A stretch of DNA of 64,000 nt from Atopobiaceae bacterium (GTDB taxonomy: Bacteria; Actinomycetota; Coriobacteriia; Coriobacteriales; Atopobiaceae), in contig JAFWIE010000035.1 of the NCBI GenBank assembly GCA_017533825.1, positions 1 through 64,000 on the forward strand. Reading direction: 5' to 3'. A program made the translations under genes and the position numbers. This document shows positions 1 through 64,000 of this stretch, in pieces. Below the pieces are notes generated by a model. It saw only the letters and a list, made by a program, of their open reading frames with translations. It did no database searches and was not told where the DNA came from. Each line of letters opens with the position of its first letter. Within the stretch, counting starts at the first letter, position 1.

Positions 1-384
1 GGGGCTTGTGGCACGGAGCCCCGCGGCCCCCTAACGGGATCGGGGCTTGTGGCACGGAGCCCCGCGGCCCCCTAACGGGATCGGGGCTTGTGGCACGGAG
101 CCCCGCGGCCCCCTAACGGGATCGGGGCTTGTGGCACGGAGCCCCGCGGCCCCCTAACGGAATCGGGGCTTGTGGCACGGAGCCCCGCGGCCCCCTAACG
201 GAATCGGGGCTTGTGGCACGGCTTCTAACGGATTGGCAACTTGTGGCATGCCACAAGCTTCTTTTCCATAAGAATCCGTGCCACAACCTCCTGTTTTGTT
301 AGACGGTCTGCCACAACCTGCCAAAGCATTAGGAGGTCTTGGCGGTGTCCTTCCGCTCCTCGCCACAACCTGCCAATCTGTTAG
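1..384. repeat. Phased array of a 24-bp bipartite motif (array 1)
   Basis: The unit is CTAAC-N10-CTTGTGGCA (24 bp). Forward units start at 31, 72, 113, 154, 195 and 225. The tail of another unit opens the window at 1-13, so the array begins further upstream. Reverse-complement units lie at 249-272, 279-302, 309-332 and 361-384. The last forward and first reverse units abut head to head, giving the palindrome TTGTGGCATGCCACAA at 241-256. Spacers between units are only 17, 6 or 28 bp, so repeat distances are 41, 30 or 52 bp. The first five spacers are nearly identical in sequence; the reverse side is more diverged. No gene lies here. An identically built array occurs at 34961-35191. Confidence 0.9.
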
Positions 385-498
385 GTGAAGGGACGTTGCG
401 TTCGTCCTCCAGCATGAGGAGCTAAGCTACACTGTCCTGCTGCATGGACGTATGGACGCAGTGCGCCAAGAAACGACCTCGTATGGCAAGGAGACCCC

Positions 499-1341
499 AT
501 GTCAAAGCAACCGTTCAAGGTGGTCAGAATCGAACAAGGCATCTATCAGATAACCGACGTGCTGGACAATCGGGCCTACATCGTCGCGGGGGAGCAATCG
601 GCCGTGCTCATCGACACGTGCGGAGGCTACGGAGACCTGCGTGCATTCGTGCAGGGAATACTGTCGTTGCCCCTCACGGTGTTGCTCACGCACTCGCATT
701 ACGACCACATTGGCGGTGCGTACTTCTATGACGAGGTGCGCATGTCACCGCTCGAAGGTGATCGTTGGAACGAAGAGGCCCAGAACGCTCGAACGACGTA
801 TCCGCAGCTGCTCGAGAATGGTACGTTTGACGAGACGACCCCCTGGGCACTTCGAGACGGACGGCGCCCGCGCGTGCTCGAGGTTGGTGAGGGCGACGTG
901 TTTGACCTTGGCGGCACGACCGTCGAGGCGATTGCCCTGCCGGGACACACGCCCGGCTCGATGGGATACCTGGTCCGCGAGCGTCGCGTACTGCTTTCGG
1001 GCGATGCCGTCACGCCCATCATGTGCCTGTTCTTCAAGGAGAGCCTCGGCATCGGAACGTACCGACAAACGCTCGCAAAGATGGCCGAGCTGCCGTTCGA
1101 TCGCTTCTATACCGGACATCACGACGTCTCGTTCCCGCGCACGTCCCTGCCGAGCTTCGATGCCTGTGCCGAATATGCGCTCACCGACCGAGGATCGACG
1201 TGGCGCCATACGCTGCTGCCAGACTTCATGGGCACGATTCACTTTGCTCCCTGCGATACGACTGACGTAGATGGGCCGAAGTTCAGGGCGCTCATCGGTC
1301 CGTACGTCCCGCGGCCGCCCCGCAAGCGCAAACGACATTAG
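499..1341 (+). CDS. MBL-fold metallo-hydrolase
   Basis: This is a 280-residue metallo-beta-lactamase-fold protein. The metal-binding HxHxDH signature appears as H65-S-H67-Y-D69-H70. A later conserved His follows in LPGHTPGS, an Asp in LLSGDAV and a His in YTGHHD, so the two-metal site looks complete. There is no signal peptide, so it is probably cytoplasmic. The start is the ATG at 499, preceded by an AAGGAGA-like ribosome site at 489-495. The substrate cannot be told from sequence; members include glyoxalase II-like thioesterases, lactonases and phosphodiesterases. It is a single gene lying downstream of the repeat array and converging on a small HTH gene. Confidence 0.88.
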   Translation: MSKQPFKVVRIEQGIYQITDVLDNRAYIVAGEQSAVLIDTCGGYGDLRAFVQGILSLPLTVLLTHSHYDHIGGAYFYDEVRMSPLEGDRWNEEAQNARTTYPQLLENGTFDETTPWALRDGRRPRVLEVGEGDVFDLGGTTVEAIALPGHTPGSMGYLVRERRVLLSGDAVTPIMCLFFKESLGIGTYRQTLAKMAELPFDRFYTGHHDVSFPRTSLPSFDACAEYALTDRGSTWRHTLLPDFMGTIHFAPCDTTDVDGPKFRALIGPYVPRPPRKRKRH

Positions 1342-1354
1342 CTGGCGGCTAATG
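1336..1354. terminator. Short hairpin over the MBL gene stop codon
   Basis: CATTAGC and GCTAATG form a perfect 7-bp stem with a 5-base loop that overlaps the stop codon of the MBL gene. There is no T-run. It sits between convergent genes, so it may be a weak terminator. Confidence 0.3.
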
Positions 1355-1413
1355 CGCAGACCGCTCGCTTCCCGTATGCTTGCCTTGCAATGGTCGTAGA
1401 GCGCAGGAGGTCG

Positions 1414-1656
1414 CTATCGGTCGCTCACGTGCGAGAACAGCTCACCAGAGAAGAATTCCTCGAGGCTGACCCCGAGGCCGTTGCAAATCCGTTCGACGTT
1501 GACCATGGAGACGTTGCGTTTGCCGGTCTCGATCTCGGCGAGGTACGAGCGCGAGAGGTCGATGGAGTAGGCGAGTCTGTCTTGCGTGAGGTTTGCATGC
1601 GCGCGTAGCTGTTTGATGCGCAAGCCGATGCGCATGCGGATGTCGATATCGTCCAT
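1414..1656 (-). CDS. Small XRE-family HTH transcriptional regulator
   Basis: An 80-residue protein that is almost entirely one Cro/C1-type helix-turn-helix domain: RIKQLRAHANLTQDRLAY followed by the recognition-helix region LSRSYLAEIETGKRN. It has no effector domain, so it is a minimal DNA-binding repressor-type protein. The start at 1656 was chosen because the HTH fold begins directly after it. Its divergent neighbour is an uncharacterised membrane protein starting at 1810, and the shared 150-bp region is the likely place for its operator, though I see no clear dyad there. Confidence 0.85.
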   Translation of the reverse strand: MDDIDIRMRIGLRIKQLRAHANLTQDRLAYSIDLSRSYLAEIETGKRNVSMVNVERICNGLGVSLEEFFSGELFSHVSDR

Positions 1657-1809
1657 GTGAGCCTTGCTGTTCGAAGAAGTCGTACCTCACATGGTTTCTC
1701 TTTTATGCCGATGGGTTACCTCGAAATAAGCGACATTATGTTAGGATGGTGCCGCGTATTGGCAAGGGCTACCTAACGAGGGGAATTCAACAAGGGAATG
1801 GGAGGAACC

Positions 1810-2754
1810 ATGAATGCATCGATAGCTTTGAAGGCTGCCCAGAAGCGAAAAATGCTACCGATTATTGCATTGCTACTCATTGCGGTGCTGTCTGCGACAG
1901 TGTTCTCGCGCGTGTTCGCTACAGGCGAGACGTACCGAGGACAGTATGAAGTGATTGACGAGAAGCGCAACAACGTGATTGGCCTTACTGCTTCGTCGGC
2001 TGGCATTGCAGCTCTTATCTCCAGCTTGCCTGATGATATGTGTACGCCCATTGCCGAGGAACTCGCGGAAATCAGCAAGGGCTTCGGGGTGGTGATCGGT
2101 GCCCTTATCTTGGAGAAATACCTGCTTACGACGATAGGTTGGGCATTCTTTACGATTGTGATTCCGCTATCGTGCTTGCTGTTGGCCGCCTCGAAGCTTA
2201 TGAGTCCCACCAATGAGTACAAGCAGATTCTGCCCCAGGCCGCCTTGAAATTCTTTTTGTTCGGACTCGTCCTGTTCCTATCAATACCTGCGAGCGTGCA
2301 TGTGAGCAACTTGATTGACGCTACGTATAATGAGACTATTGCGACCACTATCGATGTTGCCGAAGAGGCAGCTGACGTTGTCGAGAAGACGAACGCAGAC
2401 GATGCTAAAGACAAGCAATCGGACGAGACGCCATGGGATGCTATTCAGAAGACGTTTGGCAACGTGGGGAATGCCGTCAACTCCGCCGTAGAGGGTGCGA
2501 CGGGAGCTCTTGGCTGGGCAAAGGATCGGTTCAGCAACTTTGTCGAGCTCTTTGCAGTGATGGTTGTGACTTCCGTCGTGATTCCCATCATCGTGCCAGT
2601 CGTTATCTATCTAGCGTTCAAGGCTTTGTTTGGGCAACAACAGCTTGTGATGATGAGGAACGCGGCTTTGCCGGACCCTGTGGTGGCGGATGAGCAAGAC
2701 GTGAAGAGCGAGATCGAACCTGTGGCGATTGAAGACCGGACGGACGAGTCCTGA
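1810..2754 (+). CDS. Uncharacterised multi-pass membrane protein
   Basis: 314 residues and not recognised. A hydrophobic segment near residues 11-32 (signal anchor or signal peptide) is followed by a long hydrophobic pair around residues 90-135, another segment near 143-165 and a final one near 255-280. The region between about 180 and 250 is polar and acidic and probably faces one side of the membrane. The C-terminal 35 residues are charged. The start at 1810 is preferred over the ATG at 1798 because GGGAGGA at 1799-1805 gives good spacing only to 1810. It is divergent from the small XRE regulator, which may control it. I assign no function. Confidence 0.75.
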   Translation: MNASIALKAAQKRKMLPIIALLLIAVLSATVFSRVFATGETYRGQYEVIDEKRNNVIGLTASSAGIAALISSLPDDMCTPIAEELAEISKGFGVVIGALILEKYLLTTIGWAFFTIVIPLSCLLLAASKLMSPTNEYKQILPQAALKFFLFGLVLFLSIPASVHVSNLIDATYNETIATTIDVAEEAADVVEKTNADDAKDKQSDETPWDAIQKTFGNVGNAVNSAVEGATGALGWAKDRFSNFVELFAVMVVTSVVIPIIVPVVIYLAFKALFGQQQLVMMRNAALPDPVVADEQDVKSEIEPVAIEDRTDES

Positions 2755-2810
2755 CACGCGAAAGAGAATTCATCGCAGATTATTCTTGCGTTATGGCACA
2801 ATCTGCGCAG

Positions 2811-2841
2811 ACGGCCCTCGGCATCAGATGCCGAGGGCCGT
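2811..2841. terminator. Perfect 14-bp hairpin between convergent genes
   Basis: Arms 2811-2824 and 2828-2841 are perfectly complementary with a 3-base loop. The hairpin lies between the convergent ends of the membrane protein gene and the MFS gene. There is no strong T-run on either side. It may act as a bidirectional terminator or RNA stabiliser. Confidence 0.6.
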
Positions 2842-2847
2842 TCGATG

Positions 2848-4086
2848 CTATCCCTTCGCTTGCCCGAGGGCGAAGAACGACGTTACAAGGCAGATGGCCA
2901 TGCAGGCGAGGCCGAGGATGAACATGAGCGGGAAGCCACCGGGGGAGTCGATCACGAAGCTCCAGAATACGGCGGCGACGGCGCTCATGAGCGAGCCGAC
3001 CATGGAGATGCGAGCGTAGATGTTCGTATAGTCTGCCGACCCAAAGACTGAGCGCACGAGCAGCGGTGTCTGTACGGTAGTCATGGCGTACACGATGCCA
3101 AAGAGGAAGGCGCCGATGAGCAGCATGATGAGGGGGCTCGGGAAGAACCACATGAGCAGCACGCCTGCCGCACCAGCACCGAGGCCGCATACGATGCCGA
3201 GTCGCACCGAACGGTCGTTGATGATTCCGAGCAACACCTTACCAATGGCTTGCCCAGCCATGGCGGCACTCGCGACGATGCCTGAGGCGGCGGCAATCTG
3301 GGGGAGTGTCGCCTTGAACGAAGTGGCGTAGCTCGCGAGGAACTGATAGATGGTCTGGTTCAGGGTGATGACGCCGCAAAAGATGGCGATGGCAAAGAAT
3401 GCAGGTGTCTTCATGGCGACGGCGGCGGGGACGCCATCGACCGGCGCGGCGTCAACCTTCTCGTCGGAGACCTCACCGGCACCGTAGGGCAGCAACCCCT
3501 TGTCTGCAGGTTTGGTGCGTACGACGAAGAGTGTGAACGGCAGCGTGCCGACCAGCGCAATGATGCCAAATGCGAGGTAGGCCGTGCGCCATCCTTCGGG
3601 TCCACTCTGGATGAGCGCGGTCCCGATGGGGTTGAAGATTACGCCTCCTATGCCCGTAAACGCCATGCACAGGCCCACGAAAAACCCGACACGCTTGACG
3701 CACCAGTTGTTGATGAGGGTGGGGACGGAGAGGTAGATGAGTGGTGCGATGCCAAAGCCCATAATGGCTCCGCACACGTAAAACCATGGCATGGAGTTGC
3801 CCAGACTCATGCCGATGAGGCCGAGACCGGCCAGAATCGTGCCGCCGCTGAGGACCTTGCGTGCGTCAAGCCTGCTCAAGTGGTTGCCCGCAATGGGCAG
3901 CGAGATCATCATGAAGATGTTGAGAATGGAGAAGTACAGCGTGAACTGCGCCCTCGGTACGCCGAAGAACTCGCTCACAGGCGTGAAGAAGATGCCTGCA
4001 CACGAGAGCGCGAGTGCGCACGGCAGGCACATGATGACGATGCATGAGGCAACGATGAGATATGCATAATGGAAGTTCGACTTCAT
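2848..4086 (-). CDS. MFS transporter, OxlT-like carboxylate carrier
   Basis: A 412-residue major facilitator superfamily protein with about twelve hydrophobic helices, starting NFHYAYLIVASCIVIMC and ending at a final helix near ILGLACMAICLVTS. The overall style (short N-terminus, YFSILNIFMMISLPIAGNHL after helix 2) resembles oxalate/formate antiporters. The start was set at 4086, not the upstream ATG at 4173, because AGGAGC sits 7 bases before it and the first helix starts straight after. It lies 73 bp downstream of the butyrate kinase-like gene on the same strand, so the pair probably forms an operon for uptake and activation, or release, of a small carboxylate. The substrate is inferred, not shown. 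Confidence 0.82.
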   Translation of the reverse strand: MKSNFHYAYLIVASCIVIMCLPCALALSCAGIFFTPVSEFFGVPRAQFTLYFSILNIFMMISLPIAGNHLSRLDARKVLSGGTILAGLGLIGMSLGNSMPWFYVCGAIMGFGIAPLIYLSVPTLINNWCVKRVGFFVGLCMAFTGIGGVIFNPIGTALIQSGPEGWRTAYLAFGIIALVGTLPFTLFVVRTKPADKGLLPYGAGEVSDEKVDAAPVDGVPAAVAMKTPAFFAIAIFCGVITLNQTIYQFLASYATSFKATLPQIAAASGIVASAAMAGQAIGKVLLGIINDRSVRLGIVCGLGAGAAGVLLMWFFPSPLIMLLIGAFLFGIVYAMTTVQTPLLVRSVFGSADYTNIYARISMVGSLMSAVAAVFWSFVIDSPGGFPLMFILGLACMAICLVTSFFALGQAKG

Positions 4087-4159
4087 GGGAGCTCCTGACT
4101 CAAGACTCGGCGCGCTTGCGGCGGCTCGTGCCGAGACGGTGGACGATGGCTGCGTGGTC

Positions 4160-5293
4160 CTACGCTTCGACATCGGCGGGAGCGCCCGCGAGGTCGAAGC
4201 CGATCCATGAGGGCTTGCCGGTGTAGGTCATAACCTCCTCGCCACCGGTGAGCGCGCGTACGGCGCCAGCAGCCAGCGCCTCCATCTCGAAGTCACCGCC
4301 ATAGGCGCGGATGGGGGCAATCCATGCGCACATTTCGCGAATGTAGTCGACGAAGTACTCGTCGTTGGACACGCCGCCCGTCAGGACGATGCCGTCGACC
4401 ATCCCCTTGAGCACTGCGGCAAACGCGCCGATGGCCTTCCCCGTTTGGTACGCCATTGCGTCGAGGCACAGGTGCGCCCACTTGTCGCCTGCCTCGATGC
4501 GCCGTTCGATTTCCAGCGTGTCGTCGGTGCCGACAAGGCCCTTGAGGCCGCCCGTCTTGCCTACCACGTTGAGCACGTCACGCTTGTCCGCACCTCCATA
4601 GCACAGGTCAACCACCGGCCGCAGGGGCACGTCGCCAGAGCGGTTGGGAGCAAAGGGGCCCGAGCCCTCAAGCACGTCGTTGGCGTCAATCATGCGCCCA
4701 TGCTCGTGCGCCGCCACCGAGAGGCCGCCGCCCACGTGCGCCACGATGAAGTTGCCCTCCTCGTAGGAAATGCCGAGTTCACCCGCGTAGCGTATGGCCA
4801 CTTCCTTCTGGTTGAGGCAGTGCACATGGCTCTTGCGATACACACCGGGGTATCCGGTGATGCGCGCCACATCGGCCAGCTCGTCGGTGTCGGGCTGGTT
4901 GACCGCATAAGCTGGCTTCCCGACCCGTTGCGCGAATGCATGAAGAATGGGTGCGCCGAGGATGGCGGGATGATTCATCCCACAGTTGAGCACGCGGTTG
5001 CACACCGTTTGATCGATGGCGAAGATGCCGCCTTGGGTGGGGCCCATGCCGCCGCAGTAGCCCGAGAATGCGTCGATGCTCTCCAGCGTGATGCCCACTG
5101 CGCCAAGTTCCGCCATGATGGTGTCGATGCGGTACTGAAGTTGCTCAGCTGCCTGGTCGAAGCGCGCGAGCTCCTCGGGGGCGTGTCGCACGTTCGCCTT
5201 GAGGATGGGCTGGGGCGTCCCGGTGCCGTCGGCCTCAAACACAGCGACCTTCGTCGAGGTCGAACCAGGGGAGAGTGTGAGTATGCGATACAT
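4160..5293 (-). CDS. buk: Butyrate kinase / acyl kinase (acetokinase family)
   Basis: 377 residues, close to the usual butyrate kinase length. Such enzymes interconvert an acyl phosphate and ADP with the free acid and ATP. The N-terminal phosphate-binding loop LSPGSTSTK is diagnostic of the acetokinase/ASKHA fold; VAHVGGGLSV and the late VLTGGVSNDEYFV are further family motifs. The start at 5293 is supported by GAAAGGAC upstream; an in-frame extension of 67 residues shows no family similarity. No phosphotransbutyrylase gene is nearby, so the acyl phosphate must come from elsewhere, or the substrate is a branched-chain acid. It lies upstream of an OxlT-like carrier and divergent from a PucR-type regulator, which may control both. 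Confidence 0.85.
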   Translation of the reverse strand: MYRILTLSPGSTSTKVAVFEADGTGTPQPILKANVRHAPEELARFDQAAEQLQYRIDTIMAELGAVGITLESIDAFSGYCGGMGPTQGGIFAIDQTVCNRVLNCGMNHPAILGAPILHAFAQRVGKPAYAVNQPDTDELADVARITGYPGVYRKSHVHCLNQKEVAIRYAGELGISYEEGNFIVAHVGGGLSVAAHEHGRMIDANDVLEGSGPFAPNRSGDVPLRPVVDLCYGGADKRDVLNVVGKTGGLKGLVGTDDTLEIERRIEAGDKWAHLCLDAMAYQTGKAIGAFAAVLKGMVDGIVLTGGVSNDEYFVDYIREMCAWIAPIRAYGGDFEMEALAAGAVRALTGGEEVMTYTGKPSWIGFDLAGAPADVEA

Positions 5294-5449
5294 CGTGCCG
5301 TCCTTTCTGAGGGTGCGGGCAAAGAGCTTCCATCGTCTGGTTAGGATACGGTCGCGGGTGGCGGATTCCCATAGGTGTGTTTTCAAACCTGCGTGGCGCG
5401 TTCGGTAGTATGATTGTGCAACAGTACAGTACGTAGAGAAGGTTGTGCT

Positions 5450-7066
5450 ATGCGCGTTCGCACCATCATCGATATGCTCGGATGCTCGTCTCACGCGGTT
5501 ACGGACGAAGGTCTGCTCGACCGTGACGTCGTGGTTTGGACGGCAAGCATGTCGTCGCTCGGCTCCGCTCCAACCGAGGAGTCATCCATCCTCACGCTTG
5601 CTCGGTTTGGGGAGAGCGCGGCGCAGCGCGAGCGCAGCTACGACGAAGGTGTGCTGCTGGTGCACGTGCCCCTGAGTGGGGACGAGTCACTCGACGACCT
5701 ATGCGTTCCGCCCCACGGGGTCGTGTATGTGGCGAGCGAGCGCCCCTACCACGAGTTTCTCGATGCGTTTCGGCGTCTTCCCGAACAATGTGCGCTGCTC
5801 TCCCTACGACGAGTGCGATTGCACGACGCCTTCCTGCACTGCTACGACCTTCAGCAGTTCGCAGATAAGGCAGCCCCGATCATCGGAAATCCGCTCCTCA
5901 TCACTAACTCCGATCATCGGCTTCTTGCCAATGCCGGCTCGATTCCCGAGGATCGCGCGGACGTGGAGGAGGTCATCGAGTGCGGGTATCTCTCGGACGG
6001 CGTCAATGCCAGCCTTGAGTCCGACGGCGTAATCCACGACGTGCGCGTGTCTCGCCATGCCGTTCTCACCGTTAGCCCACGCTTCGGAGAGCGCTGGGCG
6101 CATTCCATCGTGTACGTGCATCACATGGAGATGGGCCGTCTCGACGTGTTGGAGAACGAGAAGCCCATCACGCCCACTGACCTCGAGCTCATCGACTACG
6201 CGGGTACGCTGGTCGGGGTGATGATCGAGCGTCTGGGGGTGGCAGGCGAGCGCGTGGGTGCCGGTTCCTCGGTGCTGCGCGACCTTATCAACGGGACCTT
6301 CGTGAACGAGGAAACCATGCGCTCACAGGTCGTTCTGACGCAGCTCCCGCTGGGGGAGTCATACGTGATGCTTGCCGTCGTGGGACAGCGCGGAGCAGGA
6401 TCCGACTACTATACGCGCGCAGGCAGGCTGGTGTCCGATGCCATCCGCAAGTGTCTGTGGACGGTCGAGGGCAACGTGCTCGCCGTGATCGTGCCCGTAG
6501 GCAGGAGCACGACGGTAGGCTATGATGATTACGGGCGCACACGCAAGCTGCTCATGCTCAACCGCCGGTTCCGGACGGTGCTGGATCACAACGACATGTA
6601 CGCCTACGTGAGTGAGCCGTTCACGGCGCTCAGCATGTCGGCAGGGCGCTTCATCCAATGCATCGAGCTTCTCGATGCCGTGGGAGAGAATCACGAAGGC
6701 CGTATCAGGCTCTTTTGGGAGGACCGCTTTGCGGTCATGGCCTGTAATGCCACGTCCTTCGAGAAGATGGATGCCCTGATCGACAAGCGCGTCATCGCCA
6801 TGAAGATCTACGACCAGGAGCATGGAACGCAGTACTTGGAGACGGCCATCATGTCGGTGAACCATCCGGGGAGCCCAGCCGAGGCGGCCGACGCCCTCAA
6901 CGTACATCGCAACACGTACTTTTACCGCGTGAACAAGGTGCGTGAGCTGTTCTTCATCGACCTCAAGGACGGAGACGATCGTTTGTCGCTCGCATTCACC
7001 GCTCGCGTGCTTGAAGGGCTGGGGGAGCGCTTCTTCATCGACCCAAACGATTACGCGGTGGAGTAG
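5450..7066 (+). CDS. PucR/CdaR-type transcriptional regulator
   Basis: 538 residues. The C-terminal ~60 residues carry the PucR-type HTH signature (ALNVHRNTYFYRVNKVREL, then DLKDGDDRLSLAFTARVL), as in regulators of purine, sugar-acid and carboxylate metabolism. A GGDEF-like/CdaR-type middle domain probably occupies about residues 280-420, and the N-terminal half is likely the sensory part. ATG at 5450 is preferred because AGAAGG lies 7 bases upstream and the N-terminal domain (MRVRTIIDMLG) starts there. It is divergent from the butyrate kinase/MFS pair and upstream of a flavodoxin-fold reductase, so it is the natural local regulator. The effector is unknown. Confidence 0.85.
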   Translation: MRVRTIIDMLGCSSHAVTDEGLLDRDVVVWTASMSSLGSAPTEESSILTLARFGESAAQRERSYDEGVLLVHVPLSGDESLDDLCVPPHGVVYVASERPYHEFLDAFRRLPEQCALLSLRRVRLHDAFLHCYDLQQFADKAAPIIGNPLLITNSDHRLLANAGSIPEDRADVEEVIECGYLSDGVNASLESDGVIHDVRVSRHAVLTVSPRFGERWAHSIVYVHHMEMGRLDVLENEKPITPTDLELIDYAGTLVGVMIERLGVAGERVGAGSSVLRDLINGTFVNEETMRSQVVLTQLPLGESYVMLAVVGQRGAGSDYYTRAGRLVSDAIRKCLWTVEGNVLAVIVPVGRSTTVGYDDYGRTRKLLMLNRRFRTVLDHNDMYAYVSEPFTALSMSAGRFIQCIELLDAVGENHEGRIRLFWEDRFAVMACNATSFEKMDALIDKRVIAMKIYDQEHGTQYLETAIMSVNHPGSPAEAADALNVHRNTYFYRVNKVRELFFIDLKDGDDRLSLAFTARVLEGLGERFFIDPNDYAVE

Positions 7067-7221
7067 TTGGCCTCCCCGTCGTCCTTTTCGTAGCGGTCAG
7101 GACGGATGGCGTCCACGCTGCACAACTCTTTATGGTTGCAAGAGCGTTCTTTGGTGCTATTGCACAGCGCCTTGGCTTCTATCCTGATATCAGCGGTTAA
7201 TGGCTTATGAGGAGAGAGAGG

Positions 7222-8301
7222 ATGGCTATGACCAAGATTCTGGGCGTATCGTTTGGCACAAGGAACGGCAACAACGACTCCATCTGCAAGGAGGTCCTCA
7301 AGGGGGCACAGGAAGCTGGCTGCGAGGTCGAGTTCATCCGTGCGCAAGACCTCAACATCAAGCACTGCACCGGCTGCATCGCCTGCGTCAAGGCGCTCAT
7401 GAGCGGTCGCGGCAACATGTGCATCCATAAGGACGACTTCGACTGGCTCGCCTGGAAGATGTTCACCTCCGACGGCATCATCATGGTCGACCCCATCTTC
7501 GAGACGGGTGCCTCTGGATTGTTCCACACCATCATGGACCGCTTCGGGCCCCGCATGGACACCGGCAACAACTTCATTGGCATGCAGATTGCCAAGGACA
7601 TCATCGCCGCAGGTGGGAAGGGCACCGTGCCGCCCGAGTGCGTGTTCCACACGGGCATCCCCGTGAGCTACATCGGCATCGGAGGCTCCGATTGGGGCAC
7701 CCACATCCAGTCCGACCACGCCATCCAGTCCATGACGCCGGCATGGAAGATCATCGACAACGAGTGGATTGCTTGGTCCAAGACGGCGCTCATGAAGGAC
7801 GAGGTTGTCGCACGTGCGCACCAGATCGGCATCAACCTCGCGGAGGCGGCCAAGGATCCCGAGCATGCCGAGTACCAGGGCCAGAAGGGCGTGTGTCCGC
7901 ACTGCAACTGCAACGACTTCTACCTGTACCCAGGCGAGAATCGTGCCGTCTGCGCCGTGTGCGGCCTGCAGGGAAGGATTTCGCTCGACGAGAACGGCAA
8001 CGTTCAGGTGACATACGCCGAGCACGACCTCACCGACGACGAGGGCAACGTGCTCTACGACAAGGACGGCGCGCCCGTCTTCCCCGGCATGTATGACGAG
8101 CAGGGCCGCGAGCGTGCCCACGACACCATGGGTGGCAAGCAGATTCACGGCGAGGACATCGGCAAGAACGAGGGTATCCTTGCCGAGATGCAGAAGACGC
8201 CCGAGTACAAGGCGCGCGTCGCCGCCTACAAGGAGTTCCTCTCGCCCACGAAACCGTCTGCGGACGAGAAGGGCAAGCGCTTCCAGGAGCTTGGTGCATA
8301 A
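7222..8301 (+). CDS. Flavodoxin-fold NAD(P)H:FMN reductase-like protein with C-terminal zinc ribbon
   Basis: 359 residues. Residues 1-200 form an NADPH-dependent FMN reductase/flavodoxin-like fold: KILGVSFGTRNGNN is the FMN phosphate loop, and HCTGCIAC with a later Cys in GNMCIHKDD is the usual iron-sulfur flavoprotein-type cysteine cluster. Residues 225-247 form a rubredoxin-like or zinc-ribbon knuckle (CPHC at 225-228, CAVC at 244-247), an unusual addition. The remaining ~110 residues are polar with no recognised domain. The start may be 7222 or 7228; GGAGAGAGAGG at 7211-7221 serves either. Likely cytoplasmic redox enzyme; electron partner and substrate unknown. Confidence 0.78.
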   Translation: MAMTKILGVSFGTRNGNNDSICKEVLKGAQEAGCEVEFIRAQDLNIKHCTGCIACVKALMSGRGNMCIHKDDFDWLAWKMFTSDGIIMVDPIFETGASGLFHTIMDRFGPRMDTGNNFIGMQIAKDIIAAGGKGTVPPECVFHTGIPVSYIGIGGSDWGTHIQSDHAIQSMTPAWKIIDNEWIAWSKTALMKDEVVARAHQIGINLAEAAKDPEHAEYQGQKGVCPHCNCNDFYLYPGENRAVCAVCGLQGRISLDENGNVQVTYAEHDLTDDEGNVLYDKDGAPVFPGMYDEQGRERAHDTMGGKQIHGEDIGKNEGILAEMQKTPEYKARVAAYKEFLSPTKPSADEKGKRFQELGA

Positions 8302-8334
8302 CCTGCCATCGCTTTGCATAGACGATAGACGGGG

Positions 8335-8403
8335 CCATCGGGGGCTTACCACACTAGGCGTGGGGTCGTTTAGGGACCATGTCAGGTGGTACGTCCCCGA
8401 TGG
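8335..8403. terminator. Inverted repeat between convergent genes
   Basis: CCATCGGGG at 8335-8343 is complementary to CCCCGATGG at 8395-8403, with a 51-base loop that holds smaller inverted stretches. It lies between the ends of the flavoprotein gene and the RpiR gene. It may be a decayed copy of the GGTCCACTGGGGG hairpin family seen elsewhere here; this is weak. Confidence 0.3.
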
Positions 8404-8435
8404 TCCTACGACTCCTTTCGCAGACGTTCGGAAGT

Positions 8436-9338
8436 TTATTCCGATGACGCGAAGTCGTGCGGGATGATTCCGACAAGACCTTCGGTTGCGGTCCTCCTGC
8501 TCGTGTCGCTTTCGCGGTACCGGAGCGAGAAGCACGTCGCGTACAGCAGGTCGAGTATGAGTGTCGTGCACGCACCGCTATAGAAGGGACCGATTTTGCC
8601 ATGATAGTGCTCAAGCGGTCGGTACGTGAGGGCATACTCGGCGATGCCCCCCAGTGGGCTTCTTTGTGCATTGGTAACGGCAACGAGATGTACCCCTTGT
8701 TCCTTGAGACTGGGTGCAAAGAGGAAGGGGCCATGGTTCAGGCTGCCCGAGTACGAGACCATAATCACGCAGTCTCCTTCGCTCAAGGCGCGAAGCGCCG
8801 AAGCCGTTTGGTCGGCGGTTGGAACGTGGCACAAGATGCCGATCGTACACATATTCGTTGCAAAGGATTGGCAACGGTAATGGTTCTGGTGCCCTCCAAT
8901 CAGCATGACATTGGGTGCGCTGAGAATCGCATGTGCCGTGCGCACGAGTTCGGTGTGGCTTACGTGTCGCTGAACCTCGTCGGTGGCGAGGTGCTGGATT
9001 CGGATAAGTGACTGGACTATCTCGCCGGGTTCGGCATCCTCGCCAAACGGATAGTTGATGTCGACGTCTGCCTGCTCCGCACGCCTTCTCTCGACCTCTT
9101 GCATTGCAAGGAGGAAGTCGTGGCGGTAGTCCTTCCACCCTGTATAGCCCGCACGCTTCGCGAAGCGCACGAGTGTGGGCTTCGATGTATAGACGCTTGC
9201 GGCGACCTGCGCCATGGTGAGGTCCGCGATGCCCGTTCCTTCGCTCAGGAGGAAGTCCGCCACGTCCTTGATTGAGCTCGGCATGCCCAACGACGCCTCA
9301 TGGGCATACCGCAGTGCCTTGTTTGTGGTGTCTGGCAT
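8436..9338 (-). CDS. RpiR/MurR-family transcriptional regulator (HTH + SIS domain)
   Basis: 300 residues. An N-terminal RpiR-type HTH (residues ~30-75: GIADLTMAQVAASVYTSKPTLVRFAKRAGY) is followed by a SIS phosphosugar-binding domain (~130-265, including VMLIGGHQNHYRCQSFATNM and VIMVSYSGSLN). Such regulators sense phosphosugars and usually repress or activate nearby sugar genes. AAAGGA precedes the start at 9338. It is divergent from the PTS IIB-like gene at 9521, whose 180-bp promoter region is the obvious target. The effector sugar phosphate is unknown. Confidence 0.88.
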   Translation of the reverse strand: MPDTTNKALRYAHEASLGMPSSIKDVADFLLSEGTGIADLTMAQVAASVYTSKPTLVRFAKRAGYTGWKDYRHDFLLAMQEVERRRAEQADVDINYPFGEDAEPGEIVQSLIRIQHLATDEVQRHVSHTELVRTAHAILSAPNVMLIGGHQNHYRCQSFATNMCTIGILCHVPTADQTASALRALSEGDCVIMVSYSGSLNHGPFLFAPSLKEQGVHLVAVTNAQRSPLGGIAEYALTYRPLEHYHGKIGPFYSGACTTLILDLLYATCFSLRYRESDTSRRTATEGLVGIIPHDFASSE

Positions 9339-9520
9339 CTCATGTCCTTTCCCTTCCCTTGGTTAGCATACGCCTTTGCTGGAACAACGCGAAACAAAAG
9401 CGATGGACGGAGCCTCCATAGACAACGCATTCCGTAACAATCTGAAACGGCGGCCGCAGGGAACTGATGCATAATTGAGTCAACGTCAAGCGGGTACGGG
9501 AACGGGAAAGGCAGGAAGAC

Positions 9521-9973
9521 ATGTTACGAATCGCGATTTGCTGTGGTGGAGGATTCTCTTCGAGCACGATGGCAGCTCACCTGAACAAGCAGCTTGCCGA
9601 AAGCAAGTTCAAGGACGAGGTGTTCCTCGAGTTCATCCCGTTCTCGGGCCTGTGGGGCGAGGCGGCGGCCTTCAACTCTGGTAGCCTCAAGGAGCGTCAG
9701 GATGAGGTTGACGTGGCCCTGTGCTGCCCACACCTGGAGTATCCGGCGCGCGATGCCGTCAAGCAGGGGAAGCTGCGTATTCCCGTGTTCATCCTGCCCA
9801 TGCGTTTGTATGGCCAGATCGACATCGAGAACGTCATCGAGGAGGCAGAGGACGTCCTTGAGCTCTGGAACAACGGTATGCCGAACGTCATTACCTTCCC
9901 GGACGAGCCGCGCTCAATGACGGCCATGCGTACGGTGAGCCATCGTCGTTGGTTGGCGAGGCAGGGCAAGTAG
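9521..9973 (+). CDS. Orphan PTS lactose/cellobiose-type IIB-like protein
   Basis: 150 residues, longer than the ~100-residue norm of this family. The N-terminal AICCGGGFSSSTMA matches the phosphocysteine loop of cellobiose-type EIIB proteins (C-x2-G-x-S-S), with Cys9 as the likely phospho-acceptor. No EIIA, EIIC or sugar hydrolase is next to it, so it either works with a permease encoded elsewhere or has become a phosphorylation-dependent sensor partner for the divergent RpiR regulator (inference). GGAAGA gives a good ribosome site before the start. A strong hairpin terminator follows at 10007, so it is a single-gene transcript. Confidence 0.72.
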   Translation: MLRIAICCGGGFSSSTMAAHLNKQLAESKFKDEVFLEFIPFSGLWGEAAAFNSGSLKERQDEVDVALCCPHLEYPARDAVKQGKLRIPVFILPMRLYGQIDIENVIEEAEDVLELWNNGMPNVITFPDEPRSMTAMRTVSHRRWLARQGK

Positions 9974-10006
9974 TCTGCAGCACAGAGCGACCAGCTCTGA
10001 GGAACG

Positions 10007-10040
10007 AGGCCCAGAGGGATGTTTGTATCCCTCTGGGCCT
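10007..10040 (+). terminator. Rho-independent terminator after the IIB-like gene
   Basis: Arms 10007-10020 and 10027-10040 form a perfect 14-bp GC-rich stem with a 6-base loop, followed by ATTCTT. It lies 34 bases past the IIB-like stop codon. Confidence 0.8.
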
Positions 10041-10203
10041 ATTCTTGCGCCATGGTTCGGCGCGGTTGCACTGTGTGCCACTGTCCAGCTGATGGTGCGC
10101 AGACGAGCCCGCTGTTCGTTCGTGCGTACATTGCGATGCGACCCCTTCCGTCGGAAACTTATCGCTGGAGTTTTATAGGTTTGCACGTTGAAGGAGGAGT
10201 TCT

Positions 10204-11742
10204 ATGAAGCAGCTCGAAACCGATGTTGTCGTCGTTGCCGCAGGTCTCTCTGGCCTTGCCGCGGCGATTTCTGCCGCCGAGAACGGCGCGAGCGTCATCT
10301 GCCTGGAGAAGGCGTCCAACACGGGCGGTGCAGCAAACATGGGTATGGGCCCCTGCGCGGCTGGCTCTCCCGTTCAGAAGATGAGCGGTATCACGCTCAC
10401 CCCCGGCGAGCTCTTTCGTCGCCACATGTTCTACACCCACTATCAGGTGGACGCCAAGCTCGTGAAGGCCTACTACGACAAGTCGGGCGACACCATCCAG
10501 TGGCTCATGGACATGGGTGTGCAGTTCAACTCCGTGCGTCCCGCCTTCCGTGCCGGTGAGCGCACCAAGGCCTACGCTGACGGCGAGTACACGTGGCACG
10601 TCGTGCAGCCCGAGGACGGCTCCGAGCCCGGTCCGCGTGCCGCCACCACCATGACCAAGCGCATGACCGAGAAGGCCATCGACCTCGGCGTCGAGTTTAT
10701 GCTCGAGACCCCCGGCACCGATCTCATCATGGACGAGGACGGCAAGGTCTGCGGCGTCAAAGCCATCGACAAGTCCGGCGAGGAGATCGAGATCACTTGC
10801 AAGGCTGCCATCGTTGCCACCGGCGGCTTTGGCCACAATACCCAGATGATCCATGACCTCATCGGCCTCGACTGGGGCAAGAACCTCTTCTCCTTCGCCA
10901 TTCCCGGCATGGACGGCGACGGCTTCAACATGTGCCACAAAGCCGGCGCTGGCCATACGCCCGTCACCATGGAGATGATGTATCAACTGCCCGACAACAT
11001 GAACCACTTCTATGTCGAGGGTGCGTTCCGTCAGCCCTGCTATTGGTGCGACCGTCTGGGCGAGCGCTTCATGCCCGAGGACGAGGTCTTCAACACCACC
11101 TTCGTCGGCAACGCCATCAACCACTTGCCCGGCAAGGTCGGCTTTGCCATCTTCGACGCCGCGATGCTCAAGCGCTGGAAGAAGCTTGGTCCGGACATCG
11201 TGAGTCACGTGCACCCGCACGACCTCTATGAGGGCTTCGAGGCCCAGTGGAATGCCGACCTCGAGACCTACAAGGACGCCGAGGGCAACCCCTACATCGC
11301 TCAGGCCGATACCCTTGAGGAGCTTGCCGAGCAGCTCGGCATCAACGTCGACGGCTTCATCGCCGCGGTCGAAGAGTACAACGAGATGTGTGCCGAGGGC
11401 TACGACAGCCTCTTCGAAAAGGACCGCCAGTTCATGATCCCGCTGGAAGAGGGCCCCTTCTACGGCTGCAAGCAGTTCATGGGCGCCTACGGCACCCTGG
11501 GCGGCGTTCTTGTCAACCACAGGCTTGAGGTCATGACCGACGACTACGAGACCATTCCTGGCCTGTACTGCGTGGGCACCGACGCCTGCACCATCTATGG
11601 CGACTCCTACAACTTCTGCATCCCGGGCAACACCATGGGCTTCTGCCTCAACTCGGGCCGCATCGCCGGCGAGAATGCGGCCATGCTTGCCTTCGACGGT
11701 GGCGACGCCGACGACTGGGACGACGACGGTGATTGGGACTAA
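10204..11742 (+). CDS. FAD-dependent oxidoreductase, fumarate/urocanate reductase flavoprotein family
   Basis: 512 residues. It has an N-terminal FAD-binding Rossmann segment (DVVVVAAGLSGLAAA, then VICLEK, then SNTGGAANMGMG) and the typical C-terminal closure LYCVGTDACTIYGDSYNFCIPGN followed by GFCLNSGRIAGENAA. The usual GxGxxG reads AAGLSG, so the first glycine is alanine. There is no Tat signal, FMN-binding domain or heme motif, so it is a soluble minimal flavoprotein that would need a separate electron donor. The last ~15 residues are almost all Asp/Gly/Trp. AAGGAGG precedes the start. The natural acceptor (enoate, fumarate-like or other) cannot be read from sequence. Confidence 0.85.
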   Translation: MKQLETDVVVVAAGLSGLAAAISAAENGASVICLEKASNTGGAANMGMGPCAAGSPVQKMSGITLTPGELFRRHMFYTHYQVDAKLVKAYYDKSGDTIQWLMDMGVQFNSVRPAFRAGERTKAYADGEYTWHVVQPEDGSEPGPRAATTMTKRMTEKAIDLGVEFMLETPGTDLIMDEDGKVCGVKAIDKSGEEIEITCKAAIVATGGFGHNTQMIHDLIGLDWGKNLFSFAIPGMDGDGFNMCHKAGAGHTPVTMEMMYQLPDNMNHFYVEGAFRQPCYWCDRLGERFMPEDEVFNTTFVGNAINHLPGKVGFAIFDAAMLKRWKKLGPDIVSHVHPHDLYEGFEAQWNADLETYKDAEGNPYIAQADTLEELAEQLGINVDGFIAAVEEYNEMCAEGYDSLFEKDRQFMIPLEEGPFYGCKQFMGAYGTLGGVLVNHRLEVMTDDYETIPGLYCVGTDACTIYGDSYNFCIPGNTMGFCLNSGRIAGENAAMLAFDGGDADDWDDDGDWD

Positions 11743-11762
11743 GCGTTACTAGCAATCATTGA

Positions 11763-11804
11763 GGACGGGGTCCACTGGGGGGTAGCCCCCAGTGGACCCC
11801 GTCC
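11763..11804. repeat. GGTCCACTGGGGG hairpin, copy 1
   Basis: This is the best copy of a dispersed family. Arms 11763-11782 and 11785-11804 match at 19 of 20 positions with a 2-base loop centre. It lies between the convergent ends of the FAD oxidoreductase and ybaK genes, where it could stop transcription from both sides. Other copies are at 27061, 29852, 37899 and 40697. Confidence 0.85.
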
Positions 11805-11850
11805 ATTTGAGGGCCATCTTCCCCGACGGGCCACTCGATGGGCCTCTATG

Positions 11851-12321
11851 CTATGCGGGCAGCTTCGCGACGTCGACCCACGTGCAGGGCTCGCAGGCAC
11901 GCTCGAGTTCCTCGAGGGTGAGGCGTACGGCGCTGGCGGCATTCCCTGCGGCAGGATAGACGATGTCGAATCGTCGCAGCGACTCATCAAGATAGACGTC
12001 GCAACAATCATTGACGCCGAAGGGGCACACGCCGCCCACTCCATGGCCGATGAGCTCCTCGGCCTCGTCGGCGCGCAGCATCTTTGCCTTCGCGTGGAAC
12101 GTCTCCTTGAATTTGCGGTTGTCCACGCGCGCATCTCCCGCAAAGAGCACGAGCGTCACGCGGTCGCCCACGTGGAACGAGAGGGTCTTTGCGATGCGGG
12201 CGGGTTCGCATCCGATGGCGCGGGCGGCGAGTTCGACCGTTGCGCTCGACTCGTCGAACTCCATGATGCGGTCCTCGAGTCCCTTGGCGCGTAGATGCGC
12301 CCGTGCACGTTCGATGGCCAT
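11851..12321 (-). CDS. YbaK/EbsC-family aminoacyl-tRNA deacylase
   Basis: 156 residues, the normal size for the YbaK/ProX editing domain, which hydrolyses mischarged Cys- or Ala-tRNA(Pro). Family features include SSATVELAARAIG near the N-terminus, IAKTLSFHV (the conserved Lys), DNRKFKETF, and GHGVGGVCPFGV followed by VYLDESLRRFD. The start at 12321 is preferred because AAAGGA lies just upstream and the family fold begins there; the upstream in-frame extension is unrelated sequence. It is a single gene, divergent from an alpha/beta hydrolase. Confidence 0.88.
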   Translation of the reverse strand: MAIERARAHLRAKGLEDRIMEFDESSATVELAARAIGCEPARIAKTLSFHVGDRVTLVLFAGDARVDNRKFKETFHAKAKMLRADEAEELIGHGVGGVCPFGVNDCCDVYLDESLRRFDIVYPAAGNAASAVRLTLEELERACEPCTWVDVAKLPA

Positions 12322-12539
12322 GGCGGTCCTTTCCGTCGATTCTTTCGTATGTTTTTGTCGTTTGCAGCAAAGCAAATATTGTAGCGCGTTCTCCGGTCTG
12401 CCTGACGACCCATAGCGACTATTCGCCGGCATCGCTGCCCCGCGCGCATAATAGTCCACGGCTTGTGCTCTGTGGTCGGCTATTACTTATATGAGAAGGC
12501 ATGCGCACGGCATGTCGAACCGAGGCGAGGGGGTCAACC

Positions 12540-13346
12540 ATGGCAGACGAGTTCATCACCAGCTTTGATGGTACCAAGCTTTTCTTCAATGCCCAGACGG
12601 ACGCAAGCGATAGGGCGGTGGTCGTCATGGTGCACGGTTTGGCCGAGCACCAGGGGCGCTATGACTACGTTGCCCAGAAGTTCCACGAGGCGGGCATCGG
12701 GACGTATCGATTCGACCATCGCGGCCATGGCAAGTCTGAGGGCGAGTGCGCCTACCTCAGCGACTACAACGAGCTTCTGGACGACACGAACGTTGTGGTG
12801 GACCGTGCCATCGAAGAGAACCCCGACAAGCCCGTCTTCCTGCTCGGGCACTCCATGGGAGGTCTCACCGTTGCCCTCTATGGGGCGAAGTATCCCGACA
12901 AGCGTCTGGCCGGCGTCATTACGAGCGGCGCGTTGGTCTCGATGGAGAAGAACCTCTTTGCGACGGTTCCCGAAGGGCTCGACCCGCACATGCAGCTCCC
13001 GAACGAGTTGGGCGACGGCGTCTGCTCCGTCGATGAGGTGCGTGACTGGTACGCCAAGGATCCCCTCAATCGCAAGAGCTTTGCGGTGGGGCTCGTCTAT
13101 GCCTGCCTGAAGGGTCTTCAGTGGTTTGCCGGCGCCGTCAAGAACTTCACGTATCCCGTGCTCATCACCCATGGCGAGAACGACGGTCTCGTGGGCAGCC
13201 ACAACTCGCCTTGGCTCTTTACGCACGTCTCGTCCACCGATCGCCAGATGAAGGTCTATGGCGGCCTCTTCCACGAGATCATGAACGAGTACTGTCGTGA
13301 CGAGGTGATCTCCGACTACATCCATTGGATGGAGAGTCGCATGTAG
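12540..13346 (+). CDS. Alpha/beta hydrolase, monoacylglycerol lipase-like
   Basis: 268 residues. The nucleophile elbow GHSMGG places the catalytic Ser at residue 105. VVVMVHGLAEHQGRY is the oxyanion-hole strand, RFDHRGHGKSEG is the family's second signature, ITHGENDGLV carries the acid residue, and GGLFHEIMNE carries the catalytic His. This pattern is typical of monoacylglycerol lipases and lysophospholipases (Hydrolase_4). There is no signal peptide. The start at 12540 follows GAGGGGG. It has its own transcription unit between ybaK and the electron-transfer module. Confidence 0.86.
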   Translation: MADEFITSFDGTKLFFNAQTDASDRAVVVMVHGLAEHQGRYDYVAQKFHEAGIGTYRFDHRGHGKSEGECAYLSDYNELLDDTNVVVDRAIEENPDKPVFLLGHSMGGLTVALYGAKYPDKRLAGVITSGALVSMEKNLFATVPEGLDPHMQLPNELGDGVCSVDEVRDWYAKDPLNRKSFAVGLVYACLKGLQWFAGAVKNFTYPVLITHGENDGLVGSHNSPWLFTHVSSTDRQMKVYGGLFHEIMNEYCRDEVISDYIHWMESRM

Positions 13347-13522
13347 CACGAATCGTTGTGTCGGATTGTCGCCGGAACGCTTGACGTTGCTTTGTGCCAC
13401 CACACCGCAAACGCATGCAACTCAAACCTGAAATGGGGCAATGGCACATGTTTTGATTCCTCGACCTGCTTCATAGTTGAGCGTGGTTTGTTATGCGTAA
13501 CCATGGAGAGGAGAGGAAGCAC

Positions 13523-15646
13523 ATGAAGCTGTCGATTGACGGTCGCGAGATCGAGGCTCAGGAGGGGCAGTCCATCCTGCAGGCTTGTCTGGCGGCCGGC
13601 ATCTTTGTGCCGCATCTGTGCGGACACCCCGACCTCGAGCCGATTGGGGGATGCGGCTTGTGTATGGTCGAGGTGGAGGGCGAGGACGAGCCGGTTCGCG
13701 CCTGCATGACCAAGGCAGAGGAGGGGATGAGGGTCTCCATCAACGGCGATAAGGCCGACAAGGTCCGTCGTATGGCAATGGAGCTCATCTTGGCAACCCA
13801 TCCCGCAGACTGCACGGGTTGTCCCAAGTACGGTGTCTGCGAGCTGCAGTCCATGTATCAGTATATGGGTGTCTCGCCGCAGCGTTGGCGTTGCAAGGGT
13901 CGCACCGTGCCTACCGACGACTCGAACCCGCTCATCACGCATATGTTCACGCGCTGCATTCGCTGCGGCCGCTGCATCCGTGCCTGCGAGGGGCTGCGTG
14001 GCGTGGGTGCCATCGGCTTCAAGCGTGCGGAGGATGGGTCCATGCGCGTGGCCATCAAGGGCGCGTCTCTGCAGGATGCGGGTTGCCGCTTCTGCGGCGC
14101 ATGTGCCGAGGTGTGCCCCACGGGTTCCATCGTGGACACGCTGGGCCTCTTCAAGGACGAGCGCAGCCGCGAGGACAACATCGTGCCGTGCCGCTCCGGT
14201 TGCCCCGCGCACATCGACATCCCGCGCTACGTGCGCTACGTGAAGGCTGGCGAGTGGGAGAAGGCCACTGCCGTCGTGCGCGAGAAGGTTCCCTTCCCCG
14301 AGACGCTCGGCACCATCTGCACGCACAACTGCCAAGGCGAGTGCAAGCGCAACAACCTGCAGGAGCCCTTGTCCATCTGCCGCCTCAAGCGTGCCGCTGC
14401 CGTGCGCGATACGGGCGAGTGGAAGAGCCGCGTACGCCATGAGCCGCTCACCGGCAAGAAGGTCGCCATTGTGGGTGCCGGACCTGGCGGCCTCACCGCG
14501 GCGCTCTTCCTCGCCGAGAAGGGCCACAAGGTCACCGTGTTTGAGGCGAACGCCAAGGTGGGTGGCCAGATGCGCTACGGCATCCCCGCGTATCGCCTGC
14601 CTGACGAGATCGTGGATCGCGAGGTCGCCACGATTCTCGAGATCAGCCAAGGTGATGACGCAGAGCCGCGCATCGAGCTCGTCTGCAACGAGCGCGTCAA
14701 GGACGTCAAGGCACTGCTCGGCCAGGGCTTCGACGCCGTGCTCATTACCGTGGGCACCTTCCAAGGCAACGTCCTTCCCATGAAGGGCCACGACTTGCAG
14801 AACGTGTACGTGAACACCGAGTTCCTCAAGGCTGCGCGCGAGGGCAACCCGCAGCCGGTCGAGGGTGGCCGCGTGGTCGTGCTCGGTGGTGGCAACGTCG
14901 CCTACGACTGCGCCCGTACCGCCGTGCGCTTGGGTGCCGCAAGTGTGGACGTGGCGTGCCTCGAGGCCGAAGCCGTGATGACGAGCACGCCCGAGGAGCG
15001 CGAGGAGGCGGCCGAGGAGGGCGTGGTCCTGCACGACGCCTACGCCTTCACGTCGATCAACGATGACGGAACCGGCAAGGTCGGCTCCATGACCATCCAC
15101 AAGATCGCGAAGTTCTACTTCGACGAGAACCATCGTGCTGTTACCGAGCTCGTCGAGGGCGGAGAGCTTACGCTGCCCGCGGATTACGTGATCTTTGGCG
15201 TGGGCCAGAAGCCTGAGGATACCATGGGCTTCGACCTTGAGCTCACTCACGGTCCCTACGTCGTGGCGGATGCCAACCACGCCACGAGTGCCGAGGGCAT
15301 CTTCGCCGCGGGCGACGTGGTGACGGGCACCAAGTCCGTGATTGCCGCGATAGCGGAGGGGCGCGACGCCGCGAGCGCCATCGACCGCTTCCTCGGCGGT
15401 GACGGCGACATCAGCGCCGAGCTGCTCGACCCGGAGGCTCCCGAGCAGGAGCTGGGCAAGGCCCCCGAGGAGTTCTACCGGCCGGCCGTGCTGCCCGAGT
15501 TCCGAGCAGGGGAGGAGCGCAAGGACGATTTCGAACCGTTCGAGTGCCCCTTCACCGAGGAGGAGGCCAAGTGTGAGGCATCGCGCTGCCTGCAGTGTGA
15601 CTTGCGTCTCACCATCACCCGTCCGCGTCTGTGGAACGAATACTAA
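13523..15646 (+). CDS. NuoG-type iron-sulfur / GltD-type NADPH oxidoreductase fusion (FdhB-like)
   Basis: 707 residues. In order: a plant-type [2Fe-2S] domain (C33, C44, C47, C61); a NuoG-type His/Cys cluster (H93, C97, C100, C106); two [4Fe-4S] ferredoxin motifs (C145/148/151/155 and C188/191/194/198); a GltD-type helical domain with C223, C227, C266, C270, C274 and C286; an FAD site (GAGPGG at 318-323); and a second nucleotide site (VLGGGNVAYDC) for NAD(P)H. From memory, this length and order match the beta subunit of NADP-linked formate dehydrogenases. No molybdopterin catalytic subunit is adjacent. GGAGAGGAGAGG precedes the start. It is followed after 10 bp by a NuoF-C/ferredoxin gene, so the two should form one complex. 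Cytoplasmic. Confidence 0.88.
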   Translation: MKLSIDGREIEAQEGQSILQACLAAGIFVPHLCGHPDLEPIGGCGLCMVEVEGEDEPVRACMTKAEEGMRVSINGDKADKVRRMAMELILATHPADCTGCPKYGVCELQSMYQYMGVSPQRWRCKGRTVPTDDSNPLITHMFTRCIRCGRCIRACEGLRGVGAIGFKRAEDGSMRVAIKGASLQDAGCRFCGACAEVCPTGSIVDTLGLFKDERSREDNIVPCRSGCPAHIDIPRYVRYVKAGEWEKATAVVREKVPFPETLGTICTHNCQGECKRNNLQEPLSICRLKRAAAVRDTGEWKSRVRHEPLTGKKVAIVGAGPGGLTAALFLAEKGHKVTVFEANAKVGGQMRYGIPAYRLPDEIVDREVATILEISQGDDAEPRIELVCNERVKDVKALLGQGFDAVLITVGTFQGNVLPMKGHDLQNVYVNTEFLKAAREGNPQPVEGGRVVVLGGGNVAYDCARTAVRLGAASVDVACLEAEAVMTSTPEEREEAAEEGVVLHDAYAFTSINDDGTGKVGSMTIHKIAKFYFDENHRAVTELVEGGELTLPADYVIFGVGQKPEDTMGFDLELTHGPYVVADANHATSAEGIFAAGDVVTGTKSVIAAIAEGRDAASAIDRFLGGDGDISAELLDPEAPEQELGKAPEEFYRPAVLPEFRAGEERKDDFEPFECPFTEEEAKCEASRCLQCDLRLTITRPRLWNEY

Positions 15647-15656
15647 GGAGGCCACG

Positions 15657-16382
15657 ATGGATCATCAGATCAACGCTTCGTCGTCCACAACTACGCTCGA
15701 CGTGCTTGCATCGTTGGGCGTGGACGCTGCTGACCTCAAGGCCGTGTGGTATGCCTTCCCCATGGCGATGTTCGTGACGCCCGACCACTTCGGCGACGAG
15801 CTCGAGGTCACCGCTACGGCCCTTCGTACCTACGACGCCGGCGACTGCATGGCCGACGCCCTTCTCAACGTGGTGAACGAGCTGCGCATGGCCACCGAGT
15901 GCACCTGCACGTTCGGTCATGAGGGCGGCTACCAAATTGCCACGATTCTTGGCGACATCTGCACCAAGAAGGGAAAGCCTAGCGATTTGGCGCTCATCCG
16001 CGACCTCGCACCCGTCATGGAAGCCCAGGCCCTATGCGATGAGGGCAAGGCGATTGCGCGTGCGGCACTCCAAGGGCTCGAGCTCTTTGGTCCTGAGGTC
16101 GAGGCACACATTACCAAGAAGACCTGCCCGGCCGGATCGTGCAAGGCCTACATGACGTATCACGTGCTCGTTTCGCGTTGCACGGGTTGCGGCAAGTGTC
16201 TCAAGGCATGTGACGACAAGGCCATTATGGGCAAAGCGCGGTTCGTGCACGTCATCGACCAGCGCAAGTGCTCGCAGTGCGGTGACTGCCTGCCGGTGTG
16301 CCCCGAGAAGGCCATCGTCATGGCGGGTGCAAAGAAGCCCAAGACCCCGCCGCGTCCGATTCCCTGCAAGCGCAAGAAGTAG
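15657..16382 (+). CDS. Truncated NuoF-like protein fused to 2x[4Fe-4S] ferredoxin
   Basis: 241 residues. Residues ~60-165 resemble the C-terminus of NuoF (TECTCTFGHEGG in place of SCGKCTPCREG, then ...LCDEGKAIARAALQGL... and EAHITKKTCPAGSC), but the NADH/FMN domain is absent. Of the usual N3-cluster cysteines only C84 and C127 align, with an extra C82. Residues 170-220 carry two [4Fe-4S] motifs (C175/178/181/185 and C205/208/211/215). The C-terminus is a basic Lys/Pro tail. AAGGAGG overlaps the end of the upstream gene, indicating coupled translation. Its likely role is to carry electrons between the upstream NAD(P)H flavoprotein and ferredoxin or another partner. Confidence 0.82.
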   Translation: MDHQINASSSTTTLDVLASLGVDAADLKAVWYAFPMAMFVTPDHFGDELEVTATALRTYDAGDCMADALLNVVNELRMATECTCTFGHEGGYQIATILGDICTKKGKPSDLALIRDLAPVMEAQALCDEGKAIARAALQGLELFGPEVEAHITKKTCPAGSCKAYMTYHVLVSRCTGCGKCLKACDDKAIMGKARFVHVIDQRKCSQCGDCLPVCPEKAIVMAGAKKPKTPPRPIPCKRKK

Positions 16383-16407
16383 ACCTGCCAGGATCGAATG
16401 AGACTGT

Positions 16408-16463
16408 CCCTCGGGGGACGGTCCCCCCGAGGACAATGTCTCTGGGGGACCGTCCCCCGAGGG
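16408..16463 (+). terminator. 20-bp perfect hairpin terminator
   Basis: Arms 16408-16427 and 16444-16463 are exact reverse complements over 20 bp, followed by CTTTCTCCTTTTT. Each arm contains GGGGACGGTCCCC-like sequence and can also fold on itself. It ends the electron-transfer operon. Confidence 0.75.
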
Positions 16464-16610
16464 CTTTCTCCTTTTTCGATGCTCCATGGACGGTCTTCAT
16501 GAACAACACATAAGGGGTGACAGAATGGAACCCCCCTTCCGAAGATGCCGGGCCAACAATACGATGTTTACAAAGGGGCTTCATGTCCCGACACAAGGAA
16601 GAGGGTCAAG

Positions 16611-18233
16611 ATGGGCGTTCTAGACGACCTCGGTACGGCGTTGGATGTGCTGCCCGTCGCGTGGAGGCGTGACGAGGAGGGCGGCTTCATCGAGTGGGAG
16701 CGAGCTGGCGTGGGCACTATGCGGGCATACGAGAGCAGCTCTCTCGCAGGAGGCGTGGAACTGCGAACGCACTTGACGCCCGCACAGGTGGCCGCTTTCG
16801 CAATGGGCGAGGACGGAATCGCGGATGACTACGAGCTTGCAGACGGCCGTATCGTTGCGCTCGCTATGGGCGGGGCTCGTTACGTACGTGATGATATGAA
16901 CTGGAGATCCGATAGCGCTTACGCCCACTTAGCCCACGCGCTTGCCCGCGATTACACCGAGCTGTTTTACGTCAACCTGACTACCGACGAGTTCATTGAA
17001 TACTATAGCGACGACGAAAGCGGCATGCTCGTCGAGCGGCGACGGGAAGCGGATTTCTTCGAAAGCTGTAGGCAGGAGGCGAAGCGGTTCGTGCATCCAG
17101 AGGAGCGAGACGCCTTTGTCCGCGCCATGAATCGAGAGTCTCTCACGGAGGCCTTGAGCCGCTCTGATGTGTTTCGGATGACGTATCGCAAGGTCATGGA
17201 TGGTCACACGTTCTACGTACAGCTCAAGGCGTCGCGCATGCGGAACGACGCCCACATCGCCATCGTCTCTGTCTCGGACATCGACGAACTCATCATGAAG
17301 CGCCGAGCGGAGGAGAGAATCCGTGAGGAGCGCATCATTTATGCTCGACTCCAAGCGCTTGCAGGCAACTTCATCGCTGCCTACATCGTTGACCCAGTGA
17401 CTGACTGCTATCACGAGTTCAGCTCGACTGACGACTATGCGCGGACTTTCACACTTGCGAATGAGGGCGAACGCTTCTTCGAGTCTTCCAGGGAGGCGGC
17501 CCGTCGATACGTCGATAAGGCGGACCTGAGTCGATTCCTTACAGCCTTTACCAAGGCGAACGTCATGGCAAAGATCGAGAGTGGCGGCATCTTTACTTTG
17601 GGGTATCGCCTCGTCATGGATGATGGCCCCATCCACGTACAGTTAAGGGCGGCCATGGTGGAGGAGAGCGAAGGCCCGCGCCTGGTCTTCGGTCTCAACG
17701 ACATCGATGCGCAGGTCCGACAGGAAGAGGAGGTCGAGCGGCGCCTTGCCCGAGCGCAGTCTCAGGCGCACGTCGATGCTCTGACGGGTGTGAAGAACAG
17801 GCATGCCTATCTCGACGTCGAGTCGCGCATGGACGGCCAGATTGCCGAGCACAGCATCGCACCCTTCGCCATAGTGATGATGGACGTCAACGACTTGAAG
17901 AAGGTCAACGACACCGCGGGGCATCAGGCGGGAGACCAGCATCTTTGCAAAGCCTGCAAGGTGATTTGCGAGACCTTCAAGCACAGTCCCGTCTTTCGCG
18001 TCGGTGGCGACGAGTTCGTGGCCATTGCGCAGGGACGCGACTACGCCAGTCTCGATGAGCGGCTTGAAGACATGAGGAAGCGCAACGAGGAGGCACGGCG
18101 ATCCGGTGGCGCTGTGATTGCCTGTGGGGTTGGCAGGTATGACGGTGACGCGTGCGTTGCCACGGTGCTCGAGCGCGCTGACCACGACATGTACGACGAC
18201 AAGTGCCGCCTCAAGGAAACCTCGTGCGACTAG
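16611..18233 (+). CDS. PAS-GGDEF diguanylate cyclase
   Basis: 540 residues. The N-terminal ~95 residues are unassigned. Two tandem PAS-like modules follow (~105-225 and ~240-370, the second holding YIVDPVTDCYHEFSSTDDY), then a coiled linker and a GGDEF domain with an intact RVGGDEF at residues 463-469; LTGVKNRHAY and VNDLKKVNDTAGHQAGD are the other core motifs. It should make cyclic di-GMP. No I-site RxxD is visible five residues upstream. There is no transmembrane segment. The PAS modules are clearly paralogous to those of the 1315-residue protein ending at 20574. The start at 16611 follows AAGGAAGAGGG. Confidence 0.9.
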   Translation: MGVLDDLGTALDVLPVAWRRDEEGGFIEWERAGVGTMRAYESSSLAGGVELRTHLTPAQVAAFAMGEDGIADDYELADGRIVALAMGGARYVRDDMNWRSDSAYAHLAHALARDYTELFYVNLTTDEFIEYYSDDESGMLVERRREADFFESCRQEAKRFVHPEERDAFVRAMNRESLTEALSRSDVFRMTYRKVMDGHTFYVQLKASRMRNDAHIAIVSVSDIDELIMKRRAEERIREERIIYARLQALAGNFIAAYIVDPVTDCYHEFSSTDDYARTFTLANEGERFFESSREAARRYVDKADLSRFLTAFTKANVMAKIESGGIFTLGYRLVMDDGPIHVQLRAAMVEESEGPRLVFGLNDIDAQVRQEEEVERRLARAQSQAHVDALTGVKNRHAYLDVESRMDGQIAEHSIAPFAIVMMDVNDLKKVNDTAGHQAGDQHLCKACKVICETFKHSPVFRVGGDEFVAIAQGRDYASLDERLEDMRKRNEEARRSGGAVIACGVGRYDGDACVATVLERADHDMYDDKCRLKETSCD

Positions 18234-18466
18234 GAACACGTCTGCGCATAGGCGCGAAAGCTGGACTTGTCGGCGGGCACGTACGTGACGTAGAACAGTC
18301 GCCTGTCGCGGCGGGGCATGTGGCTGTTCTCTGTGGTCATCACTGCCATTGCCGTTCCGAAGCAAAAGCGGGCGTTGTATGCAACCGGATTCCATCTTGT
18401 CACGCCGCTTGATTCCCCCATCGACGGCGCGATATCATAAAAGCCGCTGGATTGGAGCAGCATGAC

Positions 18467-19066
18467 ATGAGCAATCTTCTTGCAGAGACGTTAAAGAAGT
18501 TAAGGGCAGAGAAGGGGCTTTCGCAACGGGGTTTGGCGGAGCAGCTCTATGTAAACCGCTCCACAGTTGCCCGATGGGAGAATGGCAGCCGGTTGCCGGA
18601 TACCACGATGGTTTCCCGACTTGCTGGGTGTCTCGGGGTGGACGCAAACACGCTCCTCGGAATCGTGGAGGCAAGTGAGAACTCGCCTAACGTCATCATG
18701 GTGGACGATAGGAAGATCGTTCTCACGGGAGGTCTGCCCGTCCTCGAGGAAGTCATGCCGAACGCTACGGTCGTGGGTTTCACGCGACCATCGGAGGCCA
18801 TTGAGTACGCTCGGTCGAATCTCGTCTCGCTTGCCTTCCTGGACATCGAGTTGGGCAAGATGAGCGGGCTTGACTTGTGCCGTGTGCTGCTCGACATCAA
18901 CCCTCATACGAATGTGGTGTACCTGACTGCCTATGTTGAGTATTCCTTCGATGCGTGGGGGACCGGGGCCAGCGGCTTCATGCTCAAGCCTATTACGCCG
19001 GAGGGCGTGAGGAAGCAGCTCAAGAATCTGCGGTACCCATTCTTGCCGGAAGGTGTACGTGAATGA
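18467..19066 (+). CDS. Response regulator with N-terminal XRE HTH and C-terminal receiver
   Basis: 199 residues. Residues 5-62 are a Cro/C1-type HTH (LSQRGLAEQLYVNRSTVARWENG). Residues 75-190 are a complete receiver domain: acidic pair D80/D81, phospho-acceptor D126 in AFLDIELG, T154 in YLTAY and K174 in LKPIT. Domain order is the reverse of ordinary response regulators, and the DNA-binding domain is XRE, not LytTR, although the partner kinase is LytS-like. GGAG lies 9 bases before the ATG at 18467. The stop codon region overlaps the kinase start by 4 bp, so the two are translationally coupled. Confidence 0.88.
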   Translation: MSNLLAETLKKLRAEKGLSQRGLAEQLYVNRSTVARWENGSRLPDTTMVSRLAGCLGVDANTLLGIVEASENSPNVIMVDDRKIVLTGGLPVLEEVMPNATVVGFTRPSEAIEYARSNLVSLAFLDIELGKMSGLDLCRVLLDINPHTNVVYLTAYVEYSFDAWGTGASGFMLKPITPEGVRKQLKNLRYPFLPEGVRE

Positions 19067-20325
19067 TGGACTTGGCGATGGCGTTCTCCCTTATCGTCGT
19101 CGGCATTCTGCTGACGGCGACGACGATGGGAATCGTGGCCGTTTCCATCATGCCTGGCATCGACCGTCTAAGCAAGCGCTTCTTCCTGATTGTCTTTTTC
19201 GCCGTTGCGTTGGGTAGCGCCACCACGGTATCTGACCTATTTCTATACCGGCATAGAGAATTGGTCTGGGCGATGAAGCTGGTCTGGTTATTCGATTCGA
19301 TTCTCGGGTCGATTCCCATGATTACGTTTGTGACGTACTTGCTCCAATGCAGTGGGGAAAGCTGGCGGCAAAGTGCGCTGTTCCGGGGGGAGTTTGCTTT
19401 ATGGGTTGTGTTTCTCATGCTGCTGGTGGTCGCTCAGTTCACGCCCTCCATATACTACCTGTCGGAGAGTAATGAGTTGTTCCTCGGTCCGCTATATCCG
19501 CTGCTAACCACTCCCTTGCTCATGATTCTGACCTTCAGCTTGGTGGGGGTGATGCGCAGGCGGAGCAAGCTGATTGCACGGTACTATCATGCCTTTCTCT
19601 TCTTTCTGGTCCCCCTTCTCGTTGCCATGCTCGTCCATACGATGGTCAATAGCTTCCTGCTCCTCTATATGGGCCTCGCAATCTCCGTACTTTCGATGTT
19701 TGTGATCGTATTGTCGGATCAGGTCGAACAGTACGTAAGGCAACAGCGCGAGATTGCCACTCAACGCGCAAGCATCATGGTGCTGCAAATGAGGCCCCAC
19801 TTCATCTACAACGCCATGACGAGCATTTATTATCTGTGCGACCAGGACCCCAAGAAGGCCCAGGAGGTCACGATGGACTTCACGACCTACCTGCGCAAGA
19901 ACTTTACTGCCATTGTCAGTGGGGATACCGTTCCCTTCGCTGAGGAACTTGAGCATGCTCGCGCCTACCTCGCCGTGGAACAGGCGCAGTTTGAGGAGCT
20001 GCTCTTCGTTGACTACGACACGCCGCATACCCTGTTTCGCGTGCCGCCGCTTACCCTTCAGCCCATTGTGGAGAATGCTGTCAAGCATGGCTTGGACCCG
20101 GATGGTGAGCCATTGCGCATAGCCATCCGGACGAGGAGAACGGGATCAAATAACTGCGTTATTGTGGAGGACAACGGTTCCGGCTTTGTGCCTGTCGATG
20201 ACGGCGACCCGCACATCGCCTTGGCGAACATTCGGCAACGGTTGGAGATGATGTGCGGCGGGCAGCTCGCCATCGTGTCCCGGGAGGGTGGCGGCACCGT
20301 GGTGATGGTGACCATACCCGCATAG
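19063..20325 (+). CDS. LytS-type sensor histidine kinase
   Basis: 420 residues. Six or so hydrophobic segments cover residues 5-218 with very short loops, so the signal is probably sensed in the membrane. The kinase core is of the LytS/His_kinase type: H246 in MRPHFIYNAM is the phospho-acceptor, YLRKNF follows, the N-box is ENAVKHG (337-343), the G1 box is DNGSGF (370-375) and the G2 box is GGGT (409-412). It overlaps the response regulator gene by 4 bp. A 155-bp palindromic element begins 4 bases after its stop. The stimulus is unknown; the neighbourhood suggests a link to cyclic di-GMP signalling. Confidence 0.9.
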   Translation: MMDLAMAFSLIVVGILLTATTMGIVAVSIMPGIDRLSKRFFLIVFFAVALGSATTVSDLFLYRHRELVWAMKLVWLFDSILGSIPMITFVTYLLQCSGESWRQSALFRGEFALWVVFLMLLVVAQFTPSIYYLSESNELFLGPLYPLLTTPLLMILTFSLVGVMRRRSKLIARYYHAFLFFLVPLLVAMLVHTMVNSFLLLYMGLAISVLSMFVIVLSDQVEQYVRQQREIATQRASIMVLQMRPHFIYNAMTSIYYLCDQDPKKAQEVTMDFTTYLRKNFTAIVSGDTVPFAEELEHARAYLAVEQAQFEELLFVDYDTPHTLFRVPPLTLQPIVENAVKHGLDPDGEPLRIAIRTRRTGSNNCVIVEDNGSGFVPVDDGDPHIALANIRQRLEMMCGGQLAIVSREGGGTVVMVTIPA

Positions 20326-20329
20326 CATA

Positions 20330-20484
20330 GTGTGGAAAATCGTTCATGGCAGTCGGTGCCAACTGGTGTTTTACCACTTTTGATATCGGTTTTCCGCACT
20401 GGGTATTTTAGCCAGTGCGGAAAATCGATATCAATATCGGTAAATTCCCAGTTGGCAACAACCCTATGTTTCGTTTTTCCGCAC
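20330..20484. repeat. 155-bp nested palindrome (MITE-like or long RNA hairpin)
   Basis: Three nested pairs of inverted arms share one centre. The outer pair 20330-20342/20472-20484 matches at 11 of 13. The middle pair 20355-20366/20448-20459 matches at 11 of 12. The inner pair 20382-20402/20412-20432 matches at 20 of 21, with a 9-base loop. TTTTCCGCACT or its complement occurs three times. It sits between convergent genes (kinase end 20325, GGDEF/EAL end 20574) and is AT-richer than its surroundings. 20485-20573 holds nothing I can name. Confidence 0.8.
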
Positions 20485-20573
20485 TTATGCAGAAAGCATA
20501 TAACGTCTCGCTTGGCTTGTGGCTCTCCAACGTTTGATGAGCACAAGGTTAGGCCACTCATTGCAAAGGTTTG

Positions 20574-23500
20574 CTAGCTTTTCTGACCGCTCCATGCAAG
20601 GAACTCATCGAACGGGAGGGGCTTCGCATAGTAGTATCCTTGGAAGCTGCTCACGCGATACCTCATCAGGATGTCGCGCATGCCTTTGGTCTCGATTCCC
20701 TCCACGCAGACCTTTGCGCCAAAGATGGAGGCAAGGTCGGCAATGTTCTGTACGAGATTCCTGTCCTCGTTGCTCTCTTCTATCGCCTGAACAAAGCTGC
20801 GGTCGATCTTGATGGTGTTGAAGGGAATCTCCTTGAGGATACCCACGGAAGAGAAGCCGGTTCCGAAGTCGTCCAAAGCCAGCAGGATACCTCTGGACTT
20901 CAGGCTGACGAGCACGTTCTTGAGGAGGTCCAGGTTCAGCAGCCTGCATCGCTCGGTGACCTCGAAGCACAGATGCTCCGGTGGGTAGTCGAGGTCGTTC
21001 AGGATTCGAAGCACCATGTCCACAAAGTCGGGTTTCTCCAGCTGTGTGTACGAGAGATTGACGTTGACAACGAACGACGGGTGCAGCTTCAGAAGCTGCT
21101 TTGCTGCAAAGAGCGACTCCCAGATAATCCATTCTCCCAGCTCAGGGAACAGCGGGTCTGACTCGAGGATGGGAATGAACTGATTTGGAGGTATCACGCC
21201 ATAGCGATCATTTCTCCAGCGAAGCAACGCCTCCGCTCCGATGAGCCGCTCCGTTTGTGCATCCACGACCGGTTGAAAGAGGAGGTAGAATCCCTTGCGG
21301 CCATGCATGATCGAGGCACGAATCGCATGCAGCTTTTCGAGCTTCTGATGGTTTTGCTCATCCAGGCCAAACTGGAATTCGACCATGTTGCCCTGCTGTC
21401 GAATCTTGGATTCCGTGTCGGCATAATCCAGACAGGCGTACGCCGTCTGGGAGTCGATATTGAATTCGTCTATCCGTAGGGCACCGCAATGCAAATCCAG
21501 CAAGATGTTCTTGCCATTCACGACGAATCCCTCATGCAGATAAGAGCGAAGGCTGTCGTATCGCTCCCTCAACTCGGCAATGGAGAGCGTGTTGCTGATT
21601 ATGGCAAACTGTGTGCCATCGATTCGATAGGTGTGACCACTGGTTCCCAACATCTCAAAGACACGTCGGGCATAGAGTTGCAGGACTCGGTTGCCAAAGT
21701 GGTACCCATACATTTCGTTGATTTCGGAGAACTTGGCAATGCCAAACAAAAGCACGCTGATGGTCGCACTCCTGCGGATGTGTATGTCGAGGTCCTCGAA
21801 GAAGCCGTATTGGTTCCTCAGGCCCGTCAGTTCGTCGACGTGACCTTGCATGCTGTGGTTGCGGATGGTACCCACGAAGTAATCCGGCACTCCGTGAGGA
21901 TCGCGAATCACGATGCCTCGGCAGGTGCACACATCGTATTCTCCTGTGGTCCGCTGCGCCCGATACTGCATGTCATGGGCGGCACAGCTTCCTTGGAATA
22001 CCTCGTTGATGCCCTTCCGGTACGTTGCCCGATCCTCGGGATGAATGTGGTTCTCCCAGATGTCTCCCGCGCCATACATGTATTCCGACGGCAGCCCGTA
22101 GCGGTCCACTGCACTTTTGGTCCAGCGGGAATAGTCGTACTTCATGTCGCAGAGATACACGTATGTACCTTCAGAGACCATCTCGAAGGCTTTGTACAGG
22201 GTGTCGAGCATGGCACGTCGGTCGTCGCTGATGAGGTCGATCGTATCGTCTTCCTTAGAGAAGTAGGTCTCCCGAATCGACTTCTCTTCCTTGAGACGCG
22301 ACTTTTCTTCGTACATGCGGGTGTCGGCTCGATTGAACACATCCTCGACCGACTGGTCCATGGCCGGCTGGTACTCCGCGATGCCCGAGGCGATAACCGG
22401 TCCTTCTCCGATGCGAACGTTCTCCTCTACCTGCTTTCTCAGTCGAGAGACCAGGTCCTTCCAGTTGGCGTAATCCTGCCCCCGGAGTACCACGGCGAAT
22501 TCGTCTCCGCCGATGCGGAACACCGGACTGTGGGCAAAGACGCGGCAGATGAGCATGCAGGATGCCTTGATGTACTCGTCTCCTGCCTTGTGCCCCTGGG
22601 TGTCGTTGATGACCTTGAGGTCATTTGTGTCACAAACCACAATGCCGAAGGAGGCGCTCCCTTCGTCGATTTGCTTTTGCAGTGCGCTCTCCATCTCCCG
22701 ATAGGCCGTCTTGTTCTTCGTGTGTGTCAGTTCGTCTCGTCGTGCCATCTCGTTGGCCATGGAGAGTGCGGCCAGCTGCTCCTGTTCCTTGCGGACGTCT
22801 GCGTCACGGTTCTCGATGCAGATGATGAAGTGGCTGTGGTCGGAGGAATACGTTACCGTCATGCGTGTGTATTGCGTCCGGCCGTCCTCGACGACCATGC
22901 GATAGTCTTCGGTCAACTGCCGCCTATTCTCCAACTGCGAAATCAGGCGGTCTCGATCGAGGAAGAGCCGAATTCGTTCCCGGTCCTCGGAGAAGACCAG
23001 CCTGTCCGCATTCTTCCATGCGGCTGCAAAGAAGTCGGATCCCTCAGCCTGAACCTTCAGTTTGCCAGATATCTTCTTTGTGGAGTACTCCGCGTACTCG
23101 CAGGTCTTGCAGTCAATGTAATAGATGAAGTCGTAGTGATCTGCCAGGCTCTCGGCAATCTGCGTGAAGGTGACGGCCTTCTCCTGATTTGCCTTGAGAG
23201 CGAGGACGGCCCGCATCTCCTTGTCGATGTTCTTTATGCAAACGGTGATGTGCTTCCCATCCTTGGCAAGAATCTCCGTGTGACGGATGTGCCTGACCTT
23301 CCCATCCACGACTAAGCGCCACGTCATCGAGAAGGAGCCTCTGTCCCTCAGATTGCTCAGCATCACGTCTTTGTAGTGGAGGGCGAGAGCCTTCTGCTGG
23401 TCTTCGGGGTGGACGTACTTGCGGATGCTCCTTCTGCTTTCGGCAAAGAAGTCGTTGCTGGTTGCTGGGGTCTTCAGTCGCTTGTACTCATTGGTGGAAG

Positions 23501-24521
23501 ATATCTCGAGGTACGTGCCGGTTGCGATGTCGATGTAGTAGAGCTGGTCGTACTGTTCGGCAAGACTTGCGGCAATCTGGTTGAACGTCTCCTTCTGCTG
23601 CGCTATCTCCTTGACGAGCTTCTTCTGCCGATACCGAACGTCGATGTCGTTGATGCCCACGATCAGGCGCAGGCCCTCATCTTCCTCCACCATGGCCGCC
23701 TTCAGCTCGACGTATAATGGCTGCCCGCCCATGATGAGACGATAATCCAGCGTGAAGAATCCCTTGCGCTCAATCTGCGCTAGAACGTTCTCTTTTGTGA
23801 AGGCCTCGAGAAAGCGTGGCTGGTCATCTGGATGGTTGTAGAGCTGGGACGCATCGCGAACCGATTTGAAGAAATCCGTACCTTCCTTCGCCTGCGCAAA
23901 GGTAGCAACATAGTTCTCGGTCGCGCTGAACTCGTGATAGGCGTTTGTCTCGGGGTCAACCACATAGACGGCGATGTAGTTGCCTGAGAGTGCGTGGAGG
24001 CGAGCGTAGATGATGCGTTCCTCCCGCAACCGTTCTTCCATCTTGCGCTGCTGCATGAGCTCATCGATGTCGGAGACGGCCAGAACGATGAATCGTTTGT
24101 CGTCCTCCATGCGTGTGATTCTCATGTTGACGTAGAGCGGCACGCCGCCTCTGATTCTGCGATACGAAAAGTCGTATACCTTGGCGCCGCCTAATACCTT
24201 ATTGAGGAACTGCCGGTTCATCGCCTTGACGAAAGCGTCCTGGTCCTCTGGGTGCACATACAGCTTTGCGTCGCGCTCGCATCCCTCAAAGAAGTCTGTG
24301 CCCCATCGGGCCTCGGTGAGCACGCCGAGGTTGTCATCGGTGTGATACTCGATGAACTCATCGGTGTCCATGTTAACGTAGTACAGGTCCGTGTAACCTC
24401 GTGCCAAAGCGTGGGCAAGGTCGGTAAAGACCTTGCAGGTATCCCATGCCGCCTCGCCGGTCTCGTCCGACGCAGCGTTTGCGCGCTGGCTTTGAGCCTT
24501 ACTCCTCGCACTCTGGCACAT
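20574..24521 (-). CDS. Multi-PAS GGDEF-PAS-GGDEF(degenerate)-EAL cyclic di-GMP protein
   Basis: 1315 residues and soluble. Four repeated PAS-like modules (~35-155, 160-300, 305-440, 450-575), each with a [YV]-[ILV]-D-x-x-T-x-x-Y-type start, lead to GGDEF-1 with intact RIGGDEF (669-675). A further PAS (~760-885) and a second GGDEF domain reduced to DGTQF (968-972) follow. The EAL domain (1075-1305) has EAL at 1097-1099, NVNLSY, FEVTER, LDDFGTG (1216-1222), KIDRSF, VEGIE and QGYYYAKP, a full catalytic set. It may therefore both make and break cyclic di-GMP, or be switched between the two. AGGAGAA precedes the start. The first two modules are paralogous to the 16611-18233 protein. Confidence 0.92.
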   Translation of the reverse strand: MCQSARSKAQSQRANAASDETGEAAWDTCKVFTDLAHALARGYTDLYYVNMDTDEFIEYHTDDNLGVLTEARWGTDFFEGCERDAKLYVHPEDQDAFVKAMNRQFLNKVLGGAKVYDFSYRRIRGGVPLYVNMRITRMEDDKRFIVLAVSDIDELMQQRKMEERLREERIIYARLHALSGNYIAVYVVDPETNAYHEFSATENYVATFAQAKEGTDFFKSVRDASQLYNHPDDQPRFLEAFTKENVLAQIERKGFFTLDYRLIMGGQPLYVELKAAMVEEDEGLRLIVGINDIDVRYRQKKLVKEIAQQKETFNQIAASLAEQYDQLYYIDIATGTYLEISSTNEYKRLKTPATSNDFFAESRRSIRKYVHPEDQQKALALHYKDVMLSNLRDRGSFSMTWRLVVDGKVRHIRHTEILAKDGKHITVCIKNIDKEMRAVLALKANQEKAVTFTQIAESLADHYDFIYYIDCKTCEYAEYSTKKISGKLKVQAEGSDFFAAAWKNADRLVFSEDRERIRLFLDRDRLISQLENRRQLTEDYRMVVEDGRTQYTRMTVTYSSDHSHFIICIENRDADVRKEQEQLAALSMANEMARRDELTHTKNKTAYREMESALQKQIDEGSASFGIVVCDTNDLKVINDTQGHKAGDEYIKASCMLICRVFAHSPVFRIGGDEFAVVLRGQDYANWKDLVSRLRKQVEENVRIGEGPVIASGIAEYQPAMDQSVEDVFNRADTRMYEEKSRLKEEKSIRETYFSKEDDTIDLISDDRRAMLDTLYKAFEMVSEGTYVYLCDMKYDYSRWTKSAVDRYGLPSEYMYGAGDIWENHIHPEDRATYRKGINEVFQGSCAAHDMQYRAQRTTGEYDVCTCRGIVIRDPHGVPDYFVGTIRNHSMQGHVDELTGLRNQYGFFEDLDIHIRRSATISVLLFGIAKFSEINEMYGYHFGNRVLQLYARRVFEMLGTSGHTYRIDGTQFAIISNTLSIAELRERYDSLRSYLHEGFVVNGKNILLDLHCGALRIDEFNIDSQTAYACLDYADTESKIRQQGNMVEFQFGLDEQNHQKLEKLHAIRASIMHGRKGFYLLFQPVVDAQTERLIGAEALLRWRNDRYGVIPPNQFIPILESDPLFPELGEWIIWESLFAAKQLLKLHPSFVVNVNLSYTQLEKPDFVDMVLRILNDLDYPPEHLCFEVTERCRLLNLDLLKNVLVSLKSRGILLALDDFGTGFSSVGILKEIPFNTIKIDRSFVQAIEESNEDRNLVQNIADLASIFGAKVCVEGIETKGMRDILMRYRVSSFQGYYYAKPLPFDEFLAWSGQKS

Positions 24522-24589
24522 ATGCGATTCTCCTCGTACGTGATTGCAGAAAGGTGCTTCGTGGTCAGGTCGTTTCAGGTCTTATGGTA

Positions 24590-25966
24590 TCAGGCACGAG
24601 TCAGCTGGCATACGCACTCTACGTGATAGGTCTGTGGGAAGAGGTCGACTGGCGTGATGCGCGTGGGCGAGAACGTCCCGTTGGCGGTGAAGCGGGCCAG
24701 GTCGCGGGCGAGGGTGGCGGGGTCGCAGCTGACGTAGGCGATGGCGCGCGCCGGTTGTGCGCAGAGCTTGTCCACGACGTCGGGGGCGAGTCCTGCGCGA
24801 GGCGGGTCGACCACGATGACATCTGCCTCGGAGTCCGGGAACTCGCGTCCTGCGTCACCGCCGATGGGCTCGACGTTGCCGAGCTGAGCCACCTCAAGGT
24901 TGCGCCGGAGGTCTCTCACGGCTGGCCCATATGACTCGACGGCGCTGACCCATGCCGTCCGCTCGGCAAGTGGTAGGGTGAAGGTTCCCGCGCCGCAGTA
25001 GAGGTCCATCGCTTCGTCGTTGTCTGTGGGGGCGAGGGCTTCGAGCACAAGCTCGACGAGCCGTTCCGCTCCCTTGGTGTTCACTTGGAAGAACGACGGT
25101 GCGCTGAGCATCATAGTGTGGTCGCCGACGCGCTCGCGCCAGTGTCCGCGTCCGGCGAGTACCTCGACGCCCGTCACCTTGCGCGCCTTGAGAGGACCCT
25201 TCGAGAGTACGCGTACCACAGAGGTCGCCTTACAGGCGTCTGCGAGCACCTTCGCTGCCTGCGCACGCGGAAACTCGCCAGGGCTGGTCCAGAGCGCCAC
25301 TTCGAGGTCGCGCGTGCGACTCGAGGAGCGAATCCCCACGCGTTCGAGATCGATGCCGCGCGAGCCGACGACATAACCGAGTGCTCCGCTCACGGACTTG
25401 ACGAGCTTCTTGGCGCGCGCGTCAAGAAGGGGGCAGGTGTCGACCTTCATGACGCCTGGCGCGCCGCTGGTGTCCGTCTGCGCGGTATGCATGCCCAGGG
25501 TCACGCGCTTGCCGTCGCGTTGGAATGCGAGCTCAACCTTGTTGCGGTAGCCCCATGGCTTGCCGGGGTCCTCGCAGGGTGACACCAGGCGCTCGGCCTC
25601 TTGTGCGTCGAAGTGGCCGATGCGAACGAGGGAGTCCACGACGTTTGCGCGCTTTGCCGCAAGCTGCGCCGCGCGAGAGAGGGGCGCCCACGAACAGCCA
25701 CCGCACAGGCCGGCATATGGGCATGAAGGCGTCACGCGGTCGGGGGAGGGCTCCAAGATGGTGGTTGCCTGCGCGCGCAGGAATCTCTCGCCGTCCTGCG
25801 TGACGTGTGCCTCCACGACATCGCCCGCCACGGCGCCCGTCACGAAGACTGCCCGACCATCCTCGGCGTGCGCGATGGCGTCTGAGCCGTAGGTCATGCG
25901 CTCGATCTGAAGGCGCATGGTGTTGCCGTCGGCCTGAGCTGCGCCGGGCCTTTCTGCGCTGCTCAT
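24590..25966 (-). CDS. rlmD: 23S rRNA (uracil-C5)-methyltransferase RlmD/RumA family
   Basis: 458 residues. An N-terminal TRAM-like domain (MRLQIERMTYGSDAIAH...) precedes the iron-sulfur motif CPYAGLCGGC. The methyltransferase domain has DLYCGAGTFTLPLA (SAM motif I), DPPRAG, and YVSCDPATLARD with the catalytic Cys. It methylates uracil in rRNA or tRNA. The first codon at 25966 overlaps the stop codon of the upstream PH-domain gene (TGATG), which supports this start and coupled translation; an internal ATG at 25918 begins the TRAM domain and is the alternative. The specific target position is inferred from the family, and TrmA/RlmC-type specificity cannot be excluded. Confidence 0.88.
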   Translation of the reverse strand: MSSAERPGAAQADGNTMRLQIERMTYGSDAIAHAEDGRAVFVTGAVAGDVVEAHVTQDGERFLRAQATTILEPSPDRVTPSCPYAGLCGGCSWAPLSRAAQLAAKRANVVDSLVRIGHFDAQEAERLVSPCEDPGKPWGYRNKVELAFQRDGKRVTLGMHTAQTDTSGAPGVMKVDTCPLLDARAKKLVKSVSGALGYVVGSRGIDLERVGIRSSSRTRDLEVALWTSPGEFPRAQAAKVLADACKATSVVRVLSKGPLKARKVTGVEVLAGRGHWRERVGDHTMMLSAPSFFQVNTKGAERLVELVLEALAPTDNDEAMDLYCGAGTFTLPLAERTAWVSAVESYGPAVRDLRRNLEVAQLGNVEPIGGDAGREFPDSEADVIVVDPPRAGLAPDVVDKLCAQPARAIAYVSCDPATLARDLARFTANGTFSPTRITPVDLFPQTYHVECVCQLTRA

Positions 25967-26514
25967 CAGCGGGCCCCGCGGTGTGGTTCGCGACCATACG
26001 CGTCGCGGGAGCGAGCGCCTTCGCTGCGCGTGGCATCGGCACCCTGGCTTATGGCGCTGCGCATGTCGTAGGCGTGCGCGATGCCCCTCAGGACGAAGTC
26101 GCTCTCGCCGGCGTAGGTCTGGATGCGCACGTTGGCGTAGTCAAAGAGCCTGCCAAAGAGGGTTGGGTCGACGGTGACGTCGGCGATGTTCGAGAGGTCG
26201 CAGACTTGGTCCTTGATGTCGATGATGCCCGTGCGTGCGTAGAGGCGCTTGTTGGTGACGATGACGTCGGTGTCGAGGTTGGCGAAGATGCGCGGCACGT
26301 TGATCACGAGGATGGCAGCCACGGCTGCCCCGAAGATGATGATGCCTGCGATGCTGTTGTTGAACTGCGTCCACATCACAACGAGTAGTACCAGCCCTAA
26401 GGCAAGGAGCGGAACCGTGCCCAGGATGATGGGCACCCACGACTCCTTGGCGTGGAAGACCTCGTACTCGTCGGGACTGTCGAATTGAATGCCGCGTAGC
26501 TTGCGTCTTGCCAT
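25966..26514 (-). CDS. PH domain-containing membrane protein
   Basis: 182 residues. Two transmembrane helices (~27-47 and ~53-75) are followed by a bacterial PH-like domain (bPH2/DUF304; ~80-160: DTDVIVTNKRLYARTGIIDIKDQVCDLSNIADVTV). The C-terminal ~20 residues are Arg-rich and disordered. AGGAGC lies just before the start. It is translationally coupled to rlmD. Its function is unknown; proteins of this type are often small membrane-anchored accessory factors. Confidence 0.82.
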   Translation of the reverse strand: MARRKLRGIQFDSPDEYEVFHAKESWVPIILGTVPLLALGLVLLVVMWTQFNNSIAGIIIFGAAVAAILVINVPRIFANLDTDVIVTNKRLYARTGIIDIKDQVCDLSNIADVTVDPTLFGRLFDYANVRIQTYAGESDFVLRGIAHAYDMRSAISQGADATRSEGARSRDAYGREPHRGAR

Positions 26515-26593
26515 GATTTGCTCCTAGTCAGCGAAGGTGGGCATAGGCGTTAGAATGGACAAAACGATGGTACCTCAGGTGGAGGGGGTTGTC

Positions 26594-27049
26594 ATGGATG
26601 CATCGGAGCGCGGTGAGAAAGCGCGCGGCAACTTTTTGCAGGGTTACAATTGCGCACAGTCGGTGGTGTTGGCCTTTGAGGACGTGCTGGCTGAGGCTGG
26701 CATCGATGCAAACGTGGCGGCGCGGCTCTCGTCTCCCTTTGGCGGAGGTATGGGGCGCATGCGCGAGGTGTGTGGTGCGGTGAGCGGTATGCTCATGGTG
26801 CTCGGTCTCGTGGAAGGCTACGACGATCCCAAGGCATTTGCGGCCAAGAAGGAACTCTACGCGCGCGTACAGGAGTTGGCTGGTGCGTACGCACAGGAGA
26901 ACGGCTCCATCGTGTGTCGGGAGCTGCTTGGCTTACGCAAGGGTCCGAGCGAGGCCACGCCCGAACGACGAACGGACGCCTACTATCGCAAGCGTCCGTG
27001 TCCCGAGCTCTGTGCCTGTGCCGCTCGTATCTTGGCGGAGCATCTGTAG
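26594..27049 (+). CDS. C_GCAxxG_C_C family redox protein
   Basis: 151 residues. The family signature is visible: GYNCAQSVV, then GGGMGRMREVCGAVSGMLMVLGL, then IVCRELLGL, then CPELCACAARI near the C-terminus. These cysteines are thought to bind an iron-sulfur or other redox cofactor; the biochemical role is not established. The start at 26594 follows GGAGGGG with 6-base spacing; an upstream in-frame ATG at 26537 adds 19 residues without family similarity. It is divergent from the PH-domain gene and followed by a hairpin repeat. Confidence 0.86.
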   Translation: MDASERGEKARGNFLQGYNCAQSVVLAFEDVLAEAGIDANVAARLSSPFGGGMGRMREVCGAVSGMLMVLGLVEGYDDPKAFAAKKELYARVQELAGAYAQENGSIVCRELLGLRKGPSEATPERRTDAYYRKRPCPELCACAARILAEHL

Positions 27050-27060
27050 CGGGTCGCTTG

Positions 27061-27091
27061 GGGTCCACTGGGGGCCACCCCCAATGGACCC
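27061..27091. repeat. GGTCCACTGGGGG hairpin, copy 2
   Basis: GGGTCCACTGGGGG (27061-27074) pairs with CCCCCAATGGACCC (27078-27091) at 13 of 14 positions around a 3-base loop. It lies between the convergent ends of the C_GCAxxG gene and ppk. Confidence 0.75.
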
Positions 27092-27112
27092 GCGACCTTA
27101 TCGCCCGAAGAG

Positions 27113-29794
27113 TTAACGTCCGAAGAGCGTGCGGAATCCCTCCCCAAAGAGATTGAGCGCCCTCAGGAAGCGATTGCCTCCCTCGGCCTGTGGCGCTTCC
27201 TGCTCTTGCACGCGCTCAATAGCTCGTTCCTGCGCGCGTTCTTGCACGTCCTGTACGCGCTCCTGCACACGTTCCTGCACCTTCTCATGGGCGCGGGCGA
27301 TGAGCGAGGGTGTGGGGGCCTCTTCCTGGCGCACGTCAGCCTGCTCCTCGCTGAAGGCGTCGATTGGCCAGGCTGTCTCGTCGGCGGACAGGGCCTCAGA
27401 CTCGTCCTCGGCACCCGCTTCCGAGACCACGATCTCGCGCACGGGGTTGCCGTACAGCACCTCGGGGATGGGCGGGACCACGGATGCCTCGGGCACGAGC
27501 GGCACGTCCTCGTTGTCGCGTGCTTTGCGGGCACGGTCGTAGGCGAGAACGATGAGTGACTGCTGGGCGTCCACGCGCGGGGCGCCCTCCTCGACCTCGA
27601 CTTTCTCCCACGTACCCTCAGCGGTGAGCTGGCGCGCCTTCACGTTGTCCGCAAGCTGGATGTTCATGTACTGCAGCACGAGCGCGCGGCAGGTGGGATC
27701 GAGTACGGGGTAGGCGATCTCCACGCGGTGCTCGGTGTTGCGGGTCATCATGTCGGCCGACGAGAGGTAGACCGTGTCCACGTTGGCACCGAAGGCGTAC
27801 ACGCGCGCATGCTCCAGGAAGCGTCCGACGATTTGGCGAATCACTAAGCCGTCGCCGCTGGCATCCACGTCCACGATGCAAGTGATGCCGCGGATGACAA
27901 GGATTACCTTGACGCCGGCGTTGCATGCCTCGACGATCTTGTCGATGACGTCGCGGTCCGTGAGTGAGTTCATCTTCATGAAGAGTTGGGCGGGCTGGCC
28001 TGCGCGCGCACGTTCGATCTCGCGATTCATGCCGCGCACGATGAGGGGCTTCAGGCCCTCGGGTGCCACGCCCAGGTAGCGATAGGTGCCGCGCAGGTTG
28101 CCCAGGCTCAGGTTGCGGAAGAAGACGTTGCCGTCCTCGGCGATGCCGTCGTGGGCGGTGAGGAGCATGAAGTCGGAGTAGAGCTTGGCGGTCTTCTCGT
28201 TGAAGTTGCCCGTGCCAAGGCAGGTGATGCGCTTGATGTTGCCGCGCTCGTGGTAGGTAACCTGGCAGATCTTCGAGTGGCACTTGAAGCCTTCGGAACC
28301 GTAGATGACGGTGCAGCCGGCTGCCTCGAGGCGCTCGGCCCACTCGATGTTGTTTGCCTCGTCGAAGCGGGCGCGCAGCTCCATGAGCACCGTGACGTCC
28401 TTGCCGTTCTCGGCCGCCTGAATGAGGCTCTCGCACAGGTGGGATTGCTTGGCTACGCGGTAGAGCGTGATCTTGATGGAGATGCAGTCGTCGTCTTGGC
28501 TTGCCTCGCGCAGGAGATTGAGCAGGGGACTCATCGACTCGTAGGGGTAGAAGAGCAGGATGTCGTGGTCCTCTACCTGCTCGCGCATGGGACGCGTGAG
28601 GTCGGCCATGGGGCTCGCCTGGGGCTCGACCGGCTCGTTGGTGAGCTCGCGGTGGTGCTTCTCGGGAATCTTGCTCTCGAGGCCATAGACGTAGGAAAGG
28701 TCGAGCGGGACGTTGCGGATGAAGACGCGCGAGGGCAGCAGGTTGAGCTCCTGGCGTATGAACTCGCTCAGGGCGGCGTCGAATTGGCCTTCGATCTCGA
28801 GGCGAACGGGTTGCAGGCGCAGGCGCTTCTTGAGCACCTTGCGCATGTGCTGGCGGTAGTCCTCTTCCTCGCCGACGCCCTCGCCGTCGGGATCTACGTC
28901 GGCATTGCGCGTGACGCGGATGATGGCAGTGCTCGTGGAGCGATACGCGCCGAAGCAGGTGTCCACCTGGCTCGCGATGACATCCTCGAGCAGGATGAAG
29001 CGGAATTTGGAGGGACGGCTGGGAAGCTGGATGATGCGCGGCGCATGGTGGGGCATCTCGATGATGCCGAGCACGCCGGTCTCATCCTGGCCGTCGAGCG
29101 CACAGACGACGTAGAGCGAGCCATTGCGCAGGTTGGGGAACGGGTGGCGTGGATCCACCATAAGCGGTGAGAGGATGGGCGAGAGGTTCTTCTTGAAGTA
29201 ACGGGTGACGAACTCGGCGTCCTCCTCCGTCATGGTGTCGCGCGTGACGCGGTTGAGGCCGCGGTTACGCAACTGCGCCTCGAGCTCCAGCTCGGCGCGC
29301 TCTTGGCGCTCTACAAGCGGGGGAAGCGTCTGGAAGATGAGCTCGAGCTGCTGTGAGGGCGTCATGCCGCTCTTGTTGTCCACCGGCTCGTGCTTGAGGG
29401 AGGCGAGGTCAGAGAGGCCACCCACGCGAATCATGAACCACTCGTGGAGGTTCGAGCCGAAGATTTCGACGAACTTGAGGCGCTCGAAGAGGGGCACGGA
29501 CTCGTCGAAGGCCTCGTCAAGCACGCGGTTGTTGAAGCGAAGCCAACTGACCTCGCGGTTCTGGGTATAGGAAGTGTCCACGCCACCGCCGTTGCGGTGT
29601 CGGCCGGCGCCCAGGCGATCCATCGTTGCCTTGACGGCCTTGCGTGCCTTCTTGGATGACTCGTGCTCGTAGGCGCTTGTGGTGGCGGAGTACTTGTCAA
29701 CTTGCTCGCCCTTGGGCGTGAGCTTTTCCTTGCGCGCGGCCTCAATCTCGGCGAGCTCGCGGCTCTTCTGGTCGTGCTTGTCCTTCTTTGCCAT
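27113..29794 (-). CDS. ppk: Polyphosphate kinase 1 with long C-terminal tail
   Basis: 893 residues; PPK1 is usually near 700. It makes polyphosphate from ATP. The N-terminal domain starts near residue 70 with NREVSWLRFNNRVLDEA. The first catalytic His lies in KCHSKICQV and the second region is SSADMMTRNTEHRVEI. The first ~65 residues are Lys/Glu-rich. After about residue 750 comes a low-complexity tail ending in short repeats of the type VQERVQ/AQERAIERVQ and a closing hydrophobic FLRALNLFGEGFRTLFG, perhaps a membrane- or partner-binding helix. The start at 29794 follows GGAGGA. It is divergent from arcA. Confidence 0.92.
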   Translation of the reverse strand: MAKKDKHDQKSRELAEIEAARKEKLTPKGEQVDKYSATTSAYEHESSKKARKAVKATMDRLGAGRHRNGGGVDTSYTQNREVSWLRFNNRVLDEAFDESVPLFERLKFVEIFGSNLHEWFMIRVGGLSDLASLKHEPVDNKSGMTPSQQLELIFQTLPPLVERQERAELELEAQLRNRGLNRVTRDTMTEEDAEFVTRYFKKNLSPILSPLMVDPRHPFPNLRNGSLYVVCALDGQDETGVLGIIEMPHHAPRIIQLPSRPSKFRFILLEDVIASQVDTCFGAYRSTSTAIIRVTRNADVDPDGEGVGEEEDYRQHMRKVLKKRLRLQPVRLEIEGQFDAALSEFIRQELNLLPSRVFIRNVPLDLSYVYGLESKIPEKHHRELTNEPVEPQASPMADLTRPMREQVEDHDILLFYPYESMSPLLNLLREASQDDDCISIKITLYRVAKQSHLCESLIQAAENGKDVTVLMELRARFDEANNIEWAERLEAAGCTVIYGSEGFKCHSKICQVTYHERGNIKRITCLGTGNFNEKTAKLYSDFMLLTAHDGIAEDGNVFFRNLSLGNLRGTYRYLGVAPEGLKPLIVRGMNREIERARAGQPAQLFMKMNSLTDRDVIDKIVEACNAGVKVILVIRGITCIVDVDASGDGLVIRQIVGRFLEHARVYAFGANVDTVYLSSADMMTRNTEHRVEIAYPVLDPTCRALVLQYMNIQLADNVKARQLTAEGTWEKVEVEEGAPRVDAQQSLIVLAYDRARKARDNEDVPLVPEASVVPPIPEVLYGNPVREIVVSEAGAEDESEALSADETAWPIDAFSEEQADVRQEEAPTPSLIARAHEKVQERVQERVQDVQERAQERAIERVQEQEAPQAEGGNRFLRALNLFGEGFRTLFGR

Positions 29795-29851
29795 GGGTCC
29801 TCCATGCTCGGCGTTCGTGAGAACCACCATTATACCGCGAGACGATGCGTC

Positions 29852-29915
29852 CATTGGGGTCCATCGGGAGGTGGTCCATCGGCGGGTATCCCCCAGTGGA
29901 CCACCCCCAGTGGAC
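29852..29915. repeat. GGTCCACTGGGGG hairpin, copy 3 (compound)
   Basis: It contains two left half-sites (TCCATTGGGG and GGTGGTCCATC) and two right half-sites (CCCCCAGTGGACC, and CCCCCAGTGGACC again), so two hairpins overlap. Unlike the other copies between gene ends, this one lies between divergent genes (ppk and arcA), upstream of the arcA promoter. Confidence 0.65.
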
Positions 29916-29934
29916 CGAGTGCGTCCATGAAGGG

Positions 29935-29966
29935 TTGCTCTCATGAGCCATTTGCTCACGTATAAT
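29935..29966 (+). promoter_or_regulatory. Putative arcA promoter with small dyad
   Basis: A perfect -10 TATAAT lies at 29961-29966, with TTGCTC at 29935-29940 as a possible but overspaced (20 bp) -35. The dyad TGAGC-N5-GCTCA (29944-29958) sits between them and could be an operator. It ends 31 bp before the arcA start. Confidence 0.5.
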
Positions 29967-29996
29967 GTCTTTGTATCCCAGACGAAGGGAGGGGAC

Positions 29997-31238
29997 ATGC
30001 TCAACGTACACAACGAAGTGGGAAGGCTCCGCAAGGTCATGCTGCATCGTCCGGGAGGCGAGTTGCTGAACCTCTCGCCACAGAACCTCGAGCCGCTGCT
30101 CTTTGACGATATCCCCTTCCTCGAGGTGGCGCAGGCCGAACATGACGCGTTCGCGCAGATGCTGCGTGATGAGGGAGTCGAGGTCATCTACGTGGAGGAC
30201 CTGCTTGCTGAGGCGCTCAAGTCGCGGCCTCCGCTGCGGCATCAGTTCATTGACGACTTCGTCCGCGAGAGCGGGCTTGCTGGGGCAGAGGTCATCCGTG
30301 CCGTCACCGAGCGGCTCAATGCCATTGAGGATGTCGGCGAGCTTGTCGACAAGGCCATCTGCGGCGTGCGACGAGACGAGCTCGACCTTGGCGGTGCAGC
30401 GCTCGAGCTTGCCGACCTCGTGGGCACGGCGCAGAGCGGCAATCCCGACCTCGTGATCGACCCGTTGCCCAATTTGTATTTCACACGCGACACCTTCACC
30501 ATCGTGGGGGAGGGCGTAAACATCAACCGCATGTACAGCGAGAATCGTCAGCGCGAGACGCTGCTGGCACAGTACGTCTTCACCTATCACCCGAAGCTGC
30601 GCCGCACGCCGGTGTGGTACCGCCGAAGCAGTCCGTACCACCTCGAGGGCGGTGATTTCCTCAACCTGAGCAAGCACATCGTCGCGGTGGGCATCTCTCA
30701 GCGCACCCAGTCCGCCGCCATCGATATGCTGGCAAAGAACATCTTCTGGTCTGGTGACGTCGAGAACCCCATCGAGCAGGTCTATGCCCTGCTCATTCCC
30801 GACACGCGCGCAATGATGCACCTCGATACGGTGCTCACGCAGGTCGATGTGGACGCGTTCCTCGTGCACCCGGGCATCTTGGGCACGCTCGAGACGTTTA
30901 GCGTGACGCGTGGCGCGCGCTCGGGCAGCCTGTGCGTGCAGTATGTCGACGAACCGCTGGAACGTGTGCTCGGACGTGCCATCGGATGTGGCTCGGTTCG
31001 GCTCATCCGCTGCGGTGGTGACGACCCCATCGCTGCTGCGCGCGAACAGTGGAACGACGGCTCCAACACGTTGGCGGTCTCGCCCGGGCGCGTCTTTGTG
31101 TACCAGCGAAACTCCGTGACCAACGAGATTCTGTATCGGGAGGGCTTTGAGTTGCTGCAGATTCCCTCGGCCGAGCTTAGCCGCGGTCGAGGCGGCCCGC
31201 ACTGCATGAGCATGCCCTTCGTACGCGACGAGCTGTAG
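29997..31238 (+). CDS. arcA: Arginine deiminase
   Basis: 413 residues, normal for ArcA, which converts arginine to citrulline and ammonia, the first step of the arginine deiminase pathway. Family motifs include LHRPGGEL near the N-terminus, LPNLYFTRDTFTI, HLEGGDFL, and the C-terminal GRGGPHCMSMP with the catalytic nucleophile Cys403. GGGAGGGG gives a strong ribosome site before 29997. The ornithine carbamoyltransferase gene that normally follows is 1.6 kb away, separated by a nuclease-like gene between 94-bp repeats. No carbamate kinase or arginine/ornithine antiporter is in the window. Confidence 0.95.
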   Translation: MLNVHNEVGRLRKVMLHRPGGELLNLSPQNLEPLLFDDIPFLEVAQAEHDAFAQMLRDEGVEVIYVEDLLAEALKSRPPLRHQFIDDFVRESGLAGAEVIRAVTERLNAIEDVGELVDKAICGVRRDELDLGGAALELADLVGTAQSGNPDLVIDPLPNLYFTRDTFTIVGEGVNINRMYSENRQRETLLAQYVFTYHPKLRRTPVWYRRSSPYHLEGGDFLNLSKHIVAVGISQRTQSAAIDMLAKNIFWSGDVENPIEQVYALLIPDTRAMMHLDTVLTQVDVDAFLVHPGILGTLETFSVTRGARSGSLCVQYVDEPLERVLGRAIGCGSVRLIRCGGDDPIAAAREQWNDGSNTLAVSPGRVFVYQRNSVTNEILYREGFELLQIPSAELSRGRGGPHCMSMPFVRDEL

Positions 31239-31248
31239 GGTCCGCTCG

Positions 31249-31302
31249 CCCCCGCCTCACGCCCGCCGCCCCCGCCGCGCGTCCGCCGCCCTCGCCTCAC
31301 GA
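31249..31302. repeat. C-rich low-complexity tract with direct repeat
   Basis: A cytosine/guanine tract with almost no A or T. The 15-mer CGCCCCCGCCTCACG at 31249-31263 recurs at 31288-31302 with one change, 39 bp downstream. It lies directly between the arcA stop and the first 94-bp element, and may be a replication-slippage product. Confidence 0.6.
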
Positions 31303-31307
31303 TGGGG

Positions 31308-31401
31308 AAGTGTACATTCTGCAAGCATGGAAAAGCATTGATGAAAGAAAGACCAGTTAAACGCATGTATGCATATATGCGATGTGGCCGAATGTACACT
31401 T
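31308..31401. mobile_element. 94-bp terminal-inverted-repeat element, copy 1
   Basis: The ends AAGTGTACATTC and GAATGTACACTT are perfect 12-bp inverted repeats. Aligned without gaps to the copy at 32675-32768, I count about 20 differences in 94 positions. Read in the frame that matches copy 2, it encodes a short tail VYILQAWKSIDERKTS and then a stop, very like the C-terminus of the gene at 31486. It is therefore either a non-autonomous mobile element or the leftover 3' end of a second, deleted copy of that gene. Confidence 0.7.
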
Positions 31402-31485
31402 GGGAAACGTCTTAAGCGAACCTTTTGATAGAACCTCACCTTTCGTGGGCAAGATAGGTTCATCGGCCGGACGAAAGGGGAGATG

Positions 31486-32727
31486 ATGAACATTGCCATC
31501 AACAAACTCTCAGCTCTGAAGCTTATGCGAAGCGTTCGGGAGGCTCGAGAAGACCGAGCATGGAACTTGGTGCGTCGCGATCTGGTGGCCCCTAGCCCCT
31601 ATCTGGCGACTCGCTGGTCGCCGAGCGTCATCGACCTGTCCAGGTTTGGCAAGGCGGGAGAATTCTCAGATGACGCCCCGCTTTCGGTGGCCGTTCCCTC
31701 GGCGCGCAATCGTCTGCGGATGAAGAGCGCCGCGAATACTGTGTATGGAGAAGGGCTGCCGGCGGGCTCCTTTCTTGACCTTGGCGGTGGTGTGTTCATA
31801 AGCTCACCTGAGCTCTTGTTCGTGGAGGCAGCTTCGATCATGAGTACGGCTGCGCACGTGTTGCTGGGATACGAGCTTTGCGGTGAGTATGCTCGTGATG
31901 CCCTGAGTCCCGTTGGCGGAAAGGCGGCCATGAACATCCCTCCGGTCACCACAGTACAAAAGATCTCGGCCTTCTTGGACAAATGCAAGGGCATCCACGG
32001 CCTCACGGCGGCGAAGCGGAACCTGCGCTACGTTGCAGACAACGCGTGGTCGCCTTTCGAGTCGATTGTGTCTACGCTGCTTGTCTTGCCCATATGGGAA
32101 TTGGGCTACGGCTTTCGCGGTGTGATCTTGAACAAGCGACAAACTGTTGTGGGAGGTCGGTCGGTTGGTGAGGTGGGGTCACGCGTGCCCGACATATTGA
32201 TTGCGGGGACTAAGGTTGGCATCAATTACGATGGAAGTGGCCATTTGGACCTCGATTCCATAGCGTGGGCTGCGGTGACGGCAAGGGAGAATCCCCAAGA
32301 TGAGGAGGCGCAGGAGAATCTGCGCAAGGCAATTGCGCGGGTTCGCGCGAAGGTGGTGGATGACAAGCGGCGTGATCGTGAGTTGGGTTCGAGTGGACTT
32401 CTGGTCATGCCGGTTACGAAGGAGGACCTGTATGAGCCGGGCCGCTTCGAGGCGTTGGTACATCTCATACTTGATGGGATGGAGCGCGATGCGTTGCTTG
32501 AATCGCGAGAACAACGATCCTTGCTGATGAATCGTGCACTTGCGCGCAAAAGACAAGAGATGGTGTGGTCATTGTTGCCGGGGGAGCGAGGACACACTCT
32601 TGCATGTAAGTTGGCGCGCGAAGAGGAGGCGAGAATGCGGGGGACAGTGCCCGTCCAAGTGCTTCCTCCTACCATAGTGTACATTCTGCAAGGGGAGAAA
32701 AACATTGATGTGAGAAATGCCAGTTGA
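31486..32727 (+). CDS. PD-(D/E)XK nuclease-like protein of a Coriobacteriia accessory family
   Basis: 413 residues. The centre (about 190-260) looks like an endonuclease fold: SPFESIVSTLLVLP, GSRVPDILI, VGINYDGSGH. From memory, a multi-copy family in Coriobacteriia has this arrangement with ...CDL...AVEYDSD; here the expected Glu before YDG is Asn (INYDG), which may abolish or alter cleavage. A basic patch follows (DDKRRDREL) and then VMPVTKEDLYEPGRFEAL. The C-terminal 16 residues are encoded by the second 94-bp element. The start may be 31483 or 31486; AAAGGGGAG at 31474-31482 favours 31486. It interrupts the arcA-arcB pair. Its role is unknown; defence or an addiction-type function is possible. 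Confidence 0.6.
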   Translation: MNIAINKLSALKLMRSVREAREDRAWNLVRRDLVAPSPYLATRWSPSVIDLSRFGKAGEFSDDAPLSVAVPSARNRLRMKSAANTVYGEGLPAGSFLDLGGGVFISSPELLFVEAASIMSTAAHVLLGYELCGEYARDALSPVGGKAAMNIPPVTTVQKISAFLDKCKGIHGLTAAKRNLRYVADNAWSPFESIVSTLLVLPIWELGYGFRGVILNKRQTVVGGRSVGEVGSRVPDILIAGTKVGINYDGSGHLDLDSIAWAAVTARENPQDEEAQENLRKAIARVRAKVVDDKRRDRELGSSGLLVMPVTKEDLYEPGRFEALVHLILDGMERDALLESREQRSLLMNRALARKRQEMVWSLLPGERGHTLACKLAREEEARMRGTVPVQVLPPTIVYILQGEKNIDVRNAS

Positions 32728-32768
32728 GAGTGGGTATGCATAAAAGCGATGTGGCAGAATGTGCACTT
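32675..32768. mobile_element. 94-bp terminal-inverted-repeat element, copy 2
   Basis: Same length and orientation as the copy at 31308. The end sequences TAGTGTACATTCTGC and GCAGAATGTGCACTT are inverted repeats at 13 of 15 positions. It supplies the last codons and stop of the nuclease-like gene and ends 58 bp before arcB, so the promoter of arcB must lie at or just after its right end. Confidence 0.7.
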
Positions 32769-32826
32769 TGAGCGTGGACGCCTGTAGTAGAATGCAGTGC
32801 TGTCGCACGAACGAAAGGATTGATTC

Positions 32827-33819
32827 ATGGGCGTTAATCTCAGTGGCCGCAACTTTCTCAAGCTGCTCGACTTCACTCCGGCCGAGATTGAGTATCTCAT
32901 CGACCTCTCGGCAGACTTCAAGCAGCTCAAGCGCGCTGGTGTGCCGCATCGGCATCTCGAGGGCAAGAACATCGTGCTCCTCTTTGAGAAGACCTCCACG
33001 CGTACGCGCTGCTCTTTCGAGGTCGCGGGCTACGACCTGGGCATGGGCGTGACGTATCTCGATCCCGCGAGCTCGCAGATGGGCAACAAAGAGTCCATCG
33101 AGGACACCGCCCGCGTGCTCGGCCGCATGTACGATGGCATCGAGTATCGCGGCTTCGACCAGGCAATCGTGGAGGAGCTTGCGGCGAACGCCGGCGTCCC
33201 CGTGTGGAATGGCCTGACTACCGAGTTCCATCCCACACAGATGATTGCCGACATGCTCACCGTGCGCGAGAAGTTCGGCCACCTGCGCGGCCTCAAGCTC
33301 ACCTTCTTTGGTGATGCGCGCAACAACGTGGCGAACTCGCTCATGGTGGTGTGTGCAAAGATGGGCATGCGCTTCTGCGCGTGCGGCCCGAAGGAGAACA
33401 TGCCCGAGGCAGAGCTCGTCGAGCAGTGCCGCGCGATTGCCGCGCAGACGGGCGGCGAGGTCGTGCTCACCGACTCCGTGGACGAGGGCGCGCGCGATGC
33501 CAACGTGCTCTACACCGACATCTGGGTCTCGATGGGAGAGCCCGCCGAGCTGTGGGCAGAGCGCATCCGCCTGCTTTCGCCGTATCAGGTCAATGCCGCC
33601 GTCATGGAGAAGGCCGCTGCGGATGCTATCTTCATGCACTGCCTGCCAAGCTTCCACGATACCAAGACGACCGTCGGGGCCGATATCGCGCAGAAGTTTG
33701 GCATCGAGGAGATGGAAGTCACGGATGAGGTCTTTGAGTCGTCGCGCTCTGTCGTCTTTGACGAGGCCGAGAACCGCATGCACTCCATCAAGGCCGTGAT
33801 GTACGCGACCCTCAAATAG
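32827..33819 (+). CDS. arcB: Ornithine carbamoyltransferase
   Basis: 330 residues. The carbamoyl-phosphate motif STRTR is at 57-61 and the ornithine motif HCLP at 271-274, with [31 protein letters not shown] and FHPTQMIAD between. The [12 protein letters not shown] style and the neighbouring arginine deiminase indicate the catabolic enzyme (citrulline to carbamoyl phosphate and ornithine), though sequence alone does not exclude the anabolic ArgF role. GAAAGGA precedes the start. It probably now has its own promoter downstream of the 94-bp element. It converges closely on a MarR gene (3 bp gap). Confidence 0.95.
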
Positions 33820-33822
33820 CGG

Positions 33823-34521
33823 TTACATTGTGCGTCGCACGCATACCTCGCGTGTGCAGGTGCGGCAATTGTGATCGCACGGCATGGGCTCTGCTTCGCG
33901 CGGATAGCGCGCGTCGACCGGTCGGGTGGGACTTCCGCCCCAGTTGCGACCGTGGTCGGCGCGCGACCCATATCTGCCACGCGGGCCGCGTTCGCCATGC
34001 GGTCCGCGTGCGGGTCCGTCGGGTTCTCCCGCTTGATGGAAAATTTGATTTCGGCGATGCCGCATGTGGTGCATCTGCTCTCGCCAATCTGGCGCCAGCT
34101 CACCCTCGAGGGAGTCGGTCATGCGCGTTAGGTAGTCGCACAGCTTCTCGAGCTCCTCGTCCTCAAAGCCCTTGAAGAGCTGTTCGGGAAGGTCGCTTCG
34201 GGGCTGCTCTTCTGCGCGGCCCTTCTCCGTGAGATAGACGAGCATGACGCGGCGGTCGGTCGGAGACTGGTGCCGCGCGACGTACCCCTCTGCCTCCAGG
34301 CGTGCAATCGTCTCGTTGAGGCTCGACACGCGGATCCCGAGCACGTCAGCCATGTCTTTGGTGGCGATGCCGTCCTTCATCTTGAGCAGGGCGAGTACGC
34401 GTCCCCTGCCACGCGAAGGGTCTGCCATGGGCCCATGTTGCATCATGCGTTGGTGGTGCGTCGCGCCGATGAGGTGTTGGAGCTCGACGAGCTTGTCGAA
34501 TGCGTCTTGCTTAGTTGTCAT
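33823..34521 (-). CDS. MarR-family regulator with Cys-rich C-terminal tail
   Basis: 232 residues. A winged-helix MarR core occupies ~1-140 (ALLKMKDGIATKDMADVLGIRVSSLNETIARLEAEGYV, then the wing SPTDRRVMLVYLTEKG). An unusual Gly/Arg-rich linker (~160-205) leads to a tail C215-x3-C219-x2-C222-x4-C227. Such a cluster could bind zinc or an iron-sulfur centre and make the repressor a metal or redox sensor (inference). AAAGGAG precedes the start at 34521; a near-perfect inverted repeat just upstream is its likely own operator. The small protein gene at 34641-34835 on the same strand has a similar cysteine pattern. Confidence 0.88.
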   Translation of the reverse strand: MTTKQDAFDKLVELQHLIGATHHQRMMQHGPMADPSRGRGRVLALLKMKDGIATKDMADVLGIRVSSLNETIARLEAEGYVARHQSPTDRRVMLVYLTEKGRAEEQPRSDLPEQLFKGFEDEELEKLCDYLTRMTDSLEGELAPDWREQMHHMRHRRNQIFHQAGEPDGPARGPHGERGPRGRYGSRADHGRNWGGSPTRPVDARYPREAEPMPCDHNCRTCTREVCVRRTM

Positions 34522-34537
34522 GCGTGTCTCCTTTGCA

Positions 34538-34583
34538 TTTCTAACAGGTACCAGTAGCAGAATAAACCGGTACCTGTTAGAAA
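34538..34583. promoter_or_regulatory. 15-bp perfect dyad operator upstream of marR-like gene
   Basis: Arms TTTCTAACAGGTACC (34538-34552) and GGTACCTGTTAGAAA (34569-34583) are exact reverse complements with a 16-bp spacer; each arm holds the palindrome GGTACC. It begins 17 bp upstream of the MarR gene start and fits a repressor site for autoregulation. Confidence 0.8.
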
Positions 34584-34640
34584 ACAAGCATGAAAATCCG
34601 GTGTGAAGAGGAGATGGAGGGCGATCCGATGCGATTTGCT

Positions 34641-34835
34641 TTAGCGGAGGTTGCGGAGTGCCTCGCGCAACTCGACACGGCCCTCGATGTAGTCCGCGAG
34701 CGCATGTTCGGGATCGACGCCGTGGAACACCGCACAGTTGCCGCACAGGTCGCAGTTCGAGATGCACACGAATCGCTCATGCACATAGGCGAGGCGCTCA
34801 TCAGCGGTGGAGGTCGTTATGCTGGGTGCTCTCAT
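34641..34835 (-). CDS. Small cysteine-cluster protein
   Basis: 64 residues. ISNCDLCGNC gives C24-x3-C28-x2-C31-x2-C34, a likely metal or cluster site. The rest is AVFHGVDPEHALADYIEGRVELREALRNLR, a well-formed amphipathic helix. CGGAG precedes the start at 34835; the upstream in-frame extension is repeat DNA. It lies upstream of the MarR gene on the same strand (119 bp gap) and shares the CxxxCxxC pattern with the tail of that regulator. I do not recognise a named family. Confidence 0.7.
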   Translation of the reverse strand: MRAPSITTSTADERLAYVHERFVCISNCDLCGNCAVFHGVDPEHALADYIEGRVELREALRNLR

Positions 34836-34960
34836 GTTGGCTCCGTTTTGGGCGGGGGCGGTCACTCTATGATAATAAAACATAGTGTAGCATCGCTCAC
34901 GGCGCTGGGTTACGAAGCGATGGTCTGCTAAATGAAAGCACTCCCAGAACGGCTGAGCGC

Positions 34961-35191
34961 CTAACGGAATTGGGGCTTGTGGCACGCCGAGGGGGGAGGT
35001 CCTAACGGAATTTGAGCTTGTGGCAGAGAGTCTAACAAAAACGGAGGTTGTGGCGTGCCGCAAGGTCACTTTTCGTTAGAGGCCGTGCCACAACCTCGAG
35101 ATCCGTTAGGCGCCGCGTCGCAGCCGTGCCACAACCTCGAGATCCGTTAGGCGCCGCGTCGCAGCCGTGCCACAACCTCGAGATCCGTTAG
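34961..35191. repeat. Phased array of the 24-bp bipartite motif (array 2)
   Basis: Forward units start at 34961, 35002 and 35032. Reverse units lie at 35056-35079, 35086-35109, 35127-35150 and 35168-35191. As in array 1, the two central units abut head to head (48 bp), the next unit on each side is 6 bp away and the next 17 bp away. Repeat distances are 41, 30, [48-bp centre], 30, 41, 41. The last two reverse units are identical, spacer included, suggesting recent duplication. It fills most of the gene-free stretch 34836-35326; the remainder shows nothing I can name. Confidence 0.9.
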
Positions 35192-35326
35192 GCGCCGCGT
35201 CGTGGTACCCGCGTCGGAGCGCCCGTGCGGCGGTCGACCCGCAGCTTATCCGAACCCGACGCACTTGCACGTGCCGATGGTTTCGATATGCTATCCGGAC
35301 GACAACCGCTAACTCGAGGAGGCTCC

Positions 35327-35956
35327 TTGGACCAGTTCCTTCTCTACCTGATTGCGATCAATGCAGTGACGTTCGTGGCGTTCGTCCTCGACTTCCTCTT
35401 GTGCATGTGGAAGCCCGGGCTCGAGGACGCCCCCGCTAATGCGCTCGTCATGGACGTCTTTCCAATCGCGGGCGGCGCGCTCGGGATGCTGCTGGCCCTC
35501 TTCGTGCTGACGGGACTCGGCCGTGGGCGCCGCATGAACAAGGACAACGTCGCGTGGTGGTTTCTCGCCATCGTCTGCCTCATCGCCTGGGGGCTCATCG
35601 CCTCTGTGAGGCTCGGCCTCGTGGGGATGAGCGTGAGCATCGATGGCCTCTTCTCGGGATGGAACCTCGACAAGCTCAAGGTGCTGGGCATCTACTTGGT
35701 CGTCGTCAACATCATCACCTTCACCGTGTTTGCCTTGGATAAGCGCGCGGCAACGAGGGAAGCCGTACGCTCCGGGCGCACCCCGGAGGCGCGCCTGCTT
35801 GGCCTTTGTCTTGCCGGCGGCTCCGTCGGCGGGATGCTCGCCATGCATGTCGTCCGCCACAAGACCAAGAAACGGTACTTCGTCTGGGGCCTGCCGTGCT
35901 TCGTCGTGTTGCACATCGCGGTAGTGCTGTACGCGCACATGGTGGGAATCATCTAG
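35327..35956 (+). CDS. Duplicated DUF1294 membrane protein
   Basis: 209 residues from a TTG start at 35327, chosen because GAGGAGG at 35316-35322 fits it; ATG at 35289 is the alternative. The C-terminal half is a clear DUF1294 domain (YLVVVNIITFTVFALDKRA, then LLGLCLAGGSVGGMLAMHVVRHKTKK, then FVWGLP). The N-terminal half repeats the layout: YLIAINAVTFVAFVLD, then a GG-x-GMLLALFV helix, then a Trp-containing last helix. It therefore looks like a tandem duplication with the N-terminal copy diverged and lacking the basic DKRA and HKTKK motifs. Integral membrane protein of unknown function. Confidence 0.8.
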   Translation: MDQFLLYLIAINAVTFVAFVLDFLLCMWKPGLEDAPANALVMDVFPIAGGALGMLLALFVLTGLGRGRRMNKDNVAWWFLAIVCLIAWGLIASVRLGLVGMSVSIDGLFSGWNLDKLKVLGIYLVVVNIITFTVFALDKRAATREAVRSGRTPEARLLGLCLAGGSVGGMLAMHVVRHKTKKRYFVWGLPCFVVLHIAVVLYAHMVGII

Positions 35957-36029
35957 TCCCGAGACGGTGTGGTCGGTAAGAGTTGGACGACGATACGCGA
36001 TAGGGGCAATAAGAGGCTGCGGATGAAGA

Positions 36030-36062
36030 AGGGGCGGCCCTCCACCGCGGAGGGCCGCCCCT
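36030..36062. terminator. Perfect 13-bp hairpin between convergent genes
   Basis: Arms 36030-36042 and 36050-36062 are exact complements around a 7-base loop. It lies between the ends of the DUF1294 gene and trpB2. There is no long T-run. Probably a bidirectional terminator. Confidence 0.6.
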
Positions 36063-36083
36063 AACGTTCTGGCGCTCTCGGTG

Positions 36084-37505
36084 CTAGGCGATGGGCAGGC
36101 CACCTGCCGCCTGGACGCCTGGTACGGCGGGGATGCTGGCGAATCCTGCCTCGAGCTCCTCGTCGGTGGGGACGTGGTCAACCATGCGACCCTCGTTGTA
36201 TGCCTCGTAGGCGGTCATGTCGAAGTAGCCAGTGCCCGTCAGGCCAAAGAGGATGACCTTCTCCTCGCCGGACTCGGCGCACTTCTTGGCCTCTTCCATG
36301 GCGACGAGAATGGCGTGGCTGCTCTCGGGTGCGGGAAGGATCGTTTCGAGCTTGGCGAACTGCTCGGCTGCGGCGAAGACGTCCGTCTGCTTGACGGCGA
36401 CGGCGTCCAGGAAGCCGTCATGCTTGAGTTGAGAGATTACCGGACTCATGCCGTGGTAGCGCAGGCCACCCGCATGGTCGGGGCTGGGAATGAAGCCGTT
36501 GCCCAGCGTGTACATCTTGCAGAGCGGGCAGGTCTGGCCGGTGTCAGCGAAGTCGTAGGCGAAGCGACCGCGCGTGAGCGAGGGGCAGCTGGCAGGCTCG
36601 ACGGCGATGAAGCGCGTGTCGGGCTTGACCCCGGTGAGTTTGTCGCGCATGAAGGGGGCGATGAGGCCACCCAGGTTGGAGCCGCCGCCTGCGCAGCCGA
36701 TAACCACATCAGGGTACTCGCCGAGCTCCTCGAGCGCCACGTAGGACTCCAAGCCGATGACGGACTGATGCAGCAGGACTTGGTTGAGCACCGAGCCCAG
36801 CTGGTAGCGGCCGCGGTTCTCGGGCACGTGCAGGGCACGCTCGACGGCCTCGCTAATGGCGGTTCCGAGCGATCCGGTGCGGTTCTCGGGGTTCTGGAGC
36901 ATCTTGCGACCGATTTCGGTGGTGTCGGAGGGGGAGGGCGTCACGTTGGCGCCGAAGGTCTGCATGACGGAGCGACGGAACGGCTTTTGCTCATAGCTCG
37001 CGCGCACCATGAAGACGTCGCAGTCCAGTCCGTAGTGTGCGGCCGCCTCGCTGAGCGCGGTGCCCCACTGGCCGGCGCCTGTCTCGGTGGTGATGGTGGT
37101 GAGCCCCTGCTCGTGCGCGTAGTACGCCTGCGCGAGCGCGGAGTTCAGCTTGTGGGAGCCACTCGTGTTGTTGCCCTCGAACTTGTAGTAGATCTTTGCG
37201 GGCGTTCCTAGCGCGCGCTCAAGGTTGTATGCGCGGCACAGCGGACTGGGGCGATATACCTTGTACATCTCGCGCACGCCCTCGGGAATGTCCACGTAGG
37301 CGGTGTCGTCGTCAAGTTCCTGCCGGCAGAGCTCCTCGGCAAAGACGGGCGTGATGTGGGCGACCTCGGCGGGCACGCCATTGGGCAGTAGCATGCGGCC
37401 GGGCTTCGTCGGCATGTCGGACCGGAGGTTATACCATTGCGTGGGAATCTGGCTCTCGTCGAGGTAGATGCGGTACGGGTCGTGCTTGGTTGTAGTCGTG
37501 GCCAT
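36084..37505 (-). CDS. trpB: Tryptophan synthase beta subunit, TrpB2 type
   Basis: 473 residues, longer than TrpB1 (~400) and typical of TrpB2. It condenses indole with serine. The PLP lysine is K119 in NNTSGSHKLNSA, and the phosphate-binding loop is CAGGGSNLGG. The TrpB2-specific N-terminus (YNLRSDMP...) and the PSPLCRAYNLERALG stretch are present. No trpA lies nearby, so it most likely salvages free indole or works with a distant TrpA. AAGGAGG precedes the start at 37505. The mRNA leader is a Trp-specific T-box with its own terminator, so expression should rise when uncharged tRNA-Trp accumulates. Confidence 0.92.
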   Translation of the reverse strand: MATTTTKHDPYRIYLDESQIPTQWYNLRSDMPTKPGRMLLPNGVPAEVAHITPVFAEELCRQELDDDTAYVDIPEGVREMYKVYRPSPLCRAYNLERALGTPAKIYYKFEGNNTSGSHKLNSALAQAYYAHEQGLTTITTETGAGQWGTALSEAAAHYGLDCDVFMVRASYEQKPFRRSVMQTFGANVTPSPSDTTEIGRKMLQNPENRTGSLGTAISEAVERALHVPENRGRYQLGSVLNQVLLHQSVIGLESYVALEELGEYPDVVIGCAGGGSNLGGLIAPFMRDKLTGVKPDTRFIAVEPASCPSLTRGRFAYDFADTGQTCPLCKMYTLGNGFIPSPDHAGGLRYHGMSPVISQLKHDGFLDAVAVKQTDVFAAAEQFAKLETILPAPESSHAILVAMEEAKKCAESGEEKVILFGLTGTGYFDMTAYEAYNEGRMVDHVPTDEELEAGFASIPAVPGVQAAGGLPIA

Positions 37506-37550
37506 GGTGGCCTCCTTCCGGCGCTGGGCGCCCGTGCGGAGGACAGACAC

Positions 37551-37591
37551 AAAAAGAGCCTGCCCTCGTCCGATATGACTCGAGGACAGGC
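37551..37591 (-). terminator. T-box terminator hairpin
   Basis: Minus-strand stem formed by 37581-37591 and 37558-37568 (10 of 11 pairs) followed by a run of five T (complement of 37551-37555). It is mutually exclusive with the T-box antiterminator. Confidence 0.88.
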
Positions 37592-37815
37592 GTGTGCCTG
37601 CGGTGCCACCTCGATTGGCGAGACAGTGCCTCGCCCGCTCTGTGGGGTCCAACAACCCCGTGCTCTGTAACGGGAGCTCCCGTCGCGACTTCCACGGCAT
37701 TGCCGCTTCTTCGCGCCCTCGGCGGGTCCATTATGCCTACCTGCTGCCGCTCGGATCTCAGCTGCCCGAACTCTCTGTATGAGCCTCAGTAGGTTTTACT
37801 TCCGCCTCATCGGTT
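37551..37815 (-). promoter_or_regulatory. T-box riboswitch, Trp specifier
   Basis: Read on the minus strand: an AGAGAG element and a GCTGAGA (AG-bulge) element of Stem I are followed by the specifier TGG (complement of 37728-37730) in ATAATGGACC. CCCGTTACAGAG and the T-box proper GAGGTGGCACCGC (37600-37612) follow. The TGGC bulge would pair with GCCA, the acceptor end expected of tRNA-Trp with discriminator G. A terminator hairpin with T-run comes next. It controls trpB2, whose start lies 46 bp downstream of the T-run. Confidence 0.93.
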
Positions 37816-37898
37816 TGGTGACTCATTGAGCTGGCATTCTATGCGCCGCGACCGTCGAGCGCCACCGCTAGAAACGAACTGGTAACGTGTGCTCGTCA

Positions 37899-37933
37899 GG
37901 GGTCCACTGGGTAGGGTAGCCCCCGCATGGACC
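37899..37933. repeat. GGTCCACTGGGGG hairpin, copy 4 (degenerate)
   Basis: GGGGTCCACTGGGTAGGG faces CCCCCGCATGGACCTC with several mismatches. CACTGGGTAG can instead pair with CTACCCAGTG about 40 bp downstream (37946-37955). It lies between divergent genes, trpB2 with its leader and pyrG. In 37816-38058 I see only this repeat and a possible pyrG -10 TACAAT at 38013-38018. Confidence 0.55.
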
Positions 37934-38058
37934 TCTAGAGAGCAGTCTACCCAGTGAGTCCTGGTGGCGCATTCCGATACCAGCCTGTAACGCGCGCGTC
38001 ACGCATGCGCGCTACAATGAAGCCCCGTAGAGAACGGCATCGTCTGCGGGAGGCAATC

Positions 38059-39744
38059 ATGGCTACAAGGCATGTGTTCGTGACGGGTGGCGTCGTCTCG
38101 GCGCTGGGCAAGGGCATCACGGCGGCGTCGCTCGGCCGGCTGCTCAAGGCGCGGGGCTACAAGGTCGCCATGCAGAAGGCGGACCCCTATCTTAACGTTG
38201 ATCCCGGTACCATGAGTCCCTTCCAGCACGGGGAGGTCTTCGTCACCGAGGATGGCAAGGAGACCGACCTCGACCTCGGCCATTACGAGCGCTTCATCAA
38301 CGAGAACCTCAGCGAGGACTCCAACTTCACTTCGGGACTCGTCTACCAGGACCTCATCGAGCGCGAACGGCGCGGCGACTTCCTCGGTGGGACGGTGCAG
38401 GTCATTCCGCACGTCACAAACGAGATTAAGGACCGCTTTCGTCGCATCGAGCAAACGAGCGGTGCAGACGTGGTCATCACCGAGCTGGGCGGCACCATCG
38501 GCGACATCGAGGGACAGCCCTTCGTGGAGGCCGTGCGACAGTTCCGCAAGGAGAAGGCTCCTCACGAGACGTGCCTCATCCACGTGAGCCTGGTGCCCTA
38601 CATTGCGGCGGCGCACGAGATAAAGACCAAGCCCACCCAGCACTCCGTCAAGGAACTGCGCTCGATGGGTCTCGTGCCGGACTTCATCGTCTGTCGCTCC
38701 GACCACGAGGTCGAGCGCGACGTACGCGACAAGATCGCGAGTTTCTGCGACGTCGAGCCGGACTGCGTCTTCGAGAACTCTGACTGTCCCTCCATCTATG
38801 ATGTTCCGCGGCACCTGGCAGACCAAGGCTTCGACACCAAGGTGTGCCAGAAGCTCGGCCTCGATCAACGCGAGAGCGACATGAGCAGCTGGTATTCGTT
38901 CACGGGGGCGCTGCACGAGGCGGAGACGCTACGGGACATCACGCGCATCAAGGTGGTGGGGAAGTACACCCAGCTGCCCGACGCGTACCTATCGGTTATC
39001 GAGGCGCTCAACCATTCCGGCGTGTACTACGGTCGTCACGTGGAAATCGAGCTCGTCGACGGTGAGGCGCTCGACGCGGAGCACGTGGAGAGCGTGCTGC
39101 GTGAGGCGGACGGCATCCTGGTGCCAGGTGGGTTCGGCCTGCGCGGCATAGAGGGAAAGATCCTCTCTGTGCAGTGGGCCCGTGAGCACAAGGTCCCCTA
39201 CCTGGGCGTGTGCCTTGGCCTGCAGGTCGCGGTGTGCGAATTCGCCCGCCACGTGTGTGGCATGGAGGGTGCAAACTCGGCCGAGTTCGATGCGGAGTCC
39301 CCATTTCCCGTCATCGACCTCATGCCTGAGCAGCAAGGCGTCGACGAAAAGGGCGCAACCATGCGCTTGGGCGCATATCCCTGCGTTTTGCGGGAGGGGA
39401 CGCTGGCCCGCGAAGCCTACGGTTGCGAGCTGGTCGACGAGCGGCACCGACACCGCTACGAGGTGAACAACGACTTCAGGGGACGGCTCGAGGAAGCGGG
39501 CCTCGTGGTCTCGGGCACGAGCCCTGACGGCATGCTCGTGGAGATGATAGAGCTTGCAGAGGACGTCCATCCGTGGTTCGTCGCGTGCCAGGCACATCCG
39601 GAGTTCAAGAGTCGTCCCAACGCACCGGCACCTCTCTTCCGAGAGTTCGTACGTGCCTCCATCGCGCGGCATGAGGGTGTGGACCGCCACGACCTGCATG
39701 TGGTGGGCGTGCCTGTCATTCCGGATCATCCGGCGGCGTCCTGA
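38059..39744 (+). CDS. pyrG: CTP synthase
   Basis: 561 residues, the normal length of this UTP-to-CTP amidotransferase. The synthetase domain starts RHVFVTGGVVSALGKGITAASLGRLL (the P-loop) with KADPYLNVDPGTMSPFQHGEVFV. The class-I glutamine amidotransferase domain has the nucleophile Cys385 in LGVCLGLQ, with the His/Glu pair near the C-terminus in CQAHPEFKSRP. GGGAGG precedes the ATG at 38059. xerD starts 10 bp after its stop, so the two are probably cotranscribed. Confidence 0.97.
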   Translation: MATRHVFVTGGVVSALGKGITAASLGRLLKARGYKVAMQKADPYLNVDPGTMSPFQHGEVFVTEDGKETDLDLGHYERFINENLSEDSNFTSGLVYQDLIERERRGDFLGGTVQVIPHVTNEIKDRFRRIEQTSGADVVITELGGTIGDIEGQPFVEAVRQFRKEKAPHETCLIHVSLVPYIAAAHEIKTKPTQHSVKELRSMGLVPDFIVCRSDHEVERDVRDKIASFCDVEPDCVFENSDCPSIYDVPRHLADQGFDTKVCQKLGLDQRESDMSSWYSFTGALHEAETLRDITRIKVVGKYTQLPDAYLSVIEALNHSGVYYGRHVEIELVDGEALDAEHVESVLREADGILVPGGFGLRGIEGKILSVQWAREHKVPYLGVCLGLQVAVCEFARHVCGMEGANSAEFDAESPFPVIDLMPEQQGVDEKGATMRLGAYPCVLREGTLAREAYGCELVDERHRHRYEVNNDFRGRLEEAGLVVSGTSPDGMLVEMIELAEDVHPWFVACQAHPEFKSRPNAPAPLFREFVRASIARHEGVDRHDLHVVGVPVIPDHPAAS

Positions 39745-39754
39745 CGGGGGCCAC

Positions 39755-40654
39755 ATGGACTTGCGCCTAGCTCGCGAGGAGTATCTCGCGTATCTCGTTG
39801 CCGAGCGGGGGAGTTCCCCCCACACGATTGAGGCGTACGGACGCGACATCGAGCGCTACGCGCGCTTCCTGGAGGGGTGTGACAAGCACGACGTCGACGA
39901 CGTGACCACGCAGGACGTCGAGGGCTTCGTGGCGCTGCTCTTCTCGCTTGACTACGCCTCCTCTTCGACGGATCGGGCGCTCATGGCCGTGCGGAGCTTT
40001 CATCGGTTCTTGGCGGGCGAGGGCCTTGCGCGGAGTAATCCCGCGCGCGAGGTGGCGGCTCCTAAGCTGGAGTCTCACTTGCCCGACGTCTTGAGCATCG
40101 CGCAGGCGCAGGCGCTGCTCGATCAGCCGTTCCCCCAGACAGCGACGGGGCGGCGCGACCGGGCGATACTGGAGGTGCTGTATGGGTGCGGCCTGCGCGT
40201 CTCGGAACTCTGTGGACTCGACCAGCGGGAGGCAATGCTGCCCGACGAGCTGCTCCTTGTGCTGGGCAAGGGCTCGAAGGAGCGTGTGGTGCCCATCTCG
40301 GGTACGGCACTGCAGGCGCTGACGGAGTATCTTGACGTGGCTCGACCACAGCTCCACCGAATGGCGCGTCCCACCGACGCCGTCTTCCTCAACGTGCGAG
40401 GCGGGCGGCTCAGCAGACAGTCGGTACACGCCATCTGCGAGAAGTACGGCAGGGTGGCGGGCATACGCGGCCTCCATCCCCACACGTTACGACACAGCTT
40501 CGCGACGCACCTCGTCGAGGGCGGCGCGGACCTGCGCGTGGTGCAGGAGCTTCTCGGGCATGCGAGCATCGCCACCACGCAGATATACTCCCATGTGGAT
40601 CGCACCCACATCCGCTTCGAGTACCTGACGGCGCATCCGCGCGCCACCCGCTGA
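39755..40654 (+). CDS. xerD: Tyrosine recombinase XerD
   Basis: 299 residues, the usual XerC/D size. The N-terminal SAM-like domain contains AYLVAERGSSPHTIEAYGRDI. The catalytic residues are all visible: Arg in CGLRVSEL, Lys in GKGSKERVVP, HTLRH, LGHASIATTQIYSH with His and the nucleophile Tyr. Together with XerC it resolves chromosome dimers at dif. Placement next to pyrG and before the division cluster fits a housekeeping role, not phage integration. No dif-like 28-mer is seen nearby. Confidence 0.92.
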   Translation: MDLRLAREEYLAYLVAERGSSPHTIEAYGRDIERYARFLEGCDKHDVDDVTTQDVEGFVALLFSLDYASSSTDRALMAVRSFHRFLAGEGLARSNPAREVAAPKLESHLPDVLSIAQAQALLDQPFPQTATGRRDRAILEVLYGCGLRVSELCGLDQREAMLPDELLLVLGKGSKERVVPISGTALQALTEYLDVARPQLHRMARPTDAVFLNVRGGRLSRQSVHAICEKYGRVAGIRGLHPHTLRHSFATHLVEGGADLRVVQELLGHASIATTQIYSHVDRTHIRFEYLTAHPRATR

Positions 40655-40696
40655 GGCTTCCGCCCGGGGAACTGATGGGGTAGCTCCCCGACTGGT

Positions 40697-40731
40697 GGGT
40701 CCACTGTGGGGCTACCCCCCAGTGGACCCCC
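40697..40731. repeat. GGTCCACTGGGGG hairpin, copy 5
   Basis: GTGGGTCCACTG (40697-40707 region) pairs with CAGTGGACCC through a GGGG/CCCC core with one bulged T. It lies between xerD and mraZ, transcribed in the same direction, where it may end the pyrG-xerD transcript. Confidence 0.75.
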
Positions 40732-40863
40732 CGATGAATGCGGGACAATCCACAATTCCTCCACAATTTGTTCTTTTTGTCCAGATTGCATTTAGCTGCA
40801 TGCTTGTGCGCCTAAGTCATGTTCCTACACAACATCTTGGGTTCTTTCCGTTCGATTGCGAGG

Positions 40864-40921
40864 TGGGGCCAAAAAACTAATTTGGGGGGAAGGTGGGAGT
40901 AAGTGTGGCAAGGTGTATTAT
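40864..40921 (+). promoter_or_regulatory. Possible mraZ promoter with MraZ-box-like repeats
   Basis: The leader 40732-41044 is AT-richer than the genes around it. TGGGG at 40864 and 40883 and TGGGA at 40894 resemble the TGGGN repeats bound by MraZ, and TATTAT at 40916-40921 could be the -10. Spacing is not the canonical 10 bp, so this is tentative. Confidence 0.35.
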
Positions 40922-41044
40922 GTACCCACGCATTCGAGGGAGGAAGACGCCCTCGTGAGGAAGGCCGAGCACCACACACGAAGCAAAAACGCACCAACTC
41001 ACAGCCTGGGCTTTCCGCGTGAGACGCAAGAAGGGATGTGAGGC

Positions 41045-41488
41045 ATGTACCTGACCGGATCCAAGCAGTTCAACTTGGATGCCAAGGGACGCCTCACCCT
41101 GCCCGCGACGTACCGCAAGGAGTTCGACGGGCAGGTCATTCTCATCCCCCTGCAGGATGCGCTCTACGGGTTCACTCCCGACGGCTTCGGCCAATGGGTG
41201 CAGAGCTTCTTCGAGAAGGACGGGAAGAAGTTCGAGCCCAGCAACCGTCGTCAGGTCGCCCTGAGGCGCAAGCTCACGAGCAGCGCCGTGACGGTGGACA
41301 TCGATTCTGCCGGGCGCATCGCGCTCGGACGAGTGGATGCCGCGAAGCGCGAGAAGCTTGGCCTCGAGCGCGAAGTGACGGTGGTGGGCGTGGTTGACCA
41401 CTTCGAGGTGTGGAACACCGAGAGGTGGACGGTCATGAACGAAGCGCTTGACGACGACCTCGACGCGCTCATGTATGGCGAGGACTAG
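41045..41488 (+). CDS. mraZ: Transcriptional regulator MraZ
   Basis: 147 residues with the two AbrB-like SpoVT halves of MraZ: FNLDAKGRLTLPATYRKEF at ~9-27 and the second DxxGR motif VDIDSAGRIALGR at ~80. It is the first gene of the division and cell-wall cluster and in other bacteria represses that cluster by binding repeats in its own promoter. Its stop is 3 bp before the GTG start of rsmH, so translation is coupled. Confidence 0.95.
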   Translation: MYLTGSKQFNLDAKGRLTLPATYRKEFDGQVILIPLQDALYGFTPDGFGQWVQSFFEKDGKKFEPSNRRQVALRRKLTSSAVTVDIDSAGRIALGRVDAAKREKLGLEREVTVVGVVDHFEVWNTERWTVMNEALDDDLDALMYGED

Positions 41489-41491
41489 GGA

Positions 41492-42466
41492 GTGGGTGCC
41501 TTGACAAGCGAATATCGGCATGTACCTGTCATGCTCGAGGAGGTCGTGCGCTCGTTGGCTCCCGCACCGGGCGAAGTCGTGTGTGATTGCACGCTCGGAG
41601 GTGCCGGCCACAGCGTCGCACTGGCGCGCAAGGTCGCACCAGACGGGCTCTCCATTGGGATCGACCAGGACGACATGGCGCTCGAGGCGGCTGCGGCGCG
41701 GTTCGCCCGTGAGGCACCGGAAGCACGCACGTGCCTGCTCAAGGGAAACTTCGCCGACTTGGATGACCTGCTCATCGAGGCGGAGGTTCCAGGCGTTGAC
41801 TGCTTCCTCTTCGACCTTGGCGTCTCGAGCCCTCAGCTCGACATCCCCCAGCGGGGCTTCTCGTACCACGAGGATGCCCCCTTAGACATGCGCATGGACC
41901 CGGGCAACAACACCCTAACTGCATCTGAGGTCGTGAACACTTATAACGAAGCAGACCTCGCCCGGATTCTGCGAACCTATGGGGACGAGCGCCACGCGTC
42001 GCGCATCGCGCGAGCGATCGTGCGAGAGCGCAAGGTAGCGCCTCTTGAGTCATGTGCGCAGCTCGCGGAGGTCGTTCGTGATGCCATACCGGCACGCGAC
42101 CGCCGCCACGGCAGACACCCGGCGCGCAAGGCGTTCCAGGCCATCCGCATCGAGGTGAACGGGGAGCTCGATGCCTTGGAGCGCGGGCTGGAAGCGGCGA
42201 TTCGTTGGGCGAATCCGGGTGGTAGGATCTGCGTCATCAGCTACCACTCGCTCGAGGACCGCATCGTCAAGCGCATGTTTGGCGAGATGAGCAAGGGTTG
42301 CGTCTGTCCGCCGGAGTTTCCGGTGTGCGTATGCGGGCACGTGCCGATAGTCACGGTCGAGACCAAGCGGGCGCTGCAGGCGTCCGAAGACGAGGTGCGT
42401 GAGAACCCGCGCGCACGGAGTGCCCTCATGAGGGTTGCGAGGAGGCTCGACACCTCCGGTGCATAA
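41492..42466 (+). CDS. rsmH: 16S rRNA (cytosine1402-N4)-methyltransferase
   Basis: 324 residues. YRHVPVMLEEVV at the N-terminus, the SAM motif CDCTLGGAGHS, FDLGVSSPQLD, and the C-terminal ISYHSLEDRIVKR all identify RsmH (MraW). The start is either GTG 41492 or TTG 41501; both have a usable upstream GGAG-type site (GAGGA for the first, GGGAG for the second), and the conserved region begins a few residues after either. Confidence 0.95.
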   Translation: MGALTSEYRHVPVMLEEVVRSLAPAPGEVVCDCTLGGAGHSVALARKVAPDGLSIGIDQDDMALEAAAARFAREAPEARTCLLKGNFADLDDLLIEAEVPGVDCFLFDLGVSSPQLDIPQRGFSYHEDAPLDMRMDPGNNTLTASEVVNTYNEADLARILRTYGDERHASRIARAIVRERKVAPLESCAQLAEVVRDAIPARDRRHGRHPARKAFQAIRIEVNGELDALERGLEAAIRWANPGGRICVISYHSLEDRIVKRMFGEMSKGCVCPPEFPVCVCGHVPIVTVETKRALQASEDEVRENPRARSALMRVARRLDTSGA

Positions 42467-42556
42467 CGGACACACGATGCGGCGCCTCGGCGCCGCTGCT
42501 ACTAAACGAACCACGAACGACGTGTGCTGTCGCAAGTCAAGGAGGGACGCAGCAAC

Positions 42557-42952
42557 ATGAGGTATGAAGGGAATCTCGCTCCACAGCTTGAGGAATCCGC
42601 CTGGGTGTCTGCGCGTCCTGCCGTCTTCACATCTGTCAAGGGCGGAGGCCTCGACGCCGCGGTGCGCGAGGGCGTCTCGCCCTCATTCTTTTCCAAGGTT
42701 GTGCTCATCGTCGCCATCATCTTTGCTCTCTGCGCCATTGGCATGGCGCGCGTGACGCTCACTGCCGGTACCGTTGCGATGCTCCAAGCGAATGACGAGG
42801 TCAGCTCGCAAATCAAGGACCTGCGGACGCTGAACGCCGACTTGCGGATTGAGCGCTCGCTCTTCAGTGGCTCAGAGCGTATCGGACGCATCGCGACACA
42901 AAACCTTGGCATGGTGCACGCAAGCGAGGTAGACTGTCTGACTCTTGACTAG
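42557..42952 (+). CDS. ftsL: FtsL-like septum protein
   Basis: 131 residues. A cytoplasmic N-terminus (~55 residues) leads to one transmembrane helix (VVLIVAIIFALCAIGMARV, ~54-74) and an extracytoplasmic coiled-coil (QANDEVSSQIKDLRTLNADLRIERSLFSG), the FtsL/DivIC layout. Identity is supported mainly by this layout and by its place between rsmH and ftsI, since FtsL sequences diverge strongly. The start at 42557 follows GGAGGG with 10-base spacing. It should form the FtsQ-FtsL-FtsB subcomplex that activates FtsW/FtsI. Confidence 0.82.
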   Translation: MRYEGNLAPQLEESAWVSARPAVFTSVKGGGLDAAVREGVSPSFFSKVVLIVAIIFALCAIGMARVTLTAGTVAMLQANDEVSSQIKDLRTLNADLRIERSLFSGSERIGRIATQNLGMVHASEVDCLTLD

Positions 42953-43041
42953 CAGGCGGGTCGAGGGTCACGGATGGTGCCGAGCACGGTTGTCTGGGAC
43001 AAGCCGCACGAACCCAGACGATCGCCGAGGAGAAGGTGCAC

Positions 43042-44769
43042 ATGAGACGTAGTCGGCATGGGGAGTCCTCTTACGATGAGGAGTCACGCAAGCGCCCTCA
43101 CGCGAGTGGGGACGCGCTGCGTAACGTGTTCTTCGTGCTTGTCGGCATCATGGTGCTCATCGTCATACGTCTTGCGTATCTGCAGCTCGTCAAGGGTCCC
43201 GAATTCGCACACAAGGCAGAGCTCCGGCGGACGACCACGATTGAGCTCCAGGCGCGTCGTGGCACCATCTACGATCGCAACGGCAACGTCTTGGCCATGA
43301 GCGAGGAATGCTACGACGTGTATTGCAATCCCAAGGAGATCGTCGACGCAGATGCGGAGGCCAAGCTTGTCGAACGCTGGCTCGGTGGTGACGTCATCGC
43401 GTATCGCGAGCTCATGGGGAAGGACTCAACCTTCGTCTACCTCACGCGCAAGGCAGACAAGGAGGCATGCGAGTCGATGCGGGCGGAGCTCCTTGCCGAA
43501 GGCTACGCGGGCGTCTACCTCATCCGCCAGATGCATCGCGTGTACCCGTTTGGGCGCGTGTGCGGGCAGATTCTCGGCATGGTCGACATGGACGGCAGGG
43601 GAATCACAGGCATCGAGAACGCCTACGACGAGGAGCTCAGCGGCAAGAACGGGGAGATGACCATAGAGACGGGCCTCGGCGGCATTCCCATAGCGGGTGG
43701 GGTCTACGAGGTCACGGAACCCATCAACGGCGACGACATCGTGCTCGCCATCGATAAGGACGTGCAGGCGTTCGTGGAGCAGGCGGTGGAGAAGGCCGTG
43801 GCAAAGAACAAGGCGAAGTCCGGCTTCTGCATGGTATGCGACCCACGCAATGGCGAGATCATCGCAGCGTGCTCGACGCCCTATGCCGACCTCTCGAATC
43901 CCGAGTCGATTTCGGGCGAGGCACTCAATCTCAAGCTTGTCTCTGACTCCTACGAGCCGGGGTCGATCTTCAAGGTGCTGACCGCCGCGATTGGCCTCGA
44001 GAGCGGCACGGTGGCCTCGAGCGACTACTTCACCGTGCCTCCCACCATGTTCGTGGGACAAGACCTCGTCGAGGATGAGGATGGTAGGGGCGAGACCTTG
44101 GAGATGAACCTGCGCGAGGTCCTTCGTCGTTCCTCGAACGTGGGGGCCGCACTCATCGCGGAGGAAGCCATCGGAGCGGATGCGCTCGCGGACGGAATCG
44201 ATGCGTTCGGCATCGGCAAGCTCACGGGCGTCGACTATCCGGGCGAGGCGGTCGGCCTCGTCAAGGCGCGCTCCCAGTATGATCCATCGTCAGTTGGCTC
44301 AATGTCCTTTGGTCAGGGCATCGCCATACCCATGATTCAGATGGTGCGGGCAGTGAGTTCGATTGCGTGCGAGGGAAAGCTGCCGATTCCGCACTTCGTC
44401 ATGAGTGTGGACGGCAAGGGCAAGGACTGGAGCTCCGATGAGCACTCGGTCTCCGTGGTGACGGCAGAGAAGGTCGCCGACATGATGCGTACGGTGGTCG
44501 AGGACGGAACCGGGCAATCTGCGGCGGTGGATGGGTACGACGTCGCGGCAAAGACGGGCACGGGCGAACAGGCAGAGAATGGCAAGTACAAGAAGGATAA
44601 GTACCTTGCCTCGCTCATCGGCTTCGCTCCAGCCAAGGACCCTGTGGCGTTGGTCTATGTGGGTTTGAACGAAACTCCATATATGTCCTACTCATCCGCA
44701 GGTCCGGTCTTCTCGGCTATTATGGGTGAGGTTCTTGCGGACTTGAGCGTTCCGTCGTTTACACGGTAG
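43042..44769 (+). CDS. ftsI: Septal peptidoglycan transpeptidase (PBP3/FtsI)
   Basis: 575 residues. A short basic cytoplasmic tail and one transmembrane helix (NVFFVLVGIMVLIVIRLAYL, ~29-48) precede the PBP dimer domain (ARRGTIYDRNGNVLA) and the transpeptidase domain. The active-site motifs are SxxK in PGSIFK, SxN in RRSSNVG and KTG in AAKTGTGEQ. There are no PASTA domains. ATG 43042 is preferred over GTG 43036, which overlaps the ribosome site GAGGAGAAGG. It cross-links septal peptidoglycan. Confidence 0.95.
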   Translation: MRRSRHGESSYDEESRKRPHASGDALRNVFFVLVGIMVLIVIRLAYLQLVKGPEFAHKAELRRTTTIELQARRGTIYDRNGNVLAMSEECYDVYCNPKEIVDADAEAKLVERWLGGDVIAYRELMGKDSTFVYLTRKADKEACESMRAELLAEGYAGVYLIRQMHRVYPFGRVCGQILGMVDMDGRGITGIENAYDEELSGKNGEMTIETGLGGIPIAGGVYEVTEPINGDDIVLAIDKDVQAFVEQAVEKAVAKNKAKSGFCMVCDPRNGEIIAACSTPYADLSNPESISGEALNLKLVSDSYEPGSIFKVLTAAIGLESGTVASSDYFTVPPTMFVGQDLVEDEDGRGETLEMNLREVLRRSSNVGAALIAEEAIGADALADGIDAFGIGKLTGVDYPGEAVGLVKARSQYDPSSVGSMSFGQGIAIPMIQMVRAVSSIACEGKLPIPHFVMSVDGKGKDWSSDEHSVSVVTAEKVADMMRTVVEDGTGQSAAVDGYDVAAKTGTGEQAENGKYKKDKYLASLIGFAPAKDPVALVYVGLNETPYMSYSSAGPVFSAIMGEVLADLSVPSFTR

Positions 44770-44786
44770 CTCGGGGAGGGGATGCA

Positions 44787-46226
44787 ATGATACGCATGAC
44801 TGTTGCAGACATGCTCGAGGCGACCAGCGCCGTGCTTATTGCGGGCGCGGCGACTACGTCGTTCGAAGGCGTGTGCATTGACTCGCGTCAGGTTGAGGAA
44901 GGCGCGGCGTTCGTGGCGTTGCTCGGCGAGCGCGTCGACGGTAACCGCTATGCCGTGCCTGCCATCGAGGCGGGTGCGCATGTGGCCGTGCTGACGCGGG
45001 AGGCCGATCCGAGGCTCTTGGAGACGGCCGCGCTCTATGGCGCCGCTGTTGTGAGGGCCCAGAAGGACGACGGTGAGGAGTTCATGCTGAGGCTTGCGCG
45101 CGCGTGGCGCCTGCGCAACCCCCAGTGGGCCGTAGTTGGCGTGACGGGCTCGGTGGGAAAGACCACCACCAAGGATATGCTGGCAGCCGCCCTTGCGGTG
45201 ACGCGCAGGACGCACGCAACCAAGGGTAACTACAACAACCTCTTGGGTGTTCCCCTCACGCTCTTCTCGGCATCGCCTGACGACGAGGCGCTCGTCGTGG
45301 AGATGGGCATGAACGTCCCTGGCGAGATGGTGCGACTCTCTGATGTGGTGAAGCCCAACGTCGCGGTCGTGACCAACGTCGGCACGAGCCACATCGGCAA
45401 CTTGGGTTCGCGCGAGGGCATCGCGCGCGAGAAGGCGCAAATCGTGACTGGCATGCGCCTGGTCGATGGCTTCAATGCCGCGCTCGTGCTCAGCGACGGC
45501 GACGACTTCGCCGACCTCATGGAGGACGCGTATGCCAAGCCCGCCGGCATCGACGTGCTGCGAGTGGGTGCTGGCGAGAGTTGCGCGGTTCGTCCGATTG
45601 ACGTCACCTTCGACGAGGACGGCCTGCCCTACGTACGCCTCGCCTTCTCGGATGGACTCGAGCTCGAAGGTCAACTGCCCCTGCCGGGACGCGCGATGGT
45701 GTATGACTTGTTGAGTGCCATGGGCGCTGCGTGGGCCATCGGAACGCCGCGCGAGGATGCGTTCGCGGGCATCTTGGGCATGCATGCGTCGCGCATGCGA
45801 CTCGAGGTTCGCCACGCGGCGGGTTTCCCACGCGTGATCGACGACACCTACAACGCGAGTCCCGCGTCGATTGCGGCTTCGTTGGAGGTCTTGTTCTCCA
45901 TGAAGTGCGCAGGCAGAAGGATTGCGGTGCTCGGGGAGGTGGGGGAGCTCGGTGCCGAGTCTGCGCGACTGCATGGCCTCATCGGCGCCTATGCCGCGGC
46001 AAAGCCGCTCGACATGCTCGCCTTCGTGGGTGGTGAGGCGGCGGACGTGATGGCAGATGCCGCCCTTACCATGGGCTTCTCTGCAGACAAGCTTGAGCGC
46101 TTTGCGACGGCGGAGGATGCGGCGCGCGTCCTGGCACCGATTCTCATGACGGATGACCTGGTGCTCGCCAAGGGCTCGCGTTCCGTGGGCCTCGACCGAT
46201 TTGTGGAGGGAGTGTTCGCCCGATGA
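44787..46226 (+). CDS. murF: UDP-MurNAc-tripeptide:D-Ala-D-Ala ligase
   Basis: 479 residues. The ATP-binding loop is GVTGSVGKTTTKDML, with GNYNNLLGVPLTL and VIDDTYNASPASI as further Mur-ligase motifs. It adds D-Ala-D-Ala to the UDP-MurNAc-tripeptide. murE, normally its upstream neighbour, is absent here and must be elsewhere. GGGGAGGGG precedes the start. The end overlaps mraY by 4 bp (ATGA). Confidence 0.95.
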   Translation: MIRMTVADMLEATSAVLIAGAATTSFEGVCIDSRQVEEGAAFVALLGERVDGNRYAVPAIEAGAHVAVLTREADPRLLETAALYGAAVVRAQKDDGEEFMLRLARAWRLRNPQWAVVGVTGSVGKTTTKDMLAAALAVTRRTHATKGNYNNLLGVPLTLFSASPDDEALVVEMGMNVPGEMVRLSDVVKPNVAVVTNVGTSHIGNLGSREGIAREKAQIVTGMRLVDGFNAALVLSDGDDFADLMEDAYAKPAGIDVLRVGAGESCAVRPIDVTFDEDGLPYVRLAFSDGLELEGQLPLPGRAMVYDLLSAMGAAWAIGTPREDAFAGILGMHASRMRLEVRHAAGFPRVIDDTYNASPASIAASLEVLFSMKCAGRRIAVLGEVGELGAESARLHGLIGAYAAAKPLDMLAFVGGEAADVMADAALTMGFSADKLERFATAEDAARVLAPILMTDDLVLAKGSRSVGLDRFVEGVFAR

Positions 46227-47266
46227 TTGCGCGCTTGCTTGGGGATCCCAACTACCCGACCTATCAAGTATTCGTGGCTATCTTCATCAGCGCGTTGCTC
46301 ACCGGGGTGCTTATGCCCTTCTTCATCAAGTTCATGAAGAGTGGGGGCATAGGCCAGCAGATACGTGCTGATGGTCCGCAGCGTCACCTTGTGAAGCAAG
46401 GCACGCCCACCATGGGCGGGCTCATCATGCTCATTGGCGTGGTCATCACCTGCATCGTGATGGCCCCGCGCTCACCTGACCTGTTGTGCGCCATCGTGGC
46501 GATGCTCGTCACCGGGTCGCTGGGCCTGCTCGACGACATCGAGTCGGTGGCGCATAAGCGCTCGCTCGGACTGACGCCCAGCCAGAAGATGCTGGGTCTC
46601 GTCACGATATCGGTCGCCTTCTGCCTAGGCGCCGTCAATTGGGTGGGCATTCCGCCCATCGTGCGCTTCCCCGGGGGATTCACCGTCGACCTCGGCGTTC
46701 TCACTACCACTTTGGGGGAAGGCCCAGGGGCGTTTCGCATCCCTTGGCTCTATGTCATCTTCGTCTTCTTCCTGATGGCGGGGCTCTCGAATGCCGTTAA
46801 CCTTACTGATGGCTTGGATGGCCTTGCGGGCGGTACCGTCCTCGTTGCCATGCTGGGCATGGCAATGGTGGCATTCCGCTACGACGAGCTTTCCCTCGCC
46901 ATCTTCTCTGCCTCCATCGCAGGATCGTGCATCGGCTTTCTCTGGCACAACTGCTACCCAGCCTCGATCTTTATGGGGGACACCGGGTCGCTCGCGCTCG
47001 GCGCCGCCTTTGCGGCGTGCGCGGTGCTCACCAAGACCGAGGTGACGTCGCTTGTGATGGGCGGGCTCTTCGTCGCCGAGGCGCTCTCCGTCATCATTCA
47101 GGTCGCGAGCTTCAAGCTCACGGGCAAGCGCGTGTTCCTGATGGCGCCCATTCACCATCACTTCGAGCGGCTCGGATGGAGCGAGAACAAGGTCGTGATT
47201 CGCTTCTGGATCATCTCGGCCGCGTTCGTGGCCCTTGGCTTTGCCCTGTACTTCCAGCTTCGCTAG
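46223..47266 (+). CDS. mraY: Phospho-MurNAc-pentapeptide transferase
   Basis: 347 residues and about ten transmembrane helices. It transfers phospho-MurNAc-pentapeptide to undecaprenyl phosphate to make lipid I. Motifs visible are QHLVKQGTPTMGG-like (RHLVKQGTPTMGGL), NLTDGLDGLAGG, FMGDTGSLALG and APIHHHFERLGWSE. It overlaps the end of murF by 4 bp. Confidence 0.96.
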   Translation: MIARLLGDPNYPTYQVFVAIFISALLTGVLMPFFIKFMKSGGIGQQIRADGPQRHLVKQGTPTMGGLIMLIGVVITCIVMAPRSPDLLCAIVAMLVTGSLGLLDDIESVAHKRSLGLTPSQKMLGLVTISVAFCLGAVNWVGIPPIVRFPGGFTVDLGVLTTTLGEGPGAFRIPWLYVIFVFFLMAGLSNAVNLTDGLDGLAGGTVLVAMLGMAMVAFRYDELSLAIFSASIAGSCIGFLWHNCYPASIFMGDTGSLALGAAFAACAVLTKTEVTSLVMGGLFVAEALSVIIQVASFKLTGKRVFLMAPIHHHFERLGWSENKVVIRFWIISAAFVALGFALYFQLR

Positions 47267-47317
47267 CACAGGGTAGGCCTTCCGTCCGCCATGCTCAAAA
47301 CCTTAAGGAGGGGACAC

Positions 47318-48736
47318 ATGCAGTCATCGTTTGCCGCACAGCCGCTGGGTAGGGTTTGTGTGCTCGGTCTGGGTCGCACGGGGTTCGGTGTTGCCGACTA
47401 TCTCGTCGACCTCATGCCCAGCCGCGTCACTTCGGTGGATTTGTATGGGGGAGCACGATCCGTGCCAAGTGAGCGTACCGAAGAGCTCGTGGAACGCGGC
47501 GTGCGCGTCGTGTGCGGCACTGATGAGCTGGATGGCACCTACGACCTTGCCATCGTCTCTCCGGGCATTCCTGAGTCCTCTGCGTTCTTTGCCTCCGCAT
47601 GTGCCCATGCCGCCTCGGTCATCGGAGAGCCCGAGTTCGCGTGGCGCGAGAGTCCCGAGCGCTGGGTAGCCATCACGGGCACCAACGGCAAGACGACGAC
47701 AACGCTGCTCGCGACAGAGCTCCTCGAGATGGGTGGCTTGGCGGCAAAGGCCGTCGGCAATGTGGGCGTTGTCGCAACGGGTGAGGTCGCGCATCGTGCA
47801 GAGGGCTCTTGGTTCGTTGCCGAGCTCTCCAGCTTCCAACTTGTCACGGCGTACGAGTTGCATCCGCGCGTCGCGTGCCTGCTCAACATCACGCCCGATC
47901 ACCTGGAATGGCACGGGTCCCTCGATGCCTATGCCGAGGCCAAGGAGCGGATATTCGCGAACCTCGATGAGAATGACCTTGCGGTCGTCTCGGTGGACGA
48001 CGACCGATGCCGGGAGGTTGCCGCCCGCTTGGAGGAGCGCGGTCTGCGCGTCTGCAGAGTGAGTGTGTTCGAGGTGCCGGATACACCCAATGCAGCCTTC
48101 CTGCGCGAAGGTCGTCTCGTCGTTCGTCGCGACGGCAGAGAGGTTCCACTCGTGCGCAGGGAGAACATGACCCTCAAGGGTGACCATAACGTACAAAACG
48201 TGCTCGTCGCTTCGGCGCTTGCGCTCGAGGTGGGCATCTCTGACGCGGCCGTAAGCCAGGTGCTGATGTCGTTCTCGCCGCTCGAGCACCGCATCGAGCC
48301 GTGTGGGGAGCTCGGGGGCGTACAGTACGTCAATGACTCGAAGGCGACCAACGTGGATTCGGTCGAGAAGGCACTCACGGCATTCGAGCCGGGCAAGGTC
48401 GTGCTCCTCCTTGGGGGGTACGACAAGGGTACGAGCCTTGATTCGTTGGCGCGTGCCGTTGCGAAGCGGTGTCGCGTGGCTGTTTGCTACGGTGCCGCGG
48501 GTCCGCGCATAGCGGCTGCGCTGCGCGACGTGCATGTGGCGAGCGGACTCGTCGTGGCTGAGGAGGCTCATCTTGCCCAGGCGTTCGACCGTGCCGTGGC
48601 GCTTGCCAGGCGGGGGGACGTGGTGCTGCTTTCGCCTGCGTGCTCGTCGTTTGACGAGTTCTCGAGCTTCCATGAGCGTGGCGAGGTCTTCAAGGGCTTG
48701 GTCGCCCGGCTTGGCGCATCAGGGAGTTTGGCGTGA
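47318..48736 (+). CDS. murD: UDP-MurNAc-L-Ala:D-Glu ligase
   Basis: 472 residues. The N-terminal Rossmann-like segment is CVLGLGRTGFGVADYL, the ATP loop ITGTNGKTTTTLLA, then ELSSFQL, NITPDHLEWHGS, and YVNDSKATNVDSVEKAL. It adds D-Glu to UDP-MurNAc-L-Ala. The start at 47318 follows GGAGGGG; an upstream in-frame ATG at 47291 is less well placed. The stop overlaps the GTG start of ftsW. Confidence 0.95.
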   Translation: MQSSFAAQPLGRVCVLGLGRTGFGVADYLVDLMPSRVTSVDLYGGARSVPSERTEELVERGVRVVCGTDELDGTYDLAIVSPGIPESSAFFASACAHAASVIGEPEFAWRESPERWVAITGTNGKTTTTLLATELLEMGGLAAKAVGNVGVVATGEVAHRAEGSWFVAELSSFQLVTAYELHPRVACLLNITPDHLEWHGSLDAYAEAKERIFANLDENDLAVVSVDDDRCREVAARLEERGLRVCRVSVFEVPDTPNAAFLREGRLVVRRDGREVPLVRRENMTLKGDHNVQNVLVASALALEVGISDAAVSQVLMSFSPLEHRIEPCGELGGVQYVNDSKATNVDSVEKALTAFEPGKVVLLLGGYDKGTSLDSLARAVAKRCRVAVCYGAAGPRIAAALRDVHVASGLVVAEEAHLAQAFDRAVALARRGDVVLLSPACSSFDEFSSFHERGEVFKGLVARLGASGSLA

Positions 48737-50151
48737 TTGCGGATTTGGTGAGGGACGGGTTGCCGTGGCGGAAGGCAGTAGCGGAATCCGGAGGACATCG
48801 TGCGCATGGTCAGGTGCCCGCGCGCATCATGGTGCCACGTGTTGTCTTCCTGGTGACGGCGTTTGGTCTCCTGATGTTCGGCATGCTCATGATTTACTCG
48901 TCGTCGTCCATCGTGGGACTCACGACGCGCTCATACGGTCATGATCCCACGTACTTTCTGGTGAGACAGGCTGGCTTTGCGATAGGCGGCATCGTCCTTG
49001 CCGTCGTGCTGGCATGCGTTGACTATCATGCATGGAAAGGAAGGTTGCTGACGGGAGCTTGGGTCCTCATGGTGTCGCTCCTCTTGGTGGTGTATACATC
49101 GCTCGCGGGACGCGACGCCTATGGCGCAACCCGCTGGATTGCCATTGGCCCCTTCTCACTGCAGCCGTCGGAGCTCTTCAAGGCGGCTATCATCTTGGTG
49201 GGGGCACGTCTTGCCGAGTTGTACTTCTGTGAGGGTTCGCTCGAGAGGGGCGAGGCGTTCAAGCACGCGTTTGTAGGGATTGGGATACCACTTATCCTGA
49301 TTGTCTGGCAGCCGGACAAGGGGACGACCGGCGTCGTGGTGCTCACACTGCTGGTGATGTGCTATCTGGCAGGGGTTTCTGGGTATCGGATCCTGTGTAT
49401 TGCCGCGCTGTTTGGCGTGGCCGCCATCTTGTACTCCCTCAAGGATGACTATTCGCGTCAGCGCATCTTTACCATGATTGACCCCTTCAAGGACGAGTAC
49501 GGCACTGGGTACCAACTGACGCAAGGATTCTATGCCTTCGGGTCGGGCGGTCTTACGGGCCTGGGTCTGGGCATGTCGAGGCAAAAGTACAACTACCTAC
49601 CCATGGCCCACAACGACTTCATCTTCGCCATCGTGGGTGAGGAGCTTGGCCTGATCGGTGCGGTGGGGATGCTTGCCGCGTTCGCACTGCTCCTGTGGAG
49701 TGGGCTGAAGATCGCGCAGTGCGCTCCGGACATCGCGGGAACCCTCATAGCGGCAGGCTGCACATCGCTCATCATCATCCAGCTGCTGCTCAACGTGGGT
49801 GGCGTGATCGGGGCCTTCCCGCTGACGGGCAAACCGGTTCCGTTCGTCTCGTATGGCGGCTCGTCAGTCATCTCGAGCCTCATGCTCGTGGGGCTCGTCT
49901 CCTCCGTTTCGCTGCGCTCCACGCTTCCCGAGACCTCGTATGAGGTACGCAGACGAGAGATGAGGCTCTCTGGCGAAGAGAAGCGCATGGAAGGGGAAGA
50001 TCAGCCCGTCGCACAGAGGACGCGCGAGATGCGACCCGGTTGGAGCGTCGTGGAGGGCGGAAGGCAAAGCGCTTCGGCGCCCCTTGCCGGTTACCGGCGC
50101 CTCGATTTGGGGCCAAGCGCCTCGGAACGGCTCAGGGACCGCCGTTCCTGA
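48733..50151 (+). CDS. ftsW: Septal peptidoglycan polymerase FtsW
   Basis: 472 residues, a SEDS-family lipid II polymerase with about ten transmembrane helices. Recognisable stretches are LMIYSSSSIVGL, RDAYGATRWIAIGPFSLQPSE, QPDKGTTGVV, KYNYLPMAHNDFIFAIVGEELG and VPFVSYGGSSVISSLMLVG. A ~75-residue basic cytoplasmic tail follows the last helix. The start codon is GTG, overlapping the murD stop by 4 bp. Confidence 0.95.
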   Translation: MIADLVRDGLPWRKAVAESGGHRAHGQVPARIMVPRVVFLVTAFGLLMFGMLMIYSSSSIVGLTTRSYGHDPTYFLVRQAGFAIGGIVLAVVLACVDYHAWKGRLLTGAWVLMVSLLLVVYTSLAGRDAYGATRWIAIGPFSLQPSELFKAAIILVGARLAELYFCEGSLERGEAFKHAFVGIGIPLILIVWQPDKGTTGVVVLTLLVMCYLAGVSGYRILCIAALFGVAAILYSLKDDYSRQRIFTMIDPFKDEYGTGYQLTQGFYAFGSGGLTGLGLGMSRQKYNYLPMAHNDFIFAIVGEELGLIGAVGMLAAFALLLWSGLKIAQCAPDIAGTLIAAGCTSLIIIQLLLNVGGVIGAFPLTGKPVPFVSYGGSSVISSLMLVGLVSSVSLRSTLPETSYEVRRREMRLSGEEKRMEGEDQPVAQRTREMRPGWSVVEGGRQSASAPLAGYRRLDLGPSASERLRDRRS

Positions 50152-50176
50152 TTTTGCGTAGGCTCTCATCAGCGTG

Positions 50177-50223
50177 AAACGTTTTTCGCGTGGGGGAGTG
50201 CCGCCCACGCGAAATCAACGTTT
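50177..50223. terminator. Hairpin between ftsW and murG
   Basis: TTTCGCGTGGG (50184-50194) and CCCACGCGAAA (50204-50214) form a perfect 11-bp stem; flanking AAACGTT and AACGTTT extend the symmetry. A TAGTAT at 50234-50239 may be a -10 for murG downstream, so this could be an internal terminator-promoter junction in the cluster. Confidence 0.5.
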
Positions 50224-50278
50224 TGTGCCTGTGGTAGTATCTTGCCCTATCTAGTGCCGAGGGGAGGACGGTGGAACG

Positions 50279-51397
50279 TTGACGAGGACGCTTGAGGTGG
50301 CCATTGCCGCAGGGGGTACTGCAGGACACATCAACCCTGCACTTGCACTGGCTGAGGAGCTGAGCACTCGCGGCCATCATGTGACGTTCTACGGCCAACC
50401 AAATCGCTTGGAAAGTCGTCTGGTCCCCGAGGCGGGCTATGACTTCGAGCAGATACGCGTTACCGGCTTCGATCGGAGTCGCCCGTGGACGCTTGTCTCT
50501 GCCCTCGTGCGCATGAGACGGGCAGAGCGACAGCTTCAGCGCGGCTTCGGCGATGGCTCGGTGCCGGACGTGGCTGTGGGCTTTGGTGCCTATGTGGAGA
50601 TGCCCCTGCTTCGGGTATGCCGAAAGCGCTCCATACCCTATGTGATACACGAGCAGAATTCGGTTGCCGGTCTCGCAAACCGCACCTGCGCTCGTGATGC
50701 CGCTGCGGTGTGTATATCTTTTCCCGACGCGAAGGCCGCTTTTGAGGGGAACATGGGCTCCCAGACGGGCCTTGTTGTGACGGGCAACCCGGTGCGGCGC
50801 TCCGTCATCGAGGCATCACGACGTGCGGGCAGAGAGGCATTTGGCGTGCTCGACGATGAGCTGATGGTGCTTGTGTTTGGAGGAAGCCTCGGCGCGCGCC
50901 ACCTCAACGAGGCCATGGTGTCGCTTGCCGAGGACTTGCTCGAACGTCCGAAGGTGCGCGTCGTTCACTCGACGGGAAACGAGCTATTCTCCGAGGTCGA
51001 CGAGTCGCTGGGCCTGTCGGCGGAGAAGCGGCTGCGCTGGGATGTGCGCCCCTACATCGATAACATGGGGGAGGCGCTTGCGGCAGCCGATCTGGTCATC
51101 TCGCGAGCGGGTGCTTCGTCCATCGCCGAGATAGCGGCCCTTGCCGTTCCGTCCGTCCTGGTGCCGTACCCACTTGCGACCGGTGATCATCAGACGACCA
51201 ACGCACGGTTCCTCGTGGACGCGGGTGCGACGGAGCTCGTCAATGATGCCAATCTCGACGGCGACGACTTTCATGACCTCGTGTTGCAACTCGTGGACGA
51301 CGACACACGACGTGCTGCGATGCGCGATGCGGCACGAGCGCTTGGTCAAGACAAAGCAGCGGCGTACCTCGCCGACCAAGTAGAGGCGGTTTGCTGA
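50279..51397 (+). CDS. murG: UDP-GlcNAc:lipid I transferase
   Basis: 372 residues. The N-terminal glycine-rich loop is AAGGTAGHINPALALAEEL. VIHEQNSVAGLANR and the acceptor-domain FGGSLGARHLNE and RAGASSIAEIAALAVPSVLVPYPLATGDHQTTNA are MurG signatures. It converts lipid I to lipid II on the inner membrane face. The start is TTG at 50279 because the in-frame alternatives upstream meet a stop; GGGGAGGA lies ~10 bases before. Confidence 0.95.
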   Translation: MTRTLEVAIAAGGTAGHINPALALAEELSTRGHHVTFYGQPNRLESRLVPEAGYDFEQIRVTGFDRSRPWTLVSALVRMRRAERQLQRGFGDGSVPDVAVGFGAYVEMPLLRVCRKRSIPYVIHEQNSVAGLANRTCARDAAAVCISFPDAKAAFEGNMGSQTGLVVTGNPVRRSVIEASRRAGREAFGVLDDELMVLVFGGSLGARHLNEAMVSLAEDLLERPKVRVVHSTGNELFSEVDESLGLSAEKRLRWDVRPYIDNMGEALAAADLVISRAGASSIAEIAALAVPSVLVPYPLATGDHQTTNARFLVDAGATELVNDANLDGDDFHDLVLQLVDDDTRRAAMRDAARALGQDKAAAYLADQVEAVC

Positions 51398-51472
51398 GGA
51401 TTTGCGCACAGCTCGTCTTCGCAGTCCAAAAGCACTAAACTGGTATGCTGCAACTTCCATAGAGGAGGACCC

Positions 51473-52888
51473 ATGGCTATGAATAATGCAGATATGGCAT
51501 TCTCGAGTGCCCACTTTATAGGTATCGGCGGGGCTGGTATGAGCGGAATCGCTTTGGTCTTGCACCAGCGCGGCAGAAGGGTGACAGGCTCCGATCTCAA
51601 GGAGTCACATTACGTGCGCGAGCTGGAGGCTGCAGGCATCAGCGTGCGCGTCGGTCACGACGCGGCGACCATCGATGAGGTCAAGCCCGACGTCGTGGTC
51701 ATCTCCACCGCCATACCGGAGTCGAACCCTGAGCTCGTGCGGGCGCGCGAGCTGGGCATCCCAGTGTGGCCGCGCGCAAAGATGCTTTCGGCGCTCTGCG
51801 AGGACGCGACGACGGTGGCCGTGGCTGGCACCCATGGCAAGACGACGACAAGCTCGATGGTGGCGACCATGCTCGATCGCATGGGACTCGACCCTGCATT
51901 TCTTATCGGCGGCGTCGTCGAGGGTTATGGAACCAACGGACGAGACGGCCGCGGAGGCTACTTCGTCGCCGAGGCAGACGAGTCCGACGGATCGTTCCTC
52001 TTCCTTGATCCCGACGTTGTGGTGGTCACCAACGTGGAGGAAGACCACATGGACCACTATGGGACGCTCGAGCGACTCGAGGCGACGTTCCAGGAGTTCA
52101 TGGGCCTGGTGGGGGAAGCGGGCACCATCGTGATAATGGGTGATGTCGCCCACTATGTCGAGCTCGCACAGGCGACGGGCAGACACGTGGTCACTTACGG
52201 GTTCGAGGCTCACAACGACTACGTGTGCACCTCCATGGTCTCGAAGGGCATCTCTTCCTCTTTCGTTGCGAAGGTGCCCAGCGGTGAGGCTATCACCGTC
52301 GACGTACAAGCTAATCCTGGCCGGCATAACGTGCTTAACGCCCTGGCCTCAATCGCAGTGGCAGACGTGCTCGGCTTGGACGTGCACGCCGCTGCCAAGG
52401 CGCTTTCTGAGTTCAAGGGCGCGCGTCGACGCTTCACGCATGTGGGAGACGCCGCTGGCATCACGGTGGTGGACGACTACGGCCATCACCCGACGGAGAT
52501 TGACGCGACCCTGGGTGCGGCCGCAGAGCTGGACTACAAGCGCGTGGTGTGCGTCTTCCAGCCTCATCGGTATACGCGCACGCAAATCATGAGAGACAAG
52601 TTTGCGACGGCCTTCAATCATGCCGATGTACTCTACGTCATGGACGTATTCCCCGCGAGCGAGATGCCCATACCCGGTATTTCGGGCAAGACGGTCTCTT
52701 CGGCGGTCCTGGAGAAGGGGAGTGTGAGCGAGGTTCACTACGTCCCCAACCGTAGGCGTTTGCTGGAGCGTCTTGTGAGGGAGTGCAAGCCCGGCGACCT
52801 CGTCATCACGCAAGGTGCGGGTGACGTGACGCTCATGGGTCCGGCGCTGCTCGCAGCGCTTAACGAGCGCGCAGAGAGAGACGGATAG
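51473..52888 (+). CDS. murC: UDP-MurNAc:L-Ala ligase
   Basis: 471 residues. FIGIGGAGMSGIALVLHQRG at the N-terminus, VAGTHGKTTTSSMVATML as ATP loop, EADESDGSFL, NVEEDHMDHYG, and VVDDYGHHPTEI are all MurC motifs. It attaches L-Ala to UDP-MurNAc. GAGGAGGACCC precedes the ATG at 51473. murB, often next door, is not in this window. ftsQ begins 4 bp after the stop. Confidence 0.95.
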   Translation: MAMNNADMAFSSAHFIGIGGAGMSGIALVLHQRGRRVTGSDLKESHYVRELEAAGISVRVGHDAATIDEVKPDVVVISTAIPESNPELVRARELGIPVWPRAKMLSALCEDATTVAVAGTHGKTTTSSMVATMLDRMGLDPAFLIGGVVEGYGTNGRDGRGGYFVAEADESDGSFLFLDPDVVVVTNVEEDHMDHYGTLERLEATFQEFMGLVGEAGTIVIMGDVAHYVELAQATGRHVVTYGFEAHNDYVCTSMVSKGISSSFVAKVPSGEAITVDVQANPGRHNVLNALASIAVADVLGLDVHAAAKALSEFKGARRRFTHVGDAAGITVVDDYGHHPTEIDATLGAAAELDYKRVVCVFQPHRYTRTQIMRDKFATAFNHADVLYVMDVFPASEMPIPGISGKTVSSAVLEKGSVSEVHYVPNRRRLLERLVRECKPGDLVITQGAGDVTLMGPALLAALNERAERDG

Positions 52889-52892
52889 CGCC

Positions 52893-54137
52893 ATGCCGCG
52901 CAACTCGCGGCGCTCCGACAATCGACGGAAGACATCGGGGCACACGAGCGTCTTGGGTTCGACTTTGGGGGAGGCCTCAAGCCGTTTGAGGGCGCGTGGG
53001 GTGCCAAAGAGTGGCATCCCATCCCAAGACAGCCTCAAGGTCGCAGAAGGCGCGCTGCCCGATTCTACGCTCGGTCTCGGTTTGGTTGATGCGCGTAAGG
53101 CAGGCCATAGCATTCTCCGCATCATAGCGATTGCATCCGGCACCTTGGCGGGGCTGCTCGTCATCGTTGCCTTGGTGCTCGCTGTGCTGTCACACACATC
53201 GGTGTTCAAGATAACGTCCATAGAGACGTATGACACCGAGCATGTGAGCGCCGAGAATGTGGCGCAGCTCATCCGTTTGGAAGAGGGCGCGACGTTGCTC
53301 AACGTCGATACCGAGGAAGTCAGGAAGTCCATACTCAACAATCCTTGGATAGCCGATGTGGAGATCGAGAACGTGTTCCCTGATCGGCTGTTGGTCCGCA
53401 CGCGCGAACGAAAGGTCGGTGCGCTCGTTGCCATGCGTGCCGGCGGCCTTTGTTGGCTGTTGGGGGATGACGGGGTGTGGATAGAGCCTCTGCGCGTAGA
53501 AGCTGAGGAAAGCGAATCGTCGGTGGATGCAGCGCTTGCCGAGGCTGAAAGACTCGGTGTGGTCATGGTATCAGGTGTGCCGGCGACGGTGTCGCCTGTG
53601 GCGGGGACGGCGGCCACAGATGAGGCTCTGGAGGCGGTATTCTCCTTCCAAGAGCAGTTCCCGGATGAGTTTGCCAAGGAAGTGGTGAGCTTCTCTGCCC
53701 CCGATGAGGAGGGCATCTCCTGCATCCTTAAGAGCGGGGTCGAGGTATCGATGGGGTCGCCCACGAATGTGGCCTCGAAGGTTGCCGTCGCGCAGGAGAT
53801 CTTGAAGGAGTATGCGGGTCAGGTGACCTACGTGAACGTTCGCATTCCCTCGAGGCCGACGTACCGGCGTGTCGAGTCCTCATACGTTCACGAGGGGACG
53901 GGGGCAACAGGTGTCTCCGTCGATGAGGAGAGCAACTTTGCAAACCTTCCTCAGCGTGAGCCCGAAGAGGAGAGCGAAGAAGAGTCCACGGATGGTTACT
54001 CGCTCGATGGCTCCGAGAACTACGATGAGTATTCCGACGATTACTCAAGTACTGGTTACGGATACGACGAGGTTGGCAATTCCTCGACATACGGCTCTCA
54101 GAACGAGTATGATGGTGGGCACGGAGTGACGTATTAG
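52893..54137 (+). CDS. ftsQ: FtsQ/DivIB division protein with acidic C-terminal tail
   Basis: 414 residues. A basic cytoplasmic region (~70) and one transmembrane helix (~75-97) lead to a POTRA domain (FKITSIETYDTEHVSAENVAQLIRLEEGATLLNVD) and the FtsQ beta domain (NPWIADVEIENVFPDRLLVRTRERK). Beyond about residue 340 comes a disordered extension very rich in Glu, Ser, Tyr and Asp, unusual for this family. The start at 52893 is set by its tight placement after murC. It recruits FtsL/FtsB at the septum. Confidence 0.92.
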   Translation: MPRNSRRSDNRRKTSGHTSVLGSTLGEASSRLRARGVPKSGIPSQDSLKVAEGALPDSTLGLGLVDARKAGHSILRIIAIASGTLAGLLVIVALVLAVLSHTSVFKITSIETYDTEHVSAENVAQLIRLEEGATLLNVDTEEVRKSILNNPWIADVEIENVFPDRLLVRTRERKVGALVAMRAGGLCWLLGDDGVWIEPLRVEAEESESSVDAALAEAERLGVVMVSGVPATVSPVAGTAATDEALEAVFSFQEQFPDEFAKEVVSFSAPDEEGISCILKSGVEVSMGSPTNVASKVAVAQEILKEYAGQVTYVNVRIPSRPTYRRVESSYVHEGTGATGVSVDEESNFANLPQREPEEESEEESTDGYSLDGSENYDEYSDDYSSTGYGYDEVGNSSTYGSQNEYDGGHGVTY

Positions 54138-54255
54138 TGCCTGTTTTGTACATAATAGATTGCACTAATTCATTCGACCTCAACTAGAGCTTTAGAGATT
54201 TTCTGCTTTGGTATTGACGCATCTAGCTGGGCAATCCATAAAATGGTCACAATTA

Positions 54256-54284
54256 TTGACTTTGCGTTTTGTGTTGTGTAAAGA
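54256..54284 (+). promoter_or_regulatory. ftsZ promoter
   Basis: TTGACT (54256-54261), a 17-bp spacer and TAAAGA (54279-54284) form a near-consensus housekeeping promoter in an AT-rich break (54138-54300) within the cluster. About 200 bp of leader follows before ftsZ. The rest of this 346-bp gap shows nothing further that I can name. Confidence 0.7.
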
Positions 54285-54483
54285 TATCCCGCTTTGCAAG
54301 AGGCGTTGAGGTTAACTTGAGGTTGAAGGTTTTGACCTCGGCAAATCGAGCTAGCACGGGGTACCACGAATGTCTAACGCACCACTCACGCACCACCATC
54401 GTAGCCCCAACGCAGTACGTTGCACCACGGAACAGAACGCACGACGCACGGAGGGCACATACGCCGCCACTCAAGGAGGAAGC

Positions 54484-55608
54484 ATGAACGAGTCCAACAT
54501 TCCCAACAACTACCTGGCCGTGATCAAAGTGGTTGGTGTCGGAGGTGGCGGTACCAACGCCGTCAATCGCATGATTGAGCAGAACATTAGGGGCGTTGAG
54601 TTCGTGGCGGTAAATACCGACGCACAGGCACTCGCCCTCTCTGATGCAGACATCAAGGTTCACATTGGTACCGACATCACCAAGGGCCTTGGGGCTGGAG
54701 CGGTGCCGGAGGTTGGCGCGGAGGCGGCCGAGGACTCTCGCGACGAGATCAAGGCTGCCATTGCGGGTTCCGACATGGTCTTCATCACTGCCGGCGAGGG
54801 TGGCGGAACGGGTACTGGCGCAGCGCCGGTCGTTGCAGACATCGCGAAGAACGATGTGGGTGCCCTTACGGTGGGCGTCGTGACGAAACCCTTTACGTTC
54901 GAGGGTCGTAAGCGCGCCGCCAATGCCGCGGAAGGCATCAAGAATCTCTCCGATAACGTTGATACCCTCATCGTCATCCCCAACGATCGCCTTCTTGACC
55001 TCTCGGAGAAGAAGACCACCATGCTCGAGGCATTCCGCATGGCTGACGACGTGCTGTGCAAGGGCACCCAGGGCATCACCGATCTCATCACCGTACCGGG
55101 TCTCATCAACCTCGACTTTGCTGACGTGTGCACGATCATGCGCGGCGCCGGCACTGCGATGATGGGCATTGGCATCGCCTCGGGCGACAACCGCGCGGTC
55201 GACGCCGCGGAGGAGGCCATCTCGAGCCGCATGCTCGAGAGCTCGGTCGATGGTGCCACGCGCGTGTTGCTCTCCATCTCGGGCAATCAGGACCTTGGCA
55301 TTCAGGAGATCAACGATGCGGCGGACCTCGTCGCAAAGAACGTCGATCCCGAGGCAAACATCATCTTTGGTACCGTGGTAGACGAGAGCTTGGGCGACCA
55401 GGTGCGCGTGACCGTGATCGCCACGGGATTCCGCGACGACAACGTGAACGGCCCCGCGACCTCCATGCCGCAGCGTGACGACCGCCGCCCGAGCGTCTCC
55501 CGCACGGCGGAGCGTAGGCAGACGAGTCGTCCGACTTCAAACGGCCGTTCTTCCTCAAACGACGGATTCGACATCCCCGACTTCTTGAAGCGCAGCACGC
55601 GTATGTAG
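54484..55608 (+). CDS. ftsZ: Cell division GTPase FtsZ
   Basis: 374 residues. It begins [19 protein letters not shown] and contains the tubulin signature [17 protein letters not shown] and a core ending near residue 320. The linker is Arg/Ser-rich, and the conserved C-terminal peptide DIPDFLKR, which binds SepF/FtsA-type anchors, is intact. AAGGAGGA precedes the start. It has its own promoter upstream, separating it from ftsQ. No ftsA is present, in line with SepF serving as the membrane anchor. Confidence 0.97.
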
Positions 55609-55708
55609 TTGGGACCGAAGGGATCCTGCGATTGGAAGGTCGACAGCGTGCGGTTTTCCTGTCGCAGGGTACCTTGGCGTCGATGATGCTCGGGAGGTGA
55701 ACGACTCG

Positions 55709-56437
55709 ATGGGTGCGACCAGTCCAGAGGCATATGCTGAGTTTTTGGGAGAGCGCAGGGCGGAGCTCATGGCTCGTATCGCCGATGCGGCATCCCGTGC
55801 CGGCAGGAGTGCCCAGGATGTGACGCTGCTTGCGGTCTCGAAGACGGTGGACGTTCCCGAGATGTTGCTTGCCGCGAAACAGGGTTACGCCGCCTTTGGG
55901 GAGAACCGTCCTCAGGATTTGCAGCGCAAGGCAGAGGCGCTCAGAGGTGTTCCGGGCATCCGCATCGACATGATCGGCAACTTACAGCGAAACAAGATAA
56001 ACAAAGTGCTGGGCAACGCCGAACTCGTGCACTCAATCTCTTCGCTCCACCTTGCTGAGGCAGTCTCAAACAGGGCTCAGGCCCGTGGCATCGAGGTGAG
56101 GTGCCTGCTCGAGGTCAACGTCTCTGGCGAGGAGTCAAAGTCGGGCATGGCACCCTCGGATGCCGCCCGTGCGGCAGAGCGAATGATGGAGTTGCCGAGC
56201 GTCAGCGTTGAGGGGCTCATGACGATGGCCCCAGCGGGTAACCTTTCGGCGGCGCGTGCGTGCTTCTCGGGACTACGGGAGCTGCGTGACGAGCTGAGGG
56301 TGTCGACCGGATTGGAACTACCAACGCTCTCCTGCGGGATGAGCGGCGACTTTGAGGTCGCAATTGAGGAAGGGTCTACGTTGGTGCGTCTGGGAAGGAT
56401 CGTCTTTGACCCTTCCTACGTGGACGTGCGACGTTAA
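55709..56437 (+). CDS. PLP homeostasis protein (YggS/PLPBP family)
   Basis: 242 residues from ATG 55709, preceded by GGAGGTGA; GTG 55697 is possible but lacks a site. The PLP lysine is in LLAVSKTV, with GENRPQDLQRKAE, MIGNLQRNK, EVNVSGEESKSGM, and CGMSGDFEVAIEEGSTLVRLGR, all typical. It binds PLP without known catalysis. Its place between ftsZ and sepF is conserved in Actinobacteria and Firmicutes. Confidence 0.93.
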   Translation: MGATSPEAYAEFLGERRAELMARIADAASRAGRSAQDVTLLAVSKTVDVPEMLLAAKQGYAAFGENRPQDLQRKAEALRGVPGIRIDMIGNLQRNKINKVLGNAELVHSISSLHLAEAVSNRAQARGIEVRCLLEVNVSGEESKSGMAPSDAARAAERMMELPSVSVEGLMTMAPAGNLSAARACFSGLRELRDELRVSTGLELPTLSCGMSGDFEVAIEEGSTLVRLGRIVFDPSYVDVRR

Positions 56438-56459
56438 CGGCTAGAAAGGCGAAAGAATC

Positions 56460-57077
56460 ATGGGATTGCTGGACAACCTGCGCGATAGGCTCCGTGGAGA
56501 CATGGACGACTACGATGATGACTACTATGAGGATGACTACGACGACTACGATGACGACGACTATGATGACGAGCCGCAGGGGAGCGGGTTGCTCGGCAAT
56601 ACGCCGCGACCCGAGGCCGAGAGCGTGGCCGTCTACACGCGTTCGGGCCGGCCGGTAGGAACCAATGCTGGCGGGCAGCAGACGAGTGTGCAGCCCACGC
56701 GGCGCCAACCGACGCCTTCCTCGTACAGCCGTCAGCGCTCGGACGATTACGATGACTATGAATCCCCGCGGTCGTACACGCCGACACGTCCAACCTACAA
56801 CGCGTCAGGCCAGCTCCCGCCATACGTGCTGAAGGCCGAGGCCTACGAGGACGTGCAGACGGTCGTCAGGCGTGTGCGCACCAACCAGACGGTGCTGCTT
56901 GACCTCTCCGATACTCCTGGCGACGTTGCGCAGCGGATTCTTGACTTCTGCTTCGGTCTCGCCTTCGGAATCGACGGTGAGGTGAGTTCTGTGGGAAGCC
57001 GGGCATTTGCCGTACTTCCCGCGGGCATGCAGATCTCGCAGCCTGAGGCAGACCGACTCCTGAACGGATCGCGATAG
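56460..57077 (+). CDS. sepF: Cell division protein SepF with Asp/Tyr-rich region
   Basis: 205 residues. An N-terminal membrane-binding helix (GLLDNLRDRLRG) is followed at residues ~13-40 by a run made almost only of Asp and Tyr with a few Glu. A disordered linker leads to the SepF globular domain (~115-205: VLKAEAYEDVQTVVRRVRTNQTVLLDLSDTPGDVAQRILDFCFGLAFGIDGEV). It bundles and anchors FtsZ to the membrane. The gene is 2 bp upstream of proC. The Asp/Tyr tract is encoded by short GAT/GAC-TAC/TAT repeats prone to length change. Confidence 0.95.
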   Translation: MGLLDNLRDRLRGDMDDYDDDYYEDDYDDYDDDDYDDEPQGSGLLGNTPRPEAESVAVYTRSGRPVGTNAGGQQTSVQPTRRQPTPSSYSRQRSDDYDDYESPRSYTPTRPTYNASGQLPPYVLKAEAYEDVQTVVRRVRTNQTVLLDLSDTPGDVAQRILDFCFGLAFGIDGEVSSVGSRAFAVLPAGMQISQPEADRLLNGSR

Positions 57078-57079
57078 CC

Positions 57080-57892
57080 ATGGGAAGCATCAACACCTCC
57101 ATCGGCATTATCGGCGCGGGGTCGATGGGATCGGCGATAGCGCGGGGTCTCGTGAAGTCAGGCGCCCTCGAACCTGCGAACGTGGTGGTGTGCGACCCGC
57201 TGGCGTCATGCACGGAGCCGCTCGCGGAGTTCGGCATGCGTGCCGTGAGCGATGCACGGGAATTGGCGGAGGCTGCCACTGACGTGGTGCTCATAGCCGT
57301 CAAGCCTCAGGTGCTCGCGGACGTGTGCGCACCGTTGGCGTCGATGCTCGAGGGACGTCTCGTCGTCTCGATAGCCGCCGGCGTCGCACTCGCCACGCTT
57401 GAGGAGCTGCTGCCCGGTGCGCGTATCGTGCGTGTGATGCCCAATTTGCCCATCCAGGTACTGTCGGGCGCGACTGCCGTGTGCGCGGGCTCGCAAGCTA
57501 CCTCGGAAGACGTCGAGCTTGTGCGCAGCCTGTTCGCACAGCTTGGTGCCGCACATGTCATGCGTGAGGATCAGCTGGACGCAGAGGGCGCCGTCGTGAG
57601 CTGTGGACCGGCCTATGTGGCGCTGTTCATCGACGCGCTGACGCGCGCCGGCATCTTGAGGGGGCTGCCTGCGGTTGCGTGTCGTGAGCTCGTGGAGGCG
57701 ACGGTGCTCGGCGTGGCGCAGACCCTTCTCCAAACCGGTGAACATCCGCGTGCTTACATGGAGCGCGTCACTTCGCCAGGCGGTACGACTGCGGCTGCCC
57801 TCAAGGAGCTCGAGCCACTGCTCGTGGAGGGTGTCTACGAGGCTGTTGACGCTGCCCTCGAGAGGACGGCAGAGCTTGCCGAGGGTAGGTGA
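57080..57892 (+). CDS. proC: Pyrroline-5-carboxylate reductase
   Basis: 270 residues. The N-terminal dinucleotide loop is IGIIGAGSMGSAIARGLV. RIVRVMPNLPIQVLSGA and the C-terminal signature TSPGGTTAAALKELE identify ProC, the last step of proline synthesis. It is embedded in the division cluster between sepF and yggT, as in several Gram-positive groups, and overlaps yggT by 4 bp. Confidence 0.95.
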   Translation: MGSINTSIGIIGAGSMGSAIARGLVKSGALEPANVVVCDPLASCTEPLAEFGMRAVSDARELAEAATDVVLIAVKPQVLADVCAPLASMLEGRLVVSIAAGVALATLEELLPGARIVRVMPNLPIQVLSGATAVCAGSQATSEDVELVRSLFAQLGAAHVMREDQLDAEGAVVSCGPAYVALFIDALTRAGILRGLPAVACRELVEATVLGVAQTLLQTGEHPRAYMERVTSPGGTTAAALKELEPLLVEGVYEAVDAALERTAELAEGR

Positions 57893-58158
57893 CACGGTTG
57901 TTCAGCCTCTCGTACTTCATTTCGAGGATATTTGGCTTCTACGAGGTGCTCATCATCATATGGTGTATCCTCTCGTGGCTGCCTATCCCGCGGGAGGGGA
58001 TTCTTGCGGACCTCGTTGGCGCGATAGACGCGCTCGTGCGTCCGTACATCCAGCTGTTCCAGCGGTTCATTCCGCCGTTTGGAGGACTGGACTTCTCTCC
58101 CATACTTGCAATACTAGTTCTTGGCTTCATTGAGCGTGCGTTATTGGTATACTTCTGA
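57889..58158 (+). CDS. YggT-family membrane protein
   Basis: 89 residues with two hydrophobic helices (IFGFYEVLIIIWCILSWLP and FSPILAILVLGFIERALLVY) and the conserved LVRPYIQLFQRFIPPFGGLDFSPILA between them. The start is GTG at 57889, overlapping the proC stop. The function is not firmly known; location suggests a role in division or membrane organisation. Confidence 0.9.
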   Translation: MTRLFSLSYFISRIFGFYEVLIIIWCILSWLPIPREGILADLVGAIDALVRPYIQLFQRFIPPFGGLDFSPILAILVLGFIERALLVYF

Positions 58159-58219
58159 ACGTTAAGGTGCGTCGGCCAAAAGGTACGTGTCGTGCACATA
58201 GCAATCGAAAGGGAACATG

Positions 58220-58942
58220 ATGGCAATCACACCAGCTGACATCGAACAACTGACCTTCTCCGCATCGAAGCGTGGCTACGACACCGACGAGGTCGACAAC
58301 TTCTTGGAGCAGCTCTCCGTTGAGGTTGATTCCATGCTTCAGAAGATTGCGGACCTCAAGGGTCGCCTCAACGCCTCCGAGGCACAGCTCCAGTCCTCTC
58401 AGGCGAAGGTCGCCTCTCTGCAGCAGCAGGTTTCCGAGCTCGAGATTGAGGTCTCCACGCGTCCCGTCGCGCCCGTCCCGCAGCCGGTTGCCAGCAGCGA
58501 GTACAGCGTGTCCGAGCGCCAGATTTCTCAGGTCCTCATCGTCGCTCAGCAGAGCGCGGACAAGCTCGTTGCCGATGCCCGCGACAACGCGGATCGCATT
58601 CGCACAGAGGCAGACCAGAAGGCTCGCGAGGTCATCCGCCAGGCTCTGGCAGAGAAGCAGAACGAGCTCGACGAGATTGACCGCCTGAAGCAGTCGCGCG
58701 AGGACTTCCGTGCGGAGTACAAGCGCCTTCTGCAGCACTTCATGGACGACGCAGACTCCGTCTTCCCCAATCAGGATGCCGCTCCGTCGCCCGCGCCCGT
58801 CCTGCCCAAGACTGCCGCTCCCGCTCCCGTCGTGGAGCCGGAGACCGACTTTGTGGATGCCGATGCAACGGCGATGTCCCGTCCCATCATGACGGCACCC
58901 ATCGCTTCGATGCCCGGTGAGGACTTTAGCGACCTCGACTAA
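58220..58942 (+). CDS. divIVA: DivIVA-domain protein
   Basis: 240 residues. The DivIVA N-terminus is clear: ITPADIEQLTFSASKRGYDTDEVDNFLEQL (~3-32), then long coiled coils to about 175, a Pro/Ala-rich linker and a short acidic C-terminus. It marks curved membrane at poles and septa. ATG 58220 is preferred over 58217 by spacing to AAAGGGA. It closes the division cluster and is followed at once by a strong terminator. Confidence 0.92.
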   Translation: MAITPADIEQLTFSASKRGYDTDEVDNFLEQLSVEVDSMLQKIADLKGRLNASEAQLQSSQAKVASLQQQVSELEIEVSTRPVAPVPQPVASSEYSVSERQISQVLIVAQQSADKLVADARDNADRIRTEADQKAREVIRQALAEKQNELDEIDRLKQSREDFRAEYKRLLQHFMDDADSVFPNQDAAPSPAPVLPKTAAPAPVVEPETDFVDADATAMSRPIMTAPIASMPGEDFSDLD

Positions 58943-58963
58943 GCAAGGCTCATATCTAGCGTA

Positions 58964-58996
58964 GAGCGCCGCCCTTTGCGGGGTGGCGCTCTTTTT
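58964..58996 (+). terminator. Rho-independent terminator after divIVA
   Basis: GAGCGCCGCCC and GGGGTGGCGCTC form a strong stem around TTTGC, followed by TTTTT. It ends the cluster. Confidence 0.88.
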
Positions 58997-59032
58997 CGGT
59001 GTGCCGGGCAGCCCCTCGCGCGTAATCGCTGT

Positions 59033-59950
59033 CTAGTCAACCTCACTTACGCGAATCTGCTTTTCGAGTTCCCCGACGAGCGCAAGGTCACCGATGCCTG
59101 CGCTCATGGCTACGTTGCCGCCTGTGGCCATGGCCTTCGTGAGTGCGGGAACCACGGCGTCGCGGTCGTCGTACCACACCGAGAGGAATGCGGCGAGGCT
59201 TGCGTCACCGGCACAGACCGTAGAATACATTCTCACCTTGGCTGCGGTCGCATGATAGACGTGAGACTCGTCGAGGAAGTATGCGCCTCTGCTGCCGAGT
59301 GTGCAGAGGATGTTGCGCGCGCCACGTTCGTGGACGTCATGTAGCGCGCGCACAATCTGGTCGGGAGAGTCTACGTCGACGTTGAATATCTCGCCGAGTT
59401 CCTCATCGTTGGGCTTGATGAGCAGCGGTCGGTGCGCCAAAAGCTCCGCGAGGTGGGGGTGCGAAACGTCGAGGATCAGTTCCGCGGCCTTCTGCTGGCA
59501 AAGAAGGGCTATCTCGTCGTAGTAGGTGGGCTCCATGAGAGGTGCGAGCGAACCCGAGACGATGAGCGTGCTCATGTCGTGTGATTCCTCGATAACGCGC
59601 AGCATCTCGAGCTGTCTGTCGCGTGGTACTGGTGCACCTGTGCTGGGCATTATGTATTCGTCATCGCCTGAGGTCACAAAGACGTTCATGCGCGTAATGC
59701 CCTGGACTTCGACGGACTTCACCGGGCACACCTTTGTTGCTTCTTCGTGGAGCCACCGTCCCGTGAAACCGCCGAAGAAGCCAAGGATGGTGGAAGAGAT
59801 GCCAAAGTGATCGAGCGCGAACGACACATTGATGCCCTTACCCGTGGGCACGTAGGTTGCGTCCCTTGTGCGCGAGACCTTGTTTGGTACGAGTTTGTCG
59901 CAGGTTACGACCATGTCGATTGCGGGGTTGGTGGTCAGCGTGTAGAACAT
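59033..59950 (-). CDS. fruK: PfkB-family 1-phosphofructokinase-like kinase
   Basis: 305 residues. NPAIDMVV and VPTGKGINVSFALDHFG at the N-terminus are typical of 1-phosphofructokinase/tagatose-6-phosphate kinase. The C-terminal signature reads STVCAGDASLAAFL, with the catalytic Asp of AGD kept but Cys-Ala-Gly and Asp-Ala-Ser in place of the more usual GAGD-S. AAGGAG precedes the start. No fructose PTS genes flank it, so the substrate (fructose-1-P or tagatose-6-P) stays open. Confidence 0.87.
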   Translation of the reverse strand: MFYTLTTNPAIDMVVTCDKLVPNKVSRTRDATYVPTGKGINVSFALDHFGISSTILGFFGGFTGRWLHEEATKVCPVKSVEVQGITRMNVFVTSGDDEYIMPSTGAPVPRDRQLEMLRVIEESHDMSTLIVSGSLAPLMEPTYYDEIALLCQQKAAELILDVSHPHLAELLAHRPLLIKPNDEELGEIFNVDVDSPDQIVRALHDVHERGARNILCTLGSRGAYFLDESHVYHATAAKVRMYSTVCAGDASLAAFLSVWYDDRDAVVPALTKAMATGGNVAMSAGIGDLALVGELEKQIRVSEVD

Positions 59951-60091
59951 GGTCTCTCCTTATCGCGTAGCCCGATGCCAATACCAACAATTGTATACGT
60001 ATGGCAATGGGTGCGGAGGAAGGGCATGCGAACGACACTTGGATTTGGACATGGAAGCGATCTGTCGAGGACAATCCGCTTGGAATGGGAG

Positions 60092-60118
60092 TTCAATCGC
60101 TCTGGGCTGTGGTACAAT
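60092..60118 (+). promoter_or_regulatory. Putative rnpB promoter
   Basis: TACAAT at 60113-60118 is a good -10 placed 7 bases before the inferred 5' end of the RNase P RNA; TTCAAT at 60092-60097 is a weak, slightly close -35. Confidence 0.55.
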
Positions 60119-60125
60119 GCGATGC

Positions 60126-60495
60126 GCGAAGTGGGCCAGACAATCGCGGAAACGCCCGCCCGATAAGGCGGGAAGGTTATGAGGAAAGTCCGGGCTCCAC
60201 AGGGCAGAAAGCCGGCTAACGGCCGGGCGGGGTGACCCGACGGAAAGCGCCGCAGAAAAGAAGACTCCCGCTGCCCGCCCCCGGCGGGTGAGAGAAAAGC
60301 TGAAACGGTGGTGTAAGAGACCACCAGCACCTTGGTAACAGGGTGGCTTGGCAAGCCCCTTTCGGAGCAAGCGCGAATAGGAGCGCGATGGTGTGGCCCG
60401 CACTGCGCTCGGGTAGCGTGCTCGAGGCCAGCGGTGACGCTGTCCCTAGATAAATGATTGTCCACGACAGAACCCGGCTTACCGGCCCACTTCGC
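60126..60495 (+). ncRNA. rnpB: RNase P RNA, bacterial type A
   Basis: The ends GCGAAGTGGGCC (60126-60137) and GGCCCACTTCGC (60484-60495) form helix P1. The universal elements GAGGAAAGTCCGGGCTCC (CR-I, 60180-60197) and ACAGAACCCGGCTTACC (CR-V, near 60468-60484) are both present, as are AGAGACCACCAGC and GGTAACAGGGTG in between. The length of about 370 nt fits type A. Catalytic RNA of tRNA 5' processing. Confidence 0.96.
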
Positions 60496-60514
60496 ACGCA
60501 TGGATGAGAAAAGT

Positions 60515-60551
60515 GCCGGATTCCCGATTCATGGATGAGCGGGAATCCGGC
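60515..60551 (+). terminator. Perfect 12-bp hairpin downstream of rnpB
   Basis: GCCGGATTCCCG (60515-60526) and CGGGAATCCGGC (60540-60551) pair exactly; ATGGATGAG occurs just before the stem and again in the loop. No T-run follows. It may end rnpB and also pyk, which converges on it from the other strand. Confidence 0.6.
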
Positions 60552-60598
60552 GACTCGGTGAGCACGTCGTGCGGTGTCGTGCGTTGTGCGTGTGGTCG

Positions 60599-62056
60599 TT
60601 AGCGCACCTGTGCCACAGTGATCATGTTGGTGGACGAGACGTAGTTATCGTCGAAGGGGGTGGTGGCAGGATCGCCTGCCATCACGACTACGAGGTCGCC
60701 CTCCTGGGCAAACCCGAGCAAGTGCGCCGTCTTGATGGCGTTGTAGCAGGCGTCGATATGGGTCTCCTGCTCCTTGATGAGAACTCCGTACACGCCCCAG
60801 TAGAAGCACGTGCGCAAGATGGCCTTCTCCTGGGACGAGAACGCGTAGATGGGAAGGTGCGGTCGCGATGCCGAGACGAGACGCGGGGTGCGGCCCGTGT
60901 GCGTCGGACAGAGGATGCAGGTCGCACTCACGGCATCGGCGATGCGTACGGACGAGCGACCGATGGTGGTGTTGACGTTGCGAATGCCCTTGCGGTGAGG
61001 CACTTGATCGCGCTCCTCGCGGTACTTCTCGGTCTCCAGACAAATAGAGGCCATCGTATTTACGGCTTCCACGGGATAACGGCCAGCTGCGGTCTCGCCA
61101 CTAAGCATGACGGCGCTCGTGCCATCATAGATGGCGTTGGCGACGTCGGTGACCTCGGCGCGGGTGGGAAGCGGATTGTGGATCATGGAGTCGAGCATCT
61201 GGGTGGCGGTGATGACGGGCTTGTAGTTCTCGTTGCAGAAGCGAATGATGGTTTTCTGCACATGAGGAATCTGCTCGAAGGGAATCTCGACTCCGAGGTC
61301 GCCGCGCGCGACCATGATGCCGTCGGATGCCAAGGCGATGCTCTTGTAGTTCTCCACGGCGAGCGTGCACTCGATCTTTGAGAATATCAGCACATCGCTA
61401 GCGTGGCAGCCTTGGCAAATCTCGCGAATCTCCTCGACGGCTTCCGCATTGCGGATGAAGGAGGCGGCAATGGCATCGATGCCTAGCTCACAGCCGAACT
61501 CGATGTCGGCGCGGTCCTGGTCGGTAACCGAGGGGAGGCTTACGTCCACGCCGGGCACGTTGACGCCCTTGCGCTCGCTGAGCACGCCGCCGGTCACGAT
61601 GTCGCAGTGGATGTCGGTTCCCTCGACGTGGAGAACCTTGAGCTCGATGAGGCCGTCATCGATGAGGATGCGCGTTCCCGACTCGACATCGAATGGCAGA
61701 CCTTCGTAGCTCACCGAGACGCACTCGGCGGATCCGAGCATGTTGTTGGTGGTAAGAACGATGCGCGAGCCAGCGACGAGCGTCACGGGTTTGTGGTCGA
61801 CGAGTTCGCCGGTGCGAATCTCGGGACCCTTGGTATCGAGCAGGATGGCGACGTGTATCCCGAGCTCTTTGGAGATGCGTCGCACGCGCTCGATGTTCTT
61901 GCGATGATACTCGTGACTGCCGTGCGAGAAGTTGAAGCGGGCGACGTTCATGCCGTTCTGCATGAGACCACGCAGGACGTCATCGTCCTCGGTGGCAGGC
62001 CCCATGGTGCAGACGATCTTGGTCCGCTTGTTGCGCGTATCGATGAAGCTGGTCAT
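60599..62056 (-). CDS. pyk: Pyruvate kinase
   Basis: 485 residues. It contains TKIVCTMGPAT, MNVARFNFSHGSH, LLDTKGPEIRTG, the active-site signature IMVARGDLGVEIP, KPVITATQMLDSM and DGTSAVMLSGETAAGRYPVEAV, all standard. It makes pyruvate and ATP from phosphoenolpyruvate. GAGGAGG precedes the start. A TAGAAT on the minus strand (complement of 62091-62096) may be its -10. It fits with the neighbouring kinase and lactate dehydrogenase genes as fermentative glycolysis. Confidence 0.97.
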   Translation of the reverse strand: MTSFIDTRNKRTKIVCTMGPATEDDDVLRGLMQNGMNVARFNFSHGSHEYHRKNIERVRRISKELGIHVAILLDTKGPEIRTGELVDHKPVTLVAGSRIVLTTNNMLGSAECVSVSYEGLPFDVESGTRILIDDGLIELKVLHVEGTDIHCDIVTGGVLSERKGVNVPGVDVSLPSVTDQDRADIEFGCELGIDAIAASFIRNAEAVEEIREICQGCHASDVLIFSKIECTLAVENYKSIALASDGIMVARGDLGVEIPFEQIPHVQKTIIRFCNENYKPVITATQMLDSMIHNPLPTRAEVTDVANAIYDGTSAVMLSGETAAGRYPVEAVNTMASICLETEKYREERDQVPHRKGIRNVNTTIGRSSVRIADAVSATCILCPTHTGRTPRLVSASRPHLPIYAFSSQEKAILRTCFYWGVYGVLIKEQETHIDACYNAIKTAHLLGFAQEGDLVVVMAGDPATTPFDDNYVSSTNMITVAQVR

Positions 62057-62333
62057 TATGCCTCCTCATTGCAATAAACCATTAGGAAACATTCTACCAG
62101 CGTTTACGGATTAGTATATACCGCTTACCGATTATGCATGAGCCCTGCATGTGCGAAGGAGCCTCAGTCCAAATCCTCGTCATTCGAGGAGATTACACGT
62201 TTGTAGTACTCGAACGAGTCCTTCTTTGGTTGACCGAGAGGTTACCTCTTCTTGCAGAGCCTGCATGACGCAAGGATGTTCGGGGGGATGGTATATTTGG
62301 CTTTGTCCGCGAGATGAGCGAGAGGATCTGCCC

Positions 62334-62566
62334 ATGAATCAATCCGTGGTGTCCGCGTATCGTGCCCTCAACGAAGCACAGAATGCTATTGCGCGGGCAG
62401 ATCACTCGATGAGGCCCTGCAAGAGGGACTCAAGGTCATTCTTACACAGTGTGGCGCGGAGGCGGGTGCGATCTGGTATGCGGACGCAGAGCGTGGCAAC
62501 GTCTTGAGGCCGTTCTTCTGGGTGGGGCATTCCGACCTCACTTCGGACTTGGCAACGTACTTGTGA
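62334..62566 (+). pseudogene. Decayed GAF-domain protein, N-terminal remnant
   Basis: From ATG 62334 the frame reads MNQSVVSAYRALNEAQNAIARADHS. At about 62402 it must shift frame to continue as SLDEALQEGLKVILTQCGAEAGAIWYADAERG and then RPFFWVGHSDLTSDLATYL before a stop at 62564. The shifted part looks like the start of a GAF sensor domain. So one frameshift and a 3' truncation have destroyed the gene. The end runs into the permease remnant. Upstream, 62164-62240 on the minus strand could encode another short remnant ending DSFEYYKRVISSNDEDLD, which I cannot place. Confidence 0.65.
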
Positions 62567-63546
62567 TGGCTTGTGTTGACATGGCGCTCATCTTGGGCTC
62601 TACGTGGCTGGCTATTCATGGCCTGCTTAAGCGCAACGCCATCGATTTGCTTTCTGGGGAGTCCACGGCCAACGTCAAGGAGCGCTTCTACGAGCATACG
62701 AGGCTGTGGAGTCGCATGTCGCTCTTCTCGCAGACGGTGGTCAACAACTGCGTAAACGACACGCGCCGTGTGGTGGCCGCCCTAGTTGGTGTCGTTGGCT
62801 GCACCGCGCTCATCGTCACGGCGGTTACGCTGCTGGGTAACGTTGCATTGAGCTTGATCCGCCACTACGAGGAAGTGTATGAGTTCAATTCCGTCGCCTG
62901 CTTCGACGATGAGGGGGACGGGCAGGCCAAGGCTGCCGCCATGGTGCTTTACGATGAGGGCGTCTACAGCTCGCCCGCCTTCATGCGCCAGCTTCAGGCG
63001 CGCAAGGAGGGCGGATCACGCTCGCTGGTGAGGCTCGTGGTGCCTACGAACGAGCGCGTCTTCAAGAACGTGTATCACGTGATTTCGAGCTCGGGCGGAG
63101 AGGCGGATTTAGAGAAGGATGGGGTGTGGGTCTCGGCTGCCTACGGTGAGCATATGGGCGTTGGCGCAGGAGATCAGGTGACGCTTACCGAGAACACGGG
63201 AAAGACGCATGACTTCACCGTAGCCGGCGTTTTTGACTACTACCTGCTTCGCCAGGAGTTTGTCATGAGCAAGGAGACATCTGCCAGGCAGGCGAAGGCG
63301 TACATATATCGCGACTCCATCGTACTCACGATCATCGGCGTTCTGCTCGGCATCCTGCTTGGCGCTATCGTAGGTGGTTATACGGTGTTTGCGCTCGAAC
63401 CCGATGAGGGCTTCTTCATAAAGAGCTTCTATCCACCGGCAGCGCTCGTGGGCTGCGTGGGAGCGGTCGTGTTTGCGGGCGCAGCCCTCCTGTGGTCGTT
63501 GCGCCGGATTCCGAGGTTTGACCTCACGGACATCAATCGCTTCTGA
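62566..63546 (+). pseudogene. Internally deleted ABC-transporter permease (FtsX/MacB-like) remnant
   Basis: The open frame gives 326 residues from ATG 62566, whereas complete permeases of this type are, from memory, about 1000 residues. The start resembles the middle of such a protein (LAIHGLLKRNAIDLLSGE, then RLWSRMSLFSQTVVNNCVNDTRRVVAALVGVVGCTALIVTAVTL), continuing to VFDYYLLRQEFVMSKET. It then jumps at about 63278 to the last-transmembrane end SARQAKAYIYRDSIVLTIIG and RIPRFDLTDINRF. Both the N-terminal half and an internal block are missing. It could still be translated, but is very unlikely to work. Confidence 0.7.
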
Positions 63547-63728
63547 GTATTGTTCGTGAACTGTCCGGGGCTACCCTCAGACCGCTTGCCCACTGCTGGC
63601 GCTTTGGAGGCATTCCACCATGCCCCGTCTGCCGATAGAATGGCACCGCAAGAGATTGCTTGCGTTAAACTTCAAATATCTGCGTTGTGGGCGTGGCAGG
63701 TAGCCGCGCACGAATGGAAGGAAGATTC

Positions 63729-64000
63729 ATGAAGCTGCTCTTCTTTGGCGCCACGAGCTATGACCGCGAGTCCTTCGACAAGGAGCTTGCGGACTTCCCC
63801 GAGGTCGACATCACCTACACCAAGACGAATCTCACTTGGCGTACGGCCATCATGGCTCAGGGGTATGACGCCGTGTGCGCCTTCGTAAACGCAAACATCA
63901 ACGCGATGGCCGTTGAGATTCTCGCGGGCCTGGGCGTCAAGCACATCCTCATGCGCTGCGCCGGCTTCGACGCCGTCGACCACGTGATGGCCAAGTCGCT
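63729..64000 (+). CDS. D-lactate dehydrogenase-like 2-hydroxyacid dehydrogenase (5' part)
   Basis: 90 residues are visible before the window ends. MKLLFFGATSYDRESFDKEL, then DITYTKTNLTWRTAIMAQGYDAVCAFVNANINAMAVEILAGLGVKHILMRCAGFDAVD, is the N-terminal catalytic half of D-lactate dehydrogenase/2-hydroxyacid dehydrogenase, with the conserved RCAGFDxVD. GGAAGGAAGA precedes the ATG at 63729. The NAD-binding domain and catalytic His lie beyond the window. It probably reduces pyruvate to D-lactate. Confidence 0.85.
   Translation, partial: MKLLFFGATSYDRESFDKELADFPEVDITYTKTNLTWRTAIMAQGYDAVCAFVNANINAMAVEILAGLGVKHILMRCAGFDAVDHVMAKS

Follow-up and report, generated by a model that had tools for sequence, protein, structure and literature searches.

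Mirror-image arrays of regularly spaced 24-bp units, with motifs that differ between species, in a genus of the Atopobiaceae

Introduction

The window analysed here, a stretch of 64,000 nucleotides from an Atopobiaceae bacterium, opens with a short repeat whose copies reverse their orientation at a single point. What kind of element is this, does it belong to one locus or to many, and what would hold its units at such regular distances? We address these questions in the 4.23-Mb draft genome that carries the window (G000), in a sister species (G011, MAG RUG14419, uncultured Coriobacteriaceae) and in the other members of the genus. All of the genomes are draft assemblies, in which repeat arrays tend to be poorly resolved.

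Results

Two arrays in the window

The array at the start of the window (array 1) is made up as follows.

1..384, no strand: array 1, whole; ten full 24-bp units and a cut unit at the contig edge, with one head-to-head centre
5..13, plus strand: cut unit at the contig edge, inner half CTTGTGGCA only
31..218, plus strand: left arm, five units with a 41-bp period (spacer 17) at 31-54, 72-95, 113-136, 154-177 and 195-218; near-identical tandem copies
225..248, plus strand: innermost left-arm unit, its neighbour 6 bp away
241..256, no strand: head-to-head centre, TTGTGGCA abutting TGCCACAA, gap 0
249..272, minus strand: innermost right-arm unit (CTTATGGAAAAGAAGCTTGTGGCA)
279..302, minus strand: right-arm unit, spacer 6
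309..332, minus strand: right-arm unit, spacer 6, degenerate
361..384, minus strand: outermost right-arm unit, spacer 28

Six units lie on the plus strand and four on the minus strand. A preliminary description of this DNA had claimed ten 24-bp units with an exact head-to-head junction and spacer lengths limited to 6, 17 and 28 bp, and both claims were confirmed: the centre lies at 248/249, and the spacers outward from it are 6, 17, 17, 17 and 17 in the left arm and 6, 6 and 28 in the right arm. The left-arm copies with 17-bp spacers are 98-100% identical, and because they are near-identical tandem copies, their four spacers amount to a single independent one. CTAAC-N10-CTTGTGGCA was matched exactly by the six left-arm units and with 1-2 mismatches by the right-arm units, and TTGTGGCA has 16 occurrences in the window where 1.84 would be expected; no shuffle reached 16. 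Array 1 begins at the edge of contig C19, and contig C133 (L059) ends in the same 41-bp units as the start of the window; it therefore seems that the array was split by the assembly, and it probably continues on C133.

A second array of seven units (34961-35191, centre 35055/35056), which the preliminary description had overlooked, is syntenic with an array of the sister species (L074).

34961..35055, plus strand: array 2, left arm; units 34961-34984, 35002-35025 and 35032-35055, spacers 17 and 6
35056..35191, minus strand: array 2, right arm; units 35056-35079, 35086-35109, 35127-35150 and 35168-35191, spacers 6, 17 and 17

The set in the genome and in its sister species

We found at least 19 arrays with a head-to-head centre in G000 and at least 12 in G011. 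A pattern of two opposed units, allowing up to 3 mismatches, returned 19 centres in G000 and zero control matches; in a weight-matrix scan of the G000 array regions the head-to-head gap was 0 in 19 of 19 cases, with no tail-to-tail pairs, and over both species the centres were exact in 31/31 arrays. The same-strand spacers of G000 were 6 bp (48 times), 7 (4), 16 (1), 17 (52), 18 (2), 24 (1), 27 (1), 28 (11) and 29 (2); when similar spacers were counted once per arm, the numbers became 42, 4, 1, 27, 1, 1, 1, 5 and 2, respectively. In the 31 arrays of both species the spacers were 6, 17 or 28 bp within 1 bp, with two exceptions. An even spread of spacers elsewhere in the genome, named beforehand as the outcome that would speak against the preliminary description, was looked for genome-wide and not found; the 6+11n series holds.

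The lengths also follow position within the arm. Over 62 arms of the two species, the first spacer from the centre was 6 bp in 57, 7 bp in four and 17 bp in one; the second was mostly 6 or 17 bp, and those farther out were mostly 17 or 28 bp. Furthermore, the core is polar in nearly all arrays, with two different, alignable inner arms (A and B), and this common A/B core indicates that the arrays of one genome are copies of one ancestral element.

All 12 of the sister-species arrays examined were syntenic with arrays of G000. Divergence was compared at these 12 orthologous loci, over the inner two units of each arm: base differences amounted to 4-8% in the TGCCACAA half of the unit and 5-8% in the GTTAG half, against 21-25% in the variable core of the unit and 25-35% in the spacer letters. 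The length of the first spacer was identical in 22 of 24 comparisons (the others were 7/6 and 17/6). Since fixed bases and spacer lengths were kept while the spacer letters diverged, motif and spacing have been under constraint after the two species split.

Same geometry with other motifs across the genus

The exact original motif is present in only 2 of 396 Coriobacteriia genomes, which suggested an element specific to two species, a view that profile searches overturned. A core sequence profile and then two broader ones were searched in the congeners, and the motif was learned for each species from its array loci. Arrays of the same architecture, mostly with other motifs, were found in 10 further species of the genus, giving 12 of 16 congeners in total. 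Intact arrays were missing with these profiles from 4 of the 16 genomes; the profiles were built stepwise from arrays already found and may miss species with further motifs (G003, G004, G007). The CTAAC-N10 motif of the preliminary description is real, but it is one species' version only. The consensus units, in a common outward register, are as follows.

G000 and G011: GCCACAAgcTCcnnTTcCGTTAGg
G015, with G006 similar: GCCACgaCntngAaTCcCAGCAGA
G014: GGCACgACTCGcaATccCaGCAGA
G012: TGCACAGGTCGataTTcCGACAGa
G008: GcCACaGgTCccAAtcCCAGCAAA
G005: CTCGCCAAACGnaAttCCggCAGA
G010: CGCACgAAaCGCAAannCggCCGA
G001: CaCACtGTtcgCgATccCAGCAAA
G013: CACACGAAAggcaATccCAGCTCA
G002: CCTCACnGCGgCcAaTCCCgGCAA

Spacers were mainly 6 and 16 bp in G015, 6 and 17 in G014, 6 and 17-18 in G008, 6 and 16 in G001, 6 in G005, 6-8 in G010 and 6-7 in G013 and G002, while in G012 spacers of 16 and 18 bp were found and the 6-bp spacer was not. 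Over 12 species, 157 of 174 distinct spacers fell within 1 bp of 6, 17 or 28; a few of 55-59 bp are compatible with one missed unit, and some (16, 18, 19, 24) depart from the 6+11n series, by 1-2 bp or further. Because such off-series spacers exist and the 11-bp step slightly exceeds the 10.5-bp turn, some of the regularity may go back to an ancestral array. Spacers within one array are not independent, and the main weight of the phasing lies in the agreement between species and motifs.

The centre gap behaved in a similar way. In the cross-species register it was 0 in G015 and G006, 1 in G005, 1 in G014 (14/15), 2 in G000 and G011, 11 in G008, G010, G012 and G013, and -9 in G001; in G002 it was 8-9, or about 10-11 after a one-base shift of register. 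Each species thus has its own constant gap, of about -9, 0-2 or 10-11, and the gap itself steps by about one helical turn between species. A detector independent of the motif recovered the known arrays, with counts above nearly all of the background. Judged from these sequence comparisons, the geometry is conserved within the genus while the repeat sequence changes. Tandem duplication alone accounts for the identical 17- or 28-bp runs within an arm, but not for the same series across unrelated spacers and motifs, and its insufficiency, as argued in the preliminary description, is thereby borne out.

One congener, G009, in which no intact array was found, has a relic of a CTAAC-type array (L146, contig C385), and the sequence next to it resembles the right flank of array L050. 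Outside the genus, profile matches were weak and by inspection mostly chance-like, with L264 and L275 as possible exceptions. L264 (G258, another genus of the family) has at 1388-1670 four units like CCTGCTGAGAAAACTCGAGTTGTGGCA, two per orientation, with same-strand copies 105 and 92 bp apart, and may be a distant relative of the arrays. Two single motif-pair matches in unrelated phyla (L040, L042) have a spacer of 9 and look like chance. Nothing was found in viruses, phages and plasmids, in one scan or search each.

Discussion

Genomic placement, regulation and chromosome organisation

The arrays are intergenic: 89 of 92 overlap genes called by a simple purpose-made caller by at most 30 nt. 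Would they be the operators of one transcription factor? For many of them a start codon follows about 95-190 bp downstream, and an array precedes feoAB in G000, G011, G008 and G010 (L101, L102, L108, L112). However, 17 of the 92 lie between convergent genes (+-), often 5-20 bp past a stop codon, and the other flanking-gene contexts are all occupied too (-- 33, ++ 20, -+ 19). The genes beside the arrays are functionally unrelated and form no coherent downstream set. A single regulon was therefore rejected as an account of the whole set; we regard operators as improbable, and the repressor complex offered in the preliminary description finds no backing here. The feoAB arrays carry three motifs in the four species, which suggests that some array positions are older than the motifs. 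No array was detectable in the orthologous gaps next to rpsI in congeners.

Intergenic sites in every gene orientation, stable positions between the sister species, a symmetric centre and constrained phasing would also suit chromosome-organising or partition-like sites, with a nucleoid or centromere-binding protein occupying 10-20 arrays dispersed over each chromosome. In plasmid centromeres (parC/ParR, omega-parS), asymmetric sites are repeated in tandem and are bound cooperatively from a single face. The arrays are like them in their tandem asymmetric sites and, as we propose, in cooperative binding on one face, but differ in having 10-20 dispersed chromosomal copies, a mirror centre and a motif that varies between congeners. 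This variation is also unlike chromosomal parS, a conserved 16-bp palindrome, whereas the array unit is asymmetric and species-specific. The universal chromosomal ParB, present in nearly all congeners, does not account for the pattern, and the extra ParB_N proteins differ in size between G000 (463 aa) and G011 (590 aa) and occur also in G003 and G004. No lineage-specific ParB stands out as a binder, and the partition complex of the preliminary description is not supported as such. Inspection gave no clear relation between the orientation of the A/B core and local GC skew, which argues against a polar chromosome signal such as KOPS. Taken as a whole, we consider a chromosome-organising or partition-like nature of the sites rather unlikely; the nucleoid-organising complex named in the preliminary description is neither borne out nor contradicted.

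Comparison with hairpin, RNA and other dispersed repeats

REPINs and BIMEs are dispersed intergenic inverted pairs of short units, in species-specific families with possible intragenomic spread (PMC3116915, PMC3733652). The arrays share with them the inverted doublets in extragenic DNA and the species-specific units, and most congeners, G000 and G011 included, have one long Y1 transposase gene (RAYT-like, PF01797). In G011 this gene is the sole Y1 match; G000 has in addition four short IS200-type Y1 transposases (contigs C71, C11, C115 and C2). However, the 24-bp unit is not palindromic (score 0.46-0.54, against 0.46-0.56 when shuffled), its folding energy is near that of shuffled units in most species, and the tags are rare, with GTAG/CTAC in 0-3 and CGTC/GACG in 0-11 units per species. 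The arrays further differ from REPINs in being extended by direct repeats at 30, 41 or 52 bp. No arrays were present within the 6-12 kb examined around eight long Y1-transposase loci, and G012 has arrays and no PF01797 match. With palindrome, tags and RAYT linkage all wanting, a REP/REPIN/RAYT origin was rejected.

A structured RNA or RNA hairpin fares no better. Array arms do not covary, and arms of the same array are no more complementary to each other than arms of different arrays (one of nine tests gave p = 0.027); helical phasing is unexpected for RNA, and Rfam gave no match at the arrays. The sole Rfam match in the window is the class A RNase P RNA at 60128-60497. An RNA element or a REP/REPIN-type hairpin repeat is thus very improbable.

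CRISPR arrays have near-identical repeats in a single orientation and unique spacers of about 25-40 bp; the present spacers of 6-28 bp, mirror centre and diverged repeats do not fit them. Pneumococcal BOX elements are dispersed intergenic repeats whose internal tandem modules vary in number. The arrays resemble them in being intergenic, dispersed and variable in tandem unit number, but have the helical phasing and the mirror-image arrangement of one unit that BOX elements are not known to have.

A mobile origin

The arrays might instead be miniature mobile elements, namely the joined, cargo-free, multi-site ends of a transposon of IS21, Mu, Tn7 or IS607 type, copied by a transposase encoded elsewhere, with the motif following the transposase. 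The ends of IS21, Mu and Tn7 each hold several asymmetric bipartite transposase sites of 20-24 bp, in inverted orientation and in unequal numbers. The arrays resemble these ends in their several asymmetric bipartite sites per arm, inverted arms and unequal numbers; they differ in having no element body or cargo, no target duplication seen, strict 6+11n spacing and at least 10 variants in one genus. In the IS607 family, four helically phased 9-bp direct repeats of IS1535 nucleate a filament of the transposase TnpA (PMC6188088). Directly repeated, helically phased motifs and a cooperative filament are likenesses of the IS1535 left end to the arrays, but its 9-bp motifs form the end of a gene-bearing element, whereas the array units are 24-bp, bipartite, mirror-image and gene-free.

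Several features favour mobility. The polar core marks the arrays of a genome as dispersed related copies, and those of G015 and G006 are mostly 2+3-unit copies of one element. No motif family extends beyond one or two species, and the array sets mostly adjoin different genes where the motifs differ between species. However, the 12 syntenic arrays of the sister species are constrained at the same loci, unlike decaying insertions, and the feoAB arrays share a position under three motifs. Among the exact matches in G000, isolated single units were not apparent, and no array was found to adjoin a transposase. The motif matched no known transposon end, the other outcome named beforehand as speaking against the preliminary description; neither excision, target duplication nor an alignable empty site was seen where the rpsI and feoA gaps were compared. 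We hold a mobile element to be quite possible, though short of probable. Should the binding protein turn out to be a transposase, the arrays would count as a new form of miniature transposon with multi-site ends.

A proposed protein-DNA assembly

The arrays are probably sites in double-stranded DNA at which a sequence-specific protein, evolving together with them, docks on one face of the helix. The docking of a protein on one helix face at many sites, as put forward in the preliminary description, gains strong support from the recurrence of the 6+11n series genome-wide, in the sister species and with other motifs, and from a centre gap that is quantised too. Such a protein would carry a pair of recognition modules, the first contacting the inner, GCCAC-type half of the unit and the second its outer half. 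With units 30, 41 or 52 bp apart, each copy would sit on nearly the same face of the duplex, and cooperative assembly would let two filaments or ladders grow outward from the mirror centre, where the two innermost proteins would meet. The innermost step is almost always the short one (30 bp), and the outer sites lie one or two turns farther away. The specificity of the protein and all arrays of a genome would have changed repeatedly within the genus, the geometry being kept.

As for purpose, our first guess, held tentatively, is that the arrays are dispersed miniature elements with paired arms to which a multi-site recombinase or transposase binds, and that they were later retained for protein docking. 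Next, as a less probable purpose, comes a role of the bound arrays in chromosome organisation. On balance, we lean slightly towards a genus-wide and previously undescribed nucleoprotein system, in which a fast-evolving protein and 10-20 mirror-image phased arrays per chromosome would jointly switch recognition sequence under strict geometry (units at 30+11n bp, centre gap in one-turn steps). Searches of the open literature, with most subscription journals outside their coverage, returned no description of such arrays.

The architecture, phasing, constraint, species-specific motifs and intergenic placement define a DNA element by three-dimensional geometry rather than by sequence, with at least 10 motif versions under one spacing rule in one genus. 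Spacing conserved across differing motifs points to a fast-evolving DNA-binding protein, and the natural variants make protein-DNA co-evolution and cooperative assembly directly testable. Repeat searches based on motifs miss systems of this kind, as the 2 of 396 genomes of the class reached by the exact motif against 12 of 16 congeners reached by profiles illustrate.

Other observations

A separate long, near-perfect inverted repeat (AATCCTGYGGTTATATGA...) occurs between genes in at least two copies in G014 (L145, 1328-1424, and L164).

In three species with different motifs, the stop codon of genes for one protein family of about 390 aa (L056:410-1591, L236:2111-3478, L208:3282-4265) lies 7-16 bp from an array. 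The L056 protein and its relatives had no match in Pfam, NCBIfam or PADLOC, and since such sharing can arise by chance at an estimated 3000 or so gene families per genome, we regard it only as a lead. In G008, arrays flank the gene of an L056-type protein on both sides. A distant relative of the same family is encoded in the window at 31483-32727.
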